The position numbers and the translations under genes were made by a program. This document shows positions 1-55,669 of a stretch of 55,669 bases of DNA, piece by piece. Below the pieces are notes generated by a model. That model saw only the letters and a list, made by a program, of their open reading frames with translations. It was not told the origin of the DNA and did no database searches. Source of the stretch: Candidatus Bathyarchaeota archaeon (GTDB lineage Archaea > Thermoproteota > Bathyarchaeia > Bathyarchaeales > Bathycorpusculaceae). Location of the stretch: contig JAAYYI010000045.1 of assembly GCA_012515445.1 (NCBI GenBank), forward strand, positions 1-55,669. Reading direction: 5' to 3'. Within the stretch, counting starts at the first letter, position 1. The number at the start of each line of letters is the position of its first letter.

Positions 1-134
1 GAGTTGTCTTTTGAGCAGTCGTCAACTATGATTAATTCGAGGTCGGCGACGGTTTGGTTTAGGACACTGTCAATAGCTTCCCCTATGTATGCTTCATGAT
101 TATACGACGTCATTATTACGCTGACTAAAACCAT
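1..134 (-). CDS. Glycosyltransferase family 2, N-terminal part only (cut by window edge)
   Basis: Only the first 44 codons are in the window; the gene runs off base 1. The ATG is at 132-134. The peptide opens with [16 protein letters not shown] and reaches the nucleotide-sugar loop [10 protein letters not shown], the standard start of a GT-A fold family 2 glycosyltransferase. It is very like the N-terminus of the next gene upstream (about 33 of 44 residues identical by eye), so the two are probably a tandem duplication. The upstream gene stops 19 bases before this start, so they are probably cotranscribed. Acceptor and donor cannot be read from the fragment. Confidence 0.85.
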
Positions 135-153
135 AATCCACCTGACATGGGGG

Positions 154-1107
154 TTAACTGAAGATTCTGGCTGACAACATCAAGACCTTCTTGTAGTGGC
201 TCTCAAGCGTTTCGCCGAAGAAGCCTTCGCCGTTTGTCAACGCTAAAATAACATAGAGCGGCGTATGCGAACGCAACGGGTTTGTAAAGACAGCTTTAGT
301 GTAGTAGTACTTTGCTAACTCTTTCTCGTCTAATCCTGCATAAGCGTGGCCGATCTTGTAGTATATATCCGCCATAGACTGGGCAGAAATGATGTCTCCA
401 TACATTCGGATGAGGTAGTTTCGCAGAATGATACGTTCCTTAAACCAGAGCTTCTGGTCCTTCTGGGTGCTGTTTTCGCCATGCACACGATAGTTTGCAA
501 GAGGTTCAGGCATAAAAACGAAGTCGTGTTCTTTTGATAGCTCAACAAAGTATTGGTGGTCATTGACGAACCTTAGGTTTTCGTTGAAGCTGAATTCTTT
601 GGCGATCTCGGTTTTCATTAAGACGCTTTGGCCGAAGATGAAGTCTTCTCTTAGAAGCTCCTGAAAAATGTTACCGCTCTTTTTCGCTGGGGAGTAATTA
701 TGTTCTGTTACGGTTTGGCCTGTCAGGGCGCCGTTGCCGTCTATTATTTGCCCTTCTGACCATATAATCCTGCTTGGATTCTTGTCTATCACTTTGAGCT
801 GTTTCTCGGTTTTTTGAGGCAACCAGAGGTCATCTGAACCTATGAAGCCAACGTATTCGCCTGTTGCCTTCTTCAAGCAGTCGTTTGCGCTTCTTGAGAT
901 GCCCAGATTTTTCTCATGGAAATAGGATTTTACTCTTGAATCTTTGGCGCTGTATTCTTTGATTATGAGCCTAGAGTTATCAGTTGAGCCGTCATCGACG
1001 ATTATCAGCTCGAGGCCGTGGATTGTCTGGTTTAGTACGCTCTCGATTGCCTCTGCAAGGTACTTTTCATGGTTATACGATAACATGACGACAGAGACAA
1101 GAACCAA
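154..1107 (-). CDS. Glycosyltransferase family 2
   Basis: The protein has 317 residues. The N-terminal GT-A domain has the SYNHE opening, VDDGST near residues 38-42 and GSDD near 90-93 as the likely metal/nucleotide-sugar DXD equivalent. The C-terminal third has [12 protein letters not shown], a pattern common in cytoplasmic glycosyltransferases of O-antigen-like loci. No transmembrane segment is evident, so it probably acts on the cytoplasmic face of the membrane on a lipid-linked glycan. It lies in a minus-strand run of polysaccharide genes, directly upstream of a truncated paralogue. Donor and acceptor are unknown. Confidence 0.88.
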
Positions 1108-1161
1108 TTACCCTTCACCGAAAAAAGCGGTTTTCCACCCCAATAGTTTACCTTTCATCCC

Positions 1162-2112
1162 CTAAAGGCTGATGTGGTAGGCATCATACATTACTGCGTT
1201 GGCGCCGAAGTGTTCCTTGCGCTTTATTAAACCCAAGTTCAGCACTTGCCCATGCTGTTCTGTTGAGATGCCGAAATCGAAGTATTTTTTGTCGCAGTAC
1301 CGTTGGTTAATTAGGTAGTCTTCGATTATGTCCTGTGCGCCGATATTCCAGCCAACTTTTGAGTTAGCGGCATACTGCATATGCGCGACATTCCTGCTCT
1401 CGTAAATGACGACGCCTGCAAGCATCAGGTCGTCTTTGAATGAAGCAAACAGCTTAATGTTGCTTGGGAACCGTTTAGCCAGCAGCGTTATTTCGTCAGC
1501 GGTGTGGACGGGTTTAACGCCATGCCGCTCAAGCAGCGCCTCCTCCTCGATCTTCATGAAAGAGTTAAAATCAATGCTTTCCTTAACAACCAGCCGGTTC
1601 TTCTTCGCTTTTCTAATGTTGTCTTTCCTGCTACTGTCAAAGCCGTTTAAGCAGGACAGCGATATACAGGAGGAAACACTTCTAGCCACCAACTTAGCGT
1701 TATTTACAAAGAGTGCATATAGGTCCTCGTCTGCTGGAACCGTATGGTAAATGTAAGGGGCAGGCTTGTAGACGATTTCGCTTATGCCTTGATCTCTACA
1801 ATGTGCAATTAGCGCCTTGAAGATGCTTAGCATCTGGGGCGTCTTCATCTGGAAACCGGTGACGACTCCGCCGAAGGTTAATCCGCCGTGGCTCTGCAGA
1901 ACATCGCCCGCTATGTTTGCTGGGAGCACACCGACAAGCATGTGGTTACTGTAAAACATCAGCGAGTGGTCTACGAATCGATCAGAATGGTACTCCATGT
2001 AGTCGCGGTTGAATAGGAAAACGCCATTTTTGGAGCCAGTAACAAAGCTATCCCATTGAGCTTTATGCCCTGAAGAGTACGGGATAACTTCTATCTCTGG
2101 CAGAGTTGACAA
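1162..2112 (-). CDS. GNAT/FemAB-like acyl- or aminoacyltransferase
   Basis: The 316-residue protein has the two-part organisation of the FemAB/GNAT superfamily. A diverged N-terminal half is followed by a C-terminal half with a basic SRKDNIRKAKK segment, a central sheet (LMLAGVVIYESRNVAHMQY) and an ending FDFGISTEQHGQVLNLGLIK that resembles the acyl-acceptor strand of peptidoglycan-bridge and polysaccharide-modifying GNAT proteins. Such proteins in glycan loci usually N-acylate an amino sugar. That fits the aminotransferases in this cluster but is an inference. The start ATG at 2112 gives MSTLPEIEVIPYSS. The next gene upstream begins about 70 bases away on the same strand. Confidence 0.7.
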   Translation of the reverse strand: MSTLPEIEVIPYSSGHKAQWDSFVTGSKNGVFLFNRDYMEYHSDRFVDHSLMFYSNHMLVGVLPANIAGDVLQSHGGLTFGGVVTGFQMKTPQMLSIFKALIAHCRDQGISEIVYKPAPYIYHTVPADEDLYALFVNNAKLVARSVSSCISLSCLNGFDSSRKDNIRKAKKNRLVVKESIDFNSFMKIEEEALLERHGVKPVHTADEITLLAKRFPSNIKLFASFKDDLMLAGVVIYESRNVAHMQYAANSKVGWNIGAQDIIEDYLINQRYCDKKYFDFGISTEQHGQVLNLGLIKRKEHFGANAVMYDAYHISL

Positions 2113-2184
2113 TTCAGGTTCCTCAATAACTATTACGGTTAAAGACCTGCGTTTGGCGCTTGACTTAATAAAACGCCCATAAAG

Positions 2185-2874
2185 TCACAGTATTTCCTTT
2201 CCAGATACAAAAACAGCCGTGTCCTTATCAGGCAACGCCTTCGCGGGGTTACCGGCATATACTCCACCTTGCATGGTGTCTCCGATTACCACAGCACCTG
2301 CGCCTAATACGCAGTCAGCCCCGATTTTTATGTTGTTAGCGGTGCAACTGTTAACGCCTAGAAAACAGTTTTCCCCTACTTCGCAGAAGCCCGAGATGGC
2401 GACGTGGATGGCGATGAAGCAGTTAGAACCGATTTTTGAGCGGTGACCAACCGTGCTTCCCGTCCACATGGTTACGTTGTCGCCGATTTTTGCGCCCCGC
2501 TGAATCGCCGCTTTCTCTAATATGAAGCAGTTTTCCCCTATTTCTGCATCTTTGTCGACGTATGCGTGGGGGCTTATGTATGTGCAGAGCCGGTAGCCTT
2601 TCTGTTTGGCGGTGAGGTAGAGTCGGCTTCTTAGCCTATTGAGTTGTGTATATGAGACGGCGACGAACGCCCAGTGCGTTTCTGGGTTAAAAGTGCGCTC
2701 TACACCCTCAAAAGGTATCACAGGTAAACCGAAAAGACGCTGACTTCGCATGTATTTGGCTTCGGCGCTAAACCCAGCCACTTCATAGTCTGTATCTGCT
2801 GTGAAGTAGCTGTAGGCTAACTGCGCTGTTTCGCCATCTCCAATTATTACCAATTTATCTTTACTGCCAGCCAT
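2185..2874 (-). CDS. PglD/NeuD-type sugar acyltransferase (left-handed beta-helix)
   Basis: The protein has 229 residues. A small Rossmann-like N-terminal domain (KLVIIGDGETAQLAYSYF, residues 7-24) is followed by hexapeptide repeats from about residue 105 to 205, ending GGVYAGNPAKAL. This is the architecture of PglD and NeuD acetyltransferases. The segment GSTVGHRSKIG holds a histidine at the position of the catalytic base in PglD. The likely reaction is acetyl-CoA-dependent N- or O-acetylation of a nucleotide-activated amino sugar. The start overlaps the end of the upstream 3,4-ketoisomerase gene by 14 bases, so the two are probably translated together and act on the same sugar. Confidence 0.85.
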   Translation of the reverse strand: MAGSKDKLVIIGDGETAQLAYSYFTADTDYEVAGFSAEAKYMRSQRLFGLPVIPFEGVERTFNPETHWAFVAVSYTQLNRLRSRLYLTAKQKGYRLCTYISPHAYVDKDAEIGENCFILEKAAIQRGAKIGDNVTMWTGSTVGHRSKIGSNCFIAIHVAISGFCEVGENCFLGVNSCTANNIKIGADCVLGAGAVVIGDTMQGGVYAGNPAKALPDKDTAVFVSGKEIL

Positions 2875-3307
2875 TTAGCACCAACCTCTTGAAAGCTTGG
2901 TAATCGCGTACATAGTCTGTCTCATCGTATACTTCAGACACCAAAGAAAGCGCAACGGAGTTAGAAGAGAAATTTTCAAGTTCACGCCAAACTCGCGGTG
3001 GAATATAGAGGCCGTAATGTGGTCTGTTTAAAAAGAAGGACTGTTTGCGTAAACCGTCGTCTATTATGACATCAAAGCTGCCGCTTAACGCTATGATCAT
3101 CTGATGCAGCGCTCTATGTGCATGTCCACCGCGTGTTGCTCCAGAGGGAACATCGTAGAGGTAGTAGACTCGTTTGATCTGGAAGGGTATCTGATGGTTT
3201 TCTTCGATGAATGAGAGGTTTCCTCGGTAATCGGTTACTTTAGGGAAATCAATGATTCTGCAATCGTCAAGTACCGTGGATTTCTCTGCCAACATAAAAA
3301 TCGCCAA
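2861..3307 (-). CDS. FdtA/QdtA-type dTDP-4-oxo-6-deoxyglucose 3,4-ketoisomerase (cupin)
   Basis: The 148-residue cupin has the signature of WxcM-like sugar 3,4-ketoisomerases: FPKVTDYRGNLSFIEE near residues 21-36, IPFQIKRVYYLYDVPSGATRG (split by function: substrate-facing YYLYDVP, then RGGHAHRALHQ with the active-site histidines), IDDG, and the Y-I-PPRVWRELENF strand. These enzymes move the keto group from C4 to C3 of dTDP-4-dehydro-6-deoxyglucose so that a DegT aminotransferase can make a 3-amino sugar. A TTG or ATG choice is not an issue: the ATG at 3307 gives MAIFMLAEK. The gene overlaps the acyltransferase that follows it and points to a 3-acylamino-3,6-dideoxyhexose product. Confidence 0.88.
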   Translation of the reverse strand: MAIFMLAEKSTVLDDCRIIDFPKVTDYRGNLSFIEENHQIPFQIKRVYYLYDVPSGATRGGHAHRALHQMIIALSGSFDVIIDDGLRKQSFFLNRPHYGLYIPPRVWRELENFSSNSVALSLVSEVYDETDYVRDYQAFKRLVLNGWQ

Positions 3308-3423
3308 CTAAACCGCTAAAACAAAACCGTTTCTGGTTTGCTTAGGAATGCAATGGAAAATATGTTCAAGTAATATGTTGTTTTGATTGCTTATGTAGCT
3401 TGTGCGACGTAAGCCGCATAGTT

Positions 3424-4500
3424 CTATCTAGCGTGTACGCTAAGCTTCTTTTCGTGCGCGTACACTGCATACCTTAACATGTCTGTCGAGAGCTGTGAAG
3501 GCAAAAAGTAAAGCGCAACCGGAAGCTTCACCCGCACAAAATCGTTCTTTAGCTGCTCAGACGAAACCGTTGCCTCACTCCAATGTTTGAGTCTATTCCG
3601 CCAAATAAAGGGAAAATTCCGAAGCGTCCAAATGAACGCGTTAATGTTACCTGACGCTGCAGCGATATCCTGCTTCATAATGTTGAAAAAGGTGTTGCTG
3701 GCAGCATTTGCGGTGTTATAGACTGCGGCTTTAATGAGGTCTGCTGGTTTTTGGAAAACATCGAAGATTAGGATGTTGTTTGCTTTATGGAGGTTATAGG
3801 TTGTGAAATACGTTTTCCAGACGTTTGTAGCTCCGCTTGCATGGTACATTTTGGAAGCTGTAACAGTCACTGCTCTTTTACCTAGTAGGCGCGTTTTTAC
3901 TGTAAGCAATGTGTCATCGTAAAAGAAGGGCACCATAGGCTCAAACGCATCCATTTTGTCAAGTATTTCGCGCCTGATAATCATTGTAGCGCCGCATACG
4001 AAAGAGACGTCGAAAACTGGTTTAAGCTTCAGGTTAGGCGGTTTGTCGGGGTAAAGGACATATTTTTTTATTAAATAATCGCTAAACAGCCAACCTGCGC
4101 TCTGAATTGTTTTGCCGTCGATTGAGTAGATCAGGCTCTGAGCGATGCCTATGGTTGAATCATTCTCTAACGCTTCAACCAAGCGCAAGAGCCAGTCAGC
4201 TTCTACTCTGGTGTCGTTATTCAAGAATACAATGTATTTGCCTCTGCTGTGTTCAAACCCTAGGTTGTTGCCGCCGCTGTAACCCAAGTTTTCTCTGCTT
4301 TCAATGATTTCTATTCGGGGATCAGAGCCATAGCGGTTTCGGATGGGTTGTATGCTGCCGTCAGTTGAGGCGTTATCGACAAGTATCAACTCAAAGTTGG
4401 GGTACTCATTTTTCAAGACCGACTCTATGCAGTTCGGCAGGTAATCTTTACCGTTAAAGTTCAAAACAACTATGGATACAAATGGATAAACCTCAGTCAA
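3424..4500 (-). CDS. Glycosyltransferase family 2 (WbbL/rhamnosyltransferase-like)
   Basis: The protein has 358 residues. The N-terminus VSIVVLNFNGKDYL, the loop VDNASTDGS near residues 42-50, ENLGYSGGNNLGF and FLNNDTRV near 91-98 are the pattern of the WbbL-like branch of GT2, which includes rhamnosyltransferases. The middle carries VCGATMIIRREIL and FFYDDTLL, the acceptor-side residues of the same branch. The C-terminal 130 residues are helical with no clear membrane span. The gene is in the minus-strand glycan cluster, 35 bases downstream of another GT2 gene. A deoxysugar donor would suit the cluster, but specificity is not readable. Confidence 0.88.
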   Translation of the reverse strand: MTEVYPFVSIVVLNFNGKDYLPNCIESVLKNEYPNFELILVDNASTDGSIQPIRNRYGSDPRIEIIESRENLGYSGGNNLGFEHSRGKYIVFLNNDTRVEADWLLRLVEALENDSTIGIAQSLIYSIDGKTIQSAGWLFSDYLIKKYVLYPDKPPNLKLKPVFDVSFVCGATMIIRREILDKMDAFEPMVPFFYDDTLLTVKTRLLGKRAVTVTASKMYHASGATNVWKTYFTTYNLHKANNILIFDVFQKPADLIKAAVYNTANAASNTFFNIMKQDIAAASGNINAFIWTLRNFPFIWRNRLKHWSEATVSSEQLKNDFVRVKLPVALYFLPSQLSTDMLRYAVYAHEKKLSVHAR

Positions 4501-4535
4501 AAACGCAGTGACTCCAAAAAATTCCTACTATTGAG

Positions 4536-5630
4536 TTACTGTCTACGGAACTTCGATAAATCCATTAGTGGCGAATAATGTGAGCCCACAACCTTATAGA
4601 TAACCCATTTAGCGCCTATGATATTGCCCACTATTATGCCCTGGATTTTTCGCAGGTTATACGGCAGGTTCGAATGCATGTACTTCAAGCTATGTACAAC
4701 ACGAAACAGGTCAGACACGAACTTGCTAATCAATGAAAGCTGCGGTTCGTTGCGGTATAGCCTGTAGAATAGCAGTTCAGCTTCGACAGCCCACAAGAGG
4801 TCCGTTCGCGGAGTCAGATAGTCGCGGCTTGATGTTCTTCCGTGGACAATATGGTATACTTTGACGTTTGGGTTATACACCATTTTTAGTCCACGTTTCC
4901 AGAGTTGCCAGCCTAAAACCATCTCCCACGCGCAGCCCAAAATCCATTCACCACGCAAGTCAATGCTCCTCAACACGTCGCCTGACACCGCCATAGATGG
5001 ACCCCGAAGCAGCGCCTTGGTTACGCCTCGCCTGCGCCAGTACGCGTTGTTACCTCGCTCATAGACGAGGCCGGAGTTGGCGATGCAGTTTTTGTAGTCT
5101 TCAAGCCCCCGAAGGGGATGACCGAAGAATGCGAACTCGTAGTGGGATAATACGCTGGGTGTTTCTTCTTCCCTGATTATCTGCCTGCCTGCGGCTTTAA
5201 GCAGCACCGGGTATGAGTCGCCTGTGACGGCTTGGGCTTGTTTGGTTTGGAAGAGTTTCACTGTTTCCTGGAGCCAGTCGGGTGCAGGCAACGCGTCGTC
5301 ATCCAGGAAAACCACTATGTCGCCAGTTGTGTGCTTTACGCCTTGAAAGTAGGCGTCTACTATGTGCCCGCTTGTCTGGATCACGGTTTTAATCTTAAGT
5401 TGCGGCGCTGAATCTTTTAGTAGTGCCTCTGTGCCGTCGCCGGATGGTTTAACAACGAACACCAAGTCAAAGTTGCGGTACGTTTGCTCCTCGAAGGCGG
5501 ATAGAAGATGCGGTAGTATGTCTGAGCGCTTGTAGGTGGGGATAACAACAGAAATTGAATGCGAGTGTGAAGGAGACAGGGCTTGCGGTGGTGTTGTATA
5601 TCGCGGTTCTGTTGTTGTTTTGGTATACAC
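4536..5630 (-). CDS. Glycosyltransferase family 2
   Basis: This is a 364-residue GT-A enzyme. The domain begins at about residue 26 (SVVIPTYKRSDILPHLL). FLDDDALPAPDWL near residues 110-122 provides the DXD motif. Downstream, LGCAWEMVLGWQLWKRG resembles the ED/acceptor region, followed by VYHIVHGRTSS. The first 25 residues (Thr/Pro/Ser rich) are outside the fold, so translation may start a little downstream. The C-terminus is helical and basic, suggesting contact with the membrane. The gene lies 21 bases downstream of the multi-pass membrane protein gene and is probably in the same operon. Substrates are unknown. Confidence 0.87.
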   Translation of the reverse strand: MYTKTTTEPRYTTPPQALSPSHSHSISVVIPTYKRSDILPHLLSAFEEQTYRNFDLVFVVKPSGDGTEALLKDSAPQLKIKTVIQTSGHIVDAYFQGVKHTTGDIVVFLDDDALPAPDWLQETVKLFQTKQAQAVTGDSYPVLLKAAGRQIIREEETPSVLSHYEFAFFGHPLRGLEDYKNCIANSGLVYERGNNAYWRRRGVTKALLRGPSMAVSGDVLRSIDLRGEWILGCAWEMVLGWQLWKRGLKMVYNPNVKVYHIVHGRTSSRDYLTPRTDLLWAVEAELLFYRLYRNEPQLSLISKFVSDLFRVVHSLKYMHSNLPYNLRKIQGIIVGNIIGAKWVIYKVVGSHYSPLMDLSKFRRQ

Positions 5631-5651
5631 TCATTTCACCGCTGAATCTGT

Positions 5652-7769
5652 TTACGGCTTGAAGTAGACTTCGCTGTTGCCGTTGCTGTAAACGATACTT
5701 GTCTGGTTTATTAATGGCGCAAATGTTCCGTTTGAGTGGTTTATGCTGATGTAGCTGAGAAACGCAAAGTTTCCCGATTCAAGAACCGTAGTGTTGGTTA
5801 ACTCCCTCATGTATCCTCGATAGACATGACCGTAAGCGGGAAGTGCCGTGTAAAGCGAGTTATCAGCCGCCAAATTGTATTCGTAAGGCACATATTTTGA
5901 GATCCATTCTGCGCCCTGTACGCTCCAAGCATCAATTAAGCCGAGGTTGCCGTATAACTGAATCGGATCCATGTGGTAGCCGCTAAGCGGAATCGACCAG
6001 CTTGGCGTACCCGCAGCTTCGTAAACAAAATTTGTCTGGAACAGGAAATAAGGCACAAGTGTACCGATCACTATTGCTGCAAACACTACTTGCTGCATAC
6101 GATTACGATGCTTGGTGAGGTAACCGGCCACCATCCATATGCCCACGACGCAAAAGGGTGCAAGAATCATCAGCAGAATATGGTAAAATCGGGTCATCGA
6201 TAGGGCGTTTGCGAGGCCGGGGATAAGCGTTAACATTATCAGTAAAGCAACCGTAAGAACGCTGAAAACGATGTAGTCCCGTTCGAAGCGGAAAGGGCTT
6301 TTCTTAGTGAATAACGCGACGACGCCCAGTACGATGAATATTTCTGTCAAATAAGCAAATCCGCGGCTAATAGTGTTTAGAAGCGACGGTGACTCAGTTA
6401 AGCCCAAACCAGTTAAGACGACTGCTCCTCTTGAGGCTGGGTTGAAGAAGTCCCCTAGCTGCGCGCTGATGTAACCCGTAAATGACATGAAGCTCTGAAA
6501 AACCACCGCGCCCGAAGTGTAAATGTACCATACAAACATAGCGACGAAGAAGAAAATGATCAGGCTAAGCTGCAAATTAAAGCTGGGACGCCTGAGGTAC
6601 AACGCGGAGGTAGCCCAAGCCGCCACTGCCAAAAACAGAAAAATCTCTGCCAGCGCATAGTGGCTAAAAATCAAACCGAAACTGAATACTGCAAAGGCGA
6701 CAAATTTGCCTTCTCTTTTAACATTCTTGTTAAGCAGCGTCAGCAGCAGCAAAACAAAGAAGAGTTCGCCGATCATCTGCCGATTTAGAGCCAGCATTTC
6801 AGTGTAGAAGGTGGATTGCGCCATGAAGAGAAACGCTGCGATGAACGCAAACTTTTTGCCTATGTAGGGCTGCCAGAGCCAGTACAGCGCCAACGGAACC
6901 ATCGCGAATATGAGCGGATAAATTATCTTGTAAACCCATGTGGGGTCAATGCCCAGCATATTCGAGTACACTGTAGGTAGCACGGTGATACTTAGCATCG
7001 CGTTGTATCTACCGTATGCCTCGTCGGAGAGGAAAGTGAAAGTCGCGTTCCACCTCGAGTCTAGCTGAGTATTTTGGAACACGAACATTTCTACTGGGGA
7101 ATCGCCGCCATAGGGTATGATAAAATTCGAGACTAAAGACATATGCAGAAGCAGCGCCAACGCAATCATCAGGGTGGCGAACGCGTAGGTTTGCGGCGAC
7201 CGGTTGGTTAAAACGCCTACGGCAAAGAGGCCTGCGATGGCTATGATTGTCAACATCAGTATGGTGTTGTTGGCGGCTGCGTTTACGTAGTATGCACCTA
7301 TTACGCTAAGAGCTGGGATAACTGCGAGCAGTAGCATTGAGGGTGTAACGCTGAATTTTTTGTCCTGCTGGAACTGTCTGCGTGGGCTGCGTCTGAGGTG
7401 GGCTCCGGCGGCGCCAACGAGAACAGCGGTGTTAACCACAAGCGAGATCGGTAGCGTGGACAGCGGAAAATCTATGCCTACTAAACCGCCGAATTCGTTA
7501 ACCAGCAACCCGGTTACCATCAGAAATGCCACGCTGAAGCCCACTGCATAAAGCACTGACTCAACTGCGCCGAGGCTGTCGAGTTTCAGCAGCCTAACGA
7601 GAACTAAGCCGGGAATAAACAGCAGATACCCTATCCCAATTGCTGCCCGAGCTAATGGCAGATCAATGAATAGCGCAAGGTACATGATTACCTGTAGAAC
7701 TACCACGATCGCTAGAAAGTTCTGCGAGATAACGTTATCTTTAAAGCTTAAGCGGGCTTGAAAATTCAT
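5652..7769 (-). CDS. Large multi-pass membrane protein (DUF2206/GT-C-like)
   Basis: The 705-residue protein is almost wholly hydrophobic, with roughly 14-17 membrane segments from residue 15 to about 580, then a soluble C-terminal part (about residues 590-705) ending NSEVYFKP. Size, layout and the position among glycosyltransferases fit archaeal DUF2206-type or GT-C-fold membrane proteins, which are expected to move or transfer sugars from polyprenyl-phosphate carriers outside the membrane. An acidic YGGDSPVE loop lies between membrane segments, where GT-C enzymes keep their catalytic acidic residue. I cannot assign a specific reaction. Its start overlaps the stop of the GT4 gene upstream by 4 bases, so the two are translationally coupled. 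Confidence 0.75.
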   Translation of the reverse strand: MNFQARLSFKDNVISQNFLAIVVVLQVIMYLALFIDLPLARAAIGIGYLLFIPGLVLVRLLKLDSLGAVESVLYAVGFSVAFLMVTGLLVNEFGGLVGIDFPLSTLPISLVVNTAVLVGAAGAHLRRSPRRQFQQDKKFSVTPSMLLLAVIPALSVIGAYYVNAAANNTILMLTIIAIAGLFAVGVLTNRSPQTYAFATLMIALALLLHMSLVSNFIIPYGGDSPVEMFVFQNTQLDSRWNATFTFLSDEAYGRYNAMLSITVLPTVYSNMLGIDPTWVYKIIYPLIFAMVPLALYWLWQPYIGKKFAFIAAFLFMAQSTFYTEMLALNRQMIGELFFVLLLLTLLNKNVKREGKFVAFAVFSFGLIFSHYALAEIFLFLAVAAWATSALYLRRPSFNLQLSLIIFFFVAMFVWYIYTSGAVVFQSFMSFTGYISAQLGDFFNPASRGAVVLTGLGLTESPSLLNTISRGFAYLTEIFIVLGVVALFTKKSPFRFERDYIVFSVLTVALLIMLTLIPGLANALSMTRFYHILLMILAPFCVVGIWMVAGYLTKHRNRMQQVVFAAIVIGTLVPYFLFQTNFVYEAAGTPSWSIPLSGYHMDPIQLYGNLGLIDAWSVQGAEWISKYVPYEYNLAADNSLYTALPAYGHVYRGYMRELTNTTVLESGNFAFLSYISINHSNGTFAPLINQTSIVYSNGNSEVYFKP

Positions 7770-8941
7770 TGCTGCACCACCGATCGATAAATCGTTGACA
7801 TTTTCGGAGCGACAGCGCGTATATCGTAGTCCTGTACGGCTCGGTTACCGTTCTGGGCCATCCTTCTTCGGAGAGCCGTATCTTTTATTGCCAACGCTAT
7901 TTTCGCCGCTAAATCCTCGGCGTTTAAAGGCTCAAACAGTAATCCTGTGTCTTTGTCGATGACAGTTTCTTTTAGTATACCAAAATTCGGCACCACAACC
8001 GCTAATCCAGCCGACCAAGCTTCAAGCGTGGCGATGTAGCCGAAGTTGGTTGCTACAAAAACGTCGCTTCCCCAGAGGTACTTTCGCACATCAGTCTGTT
8101 TACCAGTCAAGGTTACAGCGTCTTCAAGGCCGTAGTCTCGGGTTTGCTGTTTGAGAGTTTCGTACATTCGACCGTAGCCGACTATAGTTAGTTTGGTGTT
8201 TGGATGTTTATCGTGGACTTTCTTGAATGCTTTAAGCACCAAATCGGGGGTTTGGGCAGGTTCAAGTCGTCCTACATAGATGACGGTGATGTCGTGCGGT
8301 TGAGGCTGCTCGGGGTTCTTAAAGTGAGATGCGTCTACGAAGTTCGTGACTAAGTGACTCTTGTACCCCAGGCCCATGCGGTCGAGTGTAGCTAGGACTT
8401 CTCGAGAGTAGGTTGTGATTGCGGCAACATCGTTTTCCAGTATACCCCTGATGGCAGGTGACTCAAGCGGCATACCGCCGTAATGGGGGTCTCCGACGTA
8501 GCCGCCGTGAAGCGTTAACACAAGGGGTTTATGGTAGTGCCTGCTCAGGTAGATTCCTAAATTGATGTATTCGAGGTCTCGCCAGATACCATGTATGTGG
8601 AAGACGTCGGCGGATCCCGCTATTTTCCAGCCTGTGGCTTCTTGGCATAGTCCTGCGAATTTCATCTTCTCCACAAGCTTAGGTGTGAAGCCCATAGTGT
8701 ACATGAATGCGCCGTTTACCACATCCACCGGTGAGGGTCCGAGGCGGTAGACTTTGATAAAGCCTGCATCCTCATATTTCTTGATATTTTTGGTTAGTAG
8801 CAGAAATTTTGTGCGGCCAGTTATCAGTGAGAAGTCGATTGCTTCCTTCTTTGATAGGTAATTGCTTAACCAGAGTATGTAGCGTTCTAATCCACCGATT
8901 TCGATAGGCCAGAACCGCTCCCAGACGTGACAAACATGCAA
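7766..8941 (-). CDS. Glycosyltransferase family 4
   Basis: The protein has 391 residues and a GT-B fold. The N-terminal domain has the acceptor-side glycine loop EIGGLERYI (residues 16-24). The C-terminal domain begins near VIYVGRLEPAQTPDLVL and has the nucleotide-sugar region ATNFGYIATLEAWSAG and NFGILKETV. The usual E-x7-E motif is partly lost: the second Glu is present (TLEAW), the first position is not acidic. Many active GT4 enzymes tolerate this. It is 17 bases downstream of a second GT4 gene and overlaps the membrane protein gene by 4 bases. A mannosyl- or glucosyltransferase role is likely, donor unknown. Confidence 0.88.
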   Translation of the reverse strand: MHVCHVWERFWPIEIGGLERYILWLSNYLSKKEAIDFSLITGRTKFLLLTKNIKKYEDAGFIKVYRLGPSPVDVVNGAFMYTMGFTPKLVEKMKFAGLCQEATGWKIAGSADVFHIHGIWRDLEYINLGIYLSRHYHKPLVLTLHGGYVGDPHYGGMPLESPAIRGILENDVAAITTYSREVLATLDRMGLGYKSHLVTNFVDASHFKNPEQPQPHDITVIYVGRLEPAQTPDLVLKAFKKVHDKHPNTKLTIVGYGRMYETLKQQTRDYGLEDAVTLTGKQTDVRKYLWGSDVFVATNFGYIATLEAWSAGLAVVVPNFGILKETVIDKDTGLLFEPLNAEDLAAKIALAIKDTALRRRMAQNGNRAVQDYDIRAVAPKMSTIYRSVVQQ

Positions 8942-8958
8942 AACAGAGTAATCTCCAA

Positions 8959-10074
8959 TTAATCGTAATGACTCGTGTATAACTCCATGAACTTGTCCGA
9001 AAAGTTAGGCAGCGAGAACCTATCTGCGATGATTTTAGCTTCATCCGCTTTACTTGATGTCCAATCGGCGATTTCTCGGCTTATTATCTGCACGGCGTCG
9101 GCTGTGTTTTGGTATCGGTACTGTGCAGGGACAAATTCCACCATACCGCCCGAGTTATGCACCACTGGTACGCAGCCAAGCGCCATAGCCTCCACGATGG
9201 AGATACCGAAGTGTTCGCCGATCATTGTGTGTAGATAGATTTTTGCTCGTTTAAGCAACGCAATTTTCTGCTCCGCAGACGCGTTTGGGTAAAATTTAAC
9301 TCGGTCGTCTACCCCAAGCTTCTTGACTACTGCTTGCAGGTAGTCGAGTACAGTCTGATTGTAGAGTCTTCCTATTACTGCGTAGTGGATAGATTTGTCT
9401 GTGTGCTGTGCGATGAGTGGGATACGTTCGAGCAGTTTGTTGCTGTCCAGCCGTGAAGTTGTGACCACAAGGTGTTCCGCCGGATTTTTAGTTGTGGTTC
9501 TGCCGATTTCGGATATGTTTGATGTGAAGGGTGGATAGAGGACTTTGACTTTTTTGTTTGAGAAAGCCTCAACTTCTCTCGCGGTGTAGAGGCTGTTGGC
9601 AATTACAAGATGTTTGGAGTAGTTGACAAGGTTTTTTTCGAGGAAAACCTCTGGTACAGTACCAGCTTGATTTATACGCGGATTCGATAGGTATGGGAAC
9701 TGTTTTTTGAAGGCTGCCCTGTTAAGGTGTGGGTAGTGAATGTAGCTTACTTGCGTCCACGGGTAAACGCAGTTTGAGAAGGCGTCGATAAGCGTGCCGC
9801 ATTTAGCTTTGGCGATGTAAGTGTGAATTATGGTTTGGTAGAAGTCGATTACGCCGCGGGGGGGAAAGTTTGTGGGTTGCTGGATTATCTGGATCTTGGG
9901 GTGCAGTGGTTCGCCGAAGTAGTTTTTGATGGCTTGTGGATTGATTTCTTGGGCTGAGAAGATTACTACGTCGCGGTTCCGCTGTGCAAGGGTGTTGGCG
10001 ATGGCGATTGCGACGAATTCTCCGCCGCCATACACGTTTAGAGTGGGGCAGAATACGCCGATTTTACCTGCCAT
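8959..10074 (-). CDS. Glycosyltransferase family 4, ALG11-like
   Basis: This 371-residue GT-B protein has the N-terminal loop LNVYGGGEFVAIAIA (residues 12-26), then VSYIHYPHLN, a pattern I associate with ALG11-type alpha-1,2-mannosyltransferases. The C-terminal domain has an intact E-x7-E motif in GEHFGISIVEAMALG, followed by PVVHNSGGMVEFV. Intact catalytic residues suggest activity on a lipid-linked oligosaccharide at the cytoplasmic face. It is the first gene of the minus-strand run that ends at the window edge and is divergent from the GH5 gene, with a 193-base gap between them. Mannose as donor is a family-based guess. Confidence 0.87.
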   Translation of the reverse strand: MAGKIGVFCPTLNVYGGGEFVAIAIANTLAQRNRDVVIFSAQEINPQAIKNYFGEPLHPKIQIIQQPTNFPPRGVIDFYQTIIHTYIAKAKCGTLIDAFSNCVYPWTQVSYIHYPHLNRAAFKKQFPYLSNPRINQAGTVPEVFLEKNLVNYSKHLVIANSLYTAREVEAFSNKKVKVLYPPFTSNISEIGRTTTKNPAEHLVVTTSRLDSNKLLERIPLIAQHTDKSIHYAVIGRLYNQTVLDYLQAVVKKLGVDDRVKFYPNASAEQKIALLKRAKIYLHTMIGEHFGISIVEAMALGCVPVVHNSGGMVEFVPAQYRYQNTADAVQIISREIADWTSSKADEAKIIADRFSLPNFSDKFMELYTSHYD

Positions 10075-10212
10075 TGATAACTCGCCTGGATAGAGAGAAA
10101 AATACCGATTTATTGAAATTTAAGGGGTTGCATGTTTACTTTTCCCGAATTTGTATGGTTTTTGCTTGCAAATTCAACTTTGCAAAGCGGTTAAACAATG
10201 TTTTCAAGAGAC

Positions 10213-10220
10213 TATAAAAA
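10213..10220 (+). promoter_or_regulatory. TATA box of the GH5 gene
   Basis: The octamer TATAAAAA sits behind the purine-rich AAGAGAC, as expected for BRE plus TATA. A start site about 25 bases downstream (near 10242) leaves a leader of about 25 bases containing the purine-rich ribosome binding site GGAAGAG at 10252-10258, nine bases before the ATG at 10268. The rest of the 10075-10267 gap is AT-rich and holds no other clear gene. Confidence 0.7.
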
Positions 10221-10267
10221 GGATCTAGCCCAAGAAGGGTTTCATAATTCAGGAAGAGAGAGAAAAA

Positions 10268-11896
10268 ATGAATACACATGCAATAGCGAAGACGCTAAAT
10301 GCCAGAAAACTCGCAAAGCCAATCGCTGTCGCCATGACTGCTTTTTTTATAGTCAGTATGATGTCAGCGCTTTCATTAGCTACAGTACAAGCAGCACCAA
10401 CAACCTCTGCTTTGCACACAAAAGGATCCTACATTTTGGACTCAAACGGTAACTCAGTTTACCTCCGAGGTATGGGTCTAGCTGGTTTTGCACCAAACAT
10501 GATTCTTTGGGGCAACGGCTCCGGCGACAACTGGGGCAACCAATGGAACCCTGACACTGCTATAATGGATCAGACATTCGCCGCAATGAAGGATCAATGG
10601 CACATTAACATGATCCGCGTCTTCATTTATCCAAGCTGGTACTACAGAGATAACATTGTTCCAGCACAAGAAGACCCAACAAACTATGGATCATACACAA
10701 CACCAATCAGCGTCAAATCATACTTACGCACATTAGCAACTGAAGCAGACAAATACGGAATCTATGTAAATATCGTACCATACATGATGACTCCATCAGC
10801 AAGCTCTTTCGGAGCAGACAAGTATGCTACCAGCAGCTTCGGTTGGCAGGGAATGCCGATGATGGGCTGGGATGAACCAGCAACACGGTTCCTAAGCGAT
10901 GCAGGATACGCAAACAACGAACAGGGATTCTGGAAGATGTTCTGGACTGACATGGCAAACAACCTCAAAGACTACCCCAACGTTATCTTTGATGCATGGA
11001 ACGAGCCAAACGTCGGAAGCGATGTAGACATGATCCCAGCTGGATACATGACTTATCTGCAGACCATGTACAACGCAATCCGCTCAACAGGCGCAACCAA
11101 CCTTATCATGATGCAATGGCACATGGGCTGGTTCCCCAACGGCTACGGTAATAACCTAAGCTGGGTAAAACAAATCTCAGATGCGATACCCAACTCAAGC
11201 AACATAGTCTACACAACCCACCTTTACTACTACGCACCAACAGACCTAACATCTTACTGGGCAACTGACTACACTGGACTTAAAGCACAACTCCAAACAG
11301 GCATAGACAGCATGGGCATCACCGCTCCTCTAGTAATCAACGAAGAAGGCTCATGCCTACAATACTCCTCAAACAGAGCACGCGACGTGACATGGTGGAC
11401 AAACCTACTGGCAGCTCAACGTGACCTAAACATCGGCGCAGGCGCATACTACTGGCTAAGCGACTCCGGTCTAGGCCCAGTCTATGCAGGCGAATCCATG
11501 CTGAGTAGCGGCTACTCACCAAACGACATGGGACAAGCATACATCAACGCCTACAAACCAACATCTGTACAGATCGAAAAACCAACATCAACAGCTACAC
11601 CAACACCGGCAACTCCAGCTACTCCAGCTCCAACACCCGTCGCTACACCTGAACCGACCGTTGCACCAACTCCAGCACCGACTCAAACACCAACTGCTAC
11701 ACCAGAACCAACTACCACACCAACCCAAACCCCCGAACCGACAAACACAACAACCCCGACAACAGAACCCACAACACCAGCAGCGCCAGAACCAACATCC
11801 GAGCAGACAATTGACGTAGTAGACGGATTCTTCTACAGAAACTTGCTATTCTTCTTCTGGCCACGATTCCAATCCTGGTTTGCTATCATGGTCTGA
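10268..11896 (+). CDS. Secreted glycoside hydrolase family 5 (cellulase-like) with Pro/Thr stalk
   Basis: The protein has 542 residues. Residues 1-43 are a signal peptide (basic start, hydrophobic core AVAMTAFFIVSMMSALSLA, AxA-like end). Residues about 47-425 form a GH5 (clan A) barrel: GSYILDSNGNSVYLRGMG, acid/base Glu246 in DAWNEPNV, and the nucleophile among Glu359-360 in LVINEEGS. Residues about 435-520 are a Thr-Pro-Ala repeat stalk. The end (FYRNLLFFFWPRFQSWFAIMV, read as two short pieces around WPR) is hydrophobic and could anchor it. It probably cuts a beta-glucan or mannan outside the cell. It is the only plus-strand gene inside the glycan locus, has its own TATA box and ends in a T-rich tract, so it is separately controlled. 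Confidence 0.9.
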   Translation: MNTHAIAKTLNARKLAKPIAVAMTAFFIVSMMSALSLATVQAAPTTSALHTKGSYILDSNGNSVYLRGMGLAGFAPNMILWGNGSGDNWGNQWNPDTAIMDQTFAAMKDQWHINMIRVFIYPSWYYRDNIVPAQEDPTNYGSYTTPISVKSYLRTLATEADKYGIYVNIVPYMMTPSASSFGADKYATSSFGWQGMPMMGWDEPATRFLSDAGYANNEQGFWKMFWTDMANNLKDYPNVIFDAWNEPNVGSDVDMIPAGYMTYLQTMYNAIRSTGATNLIMMQWHMGWFPNGYGNNLSWVKQISDAIPNSSNIVYTTHLYYYAPTDLTSYWATDYTGLKAQLQTGIDSMGITAPLVINEEGSCLQYSSNRARDVTWWTNLLAAQRDLNIGAGAYYWLSDSGLGPVYAGESMLSSGYSPNDMGQAYINAYKPTSVQIEKPTSTATPTPATPATPAPTPVATPEPTVAPTPAPTQTPTATPEPTTTPTQTPEPTNTTTPTTEPTTPAAPEPTSEQTIDVVDGFFYRNLLFFFWPRFQSWFAIMV

Positions 11897-11912
11897 TAAG
11901 CAAATCAGCCAA

Positions 11913-11928
11913 CCTTTTCTTCTTTTTT
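11913..11928 (+). terminator. T-rich terminator after GH5
   Basis: A pyrimidine tract CCTTTTCTTCTTTTTT follows the GH5 stop codon by 16 bases. Archaeal RNA polymerase commonly terminates on such runs without a hairpin. The convergent GT2 gene stops just beyond it. Confidence 0.6.
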
Positions 11929-11932
11929 AGCA

Positions 11933-12832
11933 CTATCCCCGTAATTGTCCCTTCATGAAACCGCATGTCCAAGCAGTAAGTTTTAATCCGTAATGAATTG
12001 GCAGCAGAAACATTGCTTTTTGATGCAGGTACCTGTACGCTGGAAAAGAGTACAGAAGACCAGTCACTAACCCGGCGAGGGGAGTCATTCTTGGCACTGA
12101 AAAGGCAGTACCAGTTTTGTGGTACGTCTGCTGGCAACCGTAGCCGTACCAGTAGTACTTTTTCATGAGCGCATGCGGGGTAGATAAGCCGCCGTGTAGT
12201 TCATAGAGTTCGCCGTCGTTAGCGATAAGCAGCCAGCCTGCCTTCTTTATCCGTATGATGAGGTCTAAATCTTCGCCGGCGCCTTTGATGCTTGTGTCGA
12301 ACCCCTTAACTTCTCTAATTGCTTTGGTTCGAAAAGTGGTTCCGCCGGTGCCGACGAGTTTCTCGGTTTTCCATATGATGCTTTTTGGTTTGCCGAACGT
12401 TTTCTGGTTAACGATGTTTGGAGCAACTTCAAGATTGAGCACAAAGTTATTCTCTACTGTCCTGAAGACACCTGCGGTTATGCCAACTTTAGGGTTGCTC
12501 TCCATTACTTTAACTTGGGTTTGGATATAGTTGGGTGTGAGTATTTCGTCCGCATCTACGAAGAGTAAGTATTCGCCGTCTGCTTTGTCCACGATAAAGT
12601 TCCTTGCACTGCCAAGCCCTCTCCAGCCGGATTTGAAAACTCTGATCTGGCTTGGGTATTGCTTGGCGTATTTTTTTAGTATCTGCGGTGTGCCGTCTGT
12701 GCTGCCGTCATCTACGATGATGAGCTGGATTAGTTGCTGCGGATAAGTCTGGTTGAGTACGCTCTCGATGGCGGCTGGGAGCATTTTTTCGCCGTTCTTA
12801 ACACAGACGCCAACTGTAATTTGCGCACTCAC
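11933..12832 (-). CDS. Glycosyltransferase family 2
   Basis: The 299-residue protein opens VGVCVKNGEKMLPAAIESVL, has [10 protein letters not shown] near residues 39-48 and FVDADEIL near 90-97 as DXD region, then GTGGTTFRTKAIREVKGFD and GAGEDLDLIIRI as acceptor/catalytic region. It is closely similar in layout to the protein encoded at 13344-14258 (both open with V-KNG and share the ending around HQKAMFLLPIHYGLK), so the two are duplicates separated by an acyltransferase gene. It converges on the GH5 gene, with 36 bases between the stops. Substrates are unknown. Confidence 0.88.
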   Translation of the reverse strand: MSAQITVGVCVKNGEKMLPAAIESVLNQTYPQQLIQLIIVDDGSTDGTPQILKKYAKQYPSQIRVFKSGWRGLGSARNFIVDKADGEYLLFVDADEILTPNYIQTQVKVMESNPKVGITAGVFRTVENNFVLNLEVAPNIVNQKTFGKPKSIIWKTEKLVGTGGTTFRTKAIREVKGFDTSIKGAGEDLDLIIRIKKAGWLLIANDGELYELHGGLSTPHALMKKYYWYGYGCQQTYHKTGTAFSVPRMTPLAGLVTGLLYSFPAYRYLHQKAMFLLPIHYGLKLTAWTCGFMKGQLRG

Positions 12833-12865
12833 AAAGCCCCCTCCCTATTCAGGTATTGTTTCCTT

Positions 12866-13363
12866 TTATGCGGTGATGGGTTTTAGGAACTTGACCGGTT
12901 TAGCTGGAACACCAACAGCCAAGCAGTTATCAGGAATATCCTTTGTTACGACTGCGCCTGCTCCTATGACTGCGTTTTCGCCGATGGTTACGCCCGGCAG
13001 TATCGTGACGTTGATTGATATTCGGGCACCGTTTTTTATGACAACGGGTTTAATGCCGCCTTCGCCCGCTTTGTAGCCCCAAAGCACGTTTGAATGCGAA
13101 AGCACATAATCGTAGCCGGCAAGGATCACGTCATCGCCTATGGAGATATTGGGGAACATGACATCCATGAATATATGGCTGCCAAACACAAATGGGTCGC
13201 CGATTTTGATTCCAGCCCACCTGTACATTTTAACCCTTAGGCTCTGGCTTGGAGCATTCATGCCCATGTAGCGTAGAAGCATTTTCCATGCAGTACCCAT
13301 TGGGTTCTTGTCTTTGATGCGTGTGCTTCTCAAAAAAATCACTCTAGTGGGTGTTGTGACCAT
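12866..13363 (-). CDS. Hexapeptide-repeat O/N-acyltransferase (WbbJ-like)
   Basis: This protein of 165 residues is a single left-handed beta-helix. Isoleucine-patch repeats run from about residue 55 to 155 (ISIGDDVILAG, ISINVTILPGVTIGENAVIG) and end in VGVPAKPVKFL, the usual end of xenobiotic/WbbJ-type acetyltransferases. A histidine in YVLSHSNVLW is a candidate catalytic base. It would use acetyl-CoA or another acyl-CoA to modify a sugar. It could be the FdtC/QdtC-type enzyme of the 3-amino sugar pathway, or an O-acetylase of the finished glycan. Its start overlaps the upstream GT2 gene by 20 bases. Confidence 0.85.
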   Translation of the reverse strand: MVTTPTRVIFLRSTRIKDKNPMGTAWKMLLRYMGMNAPSQSLRVKMYRWAGIKIGDPFVFGSHIFMDVMFPNISIGDDVILAGYDYVLSHSNVLWGYKAGEGGIKPVVIKNGARISINVTILPGVTIGENAVIGAGAVVTKDIPDNCLAVGVPAKPVKFLKPITA

Positions 13364-14258
13364 ATCCGCTTAGGTGAGCATCACAGAAGCCGAATAACCA
13401 AGCAAAACGCTTGTACGTATAATGCACTGGAAGCAGAAAGAAGGATTTATGATGCGTCAACAGGTACGCGCCCGGGGAGCGCAAAATACCCGCGATGAAG
13501 CCTCCGACCGGCGACATTTTAATTAGGTTAAGTGATCCGGGGTCCTTGTGGAAGATGTAGTGGCCGCCTCTGCCGTACCAGACGTACTGCTTCCAAAGTG
13601 ACTGCCAACTTGCGCGGGTGGATTCAGTGAATTTCTCGTCTGTTACAGCAAGTTCCCAGCCGTTTGCTCGGACTCGGTAAGCCATCTCCGTGTCTTCAGC
13701 TGCACCGTTGATTTTGGTGTCAAATCCGCCTACTGCACGAACTGCTGATGTCCGATAGATTGCACCCTCCGCGCCGGGCAGGTAGCCGTATTTGGAGGCT
13801 TTGGCGCGTTGGTTAAAAGTGGAGTCGACTGCGTAGACGATGTTCTCTAGGTCGGCTGCTAAGCCGTGCCCAATGTGAACACTGTATTTGCCGCCTGCTA
13901 TCGCAACGGTTGGGTTCTGCTCCATGAATTTAACTTGCTTTTCTATGTAGTCGGGGGCGAGGCTCATGTCAGCGTCGAGCCAGATGATGTATTTGCCGGC
14001 TGCTTGCTCCACGACCATCTGTCGCGCGATGCCAAGGCCGCCTGTTTCCTGCAGAATTCTGACGCTGCCATAGTCGATTGTTAGGTTATTTCGTATTATC
14101 TGGAGGGTGCCGTCTCTGCTGTTACCGTCGACAACCAGAAGCTCTGTATCCTCAGGCGGATATGTTTGGCTGCAGAGGCTCTGGATGGCGGTGTGGATGG
14201 TTTCTGCGCCGTTCTTAACGCATAATCCAACCGTCACCATGAGGGATTTATCTGCCAA
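13344..14258 (-). CDS. Glycosyltransferase family 2
   Basis: The protein has 304 residues: VGLCVKNGAETIHTAIQSL at the start, VVDGNSRDGT near residues 41-50, WLDADMSL near 92-99 (DXD), then PGAEGAIYRTSAVRAVGGFD and GAAEDTEMAYRV. It is a paralogue of the protein encoded at 11933-12832. The C-terminal segment around HHKSFFLLPVHYTYKRFAW may be a membrane-contacting helix. It is the first gene of a three-gene block with overlapping ends. Upstream (14259-14385) lie a G-rich repeat element and a TTTAAAG-type TATA candidate near 14350. Confidence 0.87.
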   Translation of the reverse strand: MADKSLMVTVGLCVKNGAETIHTAIQSLCSQTYPPEDTELLVVDGNSRDGTLQIIRNNLTIDYGSVRILQETGGLGIARQMVVEQAAGKYIIWLDADMSLAPDYIEKQVKFMEQNPTVAIAGGKYSVHIGHGLAADLENIVYAVDSTFNQRAKASKYGYLPGAEGAIYRTSAVRAVGGFDTKINGAAEDTEMAYRVRANGWELAVTDEKFTESTRASWQSLWKQYVWYGRGGHYIFHKDPGSLNLIKMSPVGGFIAGILRSPGAYLLTHHKSFFLLPVHYTYKRFAWLFGFCDAHLSGYGHNTH

Positions 14259-14285
14259 AATAATCAGCCAGTTTTTCTTTTATGA

Positions 14286-14319
14286 GGGAGGGGGAGGTCA
14301 TTCTGAAAGAGGTAGGTCC
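14286..14319 (+). repeat. G-rich intergenic element, copy 1
   Basis: This is one of three noncoding copies (others at 30430-30461 minus and 51287-51320 plus) of the pattern GGG-N-GGGGG-AGGTCA-TCTGA-N4-GGTAGGTCC. This copy lies in the 127-base gap between two glycosyltransferase genes, upstream of the minus-strand gene at 14258, on the opposite strand to it. No reading frame explains the conservation. Confidence 0.6.
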
Positions 14320-14385
14320 ACTCCACTTTTCGCCGACAAAAGCGTATACCGCTTTAAATAAGGGAGTCTAGAGAAAAATCAACAG

Positions 14386-15630
14386 TTAGAGCAGGTTATT
14401 TTTGCGCAATAAGTCCTCGTTGAGCAGTGTTCGTGATTCTGCAATGGGTTTCCAGAACGTAAAGTTCCGTTTAGTTAAAAATGACGTCAGCGCCAGTAGC
14501 AAAATAGCGTTGTTCTGGATAAGCTCAAAAGCCATAACCCTAAATCGCTTAATTGCAAGTGCTCCCAGAATTAAAATCACTAAGGCAACGCCGAGGAAGG
14601 GGTAAACAAACATAACCGCCGCAGTCAACGCAGCCAACGCAACCATAAGCAGCGGATTAAAAATGTGCAGAATAATCTCCGGAACCGCAATCCGCTTAGG
14701 CATCGACAACTTACCATGCACAAGCAAATTCAGGCATTTTGCCCACAGATGCTGCAGGTGCCCAGCCCTACGGATTTTAATATCCACTTTGCTCTTCCAC
14801 TTTATCGGGGTAACCGTAAAGAAGCCAACTTCGGGAATAAGCAGCGTCCTAAGCTTGGACTGCACGATGTCAAGCGCTGTCCCCGAATCGTCAGTTGCAT
14901 GATTAAACTCAGATAGCACACTGCGCTTGTAAGCTGCAAAGCCACCTTGGAAAAAGATCGTGGAATGCAGCTTGGATTCGCCGATTCGTACCGCTTGAAT
15001 ATTGTCGTCGTAGAATTGCTCGCCAAGCGTGACCCAACTGTCAGCTGGATTAAGCAGCAACTCGCGTGCAGTTATTGCGCCTACCGATGGATCGGAAAGG
15101 TAGCTGAGTGCTTTAGTGAGTATGTCGCTTGGCCAGAAGCAGTCCACGTCAGAGATGACTACAACGTCGACTTTGACGTTTTTTAGGACGCTATTTAGGC
15201 AGCCTGTTTTGCCCAGATGTTCTTTGGCGTCGAAAACCGTGACTTTCTGCGCTGGGTGAGCAGCGAGGTAGCTGTTTACCTCGTTTAGGGTGGCATCGTT
15301 AGAGCAGTCATTAGCGACTATAACCTCGAGTTTGTCTTCAGGGTATGATACTTTAGCGATGTTTCCGAGTTTTAGGCGAATAACTTTTTCCTCGTTATGA
15401 ACCGGAATTAATACTGCTACAGACGGCAAGTATCCGCTATCGAGTTTAAGGTTCCAAACCGACGACGAACGATTCTTCATGTAAACATAATAGGCGGCTG
15501 GAACACCGAAAAACACTATGCCGACAGCAACCCAAACAACCAAAAGCAAGCTCAAAAGACATCGCCTAAACAGAGTTGCCGTCTGCGAAGAACTTGAAAG
15601 TCTCCTTTGCCTGTTGTTCCTTTGAAACAC
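14386..15630 (-). CDS. Membrane-bound family 2 glycosyltransferase (BcsA/chitin-synthase-like)
   Basis: The longest frame has 414 residues. A membrane segment (about 26-50, LSLLLVVWVAVGIVFFGVP) is followed by the GT2 domain: VAVLIPVHNEEKVI, VANDCSNDAT, ISDVDCFWPSD near residues 155-165 (DXD), and IRRAGHLQHLW, a variant of the Q/RxxRW motif of processive synthases. Two or three membrane segments follow (about 305-390). The pattern is that of membrane-bound polysaccharide synthases. The first 21 codons overlap the upstream gene by 65 bases and look spurious. A TTG just past that gene's stop (about residue 27, near 15552) is the more credible start. Confidence 0.82.
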   Translation of the reverse strand: MFQRNNRQRRLSSSSQTATLFRRCLLSLLLVVWVAVGIVFFGVPAAYYVYMKNRSSSVWNLKLDSGYLPSVAVLIPVHNEEKVIRLKLGNIAKVSYPEDKLEVIVANDCSNDATLNEVNSYLAAHPAQKVTVFDAKEHLGKTGCLNSVLKNVKVDVVVISDVDCFWPSDILTKALSYLSDPSVGAITARELLLNPADSWVTLGEQFYDDNIQAVRIGESKLHSTIFFQGGFAAYKRSVLSEFNHATDDSGTALDIVQSKLRTLLIPEVGFFTVTPIKWKSKVDIKIRRAGHLQHLWAKCLNLLVHGKLSMPKRIAVPEIILHIFNPLLMVALAALTAAVMFVYPFLGVALVILILGALAIKRFRVMAFELIQNNAILLLALTSFLTKRNFTFWKPIAESRTLLNEDLLRKNNLL

Positions 15631-16468
15631 CGATCACAAGTCCGCTGATCCCGTCAAGACGCGCAATATAGCCGTATGCTTCAGCAGGCTTAAGGTAACC
15701 GGCTGCCAGCACGCTCATAGCGATCACTTCAGCATCTTTGGCGCGTTCAAGCGCTTCTTCGCATTCGCTCTGTGATGGACACATCTGGAAACCAACCTTG
15801 TTAAAGGAAGACGTCAATGTCAGTTTACTAAAGTCGATCCCCCATTCGCTAAACTTATCGACGAGGTAGGGGAAGTTGCGTGTTTCAAATCCTGGACGCA
15901 CACGCTTACTCTCTAGAAATGCGATGTAGCTTTGGCAAAGCTTCTTTAGGTTAAGCGCTAACGCCATATCCGTTATAATCTCATGAAGCATAAACGTTTC
16001 AAGATGCATATTTGCAGCCTTAACCGCATTAATCCGCGATAACTCGTAAGTTACATACGCTTTCAGCAGAGCAGAGAGATCAAACCGCAGTATACCGCCC
16101 GCATTAGCGGCAAGCACTTTCAGGTTAGAGGAAGAAAAAACCATCTGCTTCGTAAAACCTGTAACTAAACCATTTACGCCGCCAGTCTGCGTAGATTTCC
16201 TCACATACTCGTAAGCGTATGGTGCAATCGCATACAAAGATACCTCGCCACTGTAAACGCCGTTGAGCTCTCGTAATATCGAGAGGGTGGTTTCATCAAC
16301 CGAGAACATGAAGCCACCAGCGCCGTTCTCCAAACTGAGCTTAACCAAATTAGCAGCATAACCACTGATGTCTTCATCAGTTAGCCTTGCACGCGCCCGC
16401 CCCTGAGAAAGATGGCTGATTCCATGAAAGGGATTATCACCAACAAGAAGCCGCAGTTGCTTACTCAT
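15566..16468 (-). CDS. Conserved-looking protein of unknown function, possible TIM barrel
   Basis: I do not recognise this 300-residue soluble protein. It starts with LLVGDNPFHGISHLSQGRAR and ends with a segment (GISGLVIGVSKEQQAKETF) that resembles the last strand and helix of aldo/keto-reductase or other TIM barrels, where a glycine-rich strand binds phosphate or a cofactor. Alternating strand and helix along the length support a barrel (for example GGFMFSVDET, VSLYAIAPYAY, VIAMSVLAAGYL). It overlaps the oxidoreductase gene upstream by 4 bases, so it may act in the same sugar-nucleotide step. An aldolase or epimerase-like role is possible but not shown. Confidence 0.65.
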   Translation of the reverse strand: MSKQLRLLVGDNPFHGISHLSQGRARARLTDEDISGYAANLVKLSLENGAGGFMFSVDETTLSILRELNGVYSGEVSLYAIAPYAYEYVRKSTQTGGVNGLVTGFTKQMVFSSSNLKVLAANAGGILRFDLSALLKAYVTYELSRINAVKAANMHLETFMLHEIITDMALALNLKKLCQSYIAFLESKRVRPGFETRNFPYLVDKFSEWGIDFSKLTLTSSFNKVGFQMCPSQSECEEALERAKDAEVIAMSVLAAGYLKPAEAYGYIARLDGISGLVIGVSKEQQAKETFKFFADGNSV

Positions 16469-17460
16469 CCACAGAGTCTCCTAACCTGATCCAGCAAAAA
16501 ATCTACTTTTAAAGTCCCTAAGAAATCAGAATTTGTCCGAGACCCAGCTGCGATACATTCCAAAAAATGTATGTCTTCACGATAGTACTCGGGTCCACCT
16601 AGCAAGTAACCGACGTTATCATTCATATCGGGTCGATACCAATACTTTGGCCCTGAACCGTTCAGATCAAGCTTAACCACATCGTCACTGGCAGTTAACG
16701 CCCCTTTAGAACCATATACTGTTATACCGAACTCTGGCATACGGTACTCCTTCCTGCGCCAAGATACATCAAAACTACCTGAAATCCCATCAGAGCTTTC
16801 AACATGGAAGCTAACATCGTCCTCAGAGTTCGAAGCAATCCTAGAGTTCACTGTTGCAGCTGTAGTTTTCAAGTCGTCGAATAGCCAAACCGCTAAATCC
16901 ACAACATGTGACCCTAAATCGTCCAGCACGCCTCCACGTGCAGTTGAAAGTTTTGACCCATTTGGAACATCGGCGAAGTCAGAGGAGAAAGCAAAAGCAT
17001 TAAAGGATTTTACATCGCCGAGAATCTGCTGATCTAACAGTGACTTAACATAATTGAAGGTAACTCCGAACCGCTTCATGTAGCCAACCATGTTCACGCC
17101 GCCAGCTTGTTTAGACAGCGCAACCAGCTTCTCAGAATGGCTGAAACTGGATGTAAGCGTTTTTTCGACGAAAACGTTACTGGCAATTTTTTCCTCATAT
17201 ATCTGCTTAATTATTGAGTAATGACTAGGAATAGGAGTTAACACATATACTGCGTCTAAGTTAAGGTCGTTGAATTCCGCTAAGTCGCTGGTTATGACTG
17301 TATCACTGAAAGACTGCTTAGCGAAGGCTCGAATTAACCTGTTTTTGTCGCATAATGATGCAACCTCCACATTTTTAAGAGTGCTAAGCAGGCATGCGTG
17401 CATTATGCCCATTTTGCCGAGTCCAACAATGCCTATTCTAAACTTTGAATCAAATGACAT
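16465..17460 (-). CDS. Gfo/Idh/MocA family NAD(P)-dependent sugar oxidoreductase
   Basis: The 331-residue protein has an N-terminal Rossmann fold with IGIVGLGKMGIMHA (residues 9-22), VYVLTPIPSHY, and the family EK motif in VFVEKTLTSS, whose lysine is catalytic. The second domain has RGGVLDDLGSHVVDLAVWLF (residues about 175-194) with the conserved aspartate and histidine. Members oxidise or reduce a sugar hydroxyl, often on a nucleotide sugar; WbpB-type UDP-sugar 3-dehydrogenases supply the keto sugar for DegT aminotransferases. With two aminotransferases nearby that role is plausible. The substrate is not readable. Confidence 0.87.
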   Translation of the reverse strand: MSFDSKFRIGIVGLGKMGIMHACLLSTLKNVEVASLCDKNRLIRAFAKQSFSDTVITSDLAEFNDLNLDAVYVLTPIPSHYSIIKQIYEEKIASNVFVEKTLTSSFSHSEKLVALSKQAGGVNMVGYMKRFGVTFNYVKSLLDQQILGDVKSFNAFAFSSDFADVPNGSKLSTARGGVLDDLGSHVVDLAVWLFDDLKTTAATVNSRIASNSEDDVSFHVESSDGISGSFDVSWRRKEYRMPEFGITVYGSKGALTASDDVVKLDLNGSGPKYWYRPDMNDNVGYLLGGPEYYREDIHFLECIAAGSRTNSDFLGTLKVDFLLDQVRRLCG

Positions 17461-17527
17461 TTAGCGTTAACACTCTCCTCAAAAAAAGATGCAGCCAATG
17501 CGAGGAATATCTAAGGAAGAAAAAGGG

Positions 17528-18238
17528 TTAGATGGCGAAGCCTTCAGCGAAGATACGCCGAATAATCCCTAAGCCGTGACGAAGTTTAAGCTTCTTTTCA
17601 CCCATCCGACTACGATAGTCAATAGGAATCTCAACGATACGGTAGCCTCTGCGTTCAACCAAAGAATTCATCTCGGCTTCTACATCAAAGCCTTTGCTTT
17701 TCGGTCTCCAACCGTCTAGAGCTTCACTGCGTACCACACGTAAACCAGACAGGGGATCATCCAAATTTACGCCATTCATAATTAACTGTGCTAATGCAAG
17801 CAACCGGTTTCCCACATAGAATGGGTTAGTGAAGGTTTTTGAAGCGTTATATTTGCCTTTGAAGCGGTCTCCAATGACCATGCCGACTTTGGGGTTCTGC
17901 TCCAAAATTTCAACCATTTGTGGGACATACTCGGCTGGGTAAGTATAATCAGCATCGGTGAAGACGACGTAGGGCACTCTTGATCCGAGGTTCCGTAGAC
18001 CTTGGAACATAGCGTCTCCTTTGCCTTTGCCTTCCTGCAGCTGAACGTCGGCACCCATATTCTTAGCTATCTCTATTGTCCTATCAACGCTGTTACCGTC
18101 AACAACAACTAAGTAGGGATTCTTTAGGACGCGTTGCATCTCGTCTATTGTGGGTCCTATCCCTTCTTCTTCATTTAAGGTCGCGATAATCACAGATATA
18201 CTGGAGTTCAACTGTTCGATCATAAAAAATATCCTCAA
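17528..18238 (-). CDS. Dolichyl-phosphate hexose synthase-like glycosyltransferase 2
   Basis: This protein of 236 residues has the DPM1/ALG5/AglJ-like pattern: SVIIATLNEEEGIGPTIDEM, VVDGNSVDRT, FTDADYTYPAEYVPQM near residues 95-110, GDRFKG, LDDPLSGLRVVRS and FDVEAEMNSLVERRG, then EIPIDYRSR. No C-terminal membrane segment is present. Such enzymes load a sugar onto dolichyl phosphate on the cytoplasmic face, as in archaeal N-glycosylation. The predicted product would be the lipid-linked donor or first sugar for the glycan built by this locus. The first Met is at 18238; a second Met five codons on (MIEQLN) may be the true start. Confidence 0.88.
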   Translation of the reverse strand: MRIFFMIEQLNSSISVIIATLNEEEGIGPTIDEMQRVLKNPYLVVVDGNSVDRTIEIAKNMGADVQLQEGKGKGDAMFQGLRNLGSRVPYVVFTDADYTYPAEYVPQMVEILEQNPKVGMVIGDRFKGKYNASKTFTNPFYVGNRLLALAQLIMNGVNLDDPLSGLRVVRSEALDGWRPKSKGFDVEAEMNSLVERRGYRIVEIPIDYRSRMGEKKLKLRHGLGIIRRIFAEGFAI

Positions 18239-18353
18239 AAAACTTACAGGCGCTCAAGAGTAACTTTAGGAAAATAAAGCTCTTAAAGCCATAAGGATGA
18301 AACATCTTAAACAAAAAATAATTGTTCTAGAAAAACATGCAAATTATAGCTTA

Positions 18354-19472
18354 CTATGCAGCCGCCTTAACACTCTCTACCACGAAGGCTACATCTCTGT
18401 CGCTTAAGCCCACATGCATCGGCAGCGTAATCGTGCGAGCTAAAACCTCTTCAGCTACAGATAAACTGCTATATGTGCATGCACCAAGCTTTCTGTAGAT
18501 GCCCTGCATATGGCATGGAGGATAGAATATGTTACCTGTTTCTACTCCGAAGTCGTCGATGAGCCTCTTGGTAAATGCTGCTTTATCGAGTTTAGCATCT
18601 AGGATCAATGGGTACTTGTAGTAGCTGCTACGAGAACCTACAGGTGACTTAACCGTTGAAAAAGCGCCGGGTGAATCAAGCGCCGCATTGTACTGCTCTG
18701 CAATTTCGTTACGTCTAGCGATGAATTCGTCTAACCGCCGCAACTGGTAGATGCCGAGAATCGCTGAAAGCTCCGGAAGAACCATATGCCTGCCTAAATC
18801 AACAAAGTTTGTTTTGCCTACTCCTGAACCGTAAAAGCTGAACCTCTTAGCGAACTCGCGTAACTCAGCGTTGTTTGAAACTAACATTCCGCCTTCGCCT
18901 GTGGTGATGACCTTAGTTGGAGTAAAAGCGTATACCGCTGCGTCTCCGAAGCCACCGACCTTCTGGCCGTTGATGGTGGCTCCGATCGCATGCGTTGCAT
19001 CCTCTATTAGGAATAAACTGTTTTCTCTGCAGATTGTCTGAATACTTTTTATGTCTGGGTTTGGGAAACCCGAAATGTGGGTTACTATTACCCCCGCAGT
19101 TTGGGGTGTAATGTTCTGTTTGAGGCTCTCTGGATCCATGGAAAGCGACTCAGCGCGTATGTCTGCGAAGACTGGTTTAGCGCCAACTGCAGCTACGCTG
19201 TTTGGAACAGAAATGAAACTGTTAGTGCAGACGACAACCTCTCTGCTTTCTACGCCGAAGTAACGCATTGCAGACTCATATGCACTTGAATCCGAATCAA
19301 ATGCTACCGCCGCCTTAACATCCAAGTATTTAGCGACTAAATCCTCGAAGGCTTTAACGTTTTTTGCGAAACGAAACTGCCCATTGTCCAGAACCTCCGC
19401 AATATCTTGAAGTATACATTTTATGTCTTCTTGAGGAAACACGGGTTTAGAAGAACGTATCAGACTCGGCAT
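18354..19472 (-). CDS. DegT/DnrJ/EryC1/StrS sugar aminotransferase
   Basis: The protein has 372 residues and the fold-type I PLP pattern of sugar aminotransferases: AVAFDSDSSAYESAM near 54-68, VTHISGFPNPD, LIEDATHAIGA near residues 155-165, and the PLP lysine in AFTPTKVITTGEGGM. It transfers an amino group from glutamate to a keto nucleotide sugar. With the 3,4-ketoisomerase of this locus, a dTDP-3-keto sugar is a likely substrate. A second paralogue lies two genes upstream. The gene between them is a methyltransferase. Start ATG at 19472, 13 bases after that gene. Confidence 0.9.
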   Translation of the reverse strand: MPSLIRSSKPVFPQEDIKCILQDIAEVLDNGQFRFAKNVKAFEDLVAKYLDVKAAVAFDSDSSAYESAMRYFGVESREVVVCTNSFISVPNSVAAVGAKPVFADIRAESLSMDPESLKQNITPQTAGVIVTHISGFPNPDIKSIQTICRENSLFLIEDATHAIGATINGQKVGGFGDAAVYAFTPTKVITTGEGGMLVSNNAELREFAKRFSFYGSGVGKTNFVDLGRHMVLPELSAILGIYQLRRLDEFIARRNEIAEQYNAALDSPGAFSTVKSPVGSRSSYYKYPLILDAKLDKAAFTKRLIDDFGVETGNIFYPPCHMQGIYRKLGACTYSSLSVAEEVLARTITLPMHVGLSDRDVAFVVESVKAAA

Positions 19473-19485
19473 AGCTTGTTACCTT

Positions 19486-20109
19486 TTAAAAGTCGTATTT
19501 TACTGTAAAGAGGTGAAGTTTCTCGTCGAGAATCGCATGTAGAATCCGCCACATTTGCAGTCGGTAAAGCCTATGGAAGATGAATCCGAAGCGAATAGGC
19601 GGCAAACCTGTTTTGATCGGTTTCACATACAGATGATCGCGGTTCTTATGAACTGTCCAGTTATGAACTTTCTCGCCATAGAGCAACTCGTTCAACCAAG
19701 ATGGACTCTGGATGTAACCGTGCTTTGAAACACGCTTCAACTCCCTAACCAGCGTCCACGGATCATCTAAGTGCTCGATGAGGTAGTAGCTTGTTACGAA
19801 GTCGAATACTTGATTTTTAAAAGGTAACGCATAGCAGCTGCATAGCACAAACGGTTTGCCGCATGTGACAAGTTGCTTCATGCTTCGGTCAGGCACGGGT
19901 TCAACATTTAGGTCGCAGAGTACGTTTGCTTCGGGGAAGGGTTTCGCGCCACAGGCTATGTCTAAGCAGAGCATTTCCCCGCCTGCTTTTTCGTCTTTTA
20001 CTTGATAATATTTCTGTTTACCGAATTTAAATCGGTCAAACTCGAATATACGCACTGGAAAACGATCTATAGCTGAAACCAAATTAGGGGAGTCTATTTC
20101 TTTCCGCAT
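19486..20109 (-). CDS. Class I SAM-dependent methyltransferase
   Basis: This 207-residue protein has motif I in MLCLDIACGAKPFPEA (residues about 46-61), an acidic second strand (NVLCDLNVEP) and a motif IV-like VTSYYLIEHLDDPWTLV near residues 105-120. This is the compact Methyltransf_11-type core. It lies between two sugar aminotransferase genes with short gaps, so it probably methylates a sugar of the glycan or a nucleotide sugar (N- or O-methylation); that is an inference. The C-terminus is basic and aromatic without a membrane span. Confidence 0.8.
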   Translation of the reverse strand: MRKEIDSPNLVSAIDRFPVRIFEFDRFKFGKQKYYQVKDEKAGGEMLCLDIACGAKPFPEANVLCDLNVEPVPDRSMKQLVTCGKPFVLCSCYALPFKNQVFDFVTSYYLIEHLDDPWTLVRELKRVSKHGYIQSPSWLNELLYGEKVHNWTVHKNRDHLYVKPIKTGLPPIRFGFIFHRLYRLQMWRILHAILDEKLHLFTVKYDF

Positions 20110-20123
20110 AAAAATCCACGCAT

Positions 20124-21299
20124 TTATGGCGCAGAAGTAACCGCCTTTAAAGATGAAACCAGCGACTTGACAACATATTTTACGTTTTCGTCAGTTAGCG
20201 CAGCATGCATCGGCAAGCATAACACCTGCCTGAGTACCCGCTCTGCATTAACTAAATCGCCGTCTTTTGCCCTGTAATGCTCCAAGTAGTATGGATGCAA
20301 ATGGCAAGGCGGATAGTAAACATGACCGGTTTCCACCTCGAATTTGTCCTTCATTAATGCAGCTACCTTAAAGCGGTCAATTCCCTCTGCAAGCTTTAAT
20401 GGGTACTTGTAGTAGCTATGGCGGAAGTTCGGTGCAGCCTTAAAAAGAGTAACATCCGAAACGTCTGATAACATCTCTTCGTACTGCCTAGCTATGCGGT
20501 TGCGGTTATCTATGAATTCGTCGAGGTGTTCAAGCTGATTTTTCCCGACGATAGCAGATAACTCGCTCATTCGCCAGTTATGACCAAGCGTAACCATAGC
20601 CCGCTCGGAGTTTTGACCGCAGGTTCTGAGGCATTTCGCTTCTTCCGCGAGCTCATCGTTGTTAGTTATCACCATGCCGCCTTCGCAGGCAGTCATCACT
20701 TTAGTGGGGTAGAAAGAGAAGCAGCCGACGTCGCCGAAGGTTCCCGCTTTTTTGCCATCTAAGCTTGCACCATGCGCGTGGGCGCAGTCTTCAAGCAGAA
20801 AAATCCCCTTCTCGTTGCAGAACTCCTTTAGCTCCTGAATTTGTGAACAAACCAGCCCCGCAATATGTACCACTATGACGCCTTTGGTTCTCGGTGAAAC
20901 CTTCCGCTTGACATCTTCAACGTCAATGCCTAAAGTATCCGGATTCATATCTGCAAAGACAAGTTTTCCGCCGGCTAAAAGAACCGCGTTCGGATCTGAA
21001 ATGAATGTGTTTGTGGGAACAATGACTTCTGCGCCTTCAAGTCTATAGTAAGCTAAAGCAACATCTAGCGCTGATGAGCCTGAACTGACAGCAACCGCAT
21101 GTTTGATCTGGTTGTACTCCGCGAATTTCCCTTCGAATTCCTGAGCGTAGGGACCATCTGTTAATCTCCCGCTCCTCAACATAGTTTTAACGTCAGCAGC
21201 TATTGATTCTATGCTTTCGTCACTGAAAAATGGGTAAGAACCTAAAATCAAATTTTCAAGCTCCAAATTTTTTGTTACCAGGATTTTGGGCCAACGCAA
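20124..21299 (-). CDS. DegT/DnrJ/EryC1/StrS sugar aminotransferase
   Basis: The protein has 391 residues: AVAVSSGSSALDVALAYYRL near residues 73-92, VVHIAGLVCSQ, LLEDCAHAHGASLDGKKAG near 170-188, and the PLP lysine in SFYPTKVMTACEGGM. It is a paralogue of the enzyme encoded at 18354-19472, so the pathway may add two amino groups or make two amino sugars. The start at 21299 is TTG and overlaps the WbqC-like gene by 25 bases. A second TTG at 21266 (giving LELENLILGSYPFF) avoids the overlap and is at least as likely. Confidence 0.9.
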   Translation of the reverse strand: MRWPKILVTKNLELENLILGSYPFFSDESIESIAADVKTMLRSGRLTDGPYAQEFEGKFAEYNQIKHAVAVSSGSSALDVALAYYRLEGAEVIVPTNTFISDPNAVLLAGGKLVFADMNPDTLGIDVEDVKRKVSPRTKGVIVVHIAGLVCSQIQELKEFCNEKGIFLLEDCAHAHGASLDGKKAGTFGDVGCFSFYPTKVMTACEGGMVITNNDELAEEAKCLRTCGQNSERAMVTLGHNWRMSELSAIVGKNQLEHLDEFIDNRNRIARQYEEMLSDVSDVTLFKAAPNFRHSYYKYPLKLAEGIDRFKVAALMKDKFEVETGHVYYPPCHLHPYYLEHYRAKDGDLVNAERVLRQVLCLPMHAALTDENVKYVVKSLVSSLKAVTSAP

Positions 21300-21943
21300 A
21301 AGAGGTAATCCACTACAGAGAGGTTGGGGGCAAACATGCTTCTAGCCTGTGGGTAAACTGGGTGAACGAAGTCTTGGAAGACAAGCTTGATGCCTTGCTT
21401 CTCAAAGAGGTTCTGCTCAATGTATTCCTTGCAGCCGTTACCCGCCAACTGCACGTCAGCGCCGAGTTCTTTGCATTGGGCAATTATTAACTCGGTTTTT
21501 CGGCCACTTGCAGCGAGCGATGATGACATAACCAGGGGCTTTTTGATTAATAGGAAATCCATGATACCCTTTATGAGGTGCATGTTTAAATCAATAAGTA
21601 GTTCCCATTCGCGCTCGTAGGTTTCCTTAAAGAAGTCTGCGTAAATGTTCCAGTAGGGGGTTTTGCAGTAGCTATGCTTAAGTGTTAACCAGTGTTTGCG
21701 GCCCCAGCTTGGTTCGCCCTCGTTCGCTATGTGTACTTCGCTTATAAGAATAGATTTTTTCGCGTGTTCAATCGGTACAGTTAGCCATCTTATACCGTCA
21801 GCGGTTAAAATCCTGTTTCTGTTTGTGAAGCCCTGCCGCTCAAACTGCACATTATCCTCTATTATGAAGACATCTGACCTGCGGACCTTATCAAAGAAGC
21901 CCAACCAGGGCAAATAGTTGGGTTGATGACCAGCAACAATCAT
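21275..21943 (-). CDS. WbqC-like family protein
   Basis: The 222-residue protein begins IVAGHQPNYLPWLGFFDKV, the hallmark of the WbqC-like family, followed by FIIEDNVQFERQGFTNRN and RWLTVPIEHA. Family members occur in O-antigen and surface-glycan clusters, often next to DegT aminotransferases, and have been linked to attaching an amino acid or acyl group to amino sugars; the biochemistry is poorly known. Here it is sandwiched between a PIG-L deacetylase and a DegT aminotransferase with near-zero spacing, consistent with a role in decorating the amino sugar. Confidence 0.88.
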   Translation of the reverse strand: MIVAGHQPNYLPWLGFFDKVRRSDVFIIEDNVQFERQGFTNRNRILTADGIRWLTVPIEHAKKSILISEVHIANEGEPSWGRKHWLTLKHSYCKTPYWNIYADFFKETYEREWELLIDLNMHLIKGIMDFLLIKKPLVMSSSLAASGRKTELIIAQCKELGADVQLAGNGCKEYIEQNLFEKQGIKLVFQDFVHPVYPQARSMFAPNLSVVDYLFCVGPKSW

Positions 21944-21957
21944 TGATTGATCGCCAA

Positions 21958-22584
21958 TTACTGAGAGCTTCGTTCAACATAGCGCACAACTTCGAAAGCT
22001 TCCGCCGCTGGGAGACTAACCTGGCTTCCCCTGAAAGATGCCAAATTAACCATTGACTCGTAGGTGATGTAGCGTTTGGTTTTCTGCGAGAAGTGGCATT
22101 TGAGCGCTGTCCACTTGTCGCTAACGCAGTTTGTGATGTCTACGAAGTATGTTGGGGAAAACTGCGCTGTAACTCTGGGTGTTTCGAACGCTAGGACCTG
22201 CGGTGCGTTGCGGAAGGCTGACATTGAGATCCATCCGACTTGGCGGTGATCTTGGTGGATGTCGTTGACTGTGTGTGTGAGCACAGTTTCGGGTCTGTTT
22301 GCGACGTAAAATGCTTCTAAGAAGTCTATGGCTTGACGTGAGCACGAGATTTCGGTATCTGGAAAGTCTCCGAAGTAAACCTCTTTAACGCCTAACAGCG
22401 AGAGCGCTTCGACAGATTCCTTAGGGCGCACTTCGGGGTTACCTGTATGTTCGCCTTTGGACATGAAGACTGCTATTACCCTTTTTCCGAGTTTTGAAGC
22501 TGCACTGATTGTTCCTCCGCAGCCTAACTCGATGTCATCTGGGTGTGCACCGACCGCCAAGATAACGTTAGATTTGAGAACCAA
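21958..22584 (-). CDS. PIG-L family (LmbE-like) deacetylase
   Basis: This protein of 208 residues has the zinc site AVGAHPDDIELGCGGT near residues 11-26 and the third ligand in VNDIHQDHRQVG near 105-116. PIG-L/LmbE enzymes remove acetyl groups from N-acetylglucosamine attached to lipids or small molecules. In this cluster it may deacetylate a sugar before re-acylation by the neighbouring WbqC, GNAT or hexapeptide proteins. It is 14 bases upstream of the WbqC-like gene. It appears to be the first gene of the sugar-modification block; a 37-base gap separates it from a different type of operon. Confidence 0.88.
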   Translation of the reverse strand: MVLKSNVILAVGAHPDDIELGCGGTISAASKLGKRVIAVFMSKGEHTGNPEVRPKESVEALSLLGVKEVYFGDFPDTEISCSRQAIDFLEAFYVANRPETVLTHTVNDIHQDHRQVGWISMSAFRNAPQVLAFETPRVTAQFSPTYFVDITNCVSDKWTALKCHFSQKTKRYITYESMVNLASFRGSQVSLPAAEAFEVVRYVERSSQ

Positions 22585-22621
22585 AGGTTAACCTCCAAAA
22601 AATTCTGTATCCGCCATTAAG

Positions 22622-23218
22622 TTACGGGATCATTTTAAACCAGAGGCTCAAGTAGCGCTGGTGATACTGTAAAGAGTTAGTTGTGCTATTGTTAATATAA
22701 AGTTCGAAAACTAGATTGCCTAAGAAGCCGCCTTTTGCTTCGTCCCACATTATAGTTGTATTGCTTGCGTCTTGGGCAAACCCGTTTACTGTAACGGTTT
22801 CCATGTATAGTGTGTCTGTTTGGTTATCAGTGTGGTACTGGAATGATATTTCTAGCGGCACCTCTGATGTCGAGTTTTTCGCAGCCGCTATAGCTATGCT
22901 GGTTAAAGCTGATAAGTCGCTGCTGGTTTTGTTGAAGCTGTCAGGTGAAGACTGCGTTTGGTTGCGAAATTTTATTTCAACATTATAGTAAGCTGCTAAC
23001 TCTAGATGATTTGTTACGCCTAGGTATATCCTAAATGTTTGGTCTGAGGTAACGTTTGAAGGGTACGTTGTGTCATGGTTTGGGCCTAACATCCAGAACT
23101 CAGTTAAATTTTCACTCTGGGGATAAACTAGCAGTTGCTGAATCGAGGGAGATGCAACCAACAAAGCAAGCGATGCTGTGACGACTAGAATGATATTTCT
23201 ATATCTGCTTAACCCCAT
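22622..23218 (-). CDS. Membrane-anchored DUF1616-like extracellular domain
   Basis: The 198-residue protein has one N-terminal membrane segment (about 7-30, RNIILVVTASLALLVASPSI) and then an outward-facing beta-rich domain: LTEFWMLGPN near residues 38-47, YPSNVTSDQTFRIYLGVTNH, and several N-x-S/T sequons. The FTEF-x-LGP and YPSN patterns match the C-terminal part of archaeal DUF1616 proteins, but the usual four membrane segments of that family are missing. The function is unknown. Its start overlaps the upstream gene by 20 bases. Proteins of this type are often found beside glycan loci. Confidence 0.7.
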   Translation of the reverse strand: MGLSRYRNIILVVTASLALLVASPSIQQLLVYPQSENLTEFWMLGPNHDTTYPSNVTSDQTFRIYLGVTNHLELAAYYNVEIKFRNQTQSSPDSFNKTSSDLSALTSIAIAAAKNSTSEVPLEISFQYHTDNQTDTLYMETVTVNGFAQDASNTTIMWDEAKGGFLGNLVFELYINNSTTNSLQYHQRYLSLWFKMIP

Positions 23219-23672
23219 TGACGCTTCGCTCCTGCTTGCTTAAAACTGACCACGTTAAAACTCCAGAAACCAGAAGAGCTGCGGAAACCATCAGCGTTAG
23301 TGTTGTATAGAAAGATGACTGGTTTTTCTGGTCATCTGCTTTTTTCTGAAGTGCCGACGCTTCATTATTAAGGCCGCTTAGTTTGCTCATGCATTGATTT
23401 GCGTAATTGTTCGCTATGCTGTAGTTACCTGCAGAGTATGCTAACTGCGCTTTTGAAAGTAAACCAGCCGCTTCACTTAGCGTTGTCATTAAAGCGTCTA
23501 CGTTTGCTCCCGCTGATTGTGCTTGTGCAACTGCTTGGACACTGGTCGCAAACGTTTTTTGTGCTTGGTTGACAATTGATCCTGCAACTTGACCTTCTGT
23601 CAAGGGAAAAGCAGCTAACGCACATAAAACAAGGGCTAATAGAGCACAGATTGATATTTGGGTTCTGATCAA
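23199..23672 (-). CDS. Small secreted/membrane helical protein of unknown function
   Basis: The protein has 157 residues: a signal peptide (1-27, ISICALLALVLCALAAFPLT), an Ala/Gln-rich helical region (about 30-115) and a C-terminal membrane segment (about 122-145) with a short basic tail. The layout places a helical bundle outside the cell, held by one anchor. It resembles no family I can name. It overlaps the DUF1616-like gene, which also makes an extracellular anchored domain, so the two proteins may form a complex. The regulator gene lies 10 bases upstream. Confidence 0.65.
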   Translation of the reverse strand: MIRTQISICALLALVLCALAAFPLTEGQVAGSIVNQAQKTFATSVQAVAQAQSAGANVDALMTTLSEAAGLLSKAQLAYSAGNYSIANNYANQCMSKLSGLNNEASALQKKADDQKNQSSFYTTLTLMVSAALLVSGVLTWSVLSKQERSVNGVKQI

Positions 23673-23682
23673 GCGTATGCCT

Positions 23683-24021
23683 CTATTTTGCGTACTGCAA
23701 CTCCGAGGGCTTGGCTGGGCAGAGATTTTCTAGTACTTTTCTTTTCGTAGTAAAGTCGGTTAGGCGTTTTTCCATGCTTTTGCTGCATCTGGCGTATTCC
23801 TTGTAGGCATTAAGGTACTGGTGGCCTTTGCCGGTTAGCAAGTATATTTGGTTGGCATCTTGGAAGGTAATTAGGGCTGCATCAATGATTTCAGTTAGGT
23901 AGCGTTGTAGGACTTTATAGCTTAAGTTAGCTTGATACATTATCTGTGTCTTTTTTGCTTCTCTGCTGACGACGTTTAAGATATCCGCTATAATGTCCAG
24001 TCTATCTCTATAGTTAACCAA
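23683..24021 (-). CDS. Archaeal winged-helix regulator (HTH_45-like)
   Basis: This 112-residue protein matches the small archaeal winged-helix type: DIIADILNVVSREAKKTQIM, then YKVLQRYLTEIIDAALI as recognition region (residues about 30-50) and the wing YLLTGKGHQYLNAYKEY, followed by a short helix. It ends with the tail PAKPSELQYAK. It probably binds DNA as a dimer. It lies within a four-gene operon and may control it through the inverted repeat at 24506-24523; that link is an inference from position. Confidence 0.82.
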   Translation of the reverse strand: MVNYRDRLDIIADILNVVSREAKKTQIMYQANLSYKVLQRYLTEIIDAALITFQDANQIYLLTGKGHQYLNAYKEYARCSKSMEKRLTDFTTKRKVLENLCPAKPSELQYAK

Positions 24022-24049
24022 GTGAAAGTCTCCTCTAAAAAATCTGCGT

Positions 24050-24436
24050 TTACATATGCAGCCAGCCGCGGCCGCTCTTCCTCAGTTGGGTCTTTTCTTT
24101 TTTTTCTTTAACTGGAAGCTCATCTGCCGCATGTTTCTTTCTTGGTGACTGCTTTGTTATGTTATCTTTAACAAATTTGTTCCATCCGCCCACAGTTGGA
24201 TTGGGTTGTATGTACCGTTCAGCGTCTTGGACTTCGTGCTGCTTTAGGATTTCTTTAAAATTGAGCACTTTGAAATCCCGTGTTGCATGAATTATTGTGC
24301 CTTTGTCAATGAATAATGAACTGTAATCGTCAACTGCTATGCCTTCTGCTCTAACTTTGTCGTTTAAGCGTTCATTCCAGAGTTTTTTCCATTCAACCCG
24401 TAGTTCATCGACGAATGCATTCTGTTTTAGAACCAT
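24050..24436 (-). CDS. Small soluble protein of unknown function
   Basis: I do not recognise this 128-residue protein. The first 90 residues are mixed alpha/beta (FVDELRVEWKKLWNERL, then IDKGTIIHATRDFKVLNF). The last 35 residues are a charged, disordered Lys-rich tail that ends GRGWLHM. There is no signal or membrane span, so it should be cytoplasmic. It is the first gene of the operon with the winged-helix regulator and two extracellular proteins. A basic tail would suit nucleic-acid or ribosome contact, but nothing else supports this. Confidence 0.6.
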   Translation of the reverse strand: MVLKQNAFVDELRVEWKKLWNERLNDKVRAEGIAVDDYSSLFIDKGTIIHATRDFKVLNFKEILKQHEVQDAERYIQPNPTVGGWNKFVKDNITKQSPRKKHAADELPVKEKKEKTQLRKSGRGWLHM

Positions 24437-24824
24437 AGTTAAGACTTCCCTTCTTGAAAGAAGCGGATGAGAAAAACATTTTTTGCTTAAAATTTAAAAA
24501 CTAAATTGAGGATTAAGCCTCAATAAGTACTTGTCTTTTGCGCTTTATTTAAACCGTAAGGATGAATTGTTCTAGTTTTATCTACAATATGCGGTTCTTT
24601 TCTGTATTTTTTGCTTCCTAAACGAGGACTTTTATTACGGTCGCCATAGAACAATTACTCATTTTTTAACAGACCATTTCTTGCTTGAGAACCGCTTTAA
24701 ATTGCCTCTTCCTGTTAAATGTCATATCTGTTATGGCGATTTAAGCATTTGCTCGGCTGAGCGGTTGAGGTAGGTGCGTTTAACGTTTAAATTCCAGCGG
24801 CACTTATTGTTTTTTGTGAATTTT
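24437..24824. promoter_or_regulatory. Divergent promoter region with inverted repeats
   Basis: This gap holds promoters for two transcripts. For the minus-strand operon there is a TATA box (TTTAAATAAA) at 24544-24553 and a second AT-rich candidate near 24484-24497, with a perfect inverted repeat TTGAGG-ATTAAG-CCTCAA at 24506-24523 between them. For the plus-strand CBS gene, TTTAAAT at 24696-24702 predicts a start near 24725 and a leader of 50-100 bases. An 8-base inverted repeat, TCGCCATA at 24641-24648 and TATGGCGA at 24732-24739, brackets that TATA box. No gene is visible here. Confidence 0.55.
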
Positions 24825-26006
24825 ATGACTATGTCAGCTACTGCAAAGGAAGTATATTCTCAACAGTTTAATACCGTTCTAGAGAATGATGCTGCCTCAA
24901 GGTGCTTGGAGGGCTTCAAGAAGGGGTTGCCTCCGGTGTTGGCTGTCCTCGATGATAAGGGCAGATATGTGGGGATGATCAGTCGGCGGTCTGTACTTCG
25001 AACTCGACTAGACTTGACCCGCACAAAGGTGAAGAGTCTAATGACTGTTGCCCCCGAGGTTTCCTTGGGTGATTCGCTGAGTCGCATTGCAAAGTTGATG
25101 ATCAACAGCGGTGTTCGCCAGCTTCCAGTTATGGATAAAGGCCGTATCGTTGGTTTTATCACTGACGAAGCAGTTATCCATTCTGTAGTCAGCGGTGAAT
25201 GGGGCAGTAATCCGGTGCAGTCGATAATGACTCGTGCGCCTCATACTGTTGAGGCTAATCGCAGCGTGGGCGCAGTCATGGGTTTGATGCGTGAATTTGG
25301 TATCTCTCATGTGCCGGTTATGGATAAGGGGAAGCTTGTTGGTTTAGTCAGCATACAGGACATCTTAGAGAGCATCTATTATCCGCCTGTGCGCATGGGC
25401 AATCAAGATGTTGCTGGAGAACAGCTTAATTCGCTTGCGTTGGCGGCAAAGGGTATTATGAATTCGCCTGTAATCACCGTTGAACCGAAAAAGATTCTGC
25501 GTGACTGTGAAGCATTGATGCATAATCATGATATTTCTTGCCTGTGCGTTTTAGATGGCGATAGACTTGTAGGGGTAGTTACCAAGCTTGACTTTTTGGA
25601 GCCCATTAGCCAGCTTGAGACTCCTGAGCGCAGATTGACGGTACAGTTCGGAATAAAAGATGTAGATGTGTCACCTGATCAGCAGCAGTTCATGATGCAG
25701 GAATTTGATGGGTTCGTGCGTCGCTTCCAAGAAGCCTTCCAACTGGGCACACTTTTCGTATACATGAAGAGCCACCGTGGAACAAGCATGCGTGGAACCC
25801 CGATGGTGCATTGTCGCCTGCAATTTAGAACTACACGAGGTAACTTCTTTGCCGCCAGCGAAGGCTGGGGTATCGAGCCCACGTTCAAAGTTGCGCTGGA
25901 TCGTCTTGAGCGGCGTCTGCTACGCAGCAAAGAACTCTTAGGGTATAATCCGAGATATGCGAAGGATTACCTGCGCAAGATCGGGTTACCAGAAGAAGAA
26001 GAGTAA
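24825..26006 (+). CDS. Four-CBS-domain protein with HPF-like (S30AE-type) C-terminal domain
   Basis: Counted from the ATG at 24825, the protein has 393 residues. Four CBS units lie at about 8-65, 68-125, 130-185 and 205-258 (for example MTVAPEVSLGDSLSRIAKLM and PVMDKGRIVGFITDEAVI), forming two Bateman modules that bind adenine nucleotides in this family. The last 120 residues read as a hibernation-promoting-factor-like domain: RLTVQFGIKDVDVSP, a long helix, two strands, then FFAASEGWGIEPTFKVALDRLE, close to the pattern at the end of bacterial HPF/RaiA. A role in nucleotide-sensing ribosome silencing follows as an inference. A GTG 51 bases upstream (24774) extends the frame but adds residues outside the fold. 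Confidence 0.82.
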   Translation: MTMSATAKEVYSQQFNTVLENDAASRCLEGFKKGLPPVLAVLDDKGRYVGMISRRSVLRTRLDLTRTKVKSLMTVAPEVSLGDSLSRIAKLMINSGVRQLPVMDKGRIVGFITDEAVIHSVVSGEWGSNPVQSIMTRAPHTVEANRSVGAVMGLMREFGISHVPVMDKGKLVGLVSIQDILESIYYPPVRMGNQDVAGEQLNSLALAAKGIMNSPVITVEPKKILRDCEALMHNHDISCLCVLDGDRLVGVVTKLDFLEPISQLETPERRLTVQFGIKDVDVSPDQQQFMMQEFDGFVRRFQEAFQLGTLFVYMKSHRGTSMRGTPMVHCRLQFRTTRGNFFAASEGWGIEPTFKVALDRLERRLLRSKELLGYNPRYAKDYLRKIGLPEEEE

Positions 26007-26010
26007 AACC

Positions 26011-26031
26011 GTTTTCTTTCTTCTTTTTTTA
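26011..26031 (+). terminator. T-rich terminator
   Basis: Five bases after the CBS gene's stop codon lies a pyrimidine tract, GTTTTCTTTC followed by TTC and seven T, typical of archaeal termination. The gap to 26135 holds nothing else. Confidence 0.6.
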
Positions 26032-26134
26032 TCGTTTGCGGTTTGTTTACTAAGTAGGGAAAAGGCTGGTCTTTTGCTATTTTCTAGAGAGCGCCTATCA
26101 CTCTTATATTAAGGCGCTAAGACAAAAACCGTGT

Positions 26135-27088
26135 CTATGGTCGGTAGCCGCTCAGTGTAGTTAAGGCCAATGCTGCCGCTGTAATGTCTGCGGTTGTTCC
26201 CGGGTTATAATCGTTGCCTGCTTTTCGCAGCTTCTTATCAAAGGCGATTAGGGCGTCTTTGCCTTTTTGTGATTCTGTTCCGCCCAGCTCCAAAATTTCT
26301 TTAGCAACCTCAGAGACTTCTTGGGCTTTTTCCGCTCCAACTTTGCGGCTGATAAACGTGTCTGGATGAGTGGCGAGGACTTTAAGGAAACTGTTAACGA
26401 TGGAGCTGTTGAGGTCTTTGTGTTTAAGCTCGTTTTGCAGGTAGGGATATGCTAAGTCGAATGTGATTGGGAAGTTCTTGGTCCATTCGCTGCAGATGTC
26501 ATCATAGCCTGATGCGATTTTAAAAACCTGCGCTAAGGTAACGTTTTCTTTGATTAAGCGCTGTTTGCTGTCTTTGGCTTTCACGCTTAAGTCTGGTGCG
26601 CCGTTAAGTCCGCTGGGTTTAGCGATGTCGATTGCCTCATACACTGCGACTGAATCCTCTGCTGTTGAGGCTTTTATGACTGCATCCATGTTGCTACGCA
26701 GAACAGCGTAGTCCATGCTGTATTTCTCGTCTGTCGGGGTCATGCCAGCTGCAACCGCCAACGGAGCGAAAAGCATGATCGTGCCAAGCAGGGTATTTCC
26801 CCCATGCTGCCACTCGTCGATGTCTTTTATTCCCCACTTTATAAGATCGCCTAAGCCTGCTTCACCGAGTTCGCGTTTTCCCTCGGCGATTTCGATGCCT
26901 CTGCGTGCAGCTTCATAGAATGATGGTCCTGCAGCAACTGAAGATGCTAAAAAGTGCTCAACACGTGTACCCTCGAAGTCTACTACCAAGTTTACGTTGC
27001 CTGGTTTGTCTGCGCTAACTTCGAGAATGATCGCTAGCTGTAAACATCTCTGGATATGCTGGGCTTTAGGGTTGCAGTTGCTGCTCAA
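26135..27088 (-). CDS. CitG-like (triphosphoribosyl-dephospho-CoA synthase family) protein
   Basis: The protein has 317 residues and the all-helical fold pattern of the CitG/MdcB family: LEVSADKPGNVNLVVDFEGT near residues 20-39 matches the conserved KPGNV motif, ASSVAAGPSFYEAARRGIEIA follows, then NTLLGTIMLFAPLAVAAG near 100-117 and DYNPGTTADITAAALALT at the C-terminus. Bacterial members attach a phosphoribosyl group to dephospho-CoA for the citrate lyase cofactor. No citrate or malonate lyase genes are nearby, and archaeal members have no settled role. The start is TTG at 27088, and the gene is divergent from a nucleotidyltransferase-like gene. Confidence 0.85.
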   Translation of the reverse strand: MSSNCNPKAQHIQRCLQLAIILEVSADKPGNVNLVVDFEGTRVEHFLASSVAAGPSFYEAARRGIEIAEGKRELGEAGLGDLIKWGIKDIDEWQHGGNTLLGTIMLFAPLAVAAGMTPTDEKYSMDYAVLRSNMDAVIKASTAEDSVAVYEAIDIAKPSGLNGAPDLSVKAKDSKQRLIKENVTLAQVFKIASGYDDICSEWTKNFPITFDLAYPYLQNELKHKDLNSSIVNSFLKVLATHPDTFISRKVGAEKAQEVSEVAKEILELGGTESQKGKDALIAFDKKLRKAGNDYNPGTTADITAAALALTTLSGYRP

Positions 27089-27130
27089 ATTGATGCACCG
27101 TTCTATTACGGTTCAAAAAAACACTTATTA

Positions 27131-27150
27131 ACGTTATGTAAAAAATTACA
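27131..27150 (+). promoter_or_regulatory. Motif shared with the ECF S-component promoter
   Basis: ACGTTATGTA-AAAAATTACA lies just before the ATG at 27156. The same ACGTTATGTA arm occurs, on the minus strand, in the inverted repeat at 34343-34368. It may be a common operator half-site or a chance AT-rich match. Confidence 0.35.
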
Positions 27151-27155
27151 AACAA

Positions 27156-28193
27156 ATGAAGAAGGATACAACCGTGATTCGCGCGCGCGAAGGGGACTTA
27201 ATCCACACGTTTAGCAACGTGGTTTTCGACGTTAAAGGCACAGTGCACCCAGAAGACAAGCTAATTGCTTTCCCACGATTCATTCCCTCAGCCGTGGGTA
27301 CACGGAAAGGCAACAATACCACCTATGGAAAAGTGTACAGTTTAGGCGAACGATTCCAGTACCTAAAAGACAACCAGCCGGATTTGATTGTTTACGACCC
27401 TGTTTTTGGGGAGACACTCTGTGAAGTCCCAACTGAGCAGATTGCACAGCTTTATCAACCCAGCGAGAAGCTTGCGCAGCTGCGAGACGCTAAAACCCGA
27501 AGCCCACTAGAAGAAAAAGCCTACCAACTCGCAGTTAGGCTAAAGGAAAAAGCAGGCATACCCTGGAATGCAATCGGAATCTCCGGCTCCATCATGACAG
27601 GCTTAACCACGGACACCTCAGACATTGACCCACTGGTTTACGGTGTTGAGAACAGCCGCAAAGCGTACGCTGCATTACAGAAACTTCGCGAAACCAAGGG
27701 TTCAGGATTTAAAGCCTACACCAAAGCCGAGCTTAAAACTCTCTATGACTTCCGAGTAAAAGACACACACATGAGCTTCGAAGACTTCCAAGCAGTGGAG
27801 AATCGCAAGGCGTTTCAGGGAATGTTTATGAACACTGACTACTTTATCCGCTTCCTTAAAGACTGGAATGAAACTGCTGAACAATACGGCGATGTGACCT
27901 ACCAGAATGCAGGCTACTGCAAGGTGCAGGCAACAGTCGAGAATGCGGATGACGCGCTGTTCACGCCATGCAGTTATGGCATCGGAAACGTAAAAGTGCT
28001 TGAAGGACCAGCCTTGTCGCCGATTTGCGAAGTGGTTTCTTTCCGCGGTAGGTTCTGTATGCAAGCTGCAGTCGGCGAACGCATTGAGGCACAGGGGAAA
28101 GCAGAGTTAGTCACAGAAAAGAAGACAGGCAAGACAATTTACCGTCTGATCCTTGGCAATAAACCCGAGGATTACATGGTACTGTTGCATTAA
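27156..28193 (+). CDS. Nucleotidyltransferase-fold protein, paralogue 1
   Basis: The 345-residue protein has an N-terminal domain shared with its two neighbours (EGDLIHTFSNVVFDVKG, HPEDKLIAFPRFIP), then a polymerase-beta-like nucleotidyltransferase core at about residues 135-200: IGISGSIMTGLTTDTSDID, i.e. the GS...SDxD motif with both metal-binding aspartates. A C-terminal beta-rich region (about 250-345) looks like an OB-type barrel, ending EDYMVLLH. The fold suggests transfer of a nucleotide to RNA, protein or a small molecule; the target is unknown. It converges on paralogue 2 with a 4-base overlap of stop codons. Confidence 0.75.
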   Translation: MKKDTTVIRAREGDLIHTFSNVVFDVKGTVHPEDKLIAFPRFIPSAVGTRKGNNTTYGKVYSLGERFQYLKDNQPDLIVYDPVFGETLCEVPTEQIAQLYQPSEKLAQLRDAKTRSPLEEKAYQLAVRLKEKAGIPWNAIGISGSIMTGLTTDTSDIDPLVYGVENSRKAYAALQKLRETKGSGFKAYTKAELKTLYDFRVKDTHMSFEDFQAVENRKAFQGMFMNTDYFIRFLKDWNETAEQYGDVTYQNAGYCKVQATVENADDALFTPCSYGIGNVKVLEGPALSPICEVVSFRGRFCMQAAVGERIEAQGKAELVTEKKTGKTIYRLILGNKPEDYMVLLH

Positions 28194-29263
28194 TGCAGCG
28201 CTTTTAGGACCTGTTCCCAGTATCTTGGGCAATAAGTCAGGGTAACCTGCATGAAGCTGATATCTGGCGACTTGACTTCTTCGAGGTTGCCTTCAACGAT
28301 TACGGTTTCATCGCGTTGCACCTGCTGACGGAACTCCTCCATGTAGCTAAACACCCGTTTGGTTTCGATGGCTTCTCTTGGGCCGCTTAGCACTTCGAGT
28401 GGTTCGATGCCGTAGACTGATGGGATGAATGGTCCATCGTCATCCGCGGTTACGCGGGCTTTTAGCTTCACCCATCCTTTCTGGATTATGCGTGCGTTTG
28501 GGTTGTACTCGTTTCTAATCTCAGCCCAGTCTTTTACTGGTTCGAATTCTGCTTTGATTACTCTTCCGCTGTGCTTGCGGTCATCGTATAAGCCGTAGAT
28601 GTATTTGCGACGCTGATGCCAGATGAAGTCGGGTATGGTGAAGTTTTGGAACAGCCAGCGTTTGCCATCCATAACGTTCGGGGACGCGAATTCGTTGCTA
28701 AGGCCGCTGCCTGGGTCAGCGTAGAGTTCTCTGTTGGTTTCGCGGATTTTGCGGTTTTCTTCTTTACCGTAGATGGTGAAGTCGATGTCGCTGTATTTGG
28801 GGTGGTGGAATCCATGGAGCATTGAGCCGAAGACACCGAAGCGCTCTTGTTTGACGCCTGATTTGGCTGATGAGATGTCTAGTACACGCATCATGGCTGC
28901 GAGCAGTTGGTCAGTTGGGCCCTTTTTTAGCAGTTCCTGCAATCTCGGCTGGGGCTGGCGTGCTTCCACAAAAAGGTTCTGTGGCACACCGACGAGTTTC
29001 AAACCCAGCATTTCGTGGTCGACAAGGTACTGCGGGTACTTTTTGGCGACGAGTTTCATGCCTTCGTCGTTGTAGAATTTGTAGTAGAGTTCGCTTCTGC
29101 CTTCGCGTGGCGCGCGTGGGTCGGTTGAGTTGAAAATGTTTGAGCTGGCGTATTCCGCGTCGCAGAGATACGCATCTTTGGGGTGTGAGTAACCGAAGAC
29201 TCTGAAGATGATGCCTTCAGCGGATTGGATTGCGTCGCGGTCTCGCAGGTTTAGGTTGGCCAT
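28190..29263 (-). CDS. Nucleotidyltransferase-fold protein, paralogue 2
   Basis: The protein has 357 residues with the same three-part plan: an N-terminal domain ([20 protein letters not shown]), a nucleotidyltransferase core [20 protein letters not shown] near residues 142-161, and a C-terminal beta barrel ([20 protein letters not shown]). The metal-binding DxD is intact. It overlaps paralogue 3 by 13 bases, so the two are translationally coupled. Its last residues, Leu-His, are the same as those of the convergent paralogue because the two stops share the palindrome TGCATTAATGCA at 28186-28197. Confidence 0.75.
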
Positions 29264-30306
29264 ATGTACTCTTCTTCCGAAGTGGCTGTGCCGACGACGG
29301 CCTGGTAGAATGTGCTGCCATTTTTTGTGGAGGTGGCTTTCTCGAGTGTGCCTGCTACTTTGATCTGTGAGCCTGCTCGAGCGACGTTTCGGTAGCAGCC
29401 GATGTTCGAGGTGACAATTGCTGGAGTCTGCTCAAGCGGCAACTCTGACTGTGGATCCATGGGTTTGTAGCCTGTGATCTTGTAGATTGCTGGGCGATAC
29501 ATGGTTTCAGTGTCGTCGCAGACTGTTGCCCAGAAACGCACAGGCGCCAATGGCTGGTAAGTGTAGTCGCCGTACTGCCCTTTGATTTCTTCGAGTTTCT
29601 TGGTGGAGTTGTACATCCATATTTTGCCCTTGTATTTGCCGACGAAGTGGCGTGCTGCTTCAATGCGGTTACCCGCGATGTAGCTGAGGGTGCCTTGATT
29701 TACTAGGCGCTGCAGGGTTTCTTCTACGATTCGGAAATTTCTTGTGCCGTAAACTACGAAGTCGATGTCGCTTTCCTGCGAATGCATCTCAAGCGCGGTT
29801 GAGCCATGAAGCCCCAAGTCAGCGTATGGGACGCCTGATTCTTTATGGACGAGGTCGATGATTTCAAGCGCCATCTGCTGGAAGGGGTCGGGATTTTTTA
29901 GGTTCTGAAGCCACACGAGGCGATCTTTTGGTACAAACACCTGCTCGATCTTGTCTAGTGGGGCTGTGATGAGTTCTTTGCCGCGTGTAGTGTCGTAGAA
30001 GAGGTAGTTTGGGAAGCTTTTGCGGAAGGCTTCGATGAAGGTCTGGTAGTTTTTGGCTGTGTAGAGTTTCTCTGCGCGGAACAACTGGCTGGTGAGCGGT
30101 TTTGAGCCGAATTTCCATGTACGCGTTAGCATCTCTACGTCGAAGAGGTCCTTGTACTTGGCTGGAATGTACTTGAGGAAAGCGAAAACCCTGTCCGCGG
30201 GATGCTCGTAACCGAACGTGTTCATGATGAAGCCGTCTTGTGTGACGAATGTGTCTCCATCTGCTGGAACCCAAATAGCTGCGTCTTCCGTATTTTTCAC
30301 CGCCAA
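29251..30306 (-). CDS. Nucleotidyltransferase-fold protein, paralogue 3
   Basis: This 351-residue member has [20 protein letters not shown] at the N-terminus, [14 protein letters not shown], the core [19 protein letters not shown] near residues 165-183, and a C-terminal beta domain with [16 protein letters not shown]. All catalytic-looking residues (GS, SDID) are kept. The start is TTG at 30306, or GTG two codons on. It is upstream of paralogue 2 in a two-gene unit. All three proteins are soluble. They are too diverged to be recent copies, so each probably has its own task or they form a heteromer. Confidence 0.75.
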
Positions 30307-30429
30307 AATAAACTAGAGTAGACCTAAAAAAGCCTTCGCCAGTAAGCGCTCAGGCGTGATTCTTTTCTATAGCCCCTATTATATAGCTGCAATTACAGGT
30401 TCAACTTGTGCGTCTACAACGGCAACGGA

Positions 30430-30461
30430 GACCTACCCTCCTCAGAAGTACCTCCCCTCCC
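30430..30461 (-). repeat. G-rich intergenic element, copy 2
   Basis: On the minus strand this reads GGGAGGGG-AGGTACT-TCTGAGGA-GGGTAGGTCT, one base shorter in the G run than the copies at 14286-14319 and 51287-51320. It lies in the 276-base gap between pyrK and the nucleotidyltransferase gene at 30306, on the same strand as both. The rest of the gap (30307-30429 and 30462-30558) holds no visible gene. Confidence 0.55.
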
Positions 30462-30558
30462 TATCTAGCGGTTTAGGACCCATTCTATAGTTTCTGCTGA
30501 GTTTCTAATAGGACCCAAACGTAATCCTTGAACTTCTAAATTAGTAAAAATATACGAT

Positions 30559-30572
30559 AAAAGAAAAAGAAT
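30559..30572 (-). terminator. T-rich terminator after pyrK
   Basis: On the minus strand the tract TTCTTTTTCTTTTA begins about 10 bases beyond the pyrK stop codon. It probably ends the pyrDK transcript. Confidence 0.55.
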
Positions 30573-30582
30573 TGAAAGGAGT

Positions 30583-31413
30583 TTAGAAGGGTATTCGGGA
30601 GCCATCAAAGCCTATTTTTGATATTCCCAATTCATCCTTCATTTCCCGTAGCTGCGCAGCGTTGAACACTGGCCCGTCGCGGCAAACACGGTACTTTCCG
30701 ATAACGCAGCTACCGCACAAGCCTATGCCGCAGCGCATTAGCCTCTCGAGGCTCGCTTCAATTGGGAGTTTACGTGCTTCAGTCAACTCAAAGATTCTTT
30801 TAACCATAATTTCTGGGCCGCAGACGTAGATCATGTCGAATTTTTCCTTATCCAGCAAGCTTGCAAGCGGCTGAGTTACGAGGCACTGAAGTCCCGCGGT
30901 GCCGTCCTCTGTTGTGGTTATGATGTTTTTTTCTTGGCAGATTCCGCCGACTTCTTTGACAAAGAGGAGCTCACTTGCTGTTTTTGCGCCCTCGACAAAT
31001 GAGAGGCGGTCGGTTTTGGATGCGAGCTGTTTGGCTAGGAATAGCAGCGGCGCGGTTCCTGTTCCGCCTCCGACGAGCAGTACTCTGCCTCGGCTCTCAG
31101 TGAAGCTGTTGCCGAATGGGCCGCGTACGCCGACGGTTGCGCCGGGCGCAAGGTTGTGGAGGTGGCGGGTTGCATCTCCGACTGCTTTTACGGTAACTGA
31201 GATGACGCCGTTTGAGGTATCCATGATGCTTAGCGGTATCTCATCAATGCCCGGTATCCAGAGCATAAGGAACTGGCCGGGTTTGGCTTTGCTGCATAAG
31301 CGGTCGGTGAACATGAAGGTTTTAACTGTGGGGCTCTCCGTACGTACCTGGACAAGCTGCGTTGTACGTAGCTGATTATTTGCGGTGGGCAAGTCCAACA
31401 ATGTCTTTAACAC
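30583..31413 (-). CDS. pyrK: Dihydroorotate dehydrogenase electron-transfer subunit PyrK
   Basis: The protein has 276 residues. An FAD-binding barrel comes first (PGQFLMLWIPGIDEIPLS, residues about 44-62), then an NAD-binding domain (GRVLLVGGGTGTAPLLFLAK near 107-126), then the [2Fe-2S] cysteines in RCGIGLCGSCVIGKYRVCRDG (given by position, about residues 229-249: four Cys). It passes electrons between NAD and the PyrD subunit, making a type 1B dihydroorotate dehydrogenase for pyrimidine synthesis. It is directly downstream of pyrD and overlaps it by 38 bases if the GTG at 31413 is used; a TTG further in is possible. Confidence 0.94.
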   Translation of the reverse strand: MLKTLLDLPTANNQLRTTQLVQVRTESPTVKTFMFTDRLCSKAKPGQFLMLWIPGIDEIPLSIMDTSNGVISVTVKAVGDATRHLHNLAPGATVGVRGPFGNSFTESRGRVLLVGGGTGTAPLLFLAKQLASKTDRLSFVEGAKTASELLFVKEVGGICQEKNIITTTEDGTAGLQCLVTQPLASLLDKEKFDMIYVCGPEIMVKRIFELTEARKLPIEASLERLMRCGIGLCGSCVIGKYRVCRDGPVFNAAQLREMKDELGISKIGFDGSRIPF

Positions 31414-32293
31414 TCCGAGCGTTTTTCTTTCTCAAGTAATTCTCTACTCCCTTAGTTATTGACTGGAAAACTTCTATATCGTCAGCTACTGCTGTGCCGA
31501 TCTGCACTGCGCTTGCGCCGGCTAATAAGAATTCGACTGCGTCGCGCCAATTGGAAACGCCGCCGCATCCGATTATTGGCACCTCGTATTGGTCGGCGAT
31601 GTCATAGACGCACCGTAGCGCGACTGGTTTCATGCATGCGCCCGATAAGCCGCCTTTCTTGTTCGCGAGTATCGGCATCTGGGTTTCGGCGTCGATGGCT
31701 ATGGCTCTTAGGGTGTTCACTGCGGTTAGGGCGTCTGCGCCTGCTTCCACCGCTGCCTGCGCCAGCACCGTGATGTCGGTGACGTTAGGGGATAGTTTCA
31801 CAATCAGGGGCTTGTTGATTGCAGCTTTTACCTGCTGGACAATTTCGGCGAGCAGTTTGGGGCTCTGACCTATCTCTGCACCTGTCTGCTTAACGTGGGG
31901 GCAGGATACGTTCAACTCAACTGCGTCTGCGCCTGCATCTGCGGCTTTTTTGGCGACTGCTGCATAGTCCTCAGCTGAGTAGCCAAACACGCTAACGATG
32001 ATGGGTACGCGTAGGATTGTTTTTGAGAATTTGATTTCCTCTGTGAACACGTCGATACCTGGATTCGGCAATCCCATGGCGTTGATTATGCCTGATTCGG
32101 CTTGGACGACTGTGGGGTTTGCGTATCCGGTGCGTGGCTGTGAGCCGACTGATTTCGTGACGACTGCGCCGGCACCACTTTTAGCGATGCGATGAAACGA
32201 CTCCGCGGAGTAACCCATTATGCCGGAAGCCAGCATGGTAGGGTTTGGCAGGTTTAAGCCAGCGAAGTCTATACTTAGTGCGTTGCTTTCCAA
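31376..32293 (-). CDS. pyrD: Dihydroorotate dehydrogenase catalytic subunit PyrD (type 1B)
   Basis: This is an FMN TIM barrel of about 305 residues. LNLPNPTMLASGIMGY lies at the N-terminus, NAMGLPNPGID and VELNVSCPHVKQTG follow, with the catalytic cysteine (SCPH, type 1B), then VKLSPNVTD, IIGCGGVSNWRDAVEF and GASAVQIGTA for FMN phosphate binding. It oxidises dihydroorotate to orotate. A TTG at 32314 gives a longer frame, but AGGGAG lies inside that extension, 8 bases before a second TTG at 32293. This ribosome binding site makes 32293 the better start. pyrK follows on the same strand. Confidence 0.94.
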   Translation of the reverse strand: MESNALSIDFAGLNLPNPTMLASGIMGYSAESFHRIAKSGAGAVVTKSVGSQPRTGYANPTVVQAESGIINAMGLPNPGIDVFTEEIKFSKTILRVPIIVSVFGYSAEDYAAVAKKAADAGADAVELNVSCPHVKQTGAEIGQSPKLLAEIVQQVKAAINKPLIVKLSPNVTDITVLAQAAVEAGADALTAVNTLRAIAIDAETQMPILANKKGGLSGACMKPVALRCVYDIADQYEVPIIGCGGVSNWRDAVEFLLAGASAVQIGTAVADDIEVFQSITKGVENYLRKKNARSVKDIVGLAHRK

Positions 32294-32423
32294 ACTAAAT
32301 TTCTCCCTTTGCAATTCTAGGTTTATTGAGTTTAGTAAGATAAAGCTTCGTTTAGAATAATCCGGTGGAGTTGGCGTTTTTATGTCAACTTTTGATTCGA
32401 AAAGCGGTTGAGACTCTTCGATG

Positions 32424-32462
32424 GAAAAAAGAAAAAGTAGGGATATAGCTGAACGCTATATC
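32424..32462 (-). terminator. Hairpin plus T-tract terminator of the microgene
   Basis: On the minus strand a perfect 8-base stem, GATATAGC-GTTCA-GCTATATC (32442-32462 as GATATAGC/TGAAC/GCTATATC on plus), follows the microgene's stop codon by 3 bases. It is followed by CCTACTTTTTCTTTTTTCC. This has the form of an intrinsic terminator and defines the end of a very short transcript. Confidence 0.65.
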
Positions 32463-32465
32463 GGC

Positions 32466-32516
32466 TTATTTCTTCTTTTTCGCCTTTTTAGCTGCCTTTT
32501 TTGCAGTCTTCGCCAC
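32466..32516 (-). CDS. Microgene: 16-residue Lys/Ala-rich peptide
   Basis: The frame starts at GTG (32514-32516) and encodes MAKTAKKAAKKAKKKK: nine lysines, five alanines, no acidic or aromatic residue. The case for a real gene is its full set of signals: TATA element at 32553-32562, ribosome binding site GAGG at 32525-32528 eight bases before the GTG, and a hairpin with a T tract just past the stop. The composition resembles histone H1-like or ribosomal-protein tails and suggests nucleic-acid binding. The alternatives are a small regulatory RNA whose frame is accidental, or the surviving end of a lost gene. No family can be assigned to so short a peptide. Confidence 0.5.
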   Translation of the reverse strand: MAKTAKKAAKKAKKKK

Positions 32517-32524
32517 GATATAAA

Positions 32525-32562
32525 CCTCAAAAGTAGCAATAGGCTTATTTCGTATTTAAAAT
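32525..32562 (-). promoter_or_regulatory. TATA box and ribosome binding site of the microgene
   Basis: ATTTTAAATA (minus strand, 32553-32562) lies about 40 bases before the GTG. It predicts a start near 32531 and a leader of about 15 bases that contains GAGG at 32525-32528. The rest of the 32563-32692 gap is AT-rich with no further gene. Confidence 0.5.
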
Positions 32563-32692
32563 TTACCAATGGCTTAACTGCCTGCCCCAACAGACAAATA
32601 AGCCTAAAAACAACCGCTAATAGCGAAATAACCTCAAAATCAGAAGCCAAAACCCCATATAAATCAGTCTTTACATTTTAAACAAAAAAATG

Positions 32693-34252
32693 TTAAAAAC
32701 AAACATTGAATACGTCAGCGTCCTGAAGGTAATCCCTGCCGATCCTGAGCGCCACCTCAGCCTTCGCAAGCTCCGCACCCAAATAAGCCGCGTGATCAAG
32801 CCGCGAAACCAACCCCAAATGCAGAATCTCAGCCATAACCGCATTTGCATCGGCTCCACGAACCGCAACTGACGGTTCCATTGCCTCATTTGAGGTATAA
32901 TAAAGCGCCACCAAGGCGCGGGTGTCTCTGTCAACCAAAATACGGAAAACACCGCGAGGATCCATTTTCATTGGTGTTAATGTTTTCTTTGCCCTGACGA
33001 CTTTGGCTTTGCCAATGTTGTAGGAGCTTTCATGTTCAACTTTGTCTTTTAGTACTAGTAAGTCCAAGCCCAAGTCTCTGGGCACTGAATCCCGGCGCTT
33101 AACCAGATACATCATCTTGGCGGCGACTGCCACTTCGCGGACGCTACCCTTAACCTTCGGAGTCTTTTCAGTAGTCAGCAGGATATCTACGTTAACCTCT
33201 GATGATAGTCTAGATAGCAGCGCGTTTAATCCGACTGAGTCAGCGTCAAAGAGTTCGACGACATTGGCGATGCCTATTAAAAGCGGCACCTCGGGGTTTC
33301 TGAAGCTAAATTCTCTAAAAGCAACGTAGGAGTTAACGATGTGAGTTGGCTCCAAGATTAAGTCGCCGATCACTTTACTGAAGCCCAACTGCTTTGCTTG
33401 CTTTATCAGCCGCTCAAGCATCCGAACTCGCAATTCGGGCTTATGAGGAAAGATGCCTCTGCGCTGGTTGCTTGGAATAACCACGACTGGGATGTCTCTT
33501 GCGAAGGCGGCGAGCGCTTCTATGTTGCCTGCGTCGGCGCTCAGTATCAGGTCTGCACCTGCTTTGACGGCGGCTTTGATTTCAACAGGGTTTAATGTGT
33601 CGATGCTAACCGGCACCTTCACCGCCGATTTAACTGCGGCGACCGCGCGTTCTGCATCCTGCGGTCTTGTCTGTCCAGCCAGCATTCCCACGTCGATAAT
33701 GTTTGCGCCCGAAGCTACATAGCGTTTGGCTAAGCGCTGGATTTCAGCGGTTTCCAGCAGCGGCGCATCAACGATTTCAGCTAGGACACGCATAGGCAAC
33801 TCTTTACCGATAACGAGTTCCCCAACCTGCAAATGACCCGGCTTCTTCAGTAGCGAAAGCTGGGTTTGCTCAACCTTTTCTAGCTCAGCTAAGGCTTTTG
33901 CCTGTAGCTTCTCACGCAGTAAATCACAGGCGGGTATAACAGTTGAAAGCTCTACTGTGTCCAGACAGTCCAGCAGCACGGGCAGGTCGGCGGCGTATCG
34001 TGGACCCTTAAAGGCAGGCACACCCACGACTTCTGTGATAGTTTTGGTGTCGCCCGGCATCTGCCCCGGTGTCAAAATTACGTCGATGCCTTTGAGGTTC
34101 TGGCTTTTTAGGGCTTGGCTTATGGCTTTGGGTGTTAAGAACGCAGCGACCTGCACATTCAGTGCGACGACGTCTGTGGGGGTGGCGGATTGTTTTGCGT
34201 ACTGTTTTACTGTTTGCTGTGCGAGTTGTCCGGTTACTAGGAGTGCTTTCAA
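32693..34252 (-). CDS. Archaeal dihydropteroate synthase-like protein
   Basis: The protein has 519 residues. An N-terminal domain of about 150 residues (LLVTGQLAQQTVKQYAKQ, VILTPGQMPGDTKTI) precedes a pterin-binding TIM barrel: VASGANIIDVGMLAGQTRP near residues 178-196, VPVSIDTLNPVEIKAAVKAG near 212-231, then DLILSADAGN. This matches the archaeal dihydropteroate-synthase-related family, which is longer than true FolP and may serve folate or methanopterin chemistry. A C-terminal domain of about 130 residues (GVFRILVDRDTRALVALYY) is specific to the family. The start is the ATG at 34252, divergent from the ECF S-component gene. Substrate is not established. Confidence 0.88.
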   Translation of the reverse strand: MKALLVTGQLAQQTVKQYAKQSATPTDVVALNVQVAAFLTPKAISQALKSQNLKGIDVILTPGQMPGDTKTITEVVGVPAFKGPRYAADLPVLLDCLDTVELSTVIPACDLLREKLQAKALAELEKVEQTQLSLLKKPGHLQVGELVIGKELPMRVLAEIVDAPLLETAEIQRLAKRYVASGANIIDVGMLAGQTRPQDAERAVAAVKSAVKVPVSIDTLNPVEIKAAVKAGADLILSADAGNIEALAAFARDIPVVVIPSNQRRGIFPHKPELRVRMLERLIKQAKQLGFSKVIGDLILEPTHIVNSYVAFREFSFRNPEVPLLIGIANVVELFDADSVGLNALLSRLSSEVNVDILLTTEKTPKVKGSVREVAVAAKMMYLVKRRDSVPRDLGLDLLVLKDKVEHESSYNIGKAKVVRAKKTLTPMKMDPRGVFRILVDRDTRALVALYYTSNEAMEPSVAVRGADANAVMAEILHLGLVSRLDHAAYLGAELAKAEVALRIGRDYLQDADVFNVCF

Positions 34253-34342
34253 TAGTTGTGCCTTCTTTGTTATGTGTTTGTCGGGGTGTTATTTAGCGGT
34301 TACCTGTGTAAAACTTTGGCAGGCGAACTCTTTTATAGGATG

Positions 34343-34368
34343 ACGCTATGTAAAAAAATACATAACGT
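34343..34368 (+). promoter_or_regulatory. Inverted repeat upstream of ECF S component
   Basis: ACGCTATGTA-AAAAAA-TACATAACGT has 10-base arms with one mismatch. It lies 32 bases before the ATG at 34401 and 90 bases before the divergent gene at 34252. Position and symmetry suggest an operator or an overlapping TATA element. Confidence 0.5.
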
Positions 34369-34400
34369 TGAAAAATAATACATGGGAGCTTCGAGAATCA

Positions 34401-35183
34401 ATGAAAATAACAACCAAACAGTTGGCACTAACAGCAATATTCGCAGCACTCTACGTCGCAATAAGCGTCACCATACCTTTCGCCATTCCAATGGGTGTAG
34501 CCGGCTTAGAAATCGCCCTACCCGCACTCTTCGCCACAATCTTCGGCATAATCATCGGACCATACCTCGGAACCGCTGCAGCGTTCATAGGAGCATTTGC
34601 CTCATTAGCCCTACTGGGCATGTCACCCTACAGCATACCCTTCCTACTATCACCACCACTAAACGCCTTCGTCTCTGGTTCATTATTCTACAACAAATGG
34701 AAACAGGCAATCATACCATTCGTAGTAATAATGGTCGTATTCCTCTTCACACCGCCAGTATCAGGATTTAACAGTGTACAAATCGCTATCTGGGTGCTGT
34801 GGGATAAAATCCTCGCAGTAGCACTCATCGCGCCACTGGTACTCTTCCGCAAGAAACTCACCGCAGGATTAGGTGCCGCCGCAATATTTCTGGTAGCATT
34901 CATCGGTAACCAAGCAGACAACATATGGGGTTCATTCGCCTTTGCATTACCACCAGTGTATGAGGGAATCTTCCAGATGCCCATGGAAGCAGTACAAATA
35001 TCGTTCCTCGCATCTCCATTCATCTACCCAGCAATACGCCTCATACAAGCCTTCATAGTGACAATTATCGCTGTTCCACTACTACAGGCACTATGCAAGA
35101 CCGACTGGCTATGGAGCAAAAACAACATCCTAACCAAAGACCTCACCATGCCACCGCCGCCTCCCCCAACAACAACCCCTTAA
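34401..35183 (+). CDS. ECF transporter S component
   Basis: From the ATG at 34401 the protein has 260 residues with about six membrane segments. The first, KQLALTAIFAALYVAISVTI, has the small-residue AxxxA pattern by which S components dock to the EcfT coupling protein. Loops GIIIGPYLGTAAAFIG and LLSPPLNAFVSGS fit the family. It would capture a vitamin or cofactor precursor at the membrane. No EcfA or EcfT gene is in the window, so it would share a common energising module. The last 12 residues are Pro/Thr. A longer TTG frame from 34368 overlaps the inverted repeat and is less likely. The divergent pterin-type gene hints at a folate-like substrate. Confidence 0.82.
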   Translation: MKITTKQLALTAIFAALYVAISVTIPFAIPMGVAGLEIALPALFATIFGIIIGPYLGTAAAFIGAFASLALLGMSPYSIPFLLSPPLNAFVSGSLFYNKWKQAIIPFVVIMVVFLFTPPVSGFNSVQIAIWVLWDKILAVALIAPLVLFRKKLTAGLGAAAIFLVAFIGNQADNIWGSFAFALPPVYEGIFQMPMEAVQISFLASPFIYPAIRLIQAFIVTIIAVPLLQALCKTDWLWSKNNILTKDLTMPPPPPPTTTP

Positions 35184-35184
35184 C

Positions 35185-35210
35185 TTTCTTTAATTCTTTC
35201 TTTTATTTTA
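35185..35210 (+). terminator. T-rich terminator
   Basis: TTTCTTTAATTCTTTCTTTTATTTTA, stated here by position with its T4-T4 runs, begins two bases after the S-component stop codon and probably ends its transcript. Confidence 0.55.
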
Positions 35211-35266
35211 AATCCATTAACAAAATGGGTTCTGTTGGCTCGTTTTTAGGCCTCACTTCTTGGCGC

Positions 35267-35274
35267 TTTAAATA
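35267..35274 (+). promoter_or_regulatory. TATA box for the winged-helix gene
   Basis: TTTAAATA preceded by GGCGC lies 69 bases before the ATG at 35343. It predicts a start near 35300 and a leader of about 40 bases. Confidence 0.6.
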
Positions 35275-35342
35275 ACCGTACCCTTAACCTTTTAAACGTA
35301 TACCACCCACAATTCCCAGCAGCAGATAAACGGGCAGCAGCT

Positions 35343-35600
35343 ATGGCGGATAAACGCAAAGGTTCAGTGCAGATACGATTCGAAATCCTAGAGTACCTCT
35401 TCTTCGCAGCTAAAAATCCGCTGCGCACCCACGTCTGGAGAAAAGCCACCGACGCCTCATACGACGACTTCCTAAAACACCTGCTATACCTAAAAGAGAA
35501 AGGATTCATAGACGAAACAGAGGAAGGCCAAATACAGCTGACCCCAGCTGGCCGCAAAATCTACTTAACCCTTCGCGATGCCCTGCCCTCATTACTCTAA
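35343..35600 (+). CDS. Small winged-helix regulator (HTH_45-like)
   Basis: The protein has 85 residues, nearly all one winged helix: QIRFEILEYLFFAAKNPLRTH, the recognition helix region ATDASYDDFLKHLLYLKEKG, and the wing IQLTPAGRKIYLTLRDALPS. This compact form is common among archaeal regulators. A perfect palindrome of 15 bases lies three bases after the stop codon and a near copy is upstream of the gene at 36078, so a local operator is likely. Whether this protein binds it is an inference. Confidence 0.85.
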   Translation: MADKRKGSVQIRFEILEYLFFAAKNPLRTHVWRKATDASYDDFLKHLLYLKEKGFIDETEEGQIQLTPAGRKIYLTLRDALPSLL

Positions 35601-35602
35601 GC

Positions 35603-35630
35603 TTCACCACTGGTGAACTACCTATATAAC
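35603..35630 (+). promoter_or_regulatory. Palindromic operator plus TATA box
   Basis: TTCACC-ACT-GGTGAA (35603-35617) is a perfect inverted repeat. CTATATAAC (35622-35630) follows five bases later, 12 bases before the ATG at 35642. The site would overlap the BRE/TBP/TFB area, which suits a repressor. Confidence 0.6.
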
Positions 35631-35641
35631 AAGTAAAAAGG

Positions 35642-35992
35642 ATGAAAAAAGCGATGACACAGCAAGAAACACAGGAAGCGTACCCCGTGCGCACCATGCA
35701 TGAGTTCCTCTACCAAGTGGAACATGAAACCAACCGCTTCAAGCGCGGCGCAGTAATCAGCATCCTAATCTCAGCTTTCATGCTGGCGCTGATAGCAGTT
35801 GTCTCCTATGAGTTGATTCCAAGGGGATTCGCAGCAAGCGGCATCATCCTAATCGCCATTTTAACAGGACTTTTAATCTACAGCATCTATTTGATGAGTT
35901 TCCAGTACCGCTTCTTCCGCCGATGGGAAAAACGCTTAAACCAACTAAGCGCACTGGAAGCCAAACTGTTAGCTGACGAAAAACACAACTGA
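35642..35992 (+). CDS. Small membrane protein with two transmembrane segments
   Basis: The 116-residue protein has a charged N-terminal region (1-38), two membrane helices (about 39-60, GAVISILISAFMLALIAVVSY, and 67-88, ASGIILIAILTGLLIYSIYL) and a basic, coiled-coil-like tail (FFRRWEKRLNQLSALEAKLL). Both ends should be cytoplasmic. It follows the winged-helix gene by 41 bases and carries the palindromic site in front, so it is a likely target of that regulator. No family is recognised. Confidence 0.7.
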   Translation: MKKAMTQQETQEAYPVRTMHEFLYQVEHETNRFKRGAVISILISAFMLALIAVVSYELIPRGFAASGIILIAILTGLLIYSIYLMSFQYRFFRRWEKRLNQLSALEAKLLADEKHN

Positions 35993-36001
35993 CTTTTCAG
36001 A

Positions 36002-36016
36002 TTCACCTGTGGTGTA
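36002..36016 (+). promoter_or_regulatory. Second copy of the palindromic site
   Basis: TTCACC-TGT-GGTGTA matches the 35603-35617 site in 11 of 12 arm positions with the same 3-base spacer. It lies 76 bases before the small frame at 36078, near a TATA-like GTGTATAGG. Confidence 0.5.
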
Positions 36017-36077
36017 TAGGACGAGTGCGTCACCGTTTATACCAACATCAACATCCAAGTTGATCAAGGAAAAAACG

Positions 36078-36167
36078 GTGAAAAAAATGAACCCAATCAT
36101 ATTAAACAAAAACACAAAAAATGCCCAAACAAACCCAACTGTAGCTTCACGGAGGATACTGCTGTGA
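36078..36167 (+). CDS. Possible 29-residue leader peptide
   Basis: A GTG at 36078, seven bases after AAGGA, opens a 29-codon frame (MKKMNPIILNKNTKNAQ... ending RRILL). Its TGA overlaps the GTG of the next gene (GTGA at 36164-36167). The overlap and the ribosome binding site suggest translational coupling. The composition is Asn/Lys-rich and uninformative. It could be a leader peptide or a chance frame. Confidence 0.35.
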   Translation: MKKMNPIILNKNTKNAQTNPTVASRRILL

Positions 36168-36727
36168 AGTTCTGGCCGCAGAAAAGGCGGAATAAAATAA
36201 TGCTAACCATTCTGCTCGTAACATTAGCGACGCTTGGCGGAGTCTTTGCATACCTCGAGTACAGCGTCTACCACGAAACCCCAACCGACACCCAAGTACT
36301 AAATGCAGACGGCGCAAAAACAGCTCTGGTAATCTATCACCCCGGCTTAACCGACTACGCCAGAAACGTCACCTACACCTACGCAGAAGCCCTCGCAGAG
36401 GCAGGCTGGCGAGTCGAAGTCACAACCCCAAGCCCGCAGGCCCCAACAGACATCGCCAAGTACCAGCTACTTGTACTAGGCTGGGCAATCTACGACTTCG
36501 GCCCCGCACCCACAATCACAAGCCAGATACAGCGCATCGGCGACTTAAACGAGGTAAATACCACAATTATAATAATGGGTGGCGGCTTAGACCCCTTTAA
36601 CGTGAAGGATCAAATGAACCGCATCGTAGAGGACGCCAACGGCAACGTGATCCAGACGATAACATCGTTTAGAAGTCAACGCAACTTTAGTCTACTGCAA
36701 GAGGAAGCCGCAAAACTGGCGCCGTAG
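36164..36727 (+). CDS. Membrane-anchored flavodoxin-fold protein
   Basis: The protein has 187 residues. A basic start and one membrane helix (about 12-32, IMLTILLVTLATLGGVFAYLE) precede a flavodoxin-like alpha/beta domain: ALVIYHPGLTDYARNVTYTYAEAL near residues 51-74, YQLLVLGWAIYDFGPAPTI, then TTIIIMGGGLDPF. The glycine-rich flavin phosphate loop T-x-T-G-x-T is not conserved, so FMN binding is uncertain. The domain is predicted outside or facing the membrane. GGAGG eight bases before the GTG supports the start. The CDP-alcohol phosphotransferase gene follows after 3 bases. Confidence 0.72.
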   Translation: MKFWPQKRRNKIMLTILLVTLATLGGVFAYLEYSVYHETPTDTQVLNADGAKTALVIYHPGLTDYARNVTYTYAEALAEAGWRVEVTTPSPQAPTDIAKYQLLVLGWAIYDFGPAPTITSQIQRIGDLNEVNTTIIIMGGGLDPFNVKDQMNRIVEDANGNVIQTITSFRSQRNFSLLQEEAAKLAP

Positions 36728-36730
36728 GTT

Positions 36731-37456
36731 ATGGCTATGAACAAAAAAGCTTTAGCTCCCTCGGGCATAAGTTCGCTGCGTCTTGTAGCGCTGCCCATTT
36801 TCCTCTACTTCTACACCGCCGGCAACCCCCTTGCTTGCATTCTATTATTTGGCTTCGCACAGGCAACAGACTTAATCGACGGCCACATCGCCCGGAAACT
36901 GCATGTCGCCTCAAAAGCCGGCGCATACTTCGACGCCGTAACAGACTTCACATTCATAATCGGCATATTTACAGCGTTCACGTTAAGCGGCTACTACCCC
37001 GCATGGATACTGGTTTTGATCGCTGCTTCCTTTGCACAATTCATACTATCAAGCCGTATTACAAAAAAGCTCTATGATCCATTGGGCAAATACATCGGAA
37101 GCGTGTTATACATCGCAATAGGCTTAACGCTTCTTTCGCCTACCCCGATAATATTTACATTAGTCGAAGTAGCGTTCCCACTGTTTGCCTTAACCTCTTT
37201 CGTCACCCGCACCGTAAGCCTAGCCGCTAACTACCGCCAAACATTGCTGCTCCGAAAATCAAAACAGCAAATACCCGCAGCTCCAGTATATAACTGTATA
37301 ACCCAACTTTGCCTACTTGCTTACTTTTTGGTTTTGGCCTTAAGCAGAAGCACCGCTGATAAACAGACAGCCGCTACCAACTCGCCGACCGCAAACACCC
37401 CAATCGCCAATGAGTTGCCACCGGGGTATTGTAGTTTTGCTAGCCAAACCGCCTGA
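36731..37456 (+). CDS. CDP-alcohol phosphatidyltransferase family membrane enzyme
   Basis: The frame has 241 residues. The family motif is complete near residues 54-76: DGHIAR, eight residues, then G-AYF-D-AVT-D, which binds CDP and two metal ions. About six membrane helices surround it. Members join CDP-archaeol or CDP-alcohols to a polar head group in membrane lipid synthesis. The last 45 codons overlap the convergent minus-strand gene by 136 bases, and their sequence (SRSTADKQTAATNSPTANTP) is low in complexity. The functional protein probably ends in the helix around LLAYFLVLAL. Which lipid it makes is unknown. Confidence 0.83.
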   Translation: MAMNKKALAPSGISSLRLVALPIFLYFYTAGNPLACILLFGFAQATDLIDGHIARKLHVASKAGAYFDAVTDFTFIIGIFTAFTLSGYYPAWILVLIAASFAQFILSSRITKKLYDPLGKYIGSVLYIAIGLTLLSPTPIIFTLVEVAFPLFALTSFVTRTVSLAANYRQTLLLRKSKQQIPAAPVYNCITQLCLLAYFLVLALSRSTADKQTAATNSPTANTPIANELPPGYCSFASQTA

Positions 37457-38577
37457 CCTTTAGACGCCACCATAACATAGCCGCCTCCATTAGAAGAGAT
37501 TATTGTGTTAAAATTCGATTCCAAACCCAACGGCAAAGACACACCTGAAAGCGTAGTGTTCCAAATTGTTAGCCCATTTTTATCAGTTAACACTATGCCA
37601 GTCTGGTTTTTTCCCACATACTCCAAAAGCAGATACCCATTTGGGGTTTCTATGGCATCAGTGATGGAGCACCAGTCTTCGCCATAGGTTTGGTTCCACT
37701 GCATAGCGCCTTCACTGTCAACCTTTACTACCCACGCGGGTTTACGCCACAGATACCCACCCATCAAATATCCGCCGTCACTTGTCTCAATCGCCAGGTT
37801 GCATTCGGGTTGATAGTAGTAGCCATACCCCCCGTAGGAAGTGTTTCCAAGTAGCCCGCCTTCTGAATCTAATTTAATCAGTCTAAAAAAAGCTTGATCA
37901 GGAACAAACGAGTAGCTTGTATCAGAAAGTACGTAGCCGCCATCGGATGTTTCGATAATGCTTGAAGGGCAATCTTGGATTGGGCCAGAAATATTTCTGC
38001 TCCACTGCAAGTTTCCCGTTGCGTCCGTTTTAGCAAACCAAATCCAGCCTAAACCATCGACAACTGGCACCCCAAATCCAGCCAGAGCAAAGCCGCTGTC
38101 GCCTGCTTGGATAATGGCCATCAAGTAGTTTATTGGCGCTCCAGAACTATACGACTTAGTCCACATAATGTCGCCCTCTGAATCGGTTTTCACCATGACG
38201 TACTGGTTATCTATTATGCCTGCCAGTAAAAAGCCGCCGTCCTGAAGCGGTAACAGTCGGGGCAGTGTTGCATTCTGGTTTACTGTTATAGGTTTGCTCC
38301 AAAGCAGGTGATAGCCAGAGTCCAGTTTAGTTATGAAAGTGCAGGATTCATTTGCGCTGTTTACCACTAAACTGCCATCGGGCAACTGGTAAACACAGTA
38401 CCCTAAAACGCCGGGGATGTCTGCGCTTATTTGAACAGGGTCAGAAAGCGAAGTGGCAGCCGTCACTGAAGCATTGAGCAGTAGCAGCGACATCGACGAA
38501 ACTATCAGCGACACAATCAAAACAGCCCAAAGCACCTTGCTCTTTTTTGTTTCAAACAGATTTCTCATTGCCCACAA
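37321..38577 (-). CDS. Surface-anchored beta-propeller-like protein with repeated blades
   Basis: The protein has 418 residues: a signal or anchor (about 12-42, VLWAVLIVSLIVSSMSLLLL), then six or seven repeats of about 48 residues, each with a pattern such as IIETSDGGYVLSD, AIETSDGGYLMGG and IETPNGYLLLEY followed by WVVKVDSEGAMQWNQTYG. A C-terminal membrane segment (about 392-412) ends KAKTKK. This layout fits an extracellular propeller with a C-terminal membrane anchor. Function is unknown; such domains often bind other proteins or glycans. Its 3' end overlaps the convergent lipid-enzyme frame by 136 bases. Confidence 0.8.
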   Translation of the reverse strand: MWAMRNLFETKKSKVLWAVLIVSLIVSSMSLLLLNASVTAATSLSDPVQISADIPGVLGYCVYQLPDGSLVVNSANESCTFITKLDSGYHLLWSKPITVNQNATLPRLLPLQDGGFLLAGIIDNQYVMVKTDSEGDIMWTKSYSSGAPINYLMAIIQAGDSGFALAGFGVPVVDGLGWIWFAKTDATGNLQWSRNISGPIQDCPSSIIETSDGGYVLSDTSYSFVPDQAFFRLIKLDSEGGLLGNTSYGGYGYYYQPECNLAIETSDGGYLMGGYLWRKPAWVVKVDSEGAMQWNQTYGEDWCSITDAIETPNGYLLLEYVGKNQTGIVLTDKNGLTIWNTTLSGVSLPLGLESNFNTIISSNGGGYVMVASKGQAVWLAKLQYPGGNSLAIGVFAVGELVAAVCLSAVLLLKAKTKK

Positions 38578-38627
38578 TCCCTCGCTTACCTAAACAATCA
38601 AGCCGAGGATACGATATTACTCTAATG

Positions 38628-38656
38628 CTGGAACGCTCTGTTCCAGTCTTGGAACG
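38628..38656. promoter_or_regulatory. Inverted repeat in divergent promoter
   Basis: CTGGAAC-GCTCT-GTTCCAG (38628-38646) is a perfect 7-base inverted repeat, followed by a further half-site TTGGAACG (38649-38656). A third TTGGAACAG is at the start codon region of the radical SAM gene (38713). It sits between the divergent genes at 38577 and 38713. Confidence 0.5.
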
Positions 38657-38712
38657 ACAAAAAACAGAATTACCACACTTTACAAATTCTCACTCTATCT
38701 AGGCGATGATAT

Positions 38713-39708
38713 TTGGAACAGAACAACGTTGACGTAATCCGAGTTTCAATAGGAACCGCCGCAGTCTTAGGGTTACATAAAGGTAAACTGGATGCTGAAC
38801 CAACCACCGCTTACCTCATGACTTATCGCGACGGTAAATGCGCCGGAAACTGCAGCTTCTGCCCGCAAGCACGCGAAAGCAAAAGCAGCACACATCTCCT
38901 CTCAAGAGTAACCTGGCCCACCTACCCAGTTGCAGATGTCGTGTCAACGCTCAAAAATGCTGTGGAACAGAAAAAAATTAGACGCACCTGCATCCAAGCC
39001 ATCAACTACCCAGAAGTCTTCGCTGACATCGAAGCAGTTGTACGCCAAATCAAAAAGCAAATGACGGTTGCAGTCTCGGTTTCTTGCCAGCCCCAAAACC
39101 GCGCCGACATCGAACGCCTGAAGCATGCGGGTGTAGACAGACTCGGCATCGCCTTGGATGCGGCGACGCAGACAATCTTTGATAGAGTGAAAGGCAAGGA
39201 TGCAGGCGGCTGCTACAGTTGGGATAATCAGTTCAAACTATTCTCTCTTGCCCAATCCGTGTTCGGAGAAGGCAACGTTAGCACTCATGTGATTGTAGGT
39301 TTGGGGGAAACCGAGAAAGATGCAGTTGAGGTTATTCAGAGATGCAGAGATTTGGGGGTGTTGCCCGCGCTTTTTGCGTTCACACCGGTCAGGGGCACCG
39401 CAATGGAGCACAATGTGCCGCCGAAACTTGAATCTTACAGGCGGATCCAGCTTGCAAGACACTTTATCGTTTCAGGCAGAGCAAATGCTGCTAAGATGAG
39501 TTTCAACGATCAAGGAGAAATAACTGGTTTTAAGGTACCCATCGAAGTCCTTGTTCAGGCACTTAATGAGGGCGTAGCGTTCCGCACAAGCGGCTGTCTA
39601 GACTGCAATCGACCATACTACAATGAAAAACCAAGTGGACCCATCTACAACTATCCAAATACACCAAACAAAGAAGAAATAAAGAAAATAAAAGAAGAAC
39701 TAAGCTAA
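38713..39708 (+). CDS. Radical SAM enzyme related to biotin/lipoyl synthase-type proteins
   Basis: The 331-residue protein has the cluster motif GKCAGNCSFCPQA (CxxxCxxC, near residues 36-48), a radical SAM barrel with VSVSCQPQNRADIERLKHAG and LGIALDA, and STHVIVGLGETEKDAVEV near residues 197-214. The C-terminus has RTSGCLDCNRPYYNEKPSGP, with two cysteines that could bind a second cluster. This end resembles what I recall of the archaeal LipS-type lipoyl synthases, which work as a pair, but only one such gene is here. The start is TTG at 38713. It converges on the isopropylmalate-synthase-family gene. Confidence 0.8.
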   Translation: MEQNNVDVIRVSIGTAAVLGLHKGKLDAEPTTAYLMTYRDGKCAGNCSFCPQARESKSSTHLLSRVTWPTYPVADVVSTLKNAVEQKKIRRTCIQAINYPEVFADIEAVVRQIKKQMTVAVSVSCQPQNRADIERLKHAGVDRLGIALDAATQTIFDRVKGKDAGGCYSWDNQFKLFSLAQSVFGEGNVSTHVIVGLGETEKDAVEVIQRCRDLGVLPALFAFTPVRGTAMEHNVPPKLESYRRIQLARHFIVSGRANAAKMSFNDQGEITGFKVPIEVLVQALNEGVAFRTSGCLDCNRPYYNEKPSGPIYNYPNTPNKEEIKKIKEELS

Positions 39709-39714
39709 AGAAGC

Positions 39715-41061
39715 TCAGGATATAAGCTGATCAGCTGTTTGCCCTATCTTCTTGGTAGGCTTCAGCAACTTGGGACGCTGACGAGTAACTTGCTCGACGA
39801 GGTGCCAGAATTCGTCCATCGTATATCCTTTTAGCAGTTCCTTCATGAGCTTCTTAACCTGATAATAGGTCATCTGCGCTTCACCCTTGTCAAGACTCTC
39901 CTGTGGACCTTTTATGCGGCGGAAGAGCTCATCCATCTGCCTCGGGGACGCACGGATACCTGCTTTCTCAAGCAGTTTCTGGATAAGCGTTTGCCCTGTG
40001 TTTCTGCCGATGAATATCATTGTTTCTCTCCCGACGATTTCTGGTGGGAAAGGCTCAAACACGAGCGGCTGTGACATCATTTCTTCCACTTCTTCTTCGA
40101 CCTCGTGTGTGAAGATGTTTTCGCCGATGATTGGTTTATGGAACTGGATAGGCATAGCAAACGCTTTCTCTGCGGACTGGGCGATTCGGTAGATCTTTCC
40201 CATATCGATGCCTGTGTCGATGTTGTAGAGTAGTTCTGCTGAGGTCACAACTTCCTCGAATGGCGCGATGCCTGCGCGTTCGCCGAATCCTGCTATGCAT
40301 GTGTGCAGGTAGCTTACGCCTTCCTCCATTGCGGATAGGGTGTTTGCGGAGGCTAAGCCGAAGTCGTTATGGCAGTGAATTGATAGGGGGACCTTCTTTT
40401 TTGTTGCTTCGCTTAAGCCGTCGCGTACATGGGATATTAGATAACGCATTGATAGCGGTCTCATGAAGCCGACGCTGTCAGCGATAACGATGCGGGCGGC
40501 GCCTGCACCTGCGGCTGCTTCGAAGACTTGAATGATATCCTCAAGCGGGGTTCTTGTGCCATCCATTAAGTTGAAGTTGACGGTTAAACCATGCTTCTTA
40601 GCGTAATCTATCGCGTCTACTACGCGCTGCATTCCCTGCTCTTTATTTAATTTCAGTTTATACTGTAGGTTTAAACCGTTAATCGGTGATTCGACAACAA
40701 TCTCTTTTATGCCGCATTCGATACAGGCGTTAATGCTGTTTTTTGTCGCCTCACAGGATGCAACGAGTTTGGAGTGGGTGAAACTCTCGTTTACGATACG
40801 CTTTACTGTGCGTTTTTCCTCTTCTGAGAGCGCGGGAAAGCCAACGTTGATGACTTCTACGCCGGATTCATCCATGAGTTTGGCTAATCTAACCTGCTCA
40901 ACATAGGTTAGGTAAACCGTCGGTGCCTTTATGCCTTCACGGAAGGTCTCATCCCAGATATAGACGCGATCTGGCAGTTTAGGCGGCAGGTTCTTTCTTA
41001 GACGGTTATAATTCGCTATTAGCCCCTGCGCTTCTAGTTTCTTGAATATGGTCTTTCTCAT
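39715..41061 (-). CDS. Isopropylmalate/homocitrate synthase-family (DRE-TIM) enzyme
   Basis: The protein has 448 residues. The DRE-TIM metallolyase barrel starts with IWDETFREGIKAPTVYLT near residues 34-51, a variant of the usual D-T-LRDG motif that keeps the Asp and Arg. The metal-binding LSIHCHNDFGLASANTLSAM is near residues 211-230 and CIAGFGERAGIAPFEEVV follows. These enzymes condense acetyl-CoA with a keto acid. The C-terminal 110 residues do not look like the LeuA allosteric domain, so feedback control by leucine is not expected. A citramalate, homocitrate or other synthase role remains open. It has its own TATA box at 41118-41126. Confidence 0.85.
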   Translation of the reverse strand: MRKTIFKKLEAQGLIANYNRLRKNLPPKLPDRVYIWDETFREGIKAPTVYLTYVEQVRLAKLMDESGVEVINVGFPALSEEEKRTVKRIVNESFTHSKLVASCEATKNSINACIECGIKEIVVESPINGLNLQYKLKLNKEQGMQRVVDAIDYAKKHGLTVNFNLMDGTRTPLEDIIQVFEAAAGAGAARIVIADSVGFMRPLSMRYLISHVRDGLSEATKKKVPLSIHCHNDFGLASANTLSAMEEGVSYLHTCIAGFGERAGIAPFEEVVTSAELLYNIDTGIDMGKIYRIAQSAEKAFAMPIQFHKPIIGENIFTHEVEEEVEEMMSQPLVFEPFPPEIVGRETMIFIGRNTGQTLIQKLLEKAGIRASPRQMDELFRRIKGPQESLDKGEAQMTYYQVKKLMKELLKGYTMDEFWHLVEQVTRQRPKLLKPTKKIGQTADQLIS

Positions 41062-41117
41062 TTAGACACATTCCACATCAATGTGAGCAAATAAGTTATG
41101 TTTAATTTGCAACACCC

Positions 41118-41126
41118 TATATAAAA
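41118..41126 (-). promoter_or_regulatory. TATA box for the synthase gene
   Basis: On the minus strand TTTTATATA lies about 57 bases before the ATG at 41061. It predicts a leader of about 30 bases. The other half of the 41062-41256 gap serves the plus-strand coiled-coil gene. Confidence 0.6.
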
Positions 41127-41256
41127 CTGCATCTGTAAGATTTGGACATTATATTCCTCATAGGAATTTTTCTTATGTATTATATTATTTAGCGATCAAT
41201 ACAAAAGTCTTAAGTGTAAAAACCGCCACTCTACCTAGCGCTGGGGATATATACAT

Positions 41257-41481
41257 ATGAGCAGTAACCTGAAAGCCACAATCGAGAGGATTAAAAGTTT
41301 AGAAGCTGAAAAGAAGAGCCTCGAACTTGAACTTGAATCGCTTAAGAAAATGGTTGACGCTAAGGCGGCGACACTTGAAGGCGAAGTTGGCGCATTGCGT
41401 GACGAAGTTAAAACGTTGAAGGTTCTTGTTGAGCCAATGGAGATTGCTCATAAACAGCCTGACCTAAATAAAGTAGCCTAA
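41257..41481 (+). CDS. Small coiled-coil protein
   Basis: The protein has 74 residues. Residues about 5-58 (ATIERIKSLEAEKKSLELEL and the two following heptads) form one continuous coiled coil with Leu/Ile/Val at a and d positions. A short tail ends DLNKVA. There is no other domain. It should dimerise or attach to a partner's coil; the larger coiled-coil protein encoded at 41585-42442 on the opposite strand is a candidate. GGGGAT lies 9 bases before the ATG. Confidence 0.72.
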   Translation: MSSNLKATIERIKSLEAEKKSLELELESLKKMVDAKAATLEGEVGALRDEVKTLKVLVEPMEIAHKQPDLNKVA

Positions 41482-41584
41482 CAATATCACTTTACGCACG
41501 CTTTTCTGTTTACTAAATAGAAAGATGAAGGGTACGCTGCCTCTGCTATTCTGCAGGGGTCATGGAGAAGTTCTCACTTGTTGC

Positions 41585-42442
41585 TTAAGCGGAAGGCGCC
41601 GGCTGAGGCGTCCGCTGCGTCAACGCGTTTATTGCCTGTACCAAAGCGTTACAGGCTGACTGCCGCGCTTGAGTTGACGTATCCGTTTCAAGCTTCTCCA
41701 GCTGCTTATGCAATCGGTCGGAAATATCGAATAGTTCCTGTTTCTGTTTCTGGTAGTTATCGTGAAGTTTATCTTGTTCAGCATTAAAGCTCTGAATTGT
41801 AACTTCCAGTTTGTTTTTGGCTGCTGCTAGGTCCCTTTTGGTCTGTGCAAGCTTCTCTGTCGCTTCCCTTTTTTCTTTGAATTTGAAAAAACCAATTTTA
41901 ATGTCTTGCTGCGCTGCCAAAGTTTCTTCATACTCGCGAACGCTATTACTTAGTTGCTGCAATTCAGCGTTACGTTTGTTACTGAGTTCACGTGTTTGTT
42001 CAGCGTATTCTTTGTCGGTGTCAGCGATTTTATGGTTGTTTTCCTCGAGGGCTTTTGCTTCCTGAGTTAACGTTGATTCAGCAAGTCTGTTTTCGGCAAG
42101 CGCTGCTTCCACATCCGCAAAGGCTTGGTCTCGTTCCTTCTCGAACTGCTCGTCGGTTTTTATTACTGTGCTTGATTCGTATTCAGAAATAGTCTGTCTG
42201 AGGTTTATCAGCCAATCGTCGAAGTATTGACTGAATGGTGAGAGCGCAAAAATTTGGTCACCCAGCCTCTTAACACCTGCAAGCGTCCGCTCTGTAATTT
42301 CCTTCGCGGAGACTTCTGTTGTTTCCTCCTTAAACTGCTTGGCGGCTTGCTTCTGCTTTTTCTCTTTAGACTTCTTTTCGCGAGTGCTCTTAGAAACTTG
42401 CCTGCCGGTGCTCTTTTGGCCTGGTTGTTGTCTATAAGTCAT
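41585..42442 (-). CDS. Long coiled-coil protein with Lys-rich N-terminus
   Basis: The 285-residue protein starts with a basic, disordered segment (residues 1-45, rich in Lys, Ser and Gln), then a helical section with TERTLAGVKRLGDQIFALSP and FDDWLINLRQTISEY, and a coiled coil from about residue 100 to 265. The end is APSA with Pro-Gln. No signal or membrane span. The form is that of a cytoplasmic scaffold or nucleic-acid-associated protein. No family is recognised. It converges with the small coiled-coil gene, with 103 bases between the stops. Confidence 0.68.
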   Translation of the reverse strand: MTYRQQPGQKSTGRQVSKSTREKKSKEKKQKQAAKQFKEETTEVSAKEITERTLAGVKRLGDQIFALSPFSQYFDDWLINLRQTISEYESSTVIKTDEQFEKERDQAFADVEAALAENRLAESTLTQEAKALEENNHKIADTDKEYAEQTRELSNKRNAELQQLSNSVREYEETLAAQQDIKIGFFKFKEKREATEKLAQTKRDLAAAKNKLEVTIQSFNAEQDKLHDNYQKQKQELFDISDRLHKQLEKLETDTSTQARQSACNALVQAINALTQRTPQPAPSA

Positions 42443-42518
42443 AATAATCCCTGTGGTAGTAGGAGATATTTAAAGGATGGCACAATTCGAGGCCATCACT
42501 TTTTTGCGGGTTATGCGT

Positions 42519-43475
42519 TTAGGCGTTTTTTCTTTCGCGTCTAGTCTTTTTAGATCGCTCTGCTGGCTTGAATTCTCCGTTGCCTGCACCACCGGTTTTG
42601 CGTCGTTTAATCAGCAGCACCGCTACAACCGTGACGACTGCTATGGCTGCAACTATTGCTGCATAGAGGGCGGTTTGGTCGGTTCCTGTTGCTTGGCTAC
42701 CGGAAGAGGTAGAAGTAGATGTTTGGCCTGGGACAGGCGTGGGGTTGCTGCTGACTACAGGTATGTTTCCGTCGGTCTGGATTGGCGACTCAACTTGTAT
42801 TAGTAGCCTGTAGGAAGCGATTTTATGGCTTGAGTCAACGATTGTCTGGTTAAGATCCCAGCATGGAACCTTAACAGTCGTTGTTGCTCCAGCCGCGAGT
42901 GTGCTCACAGGATTAATGTAGCCTGAGCCAACTGGTAGTCCCTCTGAGTTATAGAATGTAGCGACAACCGCTATGCCCTTAGCTGTTTGGGTTCCAGTGT
43001 TTTTGAGTTCTGCGGTAACCCAGTACTCGCCTGTTGCTGTTGGAGATGCCGCTGAACTAACAACCACTACTTCTTGGTACTTGTACTGGCTGGTTTCTGG
43101 GGCAGTGTAGACTGAGAGTGAAATGTCTGATTTTGTTAATCCTGCCCATGAAGCACCTGAGTTTTGCTGGTAGAATTCCATGTAGAAGGGGGCTTTTTGC
43201 CCTGGAAGCAGATAGTACCCCCAGACGATGCAACCTCCTGAAGCGGTTGTGGTGTCAGTGGTTATTGAACCTGTAAGGCTGACGTTTGCTATTACGCTTG
43301 AGCCTACGTTTTGTACTTCGCCGATGACGACTAGGTAGCCGAGTGAATCTTCATAGAATGTGTAGTTATCAAGTATAGCTACGTCTGCGGTGCTACCGGA
43401 CGTGTTAGGTGCAAAAGTTAGTGCGATTGATGAAGTTACGAGCAGGATTAGCAGGCAAGTTAGGGTTTTCTTCAT
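42519..43475 (-). CDS. Surface-anchored FxLYD-type protein
   Basis: The protein has 318 residues: a signal peptide (1-23, KTLTCLLILLVTSSIALTFA), an FxLYD-like beta domain (about 35-110, YLVVIGEVQNVGSSVIANVS), a second related domain (about 135-230, EYWVTAELKNTGTQTAKGIA), a Ser/Thr/Pro-rich linker, a membrane helix (about 270-292) and a basic cytoplasmic tail. Such proteins are held on the outside of archaeal cells, often with glycosylated linkers. The binding partner is unknown. It is divergent from a winged-helix regulator gene that starts 119 bases away. Confidence 0.8.
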   Translation of the reverse strand: MKKTLTCLLILLVTSSIALTFAPNTSGSTADVAILDNYTFYEDSLGYLVVIGEVQNVGSSVIANVSLTGSITTDTTTASGGCIVWGYYLLPGQKAPFYMEFYQQNSGASWAGLTKSDISLSVYTAPETSQYKYQEVVVVSSAASPTATGEYWVTAELKNTGTQTAKGIAVVATFYNSEGLPVGSGYINPVSTLAAGATTTVKVPCWDLNQTIVDSSHKIASYRLLIQVESPIQTDGNIPVVSSNPTPVPGQTSTSTSSGSQATGTDQTALYAAIVAAIAVVTVVAVLLIKRRKTGGAGNGEFKPAERSKKTRRERKNA

Positions 43476-43594
43476 ACTATGGTGCCTTCTAGTGTTAATG
43501 CATCAAAAGCCTTGTATGTAGTATAAAATCGTTTTTCCAAATTGGCGCTTACACAATCTAAATACGATAATTTTAAAAGACTAATCTTCCACCT

Positions 43595-44095
43595 TTGAAT
43601 GCAGATGTGCTGCCTTTGAGTGAAAAGTTACGTCCGTATGTAGTTTTTCTTCCGATAGAAAAAAAAGATAAAATACTATCCGCCATTTTCGGTTCAAAAG
43701 CAGGCGTAGATATACTACGGTATTCACTCAAGCAGGGAATATCAAAAAATATCTACCAAAAAGACCTAGTAAATAGACTCAACTACTCAAACAAAACCAT
43801 CATAGAGAACCTCAAATCCATGACCTCACTTGAAGTTCTAAACGAGAGCATGGAGAAAAACGAGAAGGACGGCCGCATCATATGGATCAAAGCCTACCAA
43901 CTCACTAACCTCGGCCGATGGTTTGCGTTACTGCTAGCAGAGGAGCAGGAGTTAACTGCAAGCGAGAAAACCCAGATCCTCCAGGACCTGTTCCGAACAT
44001 ACGTTAAGCAGGTTAAGCATCTAGCAGAAGAGCTAGGAATAAACAAGAAGATGCTTGAGGAAACCTTCAAAGAGGAAATGAAGAGCAACCCATAG
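43595..44095 (+). CDS. Winged-helix transcriptional regulator
   Basis: The 166-residue protein has a winged helix in residues about 25-105: ILSAIFGSKAGVDILRYSLK, then IYQKDLVNRLNYSNKTIIENL as helix-turn-helix, and IIWIKAYQLTNLGRWFALLL as wing and last strand. The remaining 60 residues are a helical dimerisation tail (QILQDLFRTYVKQVKHLAEE). The start is probably the TTG at 43595 on a leaderless transcript, since TTTTAAAA lies about 24 bases upstream and no ribosome binding site is seen; GTG at 43607 is the alternative. It may control the divergent surface protein gene. Confidence 0.8.
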   Translation: MNADVLPLSEKLRPYVVFLPIEKKDKILSAIFGSKAGVDILRYSLKQGISKNIYQKDLVNRLNYSNKTIIENLKSMTSLEVLNESMEKNEKDGRIIWIKAYQLTNLGRWFALLLAEEQELTASEKTQILQDLFRTYVKQVKHLAEELGINKKMLEETFKEEMKSNP

Positions 44096-44661
44096 TTACC
44101 GGGTTTTACTTCTTTTTCCTGTTCCACCATCTCTATGGGGATCAACGATCGTGTGTAGTGGGGAAAGTTTCGGCAGCGATGCGAATATTGTGGAGGCCCT
44201 TTCTTGAACGATCTTCTTTGTGGTAAGTGAGGCGCCTGAATTGCAGATTATATCATTTAGTTCGCTTTTAATTTCATCTATTCGCTGGTTGTATTCTTCG
44301 GGGCTGATCTTTCCATCAAGCTTTAGCCTGTTTACAGCTGTAATCTGTTCCTGGATCGTTTCGAAATCCATGTTTAGCTCTTTGGACTGCTCAATGTCTG
44401 GTTCAGCCAAGTTTTTCTGCACATACCGCAACAACATAGGTACCTGAATCAGTATCGAAATGAATGCCACCCCGAAAACCATCGTATTCATCAAAGTGAC
44501 TCCAGAATCTGAGAGCATGACAGTAACCGTTAAGCTGGTTGCAAGCACAATTGAAACTGCAGAATGACGGTGTAGGGGATTTTTAGCTTCATGGAGATAA
44601 GTGCTGTAATAGACACTATGAGCAGGAATGCTGCAATCACGAGTTCTACGCTAAGCGCCAA
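44096..44661 (-). pseudogene. Na+/H+ antiporter (CPA1) remnant with internal deletion
   Basis: Both ends of a CPA1 antiporter are present without its middle. A TTG at 44661, eight bases after GGAG, encodes MALSVELVIAAFLLIVSITA, then ALISMKLKIPYTVIL, the first membrane helix of the family, and stops after 40 codons. The other frame takes up at once with HSAVSIVLATSLTVTVML (compare GLRGAVSLALALS of intact members), the last helix FGVAFISILIQVPMLLRYV and a charged cytoplasmic tail of about 105 residues. About 300 codons are missing and the frames differ by one. A 150-residue piece from GTG 44548 could still be made. It is 87 bases downstream of the cation exchanger gene. Confidence 0.8.
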
Positions 44662-44748
44662 CTATTTTACTCCAGATGTCTATGCGCTAACCTCTGCGTT
44701 CTTTTATCCTTTATCCAAATCCACGTTAGAAACTTCAAGCAGAAGGGG

Positions 44749-45681
44749 CTACGTCAATGCGGATTGTACCGCGATGAAGACGGCGTAAACCAGGATCAGT
44801 AGCAACCCATCACGCCTATCAAGCGAACCGTCTCTTGAAAGCAGGTAAGTAATCAACGCAGAAACCACCATCACCAATCCAGTGAAAAGCGGCGCAATAA
44901 ACAGTGCAGGCTTAATGGGCTGAATGAGCGCAATAACACCGATAGTCAGCAGGGAGTCTGCCAGCACATTTCCCAATATATTACCTAAACCAAGATTGCA
45001 GTGTAGTTTGTTGCAGCTTCGGATAGCAAACACCATCTCAGGCAGGCAGGTGCCGATCGCTACGATTAAACCGACTAGGAAGAGGGGAAGCCCTAGTGCC
45101 AAGCTTATTTCCTGCGAGTTGTCGGTGATAAGTATCCCGCCTATTAGCAGAAGCGTCAGGGCACCCAGCAGTATTGCGGTATCCCGTATCATATGCCGCC
45201 TACGGGGACGCTCAGTGAATACGGCGCCGTCATGTTTGGCTCTCAGCAGCAGATAAATGTAGACTGCGAAGGCAGCGATTAAGATGGCTCCGTCGATTCG
45301 GGAGATCTCTCCGTCTAAGAAAAGCAGCACCGGTAGCGTTACCGCAATGAACGATCGTCTGATGTTTCGCTTGGTGGCTACGTCAAGGTGTATTGTTCCG
45401 GCGATCAGGGTTACAACACCGATTACCAGTGTAAGGTCAGCTACGTTGGCACCTAGAATGACGCCGTAGCCGAGCGATGAGGTTCCCTGCGCCGCCGCCA
45501 CAACCCCTATGGAGAGCTCCGGTAGAATCGCTATTGCCCCCGCTAAAACGAAACTAACAACGAATTCACTGAGCCTCAGGTACCGCGCGAGGTTCAGAAG
45601 CCGCTTTATAGCTTCATCTGCGGAGACGATAACCAGAGCTAAACCTACGCATAAAAGGGCAACAGAAAGAAAAATATCCAC
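44749..45681 (-). CDS. CaCA-family cation exchanger (Na+/Ca2+ exchanger-like)
   Basis: The protein has 310 residues and about ten membrane helices in two inverted halves. The first alpha repeat reads GAIAILPELSIGVVAAAQGT and GVILGANVADLTLVIG near residues 48-90. The second reads AIGTCLPEMVFAIRSCNK and LGNILGNVLADSLLTIG near 207-250. The paired acidic residues in the two LPE motifs are the ion-binding glutamates. It swaps Ca2+ or another cation for Na+ or H+ across the membrane. A decayed Na+/H+ antiporter lies directly downstream, so this may once have been a two-transporter operon. Confidence 0.88.
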   Translation of the reverse strand: MDIFLSVALLCVGLALVIVSADEAIKRLLNLARYLRLSEFVVSFVLAGAIAILPELSIGVVAAAQGTSSLGYGVILGANVADLTLVIGVVTLIAGTIHLDVATKRNIRRSFIAVTLPVLLFLDGEISRIDGAILIAAFAVYIYLLLRAKHDGAVFTERPRRRHMIRDTAILLGALTLLLIGGILITDNSQEISLALGLPLFLVGLIVAIGTCLPEMVFAIRSCNKLHCNLGLGNILGNVLADSLLTIGVIALIQPIKPALFIAPLFTGLVMVVSALITYLLSRDGSLDRRDGLLLILVYAVFIAVQSALT

Positions 45682-45722
45682 AATTCACAGAAGAACAAGC
45701 CTGAACTTTAACTTTCTTGCCA

Positions 45723-47981
45723 CTACCCGAAGAGGCTTCTCTGCTGCTGCCCCCTCACCGCGTCGTAAACGGATTGAGGTGTGTAGCCGGCGAAGCTCAG
45801 CAGGTTAGCCGCTGACGAATAGAGCAGCATCAGGTACTTTCTTGTATCAGGGTTAGTGCCTTTCTCGATGAGCTGAGACGCTTTTACTCGGAGGTCATAG
45901 CACCTATGGGCGGCGTTGGTGAAGACGAACTCCGTGTGGGTGCCCGCCTGCACTTCGAGGCCGTGCCGCGCGAGTTGCTGGGCAACGATGACTTGGCTTA
46001 CCTGCTGCCGGTAACGGCGGGGCTCCTTGGACATGTGCTTGGAAATCATCAAGTCAGAGAGAGGCACGTCTCCGTCGAGCAGTAGCTGCCGATACGTGCG
46101 CAGGACTTTGATGGCTTCTGGAGTCTGCCTGTAGAGTTCGGCGGTGTTGGCTGCTTCGGCTAGGGTGTTTATCATGTCGGTTTGCGCGTTGTAGATGTAG
46201 CGGGGGGTGTCGCGTTTGCGTACTTCCAGCCCGCGGACCTTGATTTTGCCGCTGTCCATAACGCCGAGGTAACGGTTTAGGACGCTGACGTGGCTGTGCA
46301 GCCGCGAGGGCAGAAACATTATCCACTTGTAGTGCCCCTCAAAATTAATCGGGATACCGATCTCTTCTGTGATGTGGCTGCATAGCTCCTGATAGTCCTC
46401 CAGTGCAGCATCGGGTTTTTTGAGCCACAGCGAATCCACTATGCCATGCACCACCTCAAAGCCCTGCGCTTCTGCCAGATGGGCCGCCTTCAAAAAGTTA
46501 TCGCGTGCAAACGCGCAGACACCGATGTGGCCGTCGACTGTGCCGAATTTCGAGTTGCTGAAACCCAAATAACCAAAGCACGTGACCAGAATCCACTTCA
46601 GTGCGGTCTGGCGCCTGTCATAGATTTGCCGCTGCCGCTTATCCATGGCTTCGTCGCGTAGGCGCTTATACGTTAAGCGTTTAGTTAACGCTAAATCAAC
46701 GGTTTTAGGTACCATGCCAACGCGTTTTTTACATATGTGGTAGCCTAAGTCCGGGATGCGGTTGTCTGAGTCGGGGCAGCATTTGCAGAGCACAGTTTCG
46801 GCGGAGATATTGTACTTCTTCATAAGCGAAGGGTACATTGAGGAGAAATCCAGTTCGCCGATTGAGTCGTGTACGCCGAGTCGGGGTTCAAAGATGAAGC
46901 CGCCGCGGTCGCCCACAAGCAGGTCCTGAGCGGATTTGAAGGCTTCGGGGATTTTCTTGTTGCGGGGCAGTAGCCTGTCGTCTTTGAGTGCCTGATAGAA
47001 CTGGATGGATGACATGCTTGAGCCGATTGAGAAGCGGGCGGCTGTGTGTAGCGGCACGCGGCAGGTGCGGGCGATTTCGATGAAGCCGTCGAAGCCTGAC
47101 TCTTTAACGATGAACGTGTTACTTTCGTCAACATGTATCCGCCCGTAGAGCCGAACGGTGCCTGCGCGGTAAAATGTGTGACCATACGAGAAGTACGTGT
47201 GGCCGACTGAGGTGCTTTTTCGGTTGAAGGATTTTGGGTCGCGGCTCAGTATGAACTGGTCTAATACGTCGTTGGCGGAGGCGCGCTGTATAAGGTATGG
47301 GAAGAGGAAGGAGTCGCCTGAGGATGTGACGATAAAGTCTGGGTCGTATTCGCGTACGGCGTAGACGAGCTGAAGTAGTTTTGTAGCTTCATCCCCGTAG
47401 TCGATGGCGACCGTTTCGTGGTTATTCATTTGCAGGCGGATTTCTGCAATGGGGTCCTCGAAGCCGGGGATCAGTTCCCTCTTTGCGACGCCCACGTCCA
47501 AACGCATTACACGCAGCTCGGGCACCCTATAGTCGATGCTCCTAACATCGTCGAGCAACGTGTACTCCAACCCCGTCTTGGTAGTTTTCACTTCTGCGTA
47601 TGCTAGCGGAAACAGGTCACGGCTGTAAAAGTAGGAGCGGTCACTCTGAACATCGCAGTTATGGACTTCATAGCGCAGGTAATTCCCCATACGAAGGAGC
47701 TCCAGCGCAAGCGACGAAATTTGCCGGCAATCCTTAACGGTTAACTCCAGCACTCGGGATTTCTCGTTATCAGTCGGCTGAACATACTTCTCCACGAAAC
47801 GCAGCGAAGCGATTTTCTGGTTACTGCATAGTTTCGTCAGTAGCAGGTCTAAGTCTTCTTGTTTGGCGGCGGAAACGTAGATGCAGGGGTTAAAACTGTC
47901 AGTGTAGCGTAAGCGCTGGCCAGAGTCAGATATAACCCAGACTGCTACTTTGCCATAGCCCGTGGGATAAGCGTCAAAAAT
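45723..47981 (-). CDS. polB2: PolB2-type family B DNA polymerase, start codon unclear
   Basis: The reading frame runs to at least 47981. From the GTG at 47795 it has 690 residues, with motif A ELDFSSMYPSLM (Asp316), motif B around Lys400 (LKWILVTCFGYLGFSNSKFG), and motif C HGIVDSLW (Asp454) where most polymerases have YGDTDS. The key motif C aspartate is kept. Exonuclease motifs are lost: LDVGV replaces D-x-E and SSGDSFLF replaces NGDNFDF. A Cys cluster lies between motifs A and B. The 62 codons before the GTG encode a typical family B N-terminus (WIFDAYPTGYGKVAVWVIS, FNPCIYVSA), yet no ATG, GTG or TTG precedes them. ATT at 47981 is one candidate start; +1 frameshifting from the upstream gene is another. 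Likely role: damage tolerance, with the two upstream genes. Confidence 0.85.
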   Translation of the reverse strand: MFDAYPTGYGKVAVWVISDSGQRLRYTDSFNPCIYVSAAKQEDLDLLLTKLCSNQKIASLRFVEKYVQPTDNEKSRVLELTVKDCRQISSLALELLRMGNYLRYEVHNCDVQSDRSYFYSRDLFPLAYAEVKTTKTGLEYTLLDDVRSIDYRVPELRVMRLDVGVAKRELIPGFEDPIAEIRLQMNNHETVAIDYGDEATKLLQLVYAVREYDPDFIVTSSGDSFLFPYLIQRASANDVLDQFILSRDPKSFNRKSTSVGHTYFSYGHTFYRAGTVRLYGRIHVDESNTFIVKESGFDGFIEIARTCRVPLHTAARFSIGSSMSSIQFYQALKDDRLLPRNKKIPEAFKSAQDLLVGDRGGFIFEPRLGVHDSIGELDFSSMYPSLMKKYNISAETVLCKCCPDSDNRIPDLGYHICKKRVGMVPKTVDLALTKRLTYKRLRDEAMDKRQRQIYDRRQTALKWILVTCFGYLGFSNSKFGTVDGHIGVCAFARDNFLKAAHLAEAQGFEVVHGIVDSLWLKKPDAALEDYQELCSHITEEIGIPINFEGHYKWIMFLPSRLHSHVSVLNRYLGVMDSGKIKVRGLEVRKRDTPRYIYNAQTDMINTLAEAANTAELYRQTPEAIKVLRTYRQLLLDGDVPLSDLMISKHMSKEPRRYRQQVSQVIVAQQLARHGLEVQAGTHTEFVFTNAAHRCYDLRVKASQLIEKGTNPDTRKYLMLLYSSAANLLSFAGYTPQSVYDAVRGQQQRSLFG

Positions 47982-47994
47982 CCAGCCGCGGCTG

Positions 47995-48270
47995 CTACTG
48001 GGCGGAGGCTGGCTGTTTGGATTTAAGGTCCTCTACTTCCTTACTTAAGCGCTGTATACGGGTCTGCTGGCTAAGCAGAATCGACATCACCATCGGCTCA
48101 AACAGGATGGGTTTGGTGGCGTTGCTTGCGGCGGATGCGTAGCTGCGACATGCGTCCATTAGTGCGTCGAAGGCTTCCCTGTCTTCTCTGCGAAGCGCCT
48201 TAGCGAAGCCGCTCCATCGGCGTATCTCGTCCTCGACTGCCATGCGGTAGGATTCAACTGTTTTACCCAT
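47995..48270 (-). CDS. Small partner protein of the PolB2 operon
   Basis: The 91-residue protein is helical: TVESYRMAVEDEIRRWSGFA, then LRREDREAFDALMDACRSYA, PILFEPMVMSILLSQQTRIQ and a short coiled coil ending KSKQPASAQ. I recall similar small proteins beside PolB-type genes in methanogens and haloarchaea; the molecular role is not known. Its ATG overlaps the RecA-like gene's stop by 8 bases (ATGGGTAA). Its TAG at 47995-47997 is followed, one base out of frame, by the polymerase frame. Overlap on both sides argues that the three proteins are made in a fixed ratio and act as a complex. Confidence 0.82.
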   Translation of the reverse strand: MGKTVESYRMAVEDEIRRWSGFAKALRREDREAFDALMDACRSYASAASNATKPILFEPMVMSILLSQQTRIQRLSKEVEDLKSKQPASAQ

Positions 48271-49015
48271 TGTAGTCGCCTATGAAGTCGTTTAAAGTCT
48301 TGGTTTTTGAGGGTAACTTGGTTGCTCCCAGCATGTATGCGGGGTGCTTTTCTAGGATGACCTGTTTTCCGTAGGCGGTTTTAGCGAAGCACAGCACGGT
48401 GGTTGCGTTCTGATAGGTCAGTTGCTGAAGTGTGGTGTTGCGTTTGCTGTTCTCGAATGGCATATAGGTAGCTACCACTACGATTTGACGTCTGCGGGCA
48501 AAGTCGGCGAGGTAAGCTAAGATTTGGCTGTAGATGCTCTGTGCTTCCTCGGCGGCTATGTTGGTGTCTAAGAAGAAGCTGGCTAAGTCTGAGATTATGG
48601 CGACTTTGGCGTCGCAGGCTTTCACGGTTTCCTCCATCTTCTCCATCACAAGCGAAGTTAGCTGGTAAGCGGTGAATGCTCTTGAGATAAAGATTCGCCG
48701 AAGCGCCTCTTCGGGGTTTAAGTCGTGAAGCTGGGCTAGCTGGGCTACGCGGTAGAGCCGAAACGTGATTCCGCCATCGATGAATACTACGCTGCTGCCT
48801 AAACCCCCGAGTTGGGGCGGCAGTTGCGCTCGGACGCAGAGCAGCGAAGTCAGGGTGGCTACTGCGCGTGAACCGTAGAGGACAGCAAAGTCGCCGGGCA
48901 AAAATCCCGGAAATAGCTCGTCTACGCCCGGCATGTTAAGCGAAAAAGCAGTTTGAGGCATCGGCTGAACGTTTGATGGACTAACAACTAAGTTTTGCAC
49001 ATTTTTTCTCCCCAT
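48263..49015 (-). CDS. RecA/RadA-superfamily protein with degenerate P-loop
   Basis: The protein has 250 residues and the RadA/RadB-like core order: LNMPGVDELFPGFLPGDFAV, then YGSRAVATLTSLLCVRAQ where the Walker A GxxxxGKT should be. The GK is lost, so ATP binding is doubtful. VVFIDGG and the Walker B-like VAIISDLASFFLDT (about residues 148-161) remain, followed by IVVVATYMPFE. It probably scaffolds the polymerase, as ImuA does in bacterial mutasomes (analogy only). The ATG at 49015 has no ribosome binding site, but GGGGAG inside the frame lies 7 bases before a GTG at 49000, which may be the real start. First gene of the operon. Confidence 0.8.
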   Translation of the reverse strand: MGRKNVQNLVVSPSNVQPMPQTAFSLNMPGVDELFPGFLPGDFAVLYGSRAVATLTSLLCVRAQLPPQLGGLGSSVVFIDGGITFRLYRVAQLAQLHDLNPEEALRRIFISRAFTAYQLTSLVMEKMEETVKACDAKVAIISDLASFFLDTNIAAEEAQSIYSQILAYLADFARRRQIVVVATYMPFENSKRNTTLQQLTYQNATTVLCFAKTAYGKQVILEKHPAYMLGATKLPSKTKTLNDFIGDYNG

Positions 49016-49048
49016 CTATGCGGAGGCAACGATTACGCATTTTTTGGT

Positions 49049-49056
49049 TATTTAAA
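49049..49056 (-). promoter_or_regulatory. TATA box for the PolB2 operon
   Basis: GTTTAAATA (minus strand) lies about 35 bases before the ATG and 50 before the GTG of the RecA-like gene. It predicts a start near 49023. In the same gap CTCTTAAGAG, a perfect 10-base palindrome, is at 49132-49141, nearer the divergent glycosidase gene. Confidence 0.6.
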
Positions 49057-49162
49057 CCATCGACGTAACAACCTGTGCCAGCAGTAGAGAGGGGCCCAAA
49101 AGTAAATGCTACTCGGGATCTGAAGAAAAAGCTCTTAAGAGGTAAAAACAGTCATACGGGCA

Positions 49163-51286
49163 ATGCCTAGATCTACAACCATAGTGATGCTGACTGGGTT
49201 TCTGATTCTGCTACTGGCAGCGCCAGCCATTTTCCAAGTATACGCAGGTACTCAGGGTGCTGTTTCTGATGACGCTGAGGATATCATGATCAGCGGTGTT
49301 TTGGCACATAGCATGGATGAATCCCAAGCTAAGCTTCTGTCAGAAAACGGGTTCTATGTAGAAGCAGACGTAGAACTCCAAGAAAACAGCGCATGGCAGA
49401 CCACCTATTCGCTATGTAAAGAGTACAATATCTCGTTAATCGGCAAATTCTTGCATAAAACAATGAATTACAGCATTTCTGCGCCAAATAGCACCGACTG
49501 GGTACAAACCATACAGACCGCAGTAACTAGATACGGCGATATAGTGAAGCACTGGGAAATATGGAATGAACCAACAGACAACACCAATTTCTTCTCCGGA
49601 AACGCCTCTGAATATACAGAGATGCTACGGCTCGCTAACCAAACCATAAAAGCCATCTCACCTGACGCAGTCGTCATCGGGTTAGGCGGATTACATCTAT
49701 ACAGCGGAATTGACGCTTGGGTTATAAAAGGGCTACAGTTTGCGCAGGATGTCACCACCCTAGGCGGTATGGATTACTGCGACGCAATCAGCCTACACGC
49801 TTACCCATGGGGGAACTATTCTGATTTTGTGGCAAACGCTATAACTCAATCGCTTGAGCAGTACAGAACTATTACCGGGCAGATGCCAATCTGGATAACT
49901 GAATCGGGCCAGCACTCAAACAGTCGTGGGCATGACGAAAAAGACCAAGCGAACTTTCTCTACAGCAGCTACAAACTGTTTAAGGCCCAGAATGTATCCG
50001 CATACATTTGGTATGAACTCGGCGAAACCGAAGGCAACATAGCGAATAATGACACTTTCGGATTATTCGATGTGAACTCTAACCCTAAGCTAGCATTCCA
50101 AACATACGTTTTAGTTAAATCTGAAACCGTCTTCGTTGATGCAGCGGTAGATTACTTGGCAAAATGCTTCAATCCAGAGATAGGTTTAATCTATGAAACC
50201 CCAGACAACAATGCATCTACCTATTGGCTTTACTCGGACAACTACTTAGCGCAACTGGCACTATCGCCCTATGCACAAAATGAAACTGTAGCGCAGATAT
50301 TAGAAAAAATAGCTGCCACTTCAATCAATTTTGCCGTAACTGAGCAGGGCATTGTTAATCAGTACCAAATTCTAAACCGCTCCGCCTACACCATGCCAAT
50401 AAAGAATTCAAGTAATTACGGGATTGCTGAATTGGATGGCACTTCGATCGGCTGTACCATAAACAACGGAACAGGAACTCTAAGTTATAGCGATTACGTC
50501 GACATTGCCTTCCTGAGCGCCATCGCCTACCAGAATGACAACCAAAGCAGAAATGCGTTGCTTGCCCACAAAAACGGCACTACAATGTGGAACGGATCGG
50601 GATTTGTAGACAGTACTTACAATAGCAGCCGCGGGTATGATACGTTCAAGCTGGCGCTCTACGTCTACGCTTCAAAGGTGCTGAATCGCGATTTTGATGT
50701 TAGGGCATACAATAATCTGCTATCCTGCCAATTGAGATCGGGAGTTAGCGGCGAGGCAAACAAGGGCGGATTTGCAACTTACTACACGGCTAATAACTGT
50801 ACTAATAATCAGACGAATACGGAAACAACCGCTTTAGCGGTTTTAGCTCTAACTTATGCACCTGCAAAAGAGGAACCGCTGACGCCTCCGCCGACTCCAA
50901 CGCCTACTCCCACGCCCACAGCTACTCCGACACCAACACAGACTCCTACCCCAACTGCCACACCCACAACAGCTCCAACCCCTACACCTACTCCAACGCC
51001 AACCCCGACACCAACCGCTACGCCAACACATTCCACGCCAGCTCCTACGCCATCGCCGATTCCGACAACTCCAAAGCCTACATCAACTTCCCCAACCCCC
51101 ACGCCGCCCACGTCATCAACTCCAACACCGGCACATATGCCCACCCCACTATCAACATCTCAACCAGCAGAAACAACAGCCAATCCACTGCTCTACATAA
51201 CAGTTGGCGCATCAGCCGCTGCAGCAGCCATCATCACGCTAGTTTTACTAAGAAAAAAGATAACACCAAAGTCCGCCTTTAAATAA
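49163..51286 (+). CDS. Surface-anchored clan A glycoside hydrolase with Pro/Thr stalk
   Basis: The protein has 707 residues. A signal peptide (1-28) precedes a (beta/alpha)8 barrel of clan A (GH39/GH5-like, about 40-340): acid/base Glu136 in HWEIWNEPTDN, HAYPWG, and nucleophile Glu247 in MPIWITESGQ. A second domain (about 345-570) contains many N-x-S/T sequons and is helical, resembling alpha-toroid sugar-binding or polysaccharide-processing domains. A Thr-Pro repeat stalk (about 575-675) leads to a membrane helix (680-700) and basic end RKKITPKSAFK. It acts on a glycan outside the cell while tethered. Its stalk matches that of the GH5 enzyme at 10268-11896. Confidence 0.87.
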   Translation: MPRSTTIVMLTGFLILLLAAPAIFQVYAGTQGAVSDDAEDIMISGVLAHSMDESQAKLLSENGFYVEADVELQENSAWQTTYSLCKEYNISLIGKFLHKTMNYSISAPNSTDWVQTIQTAVTRYGDIVKHWEIWNEPTDNTNFFSGNASEYTEMLRLANQTIKAISPDAVVIGLGGLHLYSGIDAWVIKGLQFAQDVTTLGGMDYCDAISLHAYPWGNYSDFVANAITQSLEQYRTITGQMPIWITESGQHSNSRGHDEKDQANFLYSSYKLFKAQNVSAYIWYELGETEGNIANNDTFGLFDVNSNPKLAFQTYVLVKSETVFVDAAVDYLAKCFNPEIGLIYETPDNNASTYWLYSDNYLAQLALSPYAQNETVAQILEKIAATSINFAVTEQGIVNQYQILNRSAYTMPIKNSSNYGIAELDGTSIGCTINNGTGTLSYSDYVDIAFLSAIAYQNDNQSRNALLAHKNGTTMWNGSGFVDSTYNSSRGYDTFKLALYVYASKVLNRDFDVRAYNNLLSCQLRSGVSGEANKGGFATYYTANNCTNNQTNTETTALAVLALTYAPAKEEPLTPPPTPTPTPTPTATPTPTQTPTPTATPTTAPTPTPTPTPTPTPTATPTHSTPAPTPSPIPTTPKPTSTSPTPTPPTSSTPTPAHMPTPLSTSQPAETTANPLLYITVGASAAAAAIITLVLLRKKITPKSAFK

Positions 51287-51320
51287 GGGCGGGGGAGGTC
51301 ACTCTGAGATGGGTAGGTCC
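51287..51320 (+). repeat. G-rich intergenic element, copy 3
   Basis: This copy begins at the base after the glycosidase stop codon: GGGCGGGGG-AGGTCAC-TCTGAGAT-GGGTAGGTCC. It matches copy 1 (14286-14319) in about 27 of 34 positions and shares the TAAATAAGGG-type lead-in with the copy at 30430-30461. Confidence 0.6.
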
Positions 51321-51949
51321 AGCCTTTGAGTTTACAAGCAAGAATTAAACCTATTGTTACTGCTTTAACAGTGGATCAAAAAATGGTGTGGTTTGTAGTT
51401 GGGCTTTTTTTGTTTTGTGGGGATGGTTTTTTCTGTAGTGTACTATCCCAGTTTTGGGTTGTGGAAAAGGTTGGTTTTTTGTTTTGGGTTGTTTTTTAAG
51501 TTGTATACGATGGTTTTTTTGCCTTTTTGGTGGTTTTTTGAGGCTTTTTTTGGATATTTTCATACATAGCAGAAGCTTTGTTAAACAAGTCTAAAATGAT
51601 CGGGAATTATGATTTGTTACAGTCGAAGTGACTTGTTAATTCTGAAAATTCGGGTAGGTTATTGATAGCTATCACACCAGGGTGGTTAATTGTTTGTTGT
51701 GTTGTGGATGGGTGGATACATTGTAAGCTGATGTTTTTTAGTATGATATTTTAGTGGTTTATAAAACATCAACAGAAAATTTTGATCTACTGTTATATGG
51801 GGGGTCTAGTCGGAAATCACACGTTAGATGCTGCGGGCAAACGTTAAATTGTCCAAGTGGCTTCTGGTTTTTAGATAACAGCGAGACAACATGTTCAGAA
51901 ACGCCTTTAAACGTTACAGGCTCTTCTCTAACTCTAAAGGTGAGGTTTT
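51321..51949. other. Intergenic region with G/T-biased low-complexity tract and MgtA leader
   Basis: No convincing gene is present. Bases about 51380-51560 are almost only G and T on the plus strand, with many runs of T6-T8, and could act as a multiple terminator. TGATAGCTATCA, a perfect 12-base palindrome, is at 51663-51674. TTTATAAAA at 51758-51766 is a distal TATA box for the ATPase gene; TTTAAAC at about 51906-51912 is a proximal one. The distal promoter would give a leader of about 165 bases. Confidence 0.5.
51758..51766 (+). promoter_or_regulatory. Distal TATA box of the MgtA-like gene
   Basis: GTTTATAAAACAT is the strongest TATA match in the 600 bases before the ATPase gene. A start near 51785 leaves a 165-base untranslated leader, long for an archaeon. 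The ribosome binding site GGTGAGG at 51937-51944 lies just before the ATG. Confidence 0.5.
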
Positions 51950-54900
51950 ATGGCAAAGCGAACAGACGACGGCGACCTTTCGTTTACTTCAGTAGCCGCA
52001 ACCATAAAACCCCCAGTAACAAGCGAAGAACTAATAACATTACCAATCGAGGAACTCTACAGTCGCCTTGACACTACACCACAGGGGTTAAGTTCCGAGC
52101 AGGCAACAGAGCGGCTTGAAACCTACGGCAGAAACGAATTAGCCAAACAGCATAAACACTCTGCAGTCAAAGAGTTCCTCGCCCACTTCAAAAGCCCTCT
52201 TGTAGTGATCCTGTTAATTGCAGGCATAATATCCGGTGTCCTAGGAGAACTCGCCAACACAGCAATCATCTTATCTATCATCTTCATCAGCGTCATCTTA
52301 AGTTACTACCAAGAGAGCAAAGCAGAAAAAGCAGCTGAACTCCTAAGAGAGAAAGTAACCTCAACCGCAACTGTTCAACGAGACGGCATAAGACAGGAAA
52401 TCAAGCTTCCCGAAATCGTACCTGGCGATGTAATCTACCTGTCAGCAGGCGACATCATTCCCGCCGACGCCCGAGTGATCAACGCTAAAGACTTATTCGT
52501 AAACCAATCTTCCTTAACAGGCGAGTCCTTTCCGGTAGAAAAAACCCCCGTCACCGCATTGAATAGCAAAGGTGGCGCATTGATTGACTGGAATAACTAC
52601 TGCTTTATGGGAACCTCTATCGTCAGCGGCAGCGGAACAGCCGTAGTGGGAAAAACCGGCAGCGCAACAGAGTATGGCAAAATCGCCAAGAAGTTAACTG
52701 AGAAGCCTCCAGAAACAGAGTTCGAACGCGGCACCAAAAGCTTCGGCTACCTAATCATGCAGGTAACCTTTGTTTTGGTAATCTTTGTATTCATGATCAT
52801 TTCGATCCGAAACCCAACCGAGAACGGTGTAGTGGAAGCGTTGCTGTTCGCGGTGGCACTGGCGGTTGGATTAACGCCCGAACTGTTGCCCATGATTATC
52901 ACCATTAACCTTTCCCGAGGCGCAATGGCGATGTCTAAGCAGGGAGTCATAGTCAAACGGTTATCCGCCATCGAAAACTTCGGCAGTATGAACGTACTCT
53001 GCACAGACAAAACAGGCACACTAACCGAGAACAGGATCAAACTCATCTTAAACGTCAACTTGGAAGGCGAAGAGGACGAAAAAGTTTTCCTCTACTCGTT
53101 CCTGAACAGCAACTTCCAGACTGGACTAAAAAGCCCGCTAGATGAAGCTATCTTAAAACACAAAGAAATCGACACCACCAAATGGCAAAAGATCGACGAG
53201 GTACCATTCGACTTCATCCGCAGACGCGTCTCGGTAGTTCTAGATCATAGCGGTCAACGCTACTTCATCGCAAAAGGCGCACCTGAAGAAATCCTAAAAG
53301 TCTGCGCATACTATGAACTCCGCAGAATGGTCTCTGACTTAAACGACGAAACACGCCGACAGATTGAACAAAAGTATCAGGATTACAGTGCAGAAGGCTT
53401 ACGCGTCTTAGGCATAGCCTATGAGCGCCTAAAAGAAGAGAAAGCCGTTTACTCGATTAACGACGAAAGCGACATGGTCTTTTTGGGTTTTGTAGCGTTC
53501 CTTGATCCGCCTAAAGAGACAGCTAAGCAATCAATTAAGCTTCTCACCAAAGCAGGCATCGAACTCAAAGTGGTAACAGGCGATAATGAACTTGTCACCC
53601 GTAAAGTCTGCGAGCAACTTGGCTTCGAAATCAAGGGCGTATCGCTTGGCTACGATATAGAGAACTTGACTGATGAAGCCTTGATGGCAGCTGTTGAAGA
53701 AAACAATCTCTTCTGCCGCGTCAACCCTGTCCAGAAAGACCGGATAATTACGCTGCTTAAAAAGAACGGCCACATAGTAGGCTACATGGGAGACGGAATA
53801 AACGATGCTCCCTCACTTAAAACAAGCGACGTAGGCATATCCGTTGATAACGCAGTAGACGTAGCTAAAGAATCCGCTGACATCATCCTTTCCCAGAACG
53901 ACTTAACAGTGCTAGCAAAAGGTGTACTGGAGGGACGCAAAACCTTCGGCAACACTATGAAGTACATCCAGTTGGGTGTAAGCTCCAACTTCGGAAACAT
54001 GTTCAGCGTCGCCGGCGCATCCATTTTCCTTCCACCGGGATTCCTTCCAATGCTACCGGCACAAATATTACTCAATAACCTACTCTACGACTTATCACAG
54101 TCAACCGTCACAACCGATAAAGTAGATGATGAATACGTTGAGCGGCCAAAACGATGGGACATCGACTTCATAAAACGATTCATGATCTCTTTAGGTCCAG
54201 TAAGTTCACTGTTTGATTACCTGACATTCTTATTGATGATCTTTGTTTTCCTTCCGTTGATTCCTCTAGCAATGCTATCCCAAAGTGAGCAGCACCTGTT
54301 CCAGACAGCATGGTTTATAGAGTCAATCTGCTCGCAGATACTAATCGTCTTTGTTATACGAACCAGACGAACACCATTCTGGAAGAGCAAACCCAGCAAG
54401 TACCTCGTAATCAGCAGCATAGCTATCATCGCGTTCGCGGTAATTGTGCCCTATACACCACTTGGCGGCTTGTTCAGTCTTGTTCCTCCGCCACCGCTAT
54501 TCTACGCAGCTTTAGCTCTCCTGCTAGGTTCATACATAGCAGTCGCTGAAGTCGTAAAATACTACTTCTACAAGCGCAACGCCTACCGCCTCGAGCAGAC
54601 ACTAGTTCCGAAACGTGCATTCTATATCACTCGCAAAGCCGAGTTAATGCAGGACACAATCGCAATCATCAGCCTAAGAGCGGAAACTGAATTCAGCGTT
54701 AAATCAGTAATAGACGACTTGAACAGCATAATCGCTTATCCGGTTAACTCTAATCAGGTTACTCGCAACATCCAGCACCTTCGACGCTCTGGCTTAGTCA
54801 CGGTGGATTGGAGACGTCGAACGCTCAAAAGGGAGAAAGCATTAAGCGACTATGTCACCAAAAGCATCATGACTGACCCAACCTGGAGCCAAGTAGGGCA

Positions 54901-54985
54901 ACAGTGGGCAAAAATCAACGCTATACTCATCAATAAGCATGACGCAGTCAACCCAGAATATCAGGATATGCTCCCTAAACAGTAA
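51950..54985 (+). CDS. MgtA-like P-type ATPase with C-terminal winged-helix-like extension
   Basis: The protein has 1011 residues. N-terminal cation ATPase domain (about 25-95), actuator with TGES at 190-193, phosphorylation site Asp353 in LCTDKTGTLTEN, nucleotide-binding domain with AKGAPEEIL, hinge GDGINDAPSLK, and ten membrane helices. The C-terminal membrane part (SSNFGNMFSVAGASIFLP, LLNNLLYDLSQSTV, RFMISLGPVSSLFDYLTF) is that of bacterial MgtA/MgtB, so Mg2+ import is the likely role. After the last helix (about residue 880) come about 115 extra residues with a winged-helix pattern, IIAYPVNSNQVTRNIQHLRR and SGLVTVDWRRRTLKREKALS. GGTGAGG five bases before the ATG supports the start. Confidence 0.9.
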   Translation: MAKRTDDGDLSFTSVAATIKPPVTSEELITLPIEELYSRLDTTPQGLSSEQATERLETYGRNELAKQHKHSAVKEFLAHFKSPLVVILLIAGIISGVLGELANTAIILSIIFISVILSYYQESKAEKAAELLREKVTSTATVQRDGIRQEIKLPEIVPGDVIYLSAGDIIPADARVINAKDLFVNQSSLTGESFPVEKTPVTALNSKGGALIDWNNYCFMGTSIVSGSGTAVVGKTGSATEYGKIAKKLTEKPPETEFERGTKSFGYLIMQVTFVLVIFVFMIISIRNPTENGVVEALLFAVALAVGLTPELLPMIITINLSRGAMAMSKQGVIVKRLSAIENFGSMNVLCTDKTGTLTENRIKLILNVNLEGEEDEKVFLYSFLNSNFQTGLKSPLDEAILKHKEIDTTKWQKIDEVPFDFIRRRVSVVLDHSGQRYFIAKGAPEEILKVCAYYELRRMVSDLNDETRRQIEQKYQDYSAEGLRVLGIAYERLKEEKAVYSINDESDMVFLGFVAFLDPPKETAKQSIKLLTKAGIELKVVTGDNELVTRKVCEQLGFEIKGVSLGYDIENLTDEALMAAVEENNLFCRVNPVQKDRIITLLKKNGHIVGYMGDGINDAPSLKTSDVGISVDNAVDVAKESADIILSQNDLTVLAKGVLEGRKTFGNTMKYIQLGVSSNFGNMFSVAGASIFLPPGFLPMLPAQILLNNLLYDLSQSTVTTDKVDDEYVERPKRWDIDFIKRFMISLGPVSSLFDYLTFLLMIFVFLPLIPLAMLSQSEQHLFQTAWFIESICSQILIVFVIRTRRTPFWKSKPSKYLVISSIAIIAFAVIVPYTPLGGLFSLVPPPPLFYAALALLLGSYIAVAEVVKYYFYKRNAYRLEQTLVPKRAFYITRKAELMQDTIAIISLRAETEFSVKSVIDDLNSIIAYPVNSNQVTRNIQHLRRSGLVTVDWRRRTLKREKALSDYVTKSIMTDPTWSQVGQQWAKINAILINKHDAVNPEYQDMLPKQ

Positions 54986-54987
54986 AC

Positions 54988-55007
54988 TCGGCTCCTTGCG
55001 AAGCCGA
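54988..55007 (+). terminator. Hairpin after the ATPase gene
   Basis: TCGGCT-CCTTGCGA-AGCCGA forms a 6-base stem two bases after the stop codon. No long T run follows, so termination here is uncertain. Confidence 0.35.
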
Positions 55008-55168
55008 CTTCACAGCCTTGCAAACTGCAATAGGCTATTTTGTTGAATTATCTTGGCAAGTTAGCGTCGTCTTGACAGGCCAACTTCTCAGGTCTGTGAA
55101 TCTACCTTTACAAAAACCGTTAATTTAGATGCATAGCAAACGCAAGCCAGAGAGGTTTCGGAAACACT

Positions 55169-55522
55169 ATGCCAAACACATGTTGGGAATGTAATAATAA
55201 CACGTTGAAACTCAGAGTGCTTGTACCCCACGACCGCACCATAAAGGAGTACATGCATCAGACCTGTAATCTGCAATCTGAGATAGTGGCGGTTGTGAAG
55301 GATAAACGTGAACTGTACAAAGTTTGGTTCCGATCAGGCAGCGAGACACGGCTTGCAACACTAAAGATACTGCATACCTGTAACCTGCACTGTGGAAAGC
55401 CAAGTGGAAAATCTGACTGCCCATTGTTCAGCCTCAAAGAGGAAGCCTGCCAAATCAGCAACATAATATACAGCAAACAGCCTGTACCCCAAGAACTAAA
55501 AGAAGCGGCAATACCGGCTTAA
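55169..55522 (+). CDS. Small Cys-rich protein, possible zinc ribbon
   Basis: I do not recognise this 117-residue soluble protein. CWEC lies at residues 5-8, HQTC near 30-33, HTCNLHC near 69-75 and a further Cys pair (SDCPLF, EEAC) near 83-96. CxxC plus CxxxC/HxxC spacing would suit one or two zinc sites. The middle section (LKLRVLVPHDRTIKEYMHQ, LYKVWFRSGSETRL) is beta-rich. It may bind DNA or RNA, or a redox partner; no context helps, since it stands alone after the ATPase gene. The ATG at 55169 has a weak GAGAGG upstream. Confidence 0.65.
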   Translation: MPNTCWECNNNTLKLRVLVPHDRTIKEYMHQTCNLQSEIVAVVKDKRELYKVWFRSGSETRLATLKILHTCNLHCGKPSGKSDCPLFSLKEEACQISNIIYSKQPVPQELKEAAIPA

Positions 55523-55669
55523 ACAGCTTTTATACTCTATTTCCTTTCTCCCAATAAAACAAGAATAAATCACTTGCCCAGTTTAAGAATAATGGGTCAG
55601 CACCATAGAAAGCCGCATAATCCATTTTCCTTTCTTTTGTGCGAAAACAAACAAAGGCTTCTTTCTCGC
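55523..55669. other. Terminal intergenic segment
   Basis: A pyrimidine-rich stretch (CTATTTCCTTTCTCCC, about 55537-55552) may terminate the preceding gene. I see no other feature before the window ends. Confidence 0.4.

Follow-up and report, generated by a model that had tools for sequence, protein, structure and literature searches.

The question raised by this locus is whether three adjoining genes of a Bathyarchaeal contig, encoding iRadA, the small protein PPB2 and a B-family polymerase, form a PolB2 mutasome and whether this particular copy still works. The genes occupy positions 45723-49015 of the window, i.e. the whole stretch of 55,669 nucleotides analysed here. The original prediction had read them as a PolB2-type operon of overlapping or abutting genes on one strand, specifying a mutasome-like complex. 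All three do lie on the minus strand, with an 8-nt overlap between the iRadA and PPB2 genes (table 1); the operon and its inactive RadA are already published (PMC4104785), and the complex has been modelled with AlphaFold as a heteropentamer of PolB2, iRadA and three PPB2 (PMC11791011). The operon is a Bathyarchaeal PolB2 mutasome of the kind described in these papers. Its gene order, iRadA-PPB2-PolB2, recurs at 57 of the 80 named PolB2 loci (those truncated at a contig end being scored as negative), an arrangement far beyond chance. The co-occurrence of the genes extends to whole genomes: every one of the 17 genomes that carry a PolB2 frame (defined by at least 50% identity) also has PPB2, but only 4 of the remaining 44 do. 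The neighbouring genes—for a Na/Ca exchanger, a glycosyl hydrolase and a P-type ATPase—are ordinary ones.

Table 1. Features of the operon and its upstream region (window coordinates).
Feature	Position	Strand	Description or basis
Weak box copy, ATTTACTTTTGGGCCCCTCTCTACTG	49082..49107	(-)	second best of 111,280 window positions
TATA-like TTTAAATA, putative	49049..49056	(-)	sequence, 34 nt upstream of iRadA ATG
iRadA, RadA/Rad51 homologue without Walker A	48263..49015	(-)	250 aa, ATG; PF08423 4.2e-14
Walker A region of iRadA, GDFAVLYGSRAVAT, no GK	48854..48895	(-)	sequence
SRAFTAYQ of iRadA, residues 111-118	48662..48685	(-)	conservation among 56 iRadA
PCNA-binding-like tail of iRadA, TKTLNDFI	48281..48304	(-)	sequence, putative
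PPB2, arCOG07300-like	47995..48270	(-)	91 aa, N-terminal arm MGKT; homologues adjoin PolB2 in relatives
PolB2 open frame	45723..48032	(-)	769 codons stop to stop; PF00136 5.8e-33, PF03104 1.7e-07
AGG codon where nearest relatives start PolB2	48030..48032	(-)	aligned junctions
FKSA, FxxA-type motif of PolB2, residues 365-368	46929..46940	(-)	37 aligned PolB2
D375-R376, PolB2 D(K/R) motif	46905..46910	(-)	D 37/37, R 35/37
Motif A Asp395	46848..46850	(-)	invariant, 37/37 aligned PolB2
Motif B Lys479	46596..46598	(-)	invariant, 37/37 aligned PolB2
Motif C HGIVDS, residues 529-534	46431..46448	(-)	37 aligned PolB2
QQRSLFG, weak PCNA-motif-like PolB2 C-terminal tail	45726..45746	(-)	sequence; variable among relatives

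The model of the polymerase has a pLDDT of 89.7 and a pTM of 0.87; the sequence stays under the cut-offs of the best NCBIfam models (377 versus 692 bits and 322 versus 516). As the original prediction had it, the catalytic residues of motifs A, B and C are kept; its D316, K400 and D454, numbered from a GTG, are D395, K479 and D533 of the open frame, and each is invariant in an alignment of 37 PolB2 sequences that includes the one from the window. HGIVDS does stand in place of YGDTDS, with H, I and D533 found in 37/37 sequences, V and S each in 36/37 and G in 35/37. Both exonuclease motifs are destroyed as claimed, motif I reading D-V-G and motif II being without its Asp; the diverged domain is still recognised by Pfam. 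We had considered HGIVDS and the exonuclease loss as peculiar to the window, an idea that was dropped because both are common to the 37 aligned PolB2. These features and the dead Walker A of iRadA are traits typical of the family. Palm and fingers show a dN/dS of 0.15 against L045, the only relative for which it was computable there. Towards its middle the protein carries the segment FKSA, which we take to be akin to the FxxA motif of Rad51 self-binding: F is present in 35, A in 28 and both in 27 of the 37 sequences, and the region is modelled with low confidence in the monomer (10-residue block means of 62-68 for residues 361-380). By conservation and position, this Rad51-like segment would precede the D(K/R) motif of PolB2 described in PMC11791011 and PMC8764526, with which D375-R376 was equated by the same two features in an alignment without Dpo2.

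The AlphaFold model of iRadA has the RadA ATPase-domain fold, without the N-terminal domain and the ATPase residues (pLDDT 89.1, pTM 0.85; best Foldseek matches Dmc1/RadA). The claim that a RecA-like protein has lost the GK of Walker A holds for the Rad51/RadA match in the window, and GK is absent at this place from all 56 aligned iRadA. The segment SRAFTAYQ presumably belongs to the pocket for the FxxA peptide, as in human RAD51. It is intact in 24 of the 56 iRadA, 22 of them from PolB2-bearing and two from PolB2-less genomes. Counted by genome, at least one iRadA with the intact segment occurs in 17/17 PolB2-bearing genomes, but in only 2 of the 18 PolB2-less genomes that have iRadA (Fisher 4e-8, uncorrected for kinship). 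Since the pattern can be explained by two changes on the tree, this value overstates the independence of the observations. One locus, L061, keeps SRAFTAYQ in a genome without PolB2, and where PolB2 copies have no adjoining iRadA, an intact iRadA is found elsewhere in the same genomes. This sequence co-variation supports the docking of iRadA and PolB2 as modelled. A TLxDF-like tail, judged by eye, is present in many iRadA, both in operons and solo. PPB2 has no Pfam or other family match, and the K of its arm is shared by the relatives compared.

One claim of the original prediction has to be revised, namely that PolB2 begins at GTG 47795. The frame is open up to 48032, and a start at this GTG would separate the polymerase from PPB2 by 199 nt and drop about 65 conserved residues, the conserved protein starting near residue 16 of the open frame. 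Residues 16-79 are 83% identical to those of the nearest relative, with a dN/dS of 0.06 (synonymous sites being near saturation); 4831 of 5000 shuffles of the upstream 79 codons contain a stop codon; and the upstream residues fold within the N-terminal domain (10-residue block means of 90-96 for residues 11-90). Between the upstream stop and the conserved core, the window contains no ATG, GTG or TTG. One of these codons occupies the aligned start place in each of the junctions of 21 relatives, where the window has AGG. A comparison of 109 PolB2 frames, in which some contigs are represented by two loci, gave a start codon at this place in 96, no recognisable anchor in 10 and no start in three (the window, L190 and L191). 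The absent ordinary start lowers the claim of a working copy, not the identity of the operon. Of the 201 alignment columns on which the other 17 rows agree fully, the window PolB2 departs from 2; relatives depart from 0-11. The upstream N-terminus, the absent start codon and the promoter box described below go beyond the original prediction.

This box of about 26 nt, TTTCACTTTCACTnACCCCTCCCCTG, precedes iRadA, PPB2 or radA at 41 of the 71 sites found genome-wide, against none for the reversed control. It stands before iRadA in 11 of 13 operons including that of the window, against 5-8 in 30 shuffles (best 8-mer with at most one mismatch; the near-identical operon L059 omitted). Its left half, at up to two mismatches, was found at 30 of 42 named Bathyarchaeal loci versus 33 of 840 shuffles; 12 of the 42 other named Bathyarchaeal operons are without it at this threshold. 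In the window, the copy is weak: it scores 10.3, below 56 of the 59 sites of relatives, only L078, L064 and L234 being lower, in a comparison that left out just the window itself and one duplicate locus and that favours a low rank for the window, the sites having been preselected for a good left half. In a hand-trimmed version, the 38 rows kept score 22.9-41.0 versus 8.5 for the window (8 of 46 rows were omitted, seven as out of register and L104 without good reason). The box of the nearest relative, L045, scores 31.9, and the window genome itself has a one-mismatch box at radA. We infer that the box is the damage switch of this Bathyarchaeal class. Its ACTTTC core in relatives fits ANTTTC, the Sulfolobus damage response element recognised by Orc1-2 (PMC9738581), a six-base match being weak evidence; in contrast to that element, the Bathyarchaeal box spans about 26 nt and has a second conserved half.

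Compared with known systems, the operon most resembles the published PolB2 mutasome (PMC11791011; PMC4104785), with which it shares the three genes and their order, HGIVD, the lost exonuclease, D(K/R), an iRadA without Walker A but with a clamp-like tail, and a small PPB2 with an N-terminal arm. It differs in that the Bathyarchaeal arm reads MGKT instead of the MGRT conserved in the published PPB2 of about 90 aa, in the promoter box of the Bathyarchaeal operons and in the missing ordinary start codon of PolB2 in the window. Sulfolobus Dpo2 is likewise a B-family enzyme with an HxxxD motif C, reported as an exonuclease-inactive mismatch extender with polymerase activity and a part in mutagenesis (PMC8764526, PMC7390963); whereas Dpo2 is the smallest PolB2 known according to PMC8764526, the window frame has 769 codons and a recognisable if diverged exonuclease domain. 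The E. coli Pol V mutasome (UmuD'2C-RecA) is comparable in its bypass polymerase, recombinase-type interface and small arm-bearing subunit (PMC11791011), but has a Y-family polymerase, an active RecA and an unrelated small subunit.

Overall, we consider it quite probable that the three genes form a Bathyarchaeal PolB2 mutasome operon, working as a damage-bypass complex and perhaps turned down here. DNA damage would induce a single transcript from the TATA-like element before iRadA, yielding iRadA, PPB2 and PolB2. PPB2 would trimerize and insert its MGKT arm into the cleft between PolB2 and iRadA, while the flexible PolB2 loop FKSA...DR would bind iRadA as one Rad51 subunit binds the next. The PCNA-like tail of iRadA, and weakly that of PolB2 too, may keep the complex at the clamp, where the proofreading-deficient polymerase would extend mispaired ends beyond lesions. 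Gene order, conservation, the single-chain folds of PolB2 and iRadA and the co-variation of SRAFTAYQ with PolB2 were obtained here; what is said of polymerase activity, of induction by damage and of the structure of the complex, a model, comes from papers on other organisms. We are less sure of a turned-down operon in the window genome, a reading prompted by the weak box and by a PolB2 lacking an ordinary start codon alongside intact coding frames. It relies on a single genome bin, where a mistaken base or a non-standard initiation codon would account for the AGG.

Whether the window operon is instead fully working, its AGG being an assembly error or a genuine unusual start and its weak box sufficient, seems to us an evenly balanced matter. 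The frames are intact with an N-terminus under purifying selection, departures from invariant columns are within the range of relatives, the box is still the second-best site of the window, 12 of 42 other Bathyarchaeal operons have no close left-half match either, and L190 and L191 also have no ATG, GTG or TTG; yet box and start codon are both affected here, and the box falls far behind that of L045 and the one retained at radA. A catalytically inactive polymerase, in a complex that does no more than regulate replication or stalled forks, is improbable. The PolB2 family was first read in this way (PMC4104785), and motif C without its first Asp and the lost exonuclease motifs fit; however, the three catalytic residues are invariant, palm and fingers have a low dN/dS, and PMC8764526 describes Sulfolobus Dpo2, whose motif C is of the HxxxD type, as an active extender.

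That the operon is cargo of a mobile element, hence its patchy multi-copy distribution, is unlikely, if less so than a dead polymerase. Several genomes do have at least two copies or broken fragments, an integrase lies near L035, and a PolB2 end occurs on the viral contig L259 together with a frame read as portal-like from the frame list, but the window operon is flanked by ordinary genes and the genomes with most copies, G017 and G022, have 9% and 6% contamination. The original prediction had also drawn a parallel with bacterial ImuA-ImuB-DnaE2, which stands as an analogy, a RecA-like protein adjoining a probably error-prone polymerase, and fails as homology, for which we see hardly any chance: the polymerase matches B-family PF00136 instead of being a C-family DnaE2, iRadA is a RadA/Rad51, and the middle protein, at 91 aa and with no family match, was ruled out as a Y-family-like ImuB.

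Beyond the operon, relatives carry solo iRadA, and PPB2 adjoining a compact X-family polymerase; single loci have Pol X after PolB2 or iRadA-PPB2 ahead of a Y-family polymerase. The Y-family enzyme was rejected as a regular partner of iRadA-PPB2, as only L073 of 14 Y-polymerase loci shows this arrangement, about 800 nt apart, and no case of Pol X in a viral contig was confirmed. Nine loci of compact Pol X with no recognised PPB2 (L231-L233, L235-L240) have no box at up to two mismatches, so the box tracks PPB2/iRadA rather than Pol X; one PPB2-Pol X locus, L090, has none at this threshold either. The box and the scattered mutasome parts look new: searches of the open-access literature with a few terms returned neither a description of the box nor a link between PPB2 and Pol X. 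Tentatively, and with somewhat less than even confidence, one may picture the mutasome as split genus-wide into modules under one box, a single damage regulon in which solo iRadA with its clamp tail has lost the docking segment, PPB2 has been recruited by the compact Pol X, radA bears the box, and the window genome is switching its PolB2 branch off. This is less likely because 12 of the 42 other Bathyarchaeal operons have no close box match.

The PolB2 complex has so far been known through AlphaFold models and Sulfolobus genetics, and the parts of the PolB2 literature examined here report no experiments on the roles of the partners. A natural experiment is offered by a genus that has PolB2, iRadA and PPB2 in combination, separately and alongside other polymerases. 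SRAFTAYQ, kept with PolB2 and mostly lost without it, lends the modelled interface support from independent data, and the shared box is a testable candidate for a Bathyarchaeal DNA damage regulon. The presence of PPB2 beside Pol X suggests that this arm-bearing small subunit may serve more than one polymerase family and, if the modular picture is true, PPB2 and iRadA would be general bypass accessories rather than PolB2-specific ones.

The segment 45723-49015 is filled by three minus-strand frames, encoding a RadA-like protein (iRadA), a 91-aa protein (PPB2) and a B-family polymerase (PolB2), in a genome of 2.44 Mb and 92% completeness that carries, besides PolB2, two other B-family and two Y-family polymerases. 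The closest named relatives of this PolB2 come from Candidatus Bathyarchaeota bins with names like palsa, fen and bog. The original prediction was mostly right, i.e. in the three-gene operon, the catalytic residues and the lost motifs, but not in its GTG start. The catalytic residues it named (D395, K479 and D533 in open-frame numbering) are invariant across 37 PolB2 sequences including the window's, nearly all with HGIVD as motif C; of the exonuclease motifs described as destroyed, motif I reads D-V-G and motif II lacks its Asp. The RecA-like pseudo-ATPase is likewise borne out, with iRadA lacking GK and having the predicted structure of a RadA ATPase core. Excerpts of PMC8764526 and PMC4104785 give an altered motif C and exonuclease loss as marks of PolB2, and PMC11791011 presents a complex of PolB2, iRadA and a PPB2 trimer from AlphaFold models. 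Since both these marks and the modelled complex are already published, the operon belongs to a described kind, the PolB2 mutasome, and the predicted mutasome-like complex was right in kind though already in print; its putative mechanism rests on the published models and on sequence. Adjoining the operon, at 49163-51286, lies a gene with no visible connection to it, whose product resembles glycosyl hydrolases and contains a long linker rich in T and P; in relatives, pairs of related genes diverge from the operon (L054 5758-7493, L055 12773-14504, L056 5155-6962), that of L055 being DUF72, a neighbour also reported in PMC11791011. As far as searches of the open-access literature with few terms show, the PolB2 gene-model correction, the co-variation test of the iRadA segment SRAFTAYQ (residues 111-118), PPB2 with Pol X, the radiation of solo iRadA and the promoter box appear to be new.

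The GTG previously taken as the polymerase start (47795) encodes residue 80 within a reading frame open up to 48032, and 21 relatives start the same protein upstream, at ATG, GTG or TTG, mostly within the last PPB2 codons. By three tests, the stretch from 48032 down to this GTG is coding: it shows 83% protein identity and a dN/dS of 0.06 to the nearest relative (synonymous sites being near saturation), 4831 of 5000 shuffles of it contain a stop, and it folds with confidence in the predicted structure. Among 109 PolB2 frames, in which several loci are the same contig counted twice, ATG precedes a conserved anchor in 56 and GTG or TTG in 40, ten have no recognizable anchor, and three, i.e. the window, L190 and L191, have none of these codons before it; the window has AGG at the relatives' aligned start. 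In L190 (2944) and L191 (1333), both Nitrososphaerales, ATA directly after a stop opens the frame. The window protein is without signs of decay, because of 201 alignment columns that do not vary among the 17 other sequences it differs at only 2, versus 0-11 in relatives.

Directly before its D(K/R) motif, PolB2 carries FKSA (365-368; F in 35/37, A in 28/37, both in 27/37), which we take to resemble the FxxA self-binding motif of Rad51; SRAFTAYQ presumably sits at the pocket receiving that motif. As a check on the published interface, the segment was compared in 56 iRadA from 35 genomes (one row below 100 bits, a true RadA, excluded): SRAFTAYQ is intact in all 14 operon copies and both copies adjoining PPB2 alone, in 6/14 solo copies of PolB2-bearing genomes and in 2/26 of PolB2-less ones. 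Per genome, this amounts to 17/17 PolB2-bearing (any PolB2 frame with 50% identity or more, even a broken one) versus 2/18 PolB2-less, but as few as two changes on the tree explain the pattern, so these genomes are not independent. Where PolB2 lacks an adjoining iRadA, the genome has an intact one elsewhere (G003, G006, G007, G012, G017, G022, G024); on the other side, L061 retains SRAFTAYQ in a PolB2-less genome, and L078 sits at the end of its contig, adjoining a PPB2 fragment.

Of the 32 genomes from this genus, 27 carry solo iRadA; no aligned copy has GK in its Walker A region, many bear a TLxDF-like tail (judged by eye), and some adjoin housekeeping blocks, e.g. RNA polymerase, ribosomal or enolase genes. 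PPB2, in turn, pairs with a compact X-family polymerase at four loci from two genomes, abutting it in L081, L084 and L090 and 70 nt apart in L083; two further pairs (L234, L245) are damaged, and in L035 the order is iRadA-PPB2-PolB2-PolX. This polymerase (about 196 aa) consists of palm and thumb only, with an N-terminal KQSTLF/KQATLF (thumb PF14791 above cut-off, palm PF14792 slightly below), and a class-wide search found it near full length at 48% identity or more in 8/256 genomes. Contamination is 3% in bin G005 and 6-9% in G017, G022 and G003, so copy numbers in the latter three may be inflated.

Coordinates of operon frames, related genes and promoter boxes (G000, window genome; C, contig)
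Feature	Location	Remark
iRadA	48263-49015	window, minus strand
PPB2	47995-48270	window, minus strand
PolB2 open frame	45723-48032	window, minus strand
Solo iRadA of window genome	G000:C13:129-830	
Compact Pol X	L035 4689-5291	after PolB2
Compact Pol X	L081 3418-4008	beside PPB2
Compact Pol X	L083 3775-4398	beside PPB2
Compact Pol X	L084 1036-1662	beside PPB2
Compact Pol X	L090 5575-6165	beside PPB2
Box at radA	G000:C112	1 mismatch
Two boxes before unidentified frames	G000:C87:11139-11311	0 and 2 mismatches
Box at solo iRadA	G000:C13	3 mismatches

Several further arrangements were seen. In G003, whose PolB2 frame is broken, a Y-family polymerase lies about 800 nt downstream of iRadA-PPB2 (L073 7095-9975). 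A small membrane-like protein (68-91 aa, MSFGNLKVFxGIQEALVLALML) precedes iRadA in L062 (6623-6898) and eight similar loci, several of which have genes for a PAS histidine kinase and a response regulator in front of it. The viral contig L259 (IMGVR_UViG_3300044904_000224), with frames read as a portal-like and a transposase-like protein, encodes a window-type PolB2 at its end and is either a provirus lying next to the operon or a contig that was sorted wrongly; another, L260, has a PolB2-like polymerase (6022-8412; 32% identity) with motif C altered to MYVDG.

Upstream of iRadA, 11/13 operons including the window's share a TTCACTTT-like 8-mer (5-8 in 30 shuffles), part of a box with the aligned consensus TTTCACTTTCACTtACCCCTCCCCTg (46 sites). 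A 14-mer of it, at up to 2 mismatches, gave 108 matches across 116 loci, which overlap in some cases and total 1.24 Mb, versus 20 in one block shuffle; 74 have a frame of the mutasome or RadA type within 600 nt downstream (iRadA/RadA 56, PPB2 16, PolB2 2), a share biased because the loci were fetched for holding such genes. The unbiased genome-wide scan (61 genomes, up to 1 mismatch) found 71 sites in 28 genomes, 27 of them from this genus, and zero with the reversed pattern. Judged by position, these sites precede iRadA (20), RadA (12), PPB2 (9) and other or unidentified genes (30), which means that repair genes are not the only ones to carry the box; the last group includes nine before an 82-aa protein (weak DUF7493 match, below cut-off), five before a 118-121-aa protein and two before DUF559 nuclease-like proteins, and in L385 (2131-3883) box and small frame are followed by a phage terminase. 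Among 80 named PolB2 loci, nine with too little upstream DNA, the left half of the box (up to 2 mismatches) occurs in 30/42 Bathyarchaeal operons, part of them contigs already in the 13-operon comparison, versus 33/840 shuffles, and in 1/29 operons of other groups versus 12/580. Its ACTTTC fits ANTTTC, given in an excerpt of PMC9738581 as the Sulfolobus element bound by Orc1-2, a six-base match being weak evidence.

The window's own box (49082-49107) is the second best match of 111,280 positions there, and scores 10.3, versus 31.9 for the nearest relative (L045) and a median of 33.3 for 59 sites of relatives, 56 of them higher; against 38 hand-kept sites it scores 8.5 versus 22.9-41.0. A scan of the window genome at up to 3 mismatches, a laxity at which the control gave one match, recovered the boxes tabulated but not the operon's own. 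Against a reading of this weak box as silencing, 12 of the 42 named Bathyarchaeal operons likewise have no left half of the box when up to 2 mismatches are allowed. In this one bin, which is too little for proof, the weak box and the missing start codon together suggest a PolB2 branch that may be turned down in the window organism.
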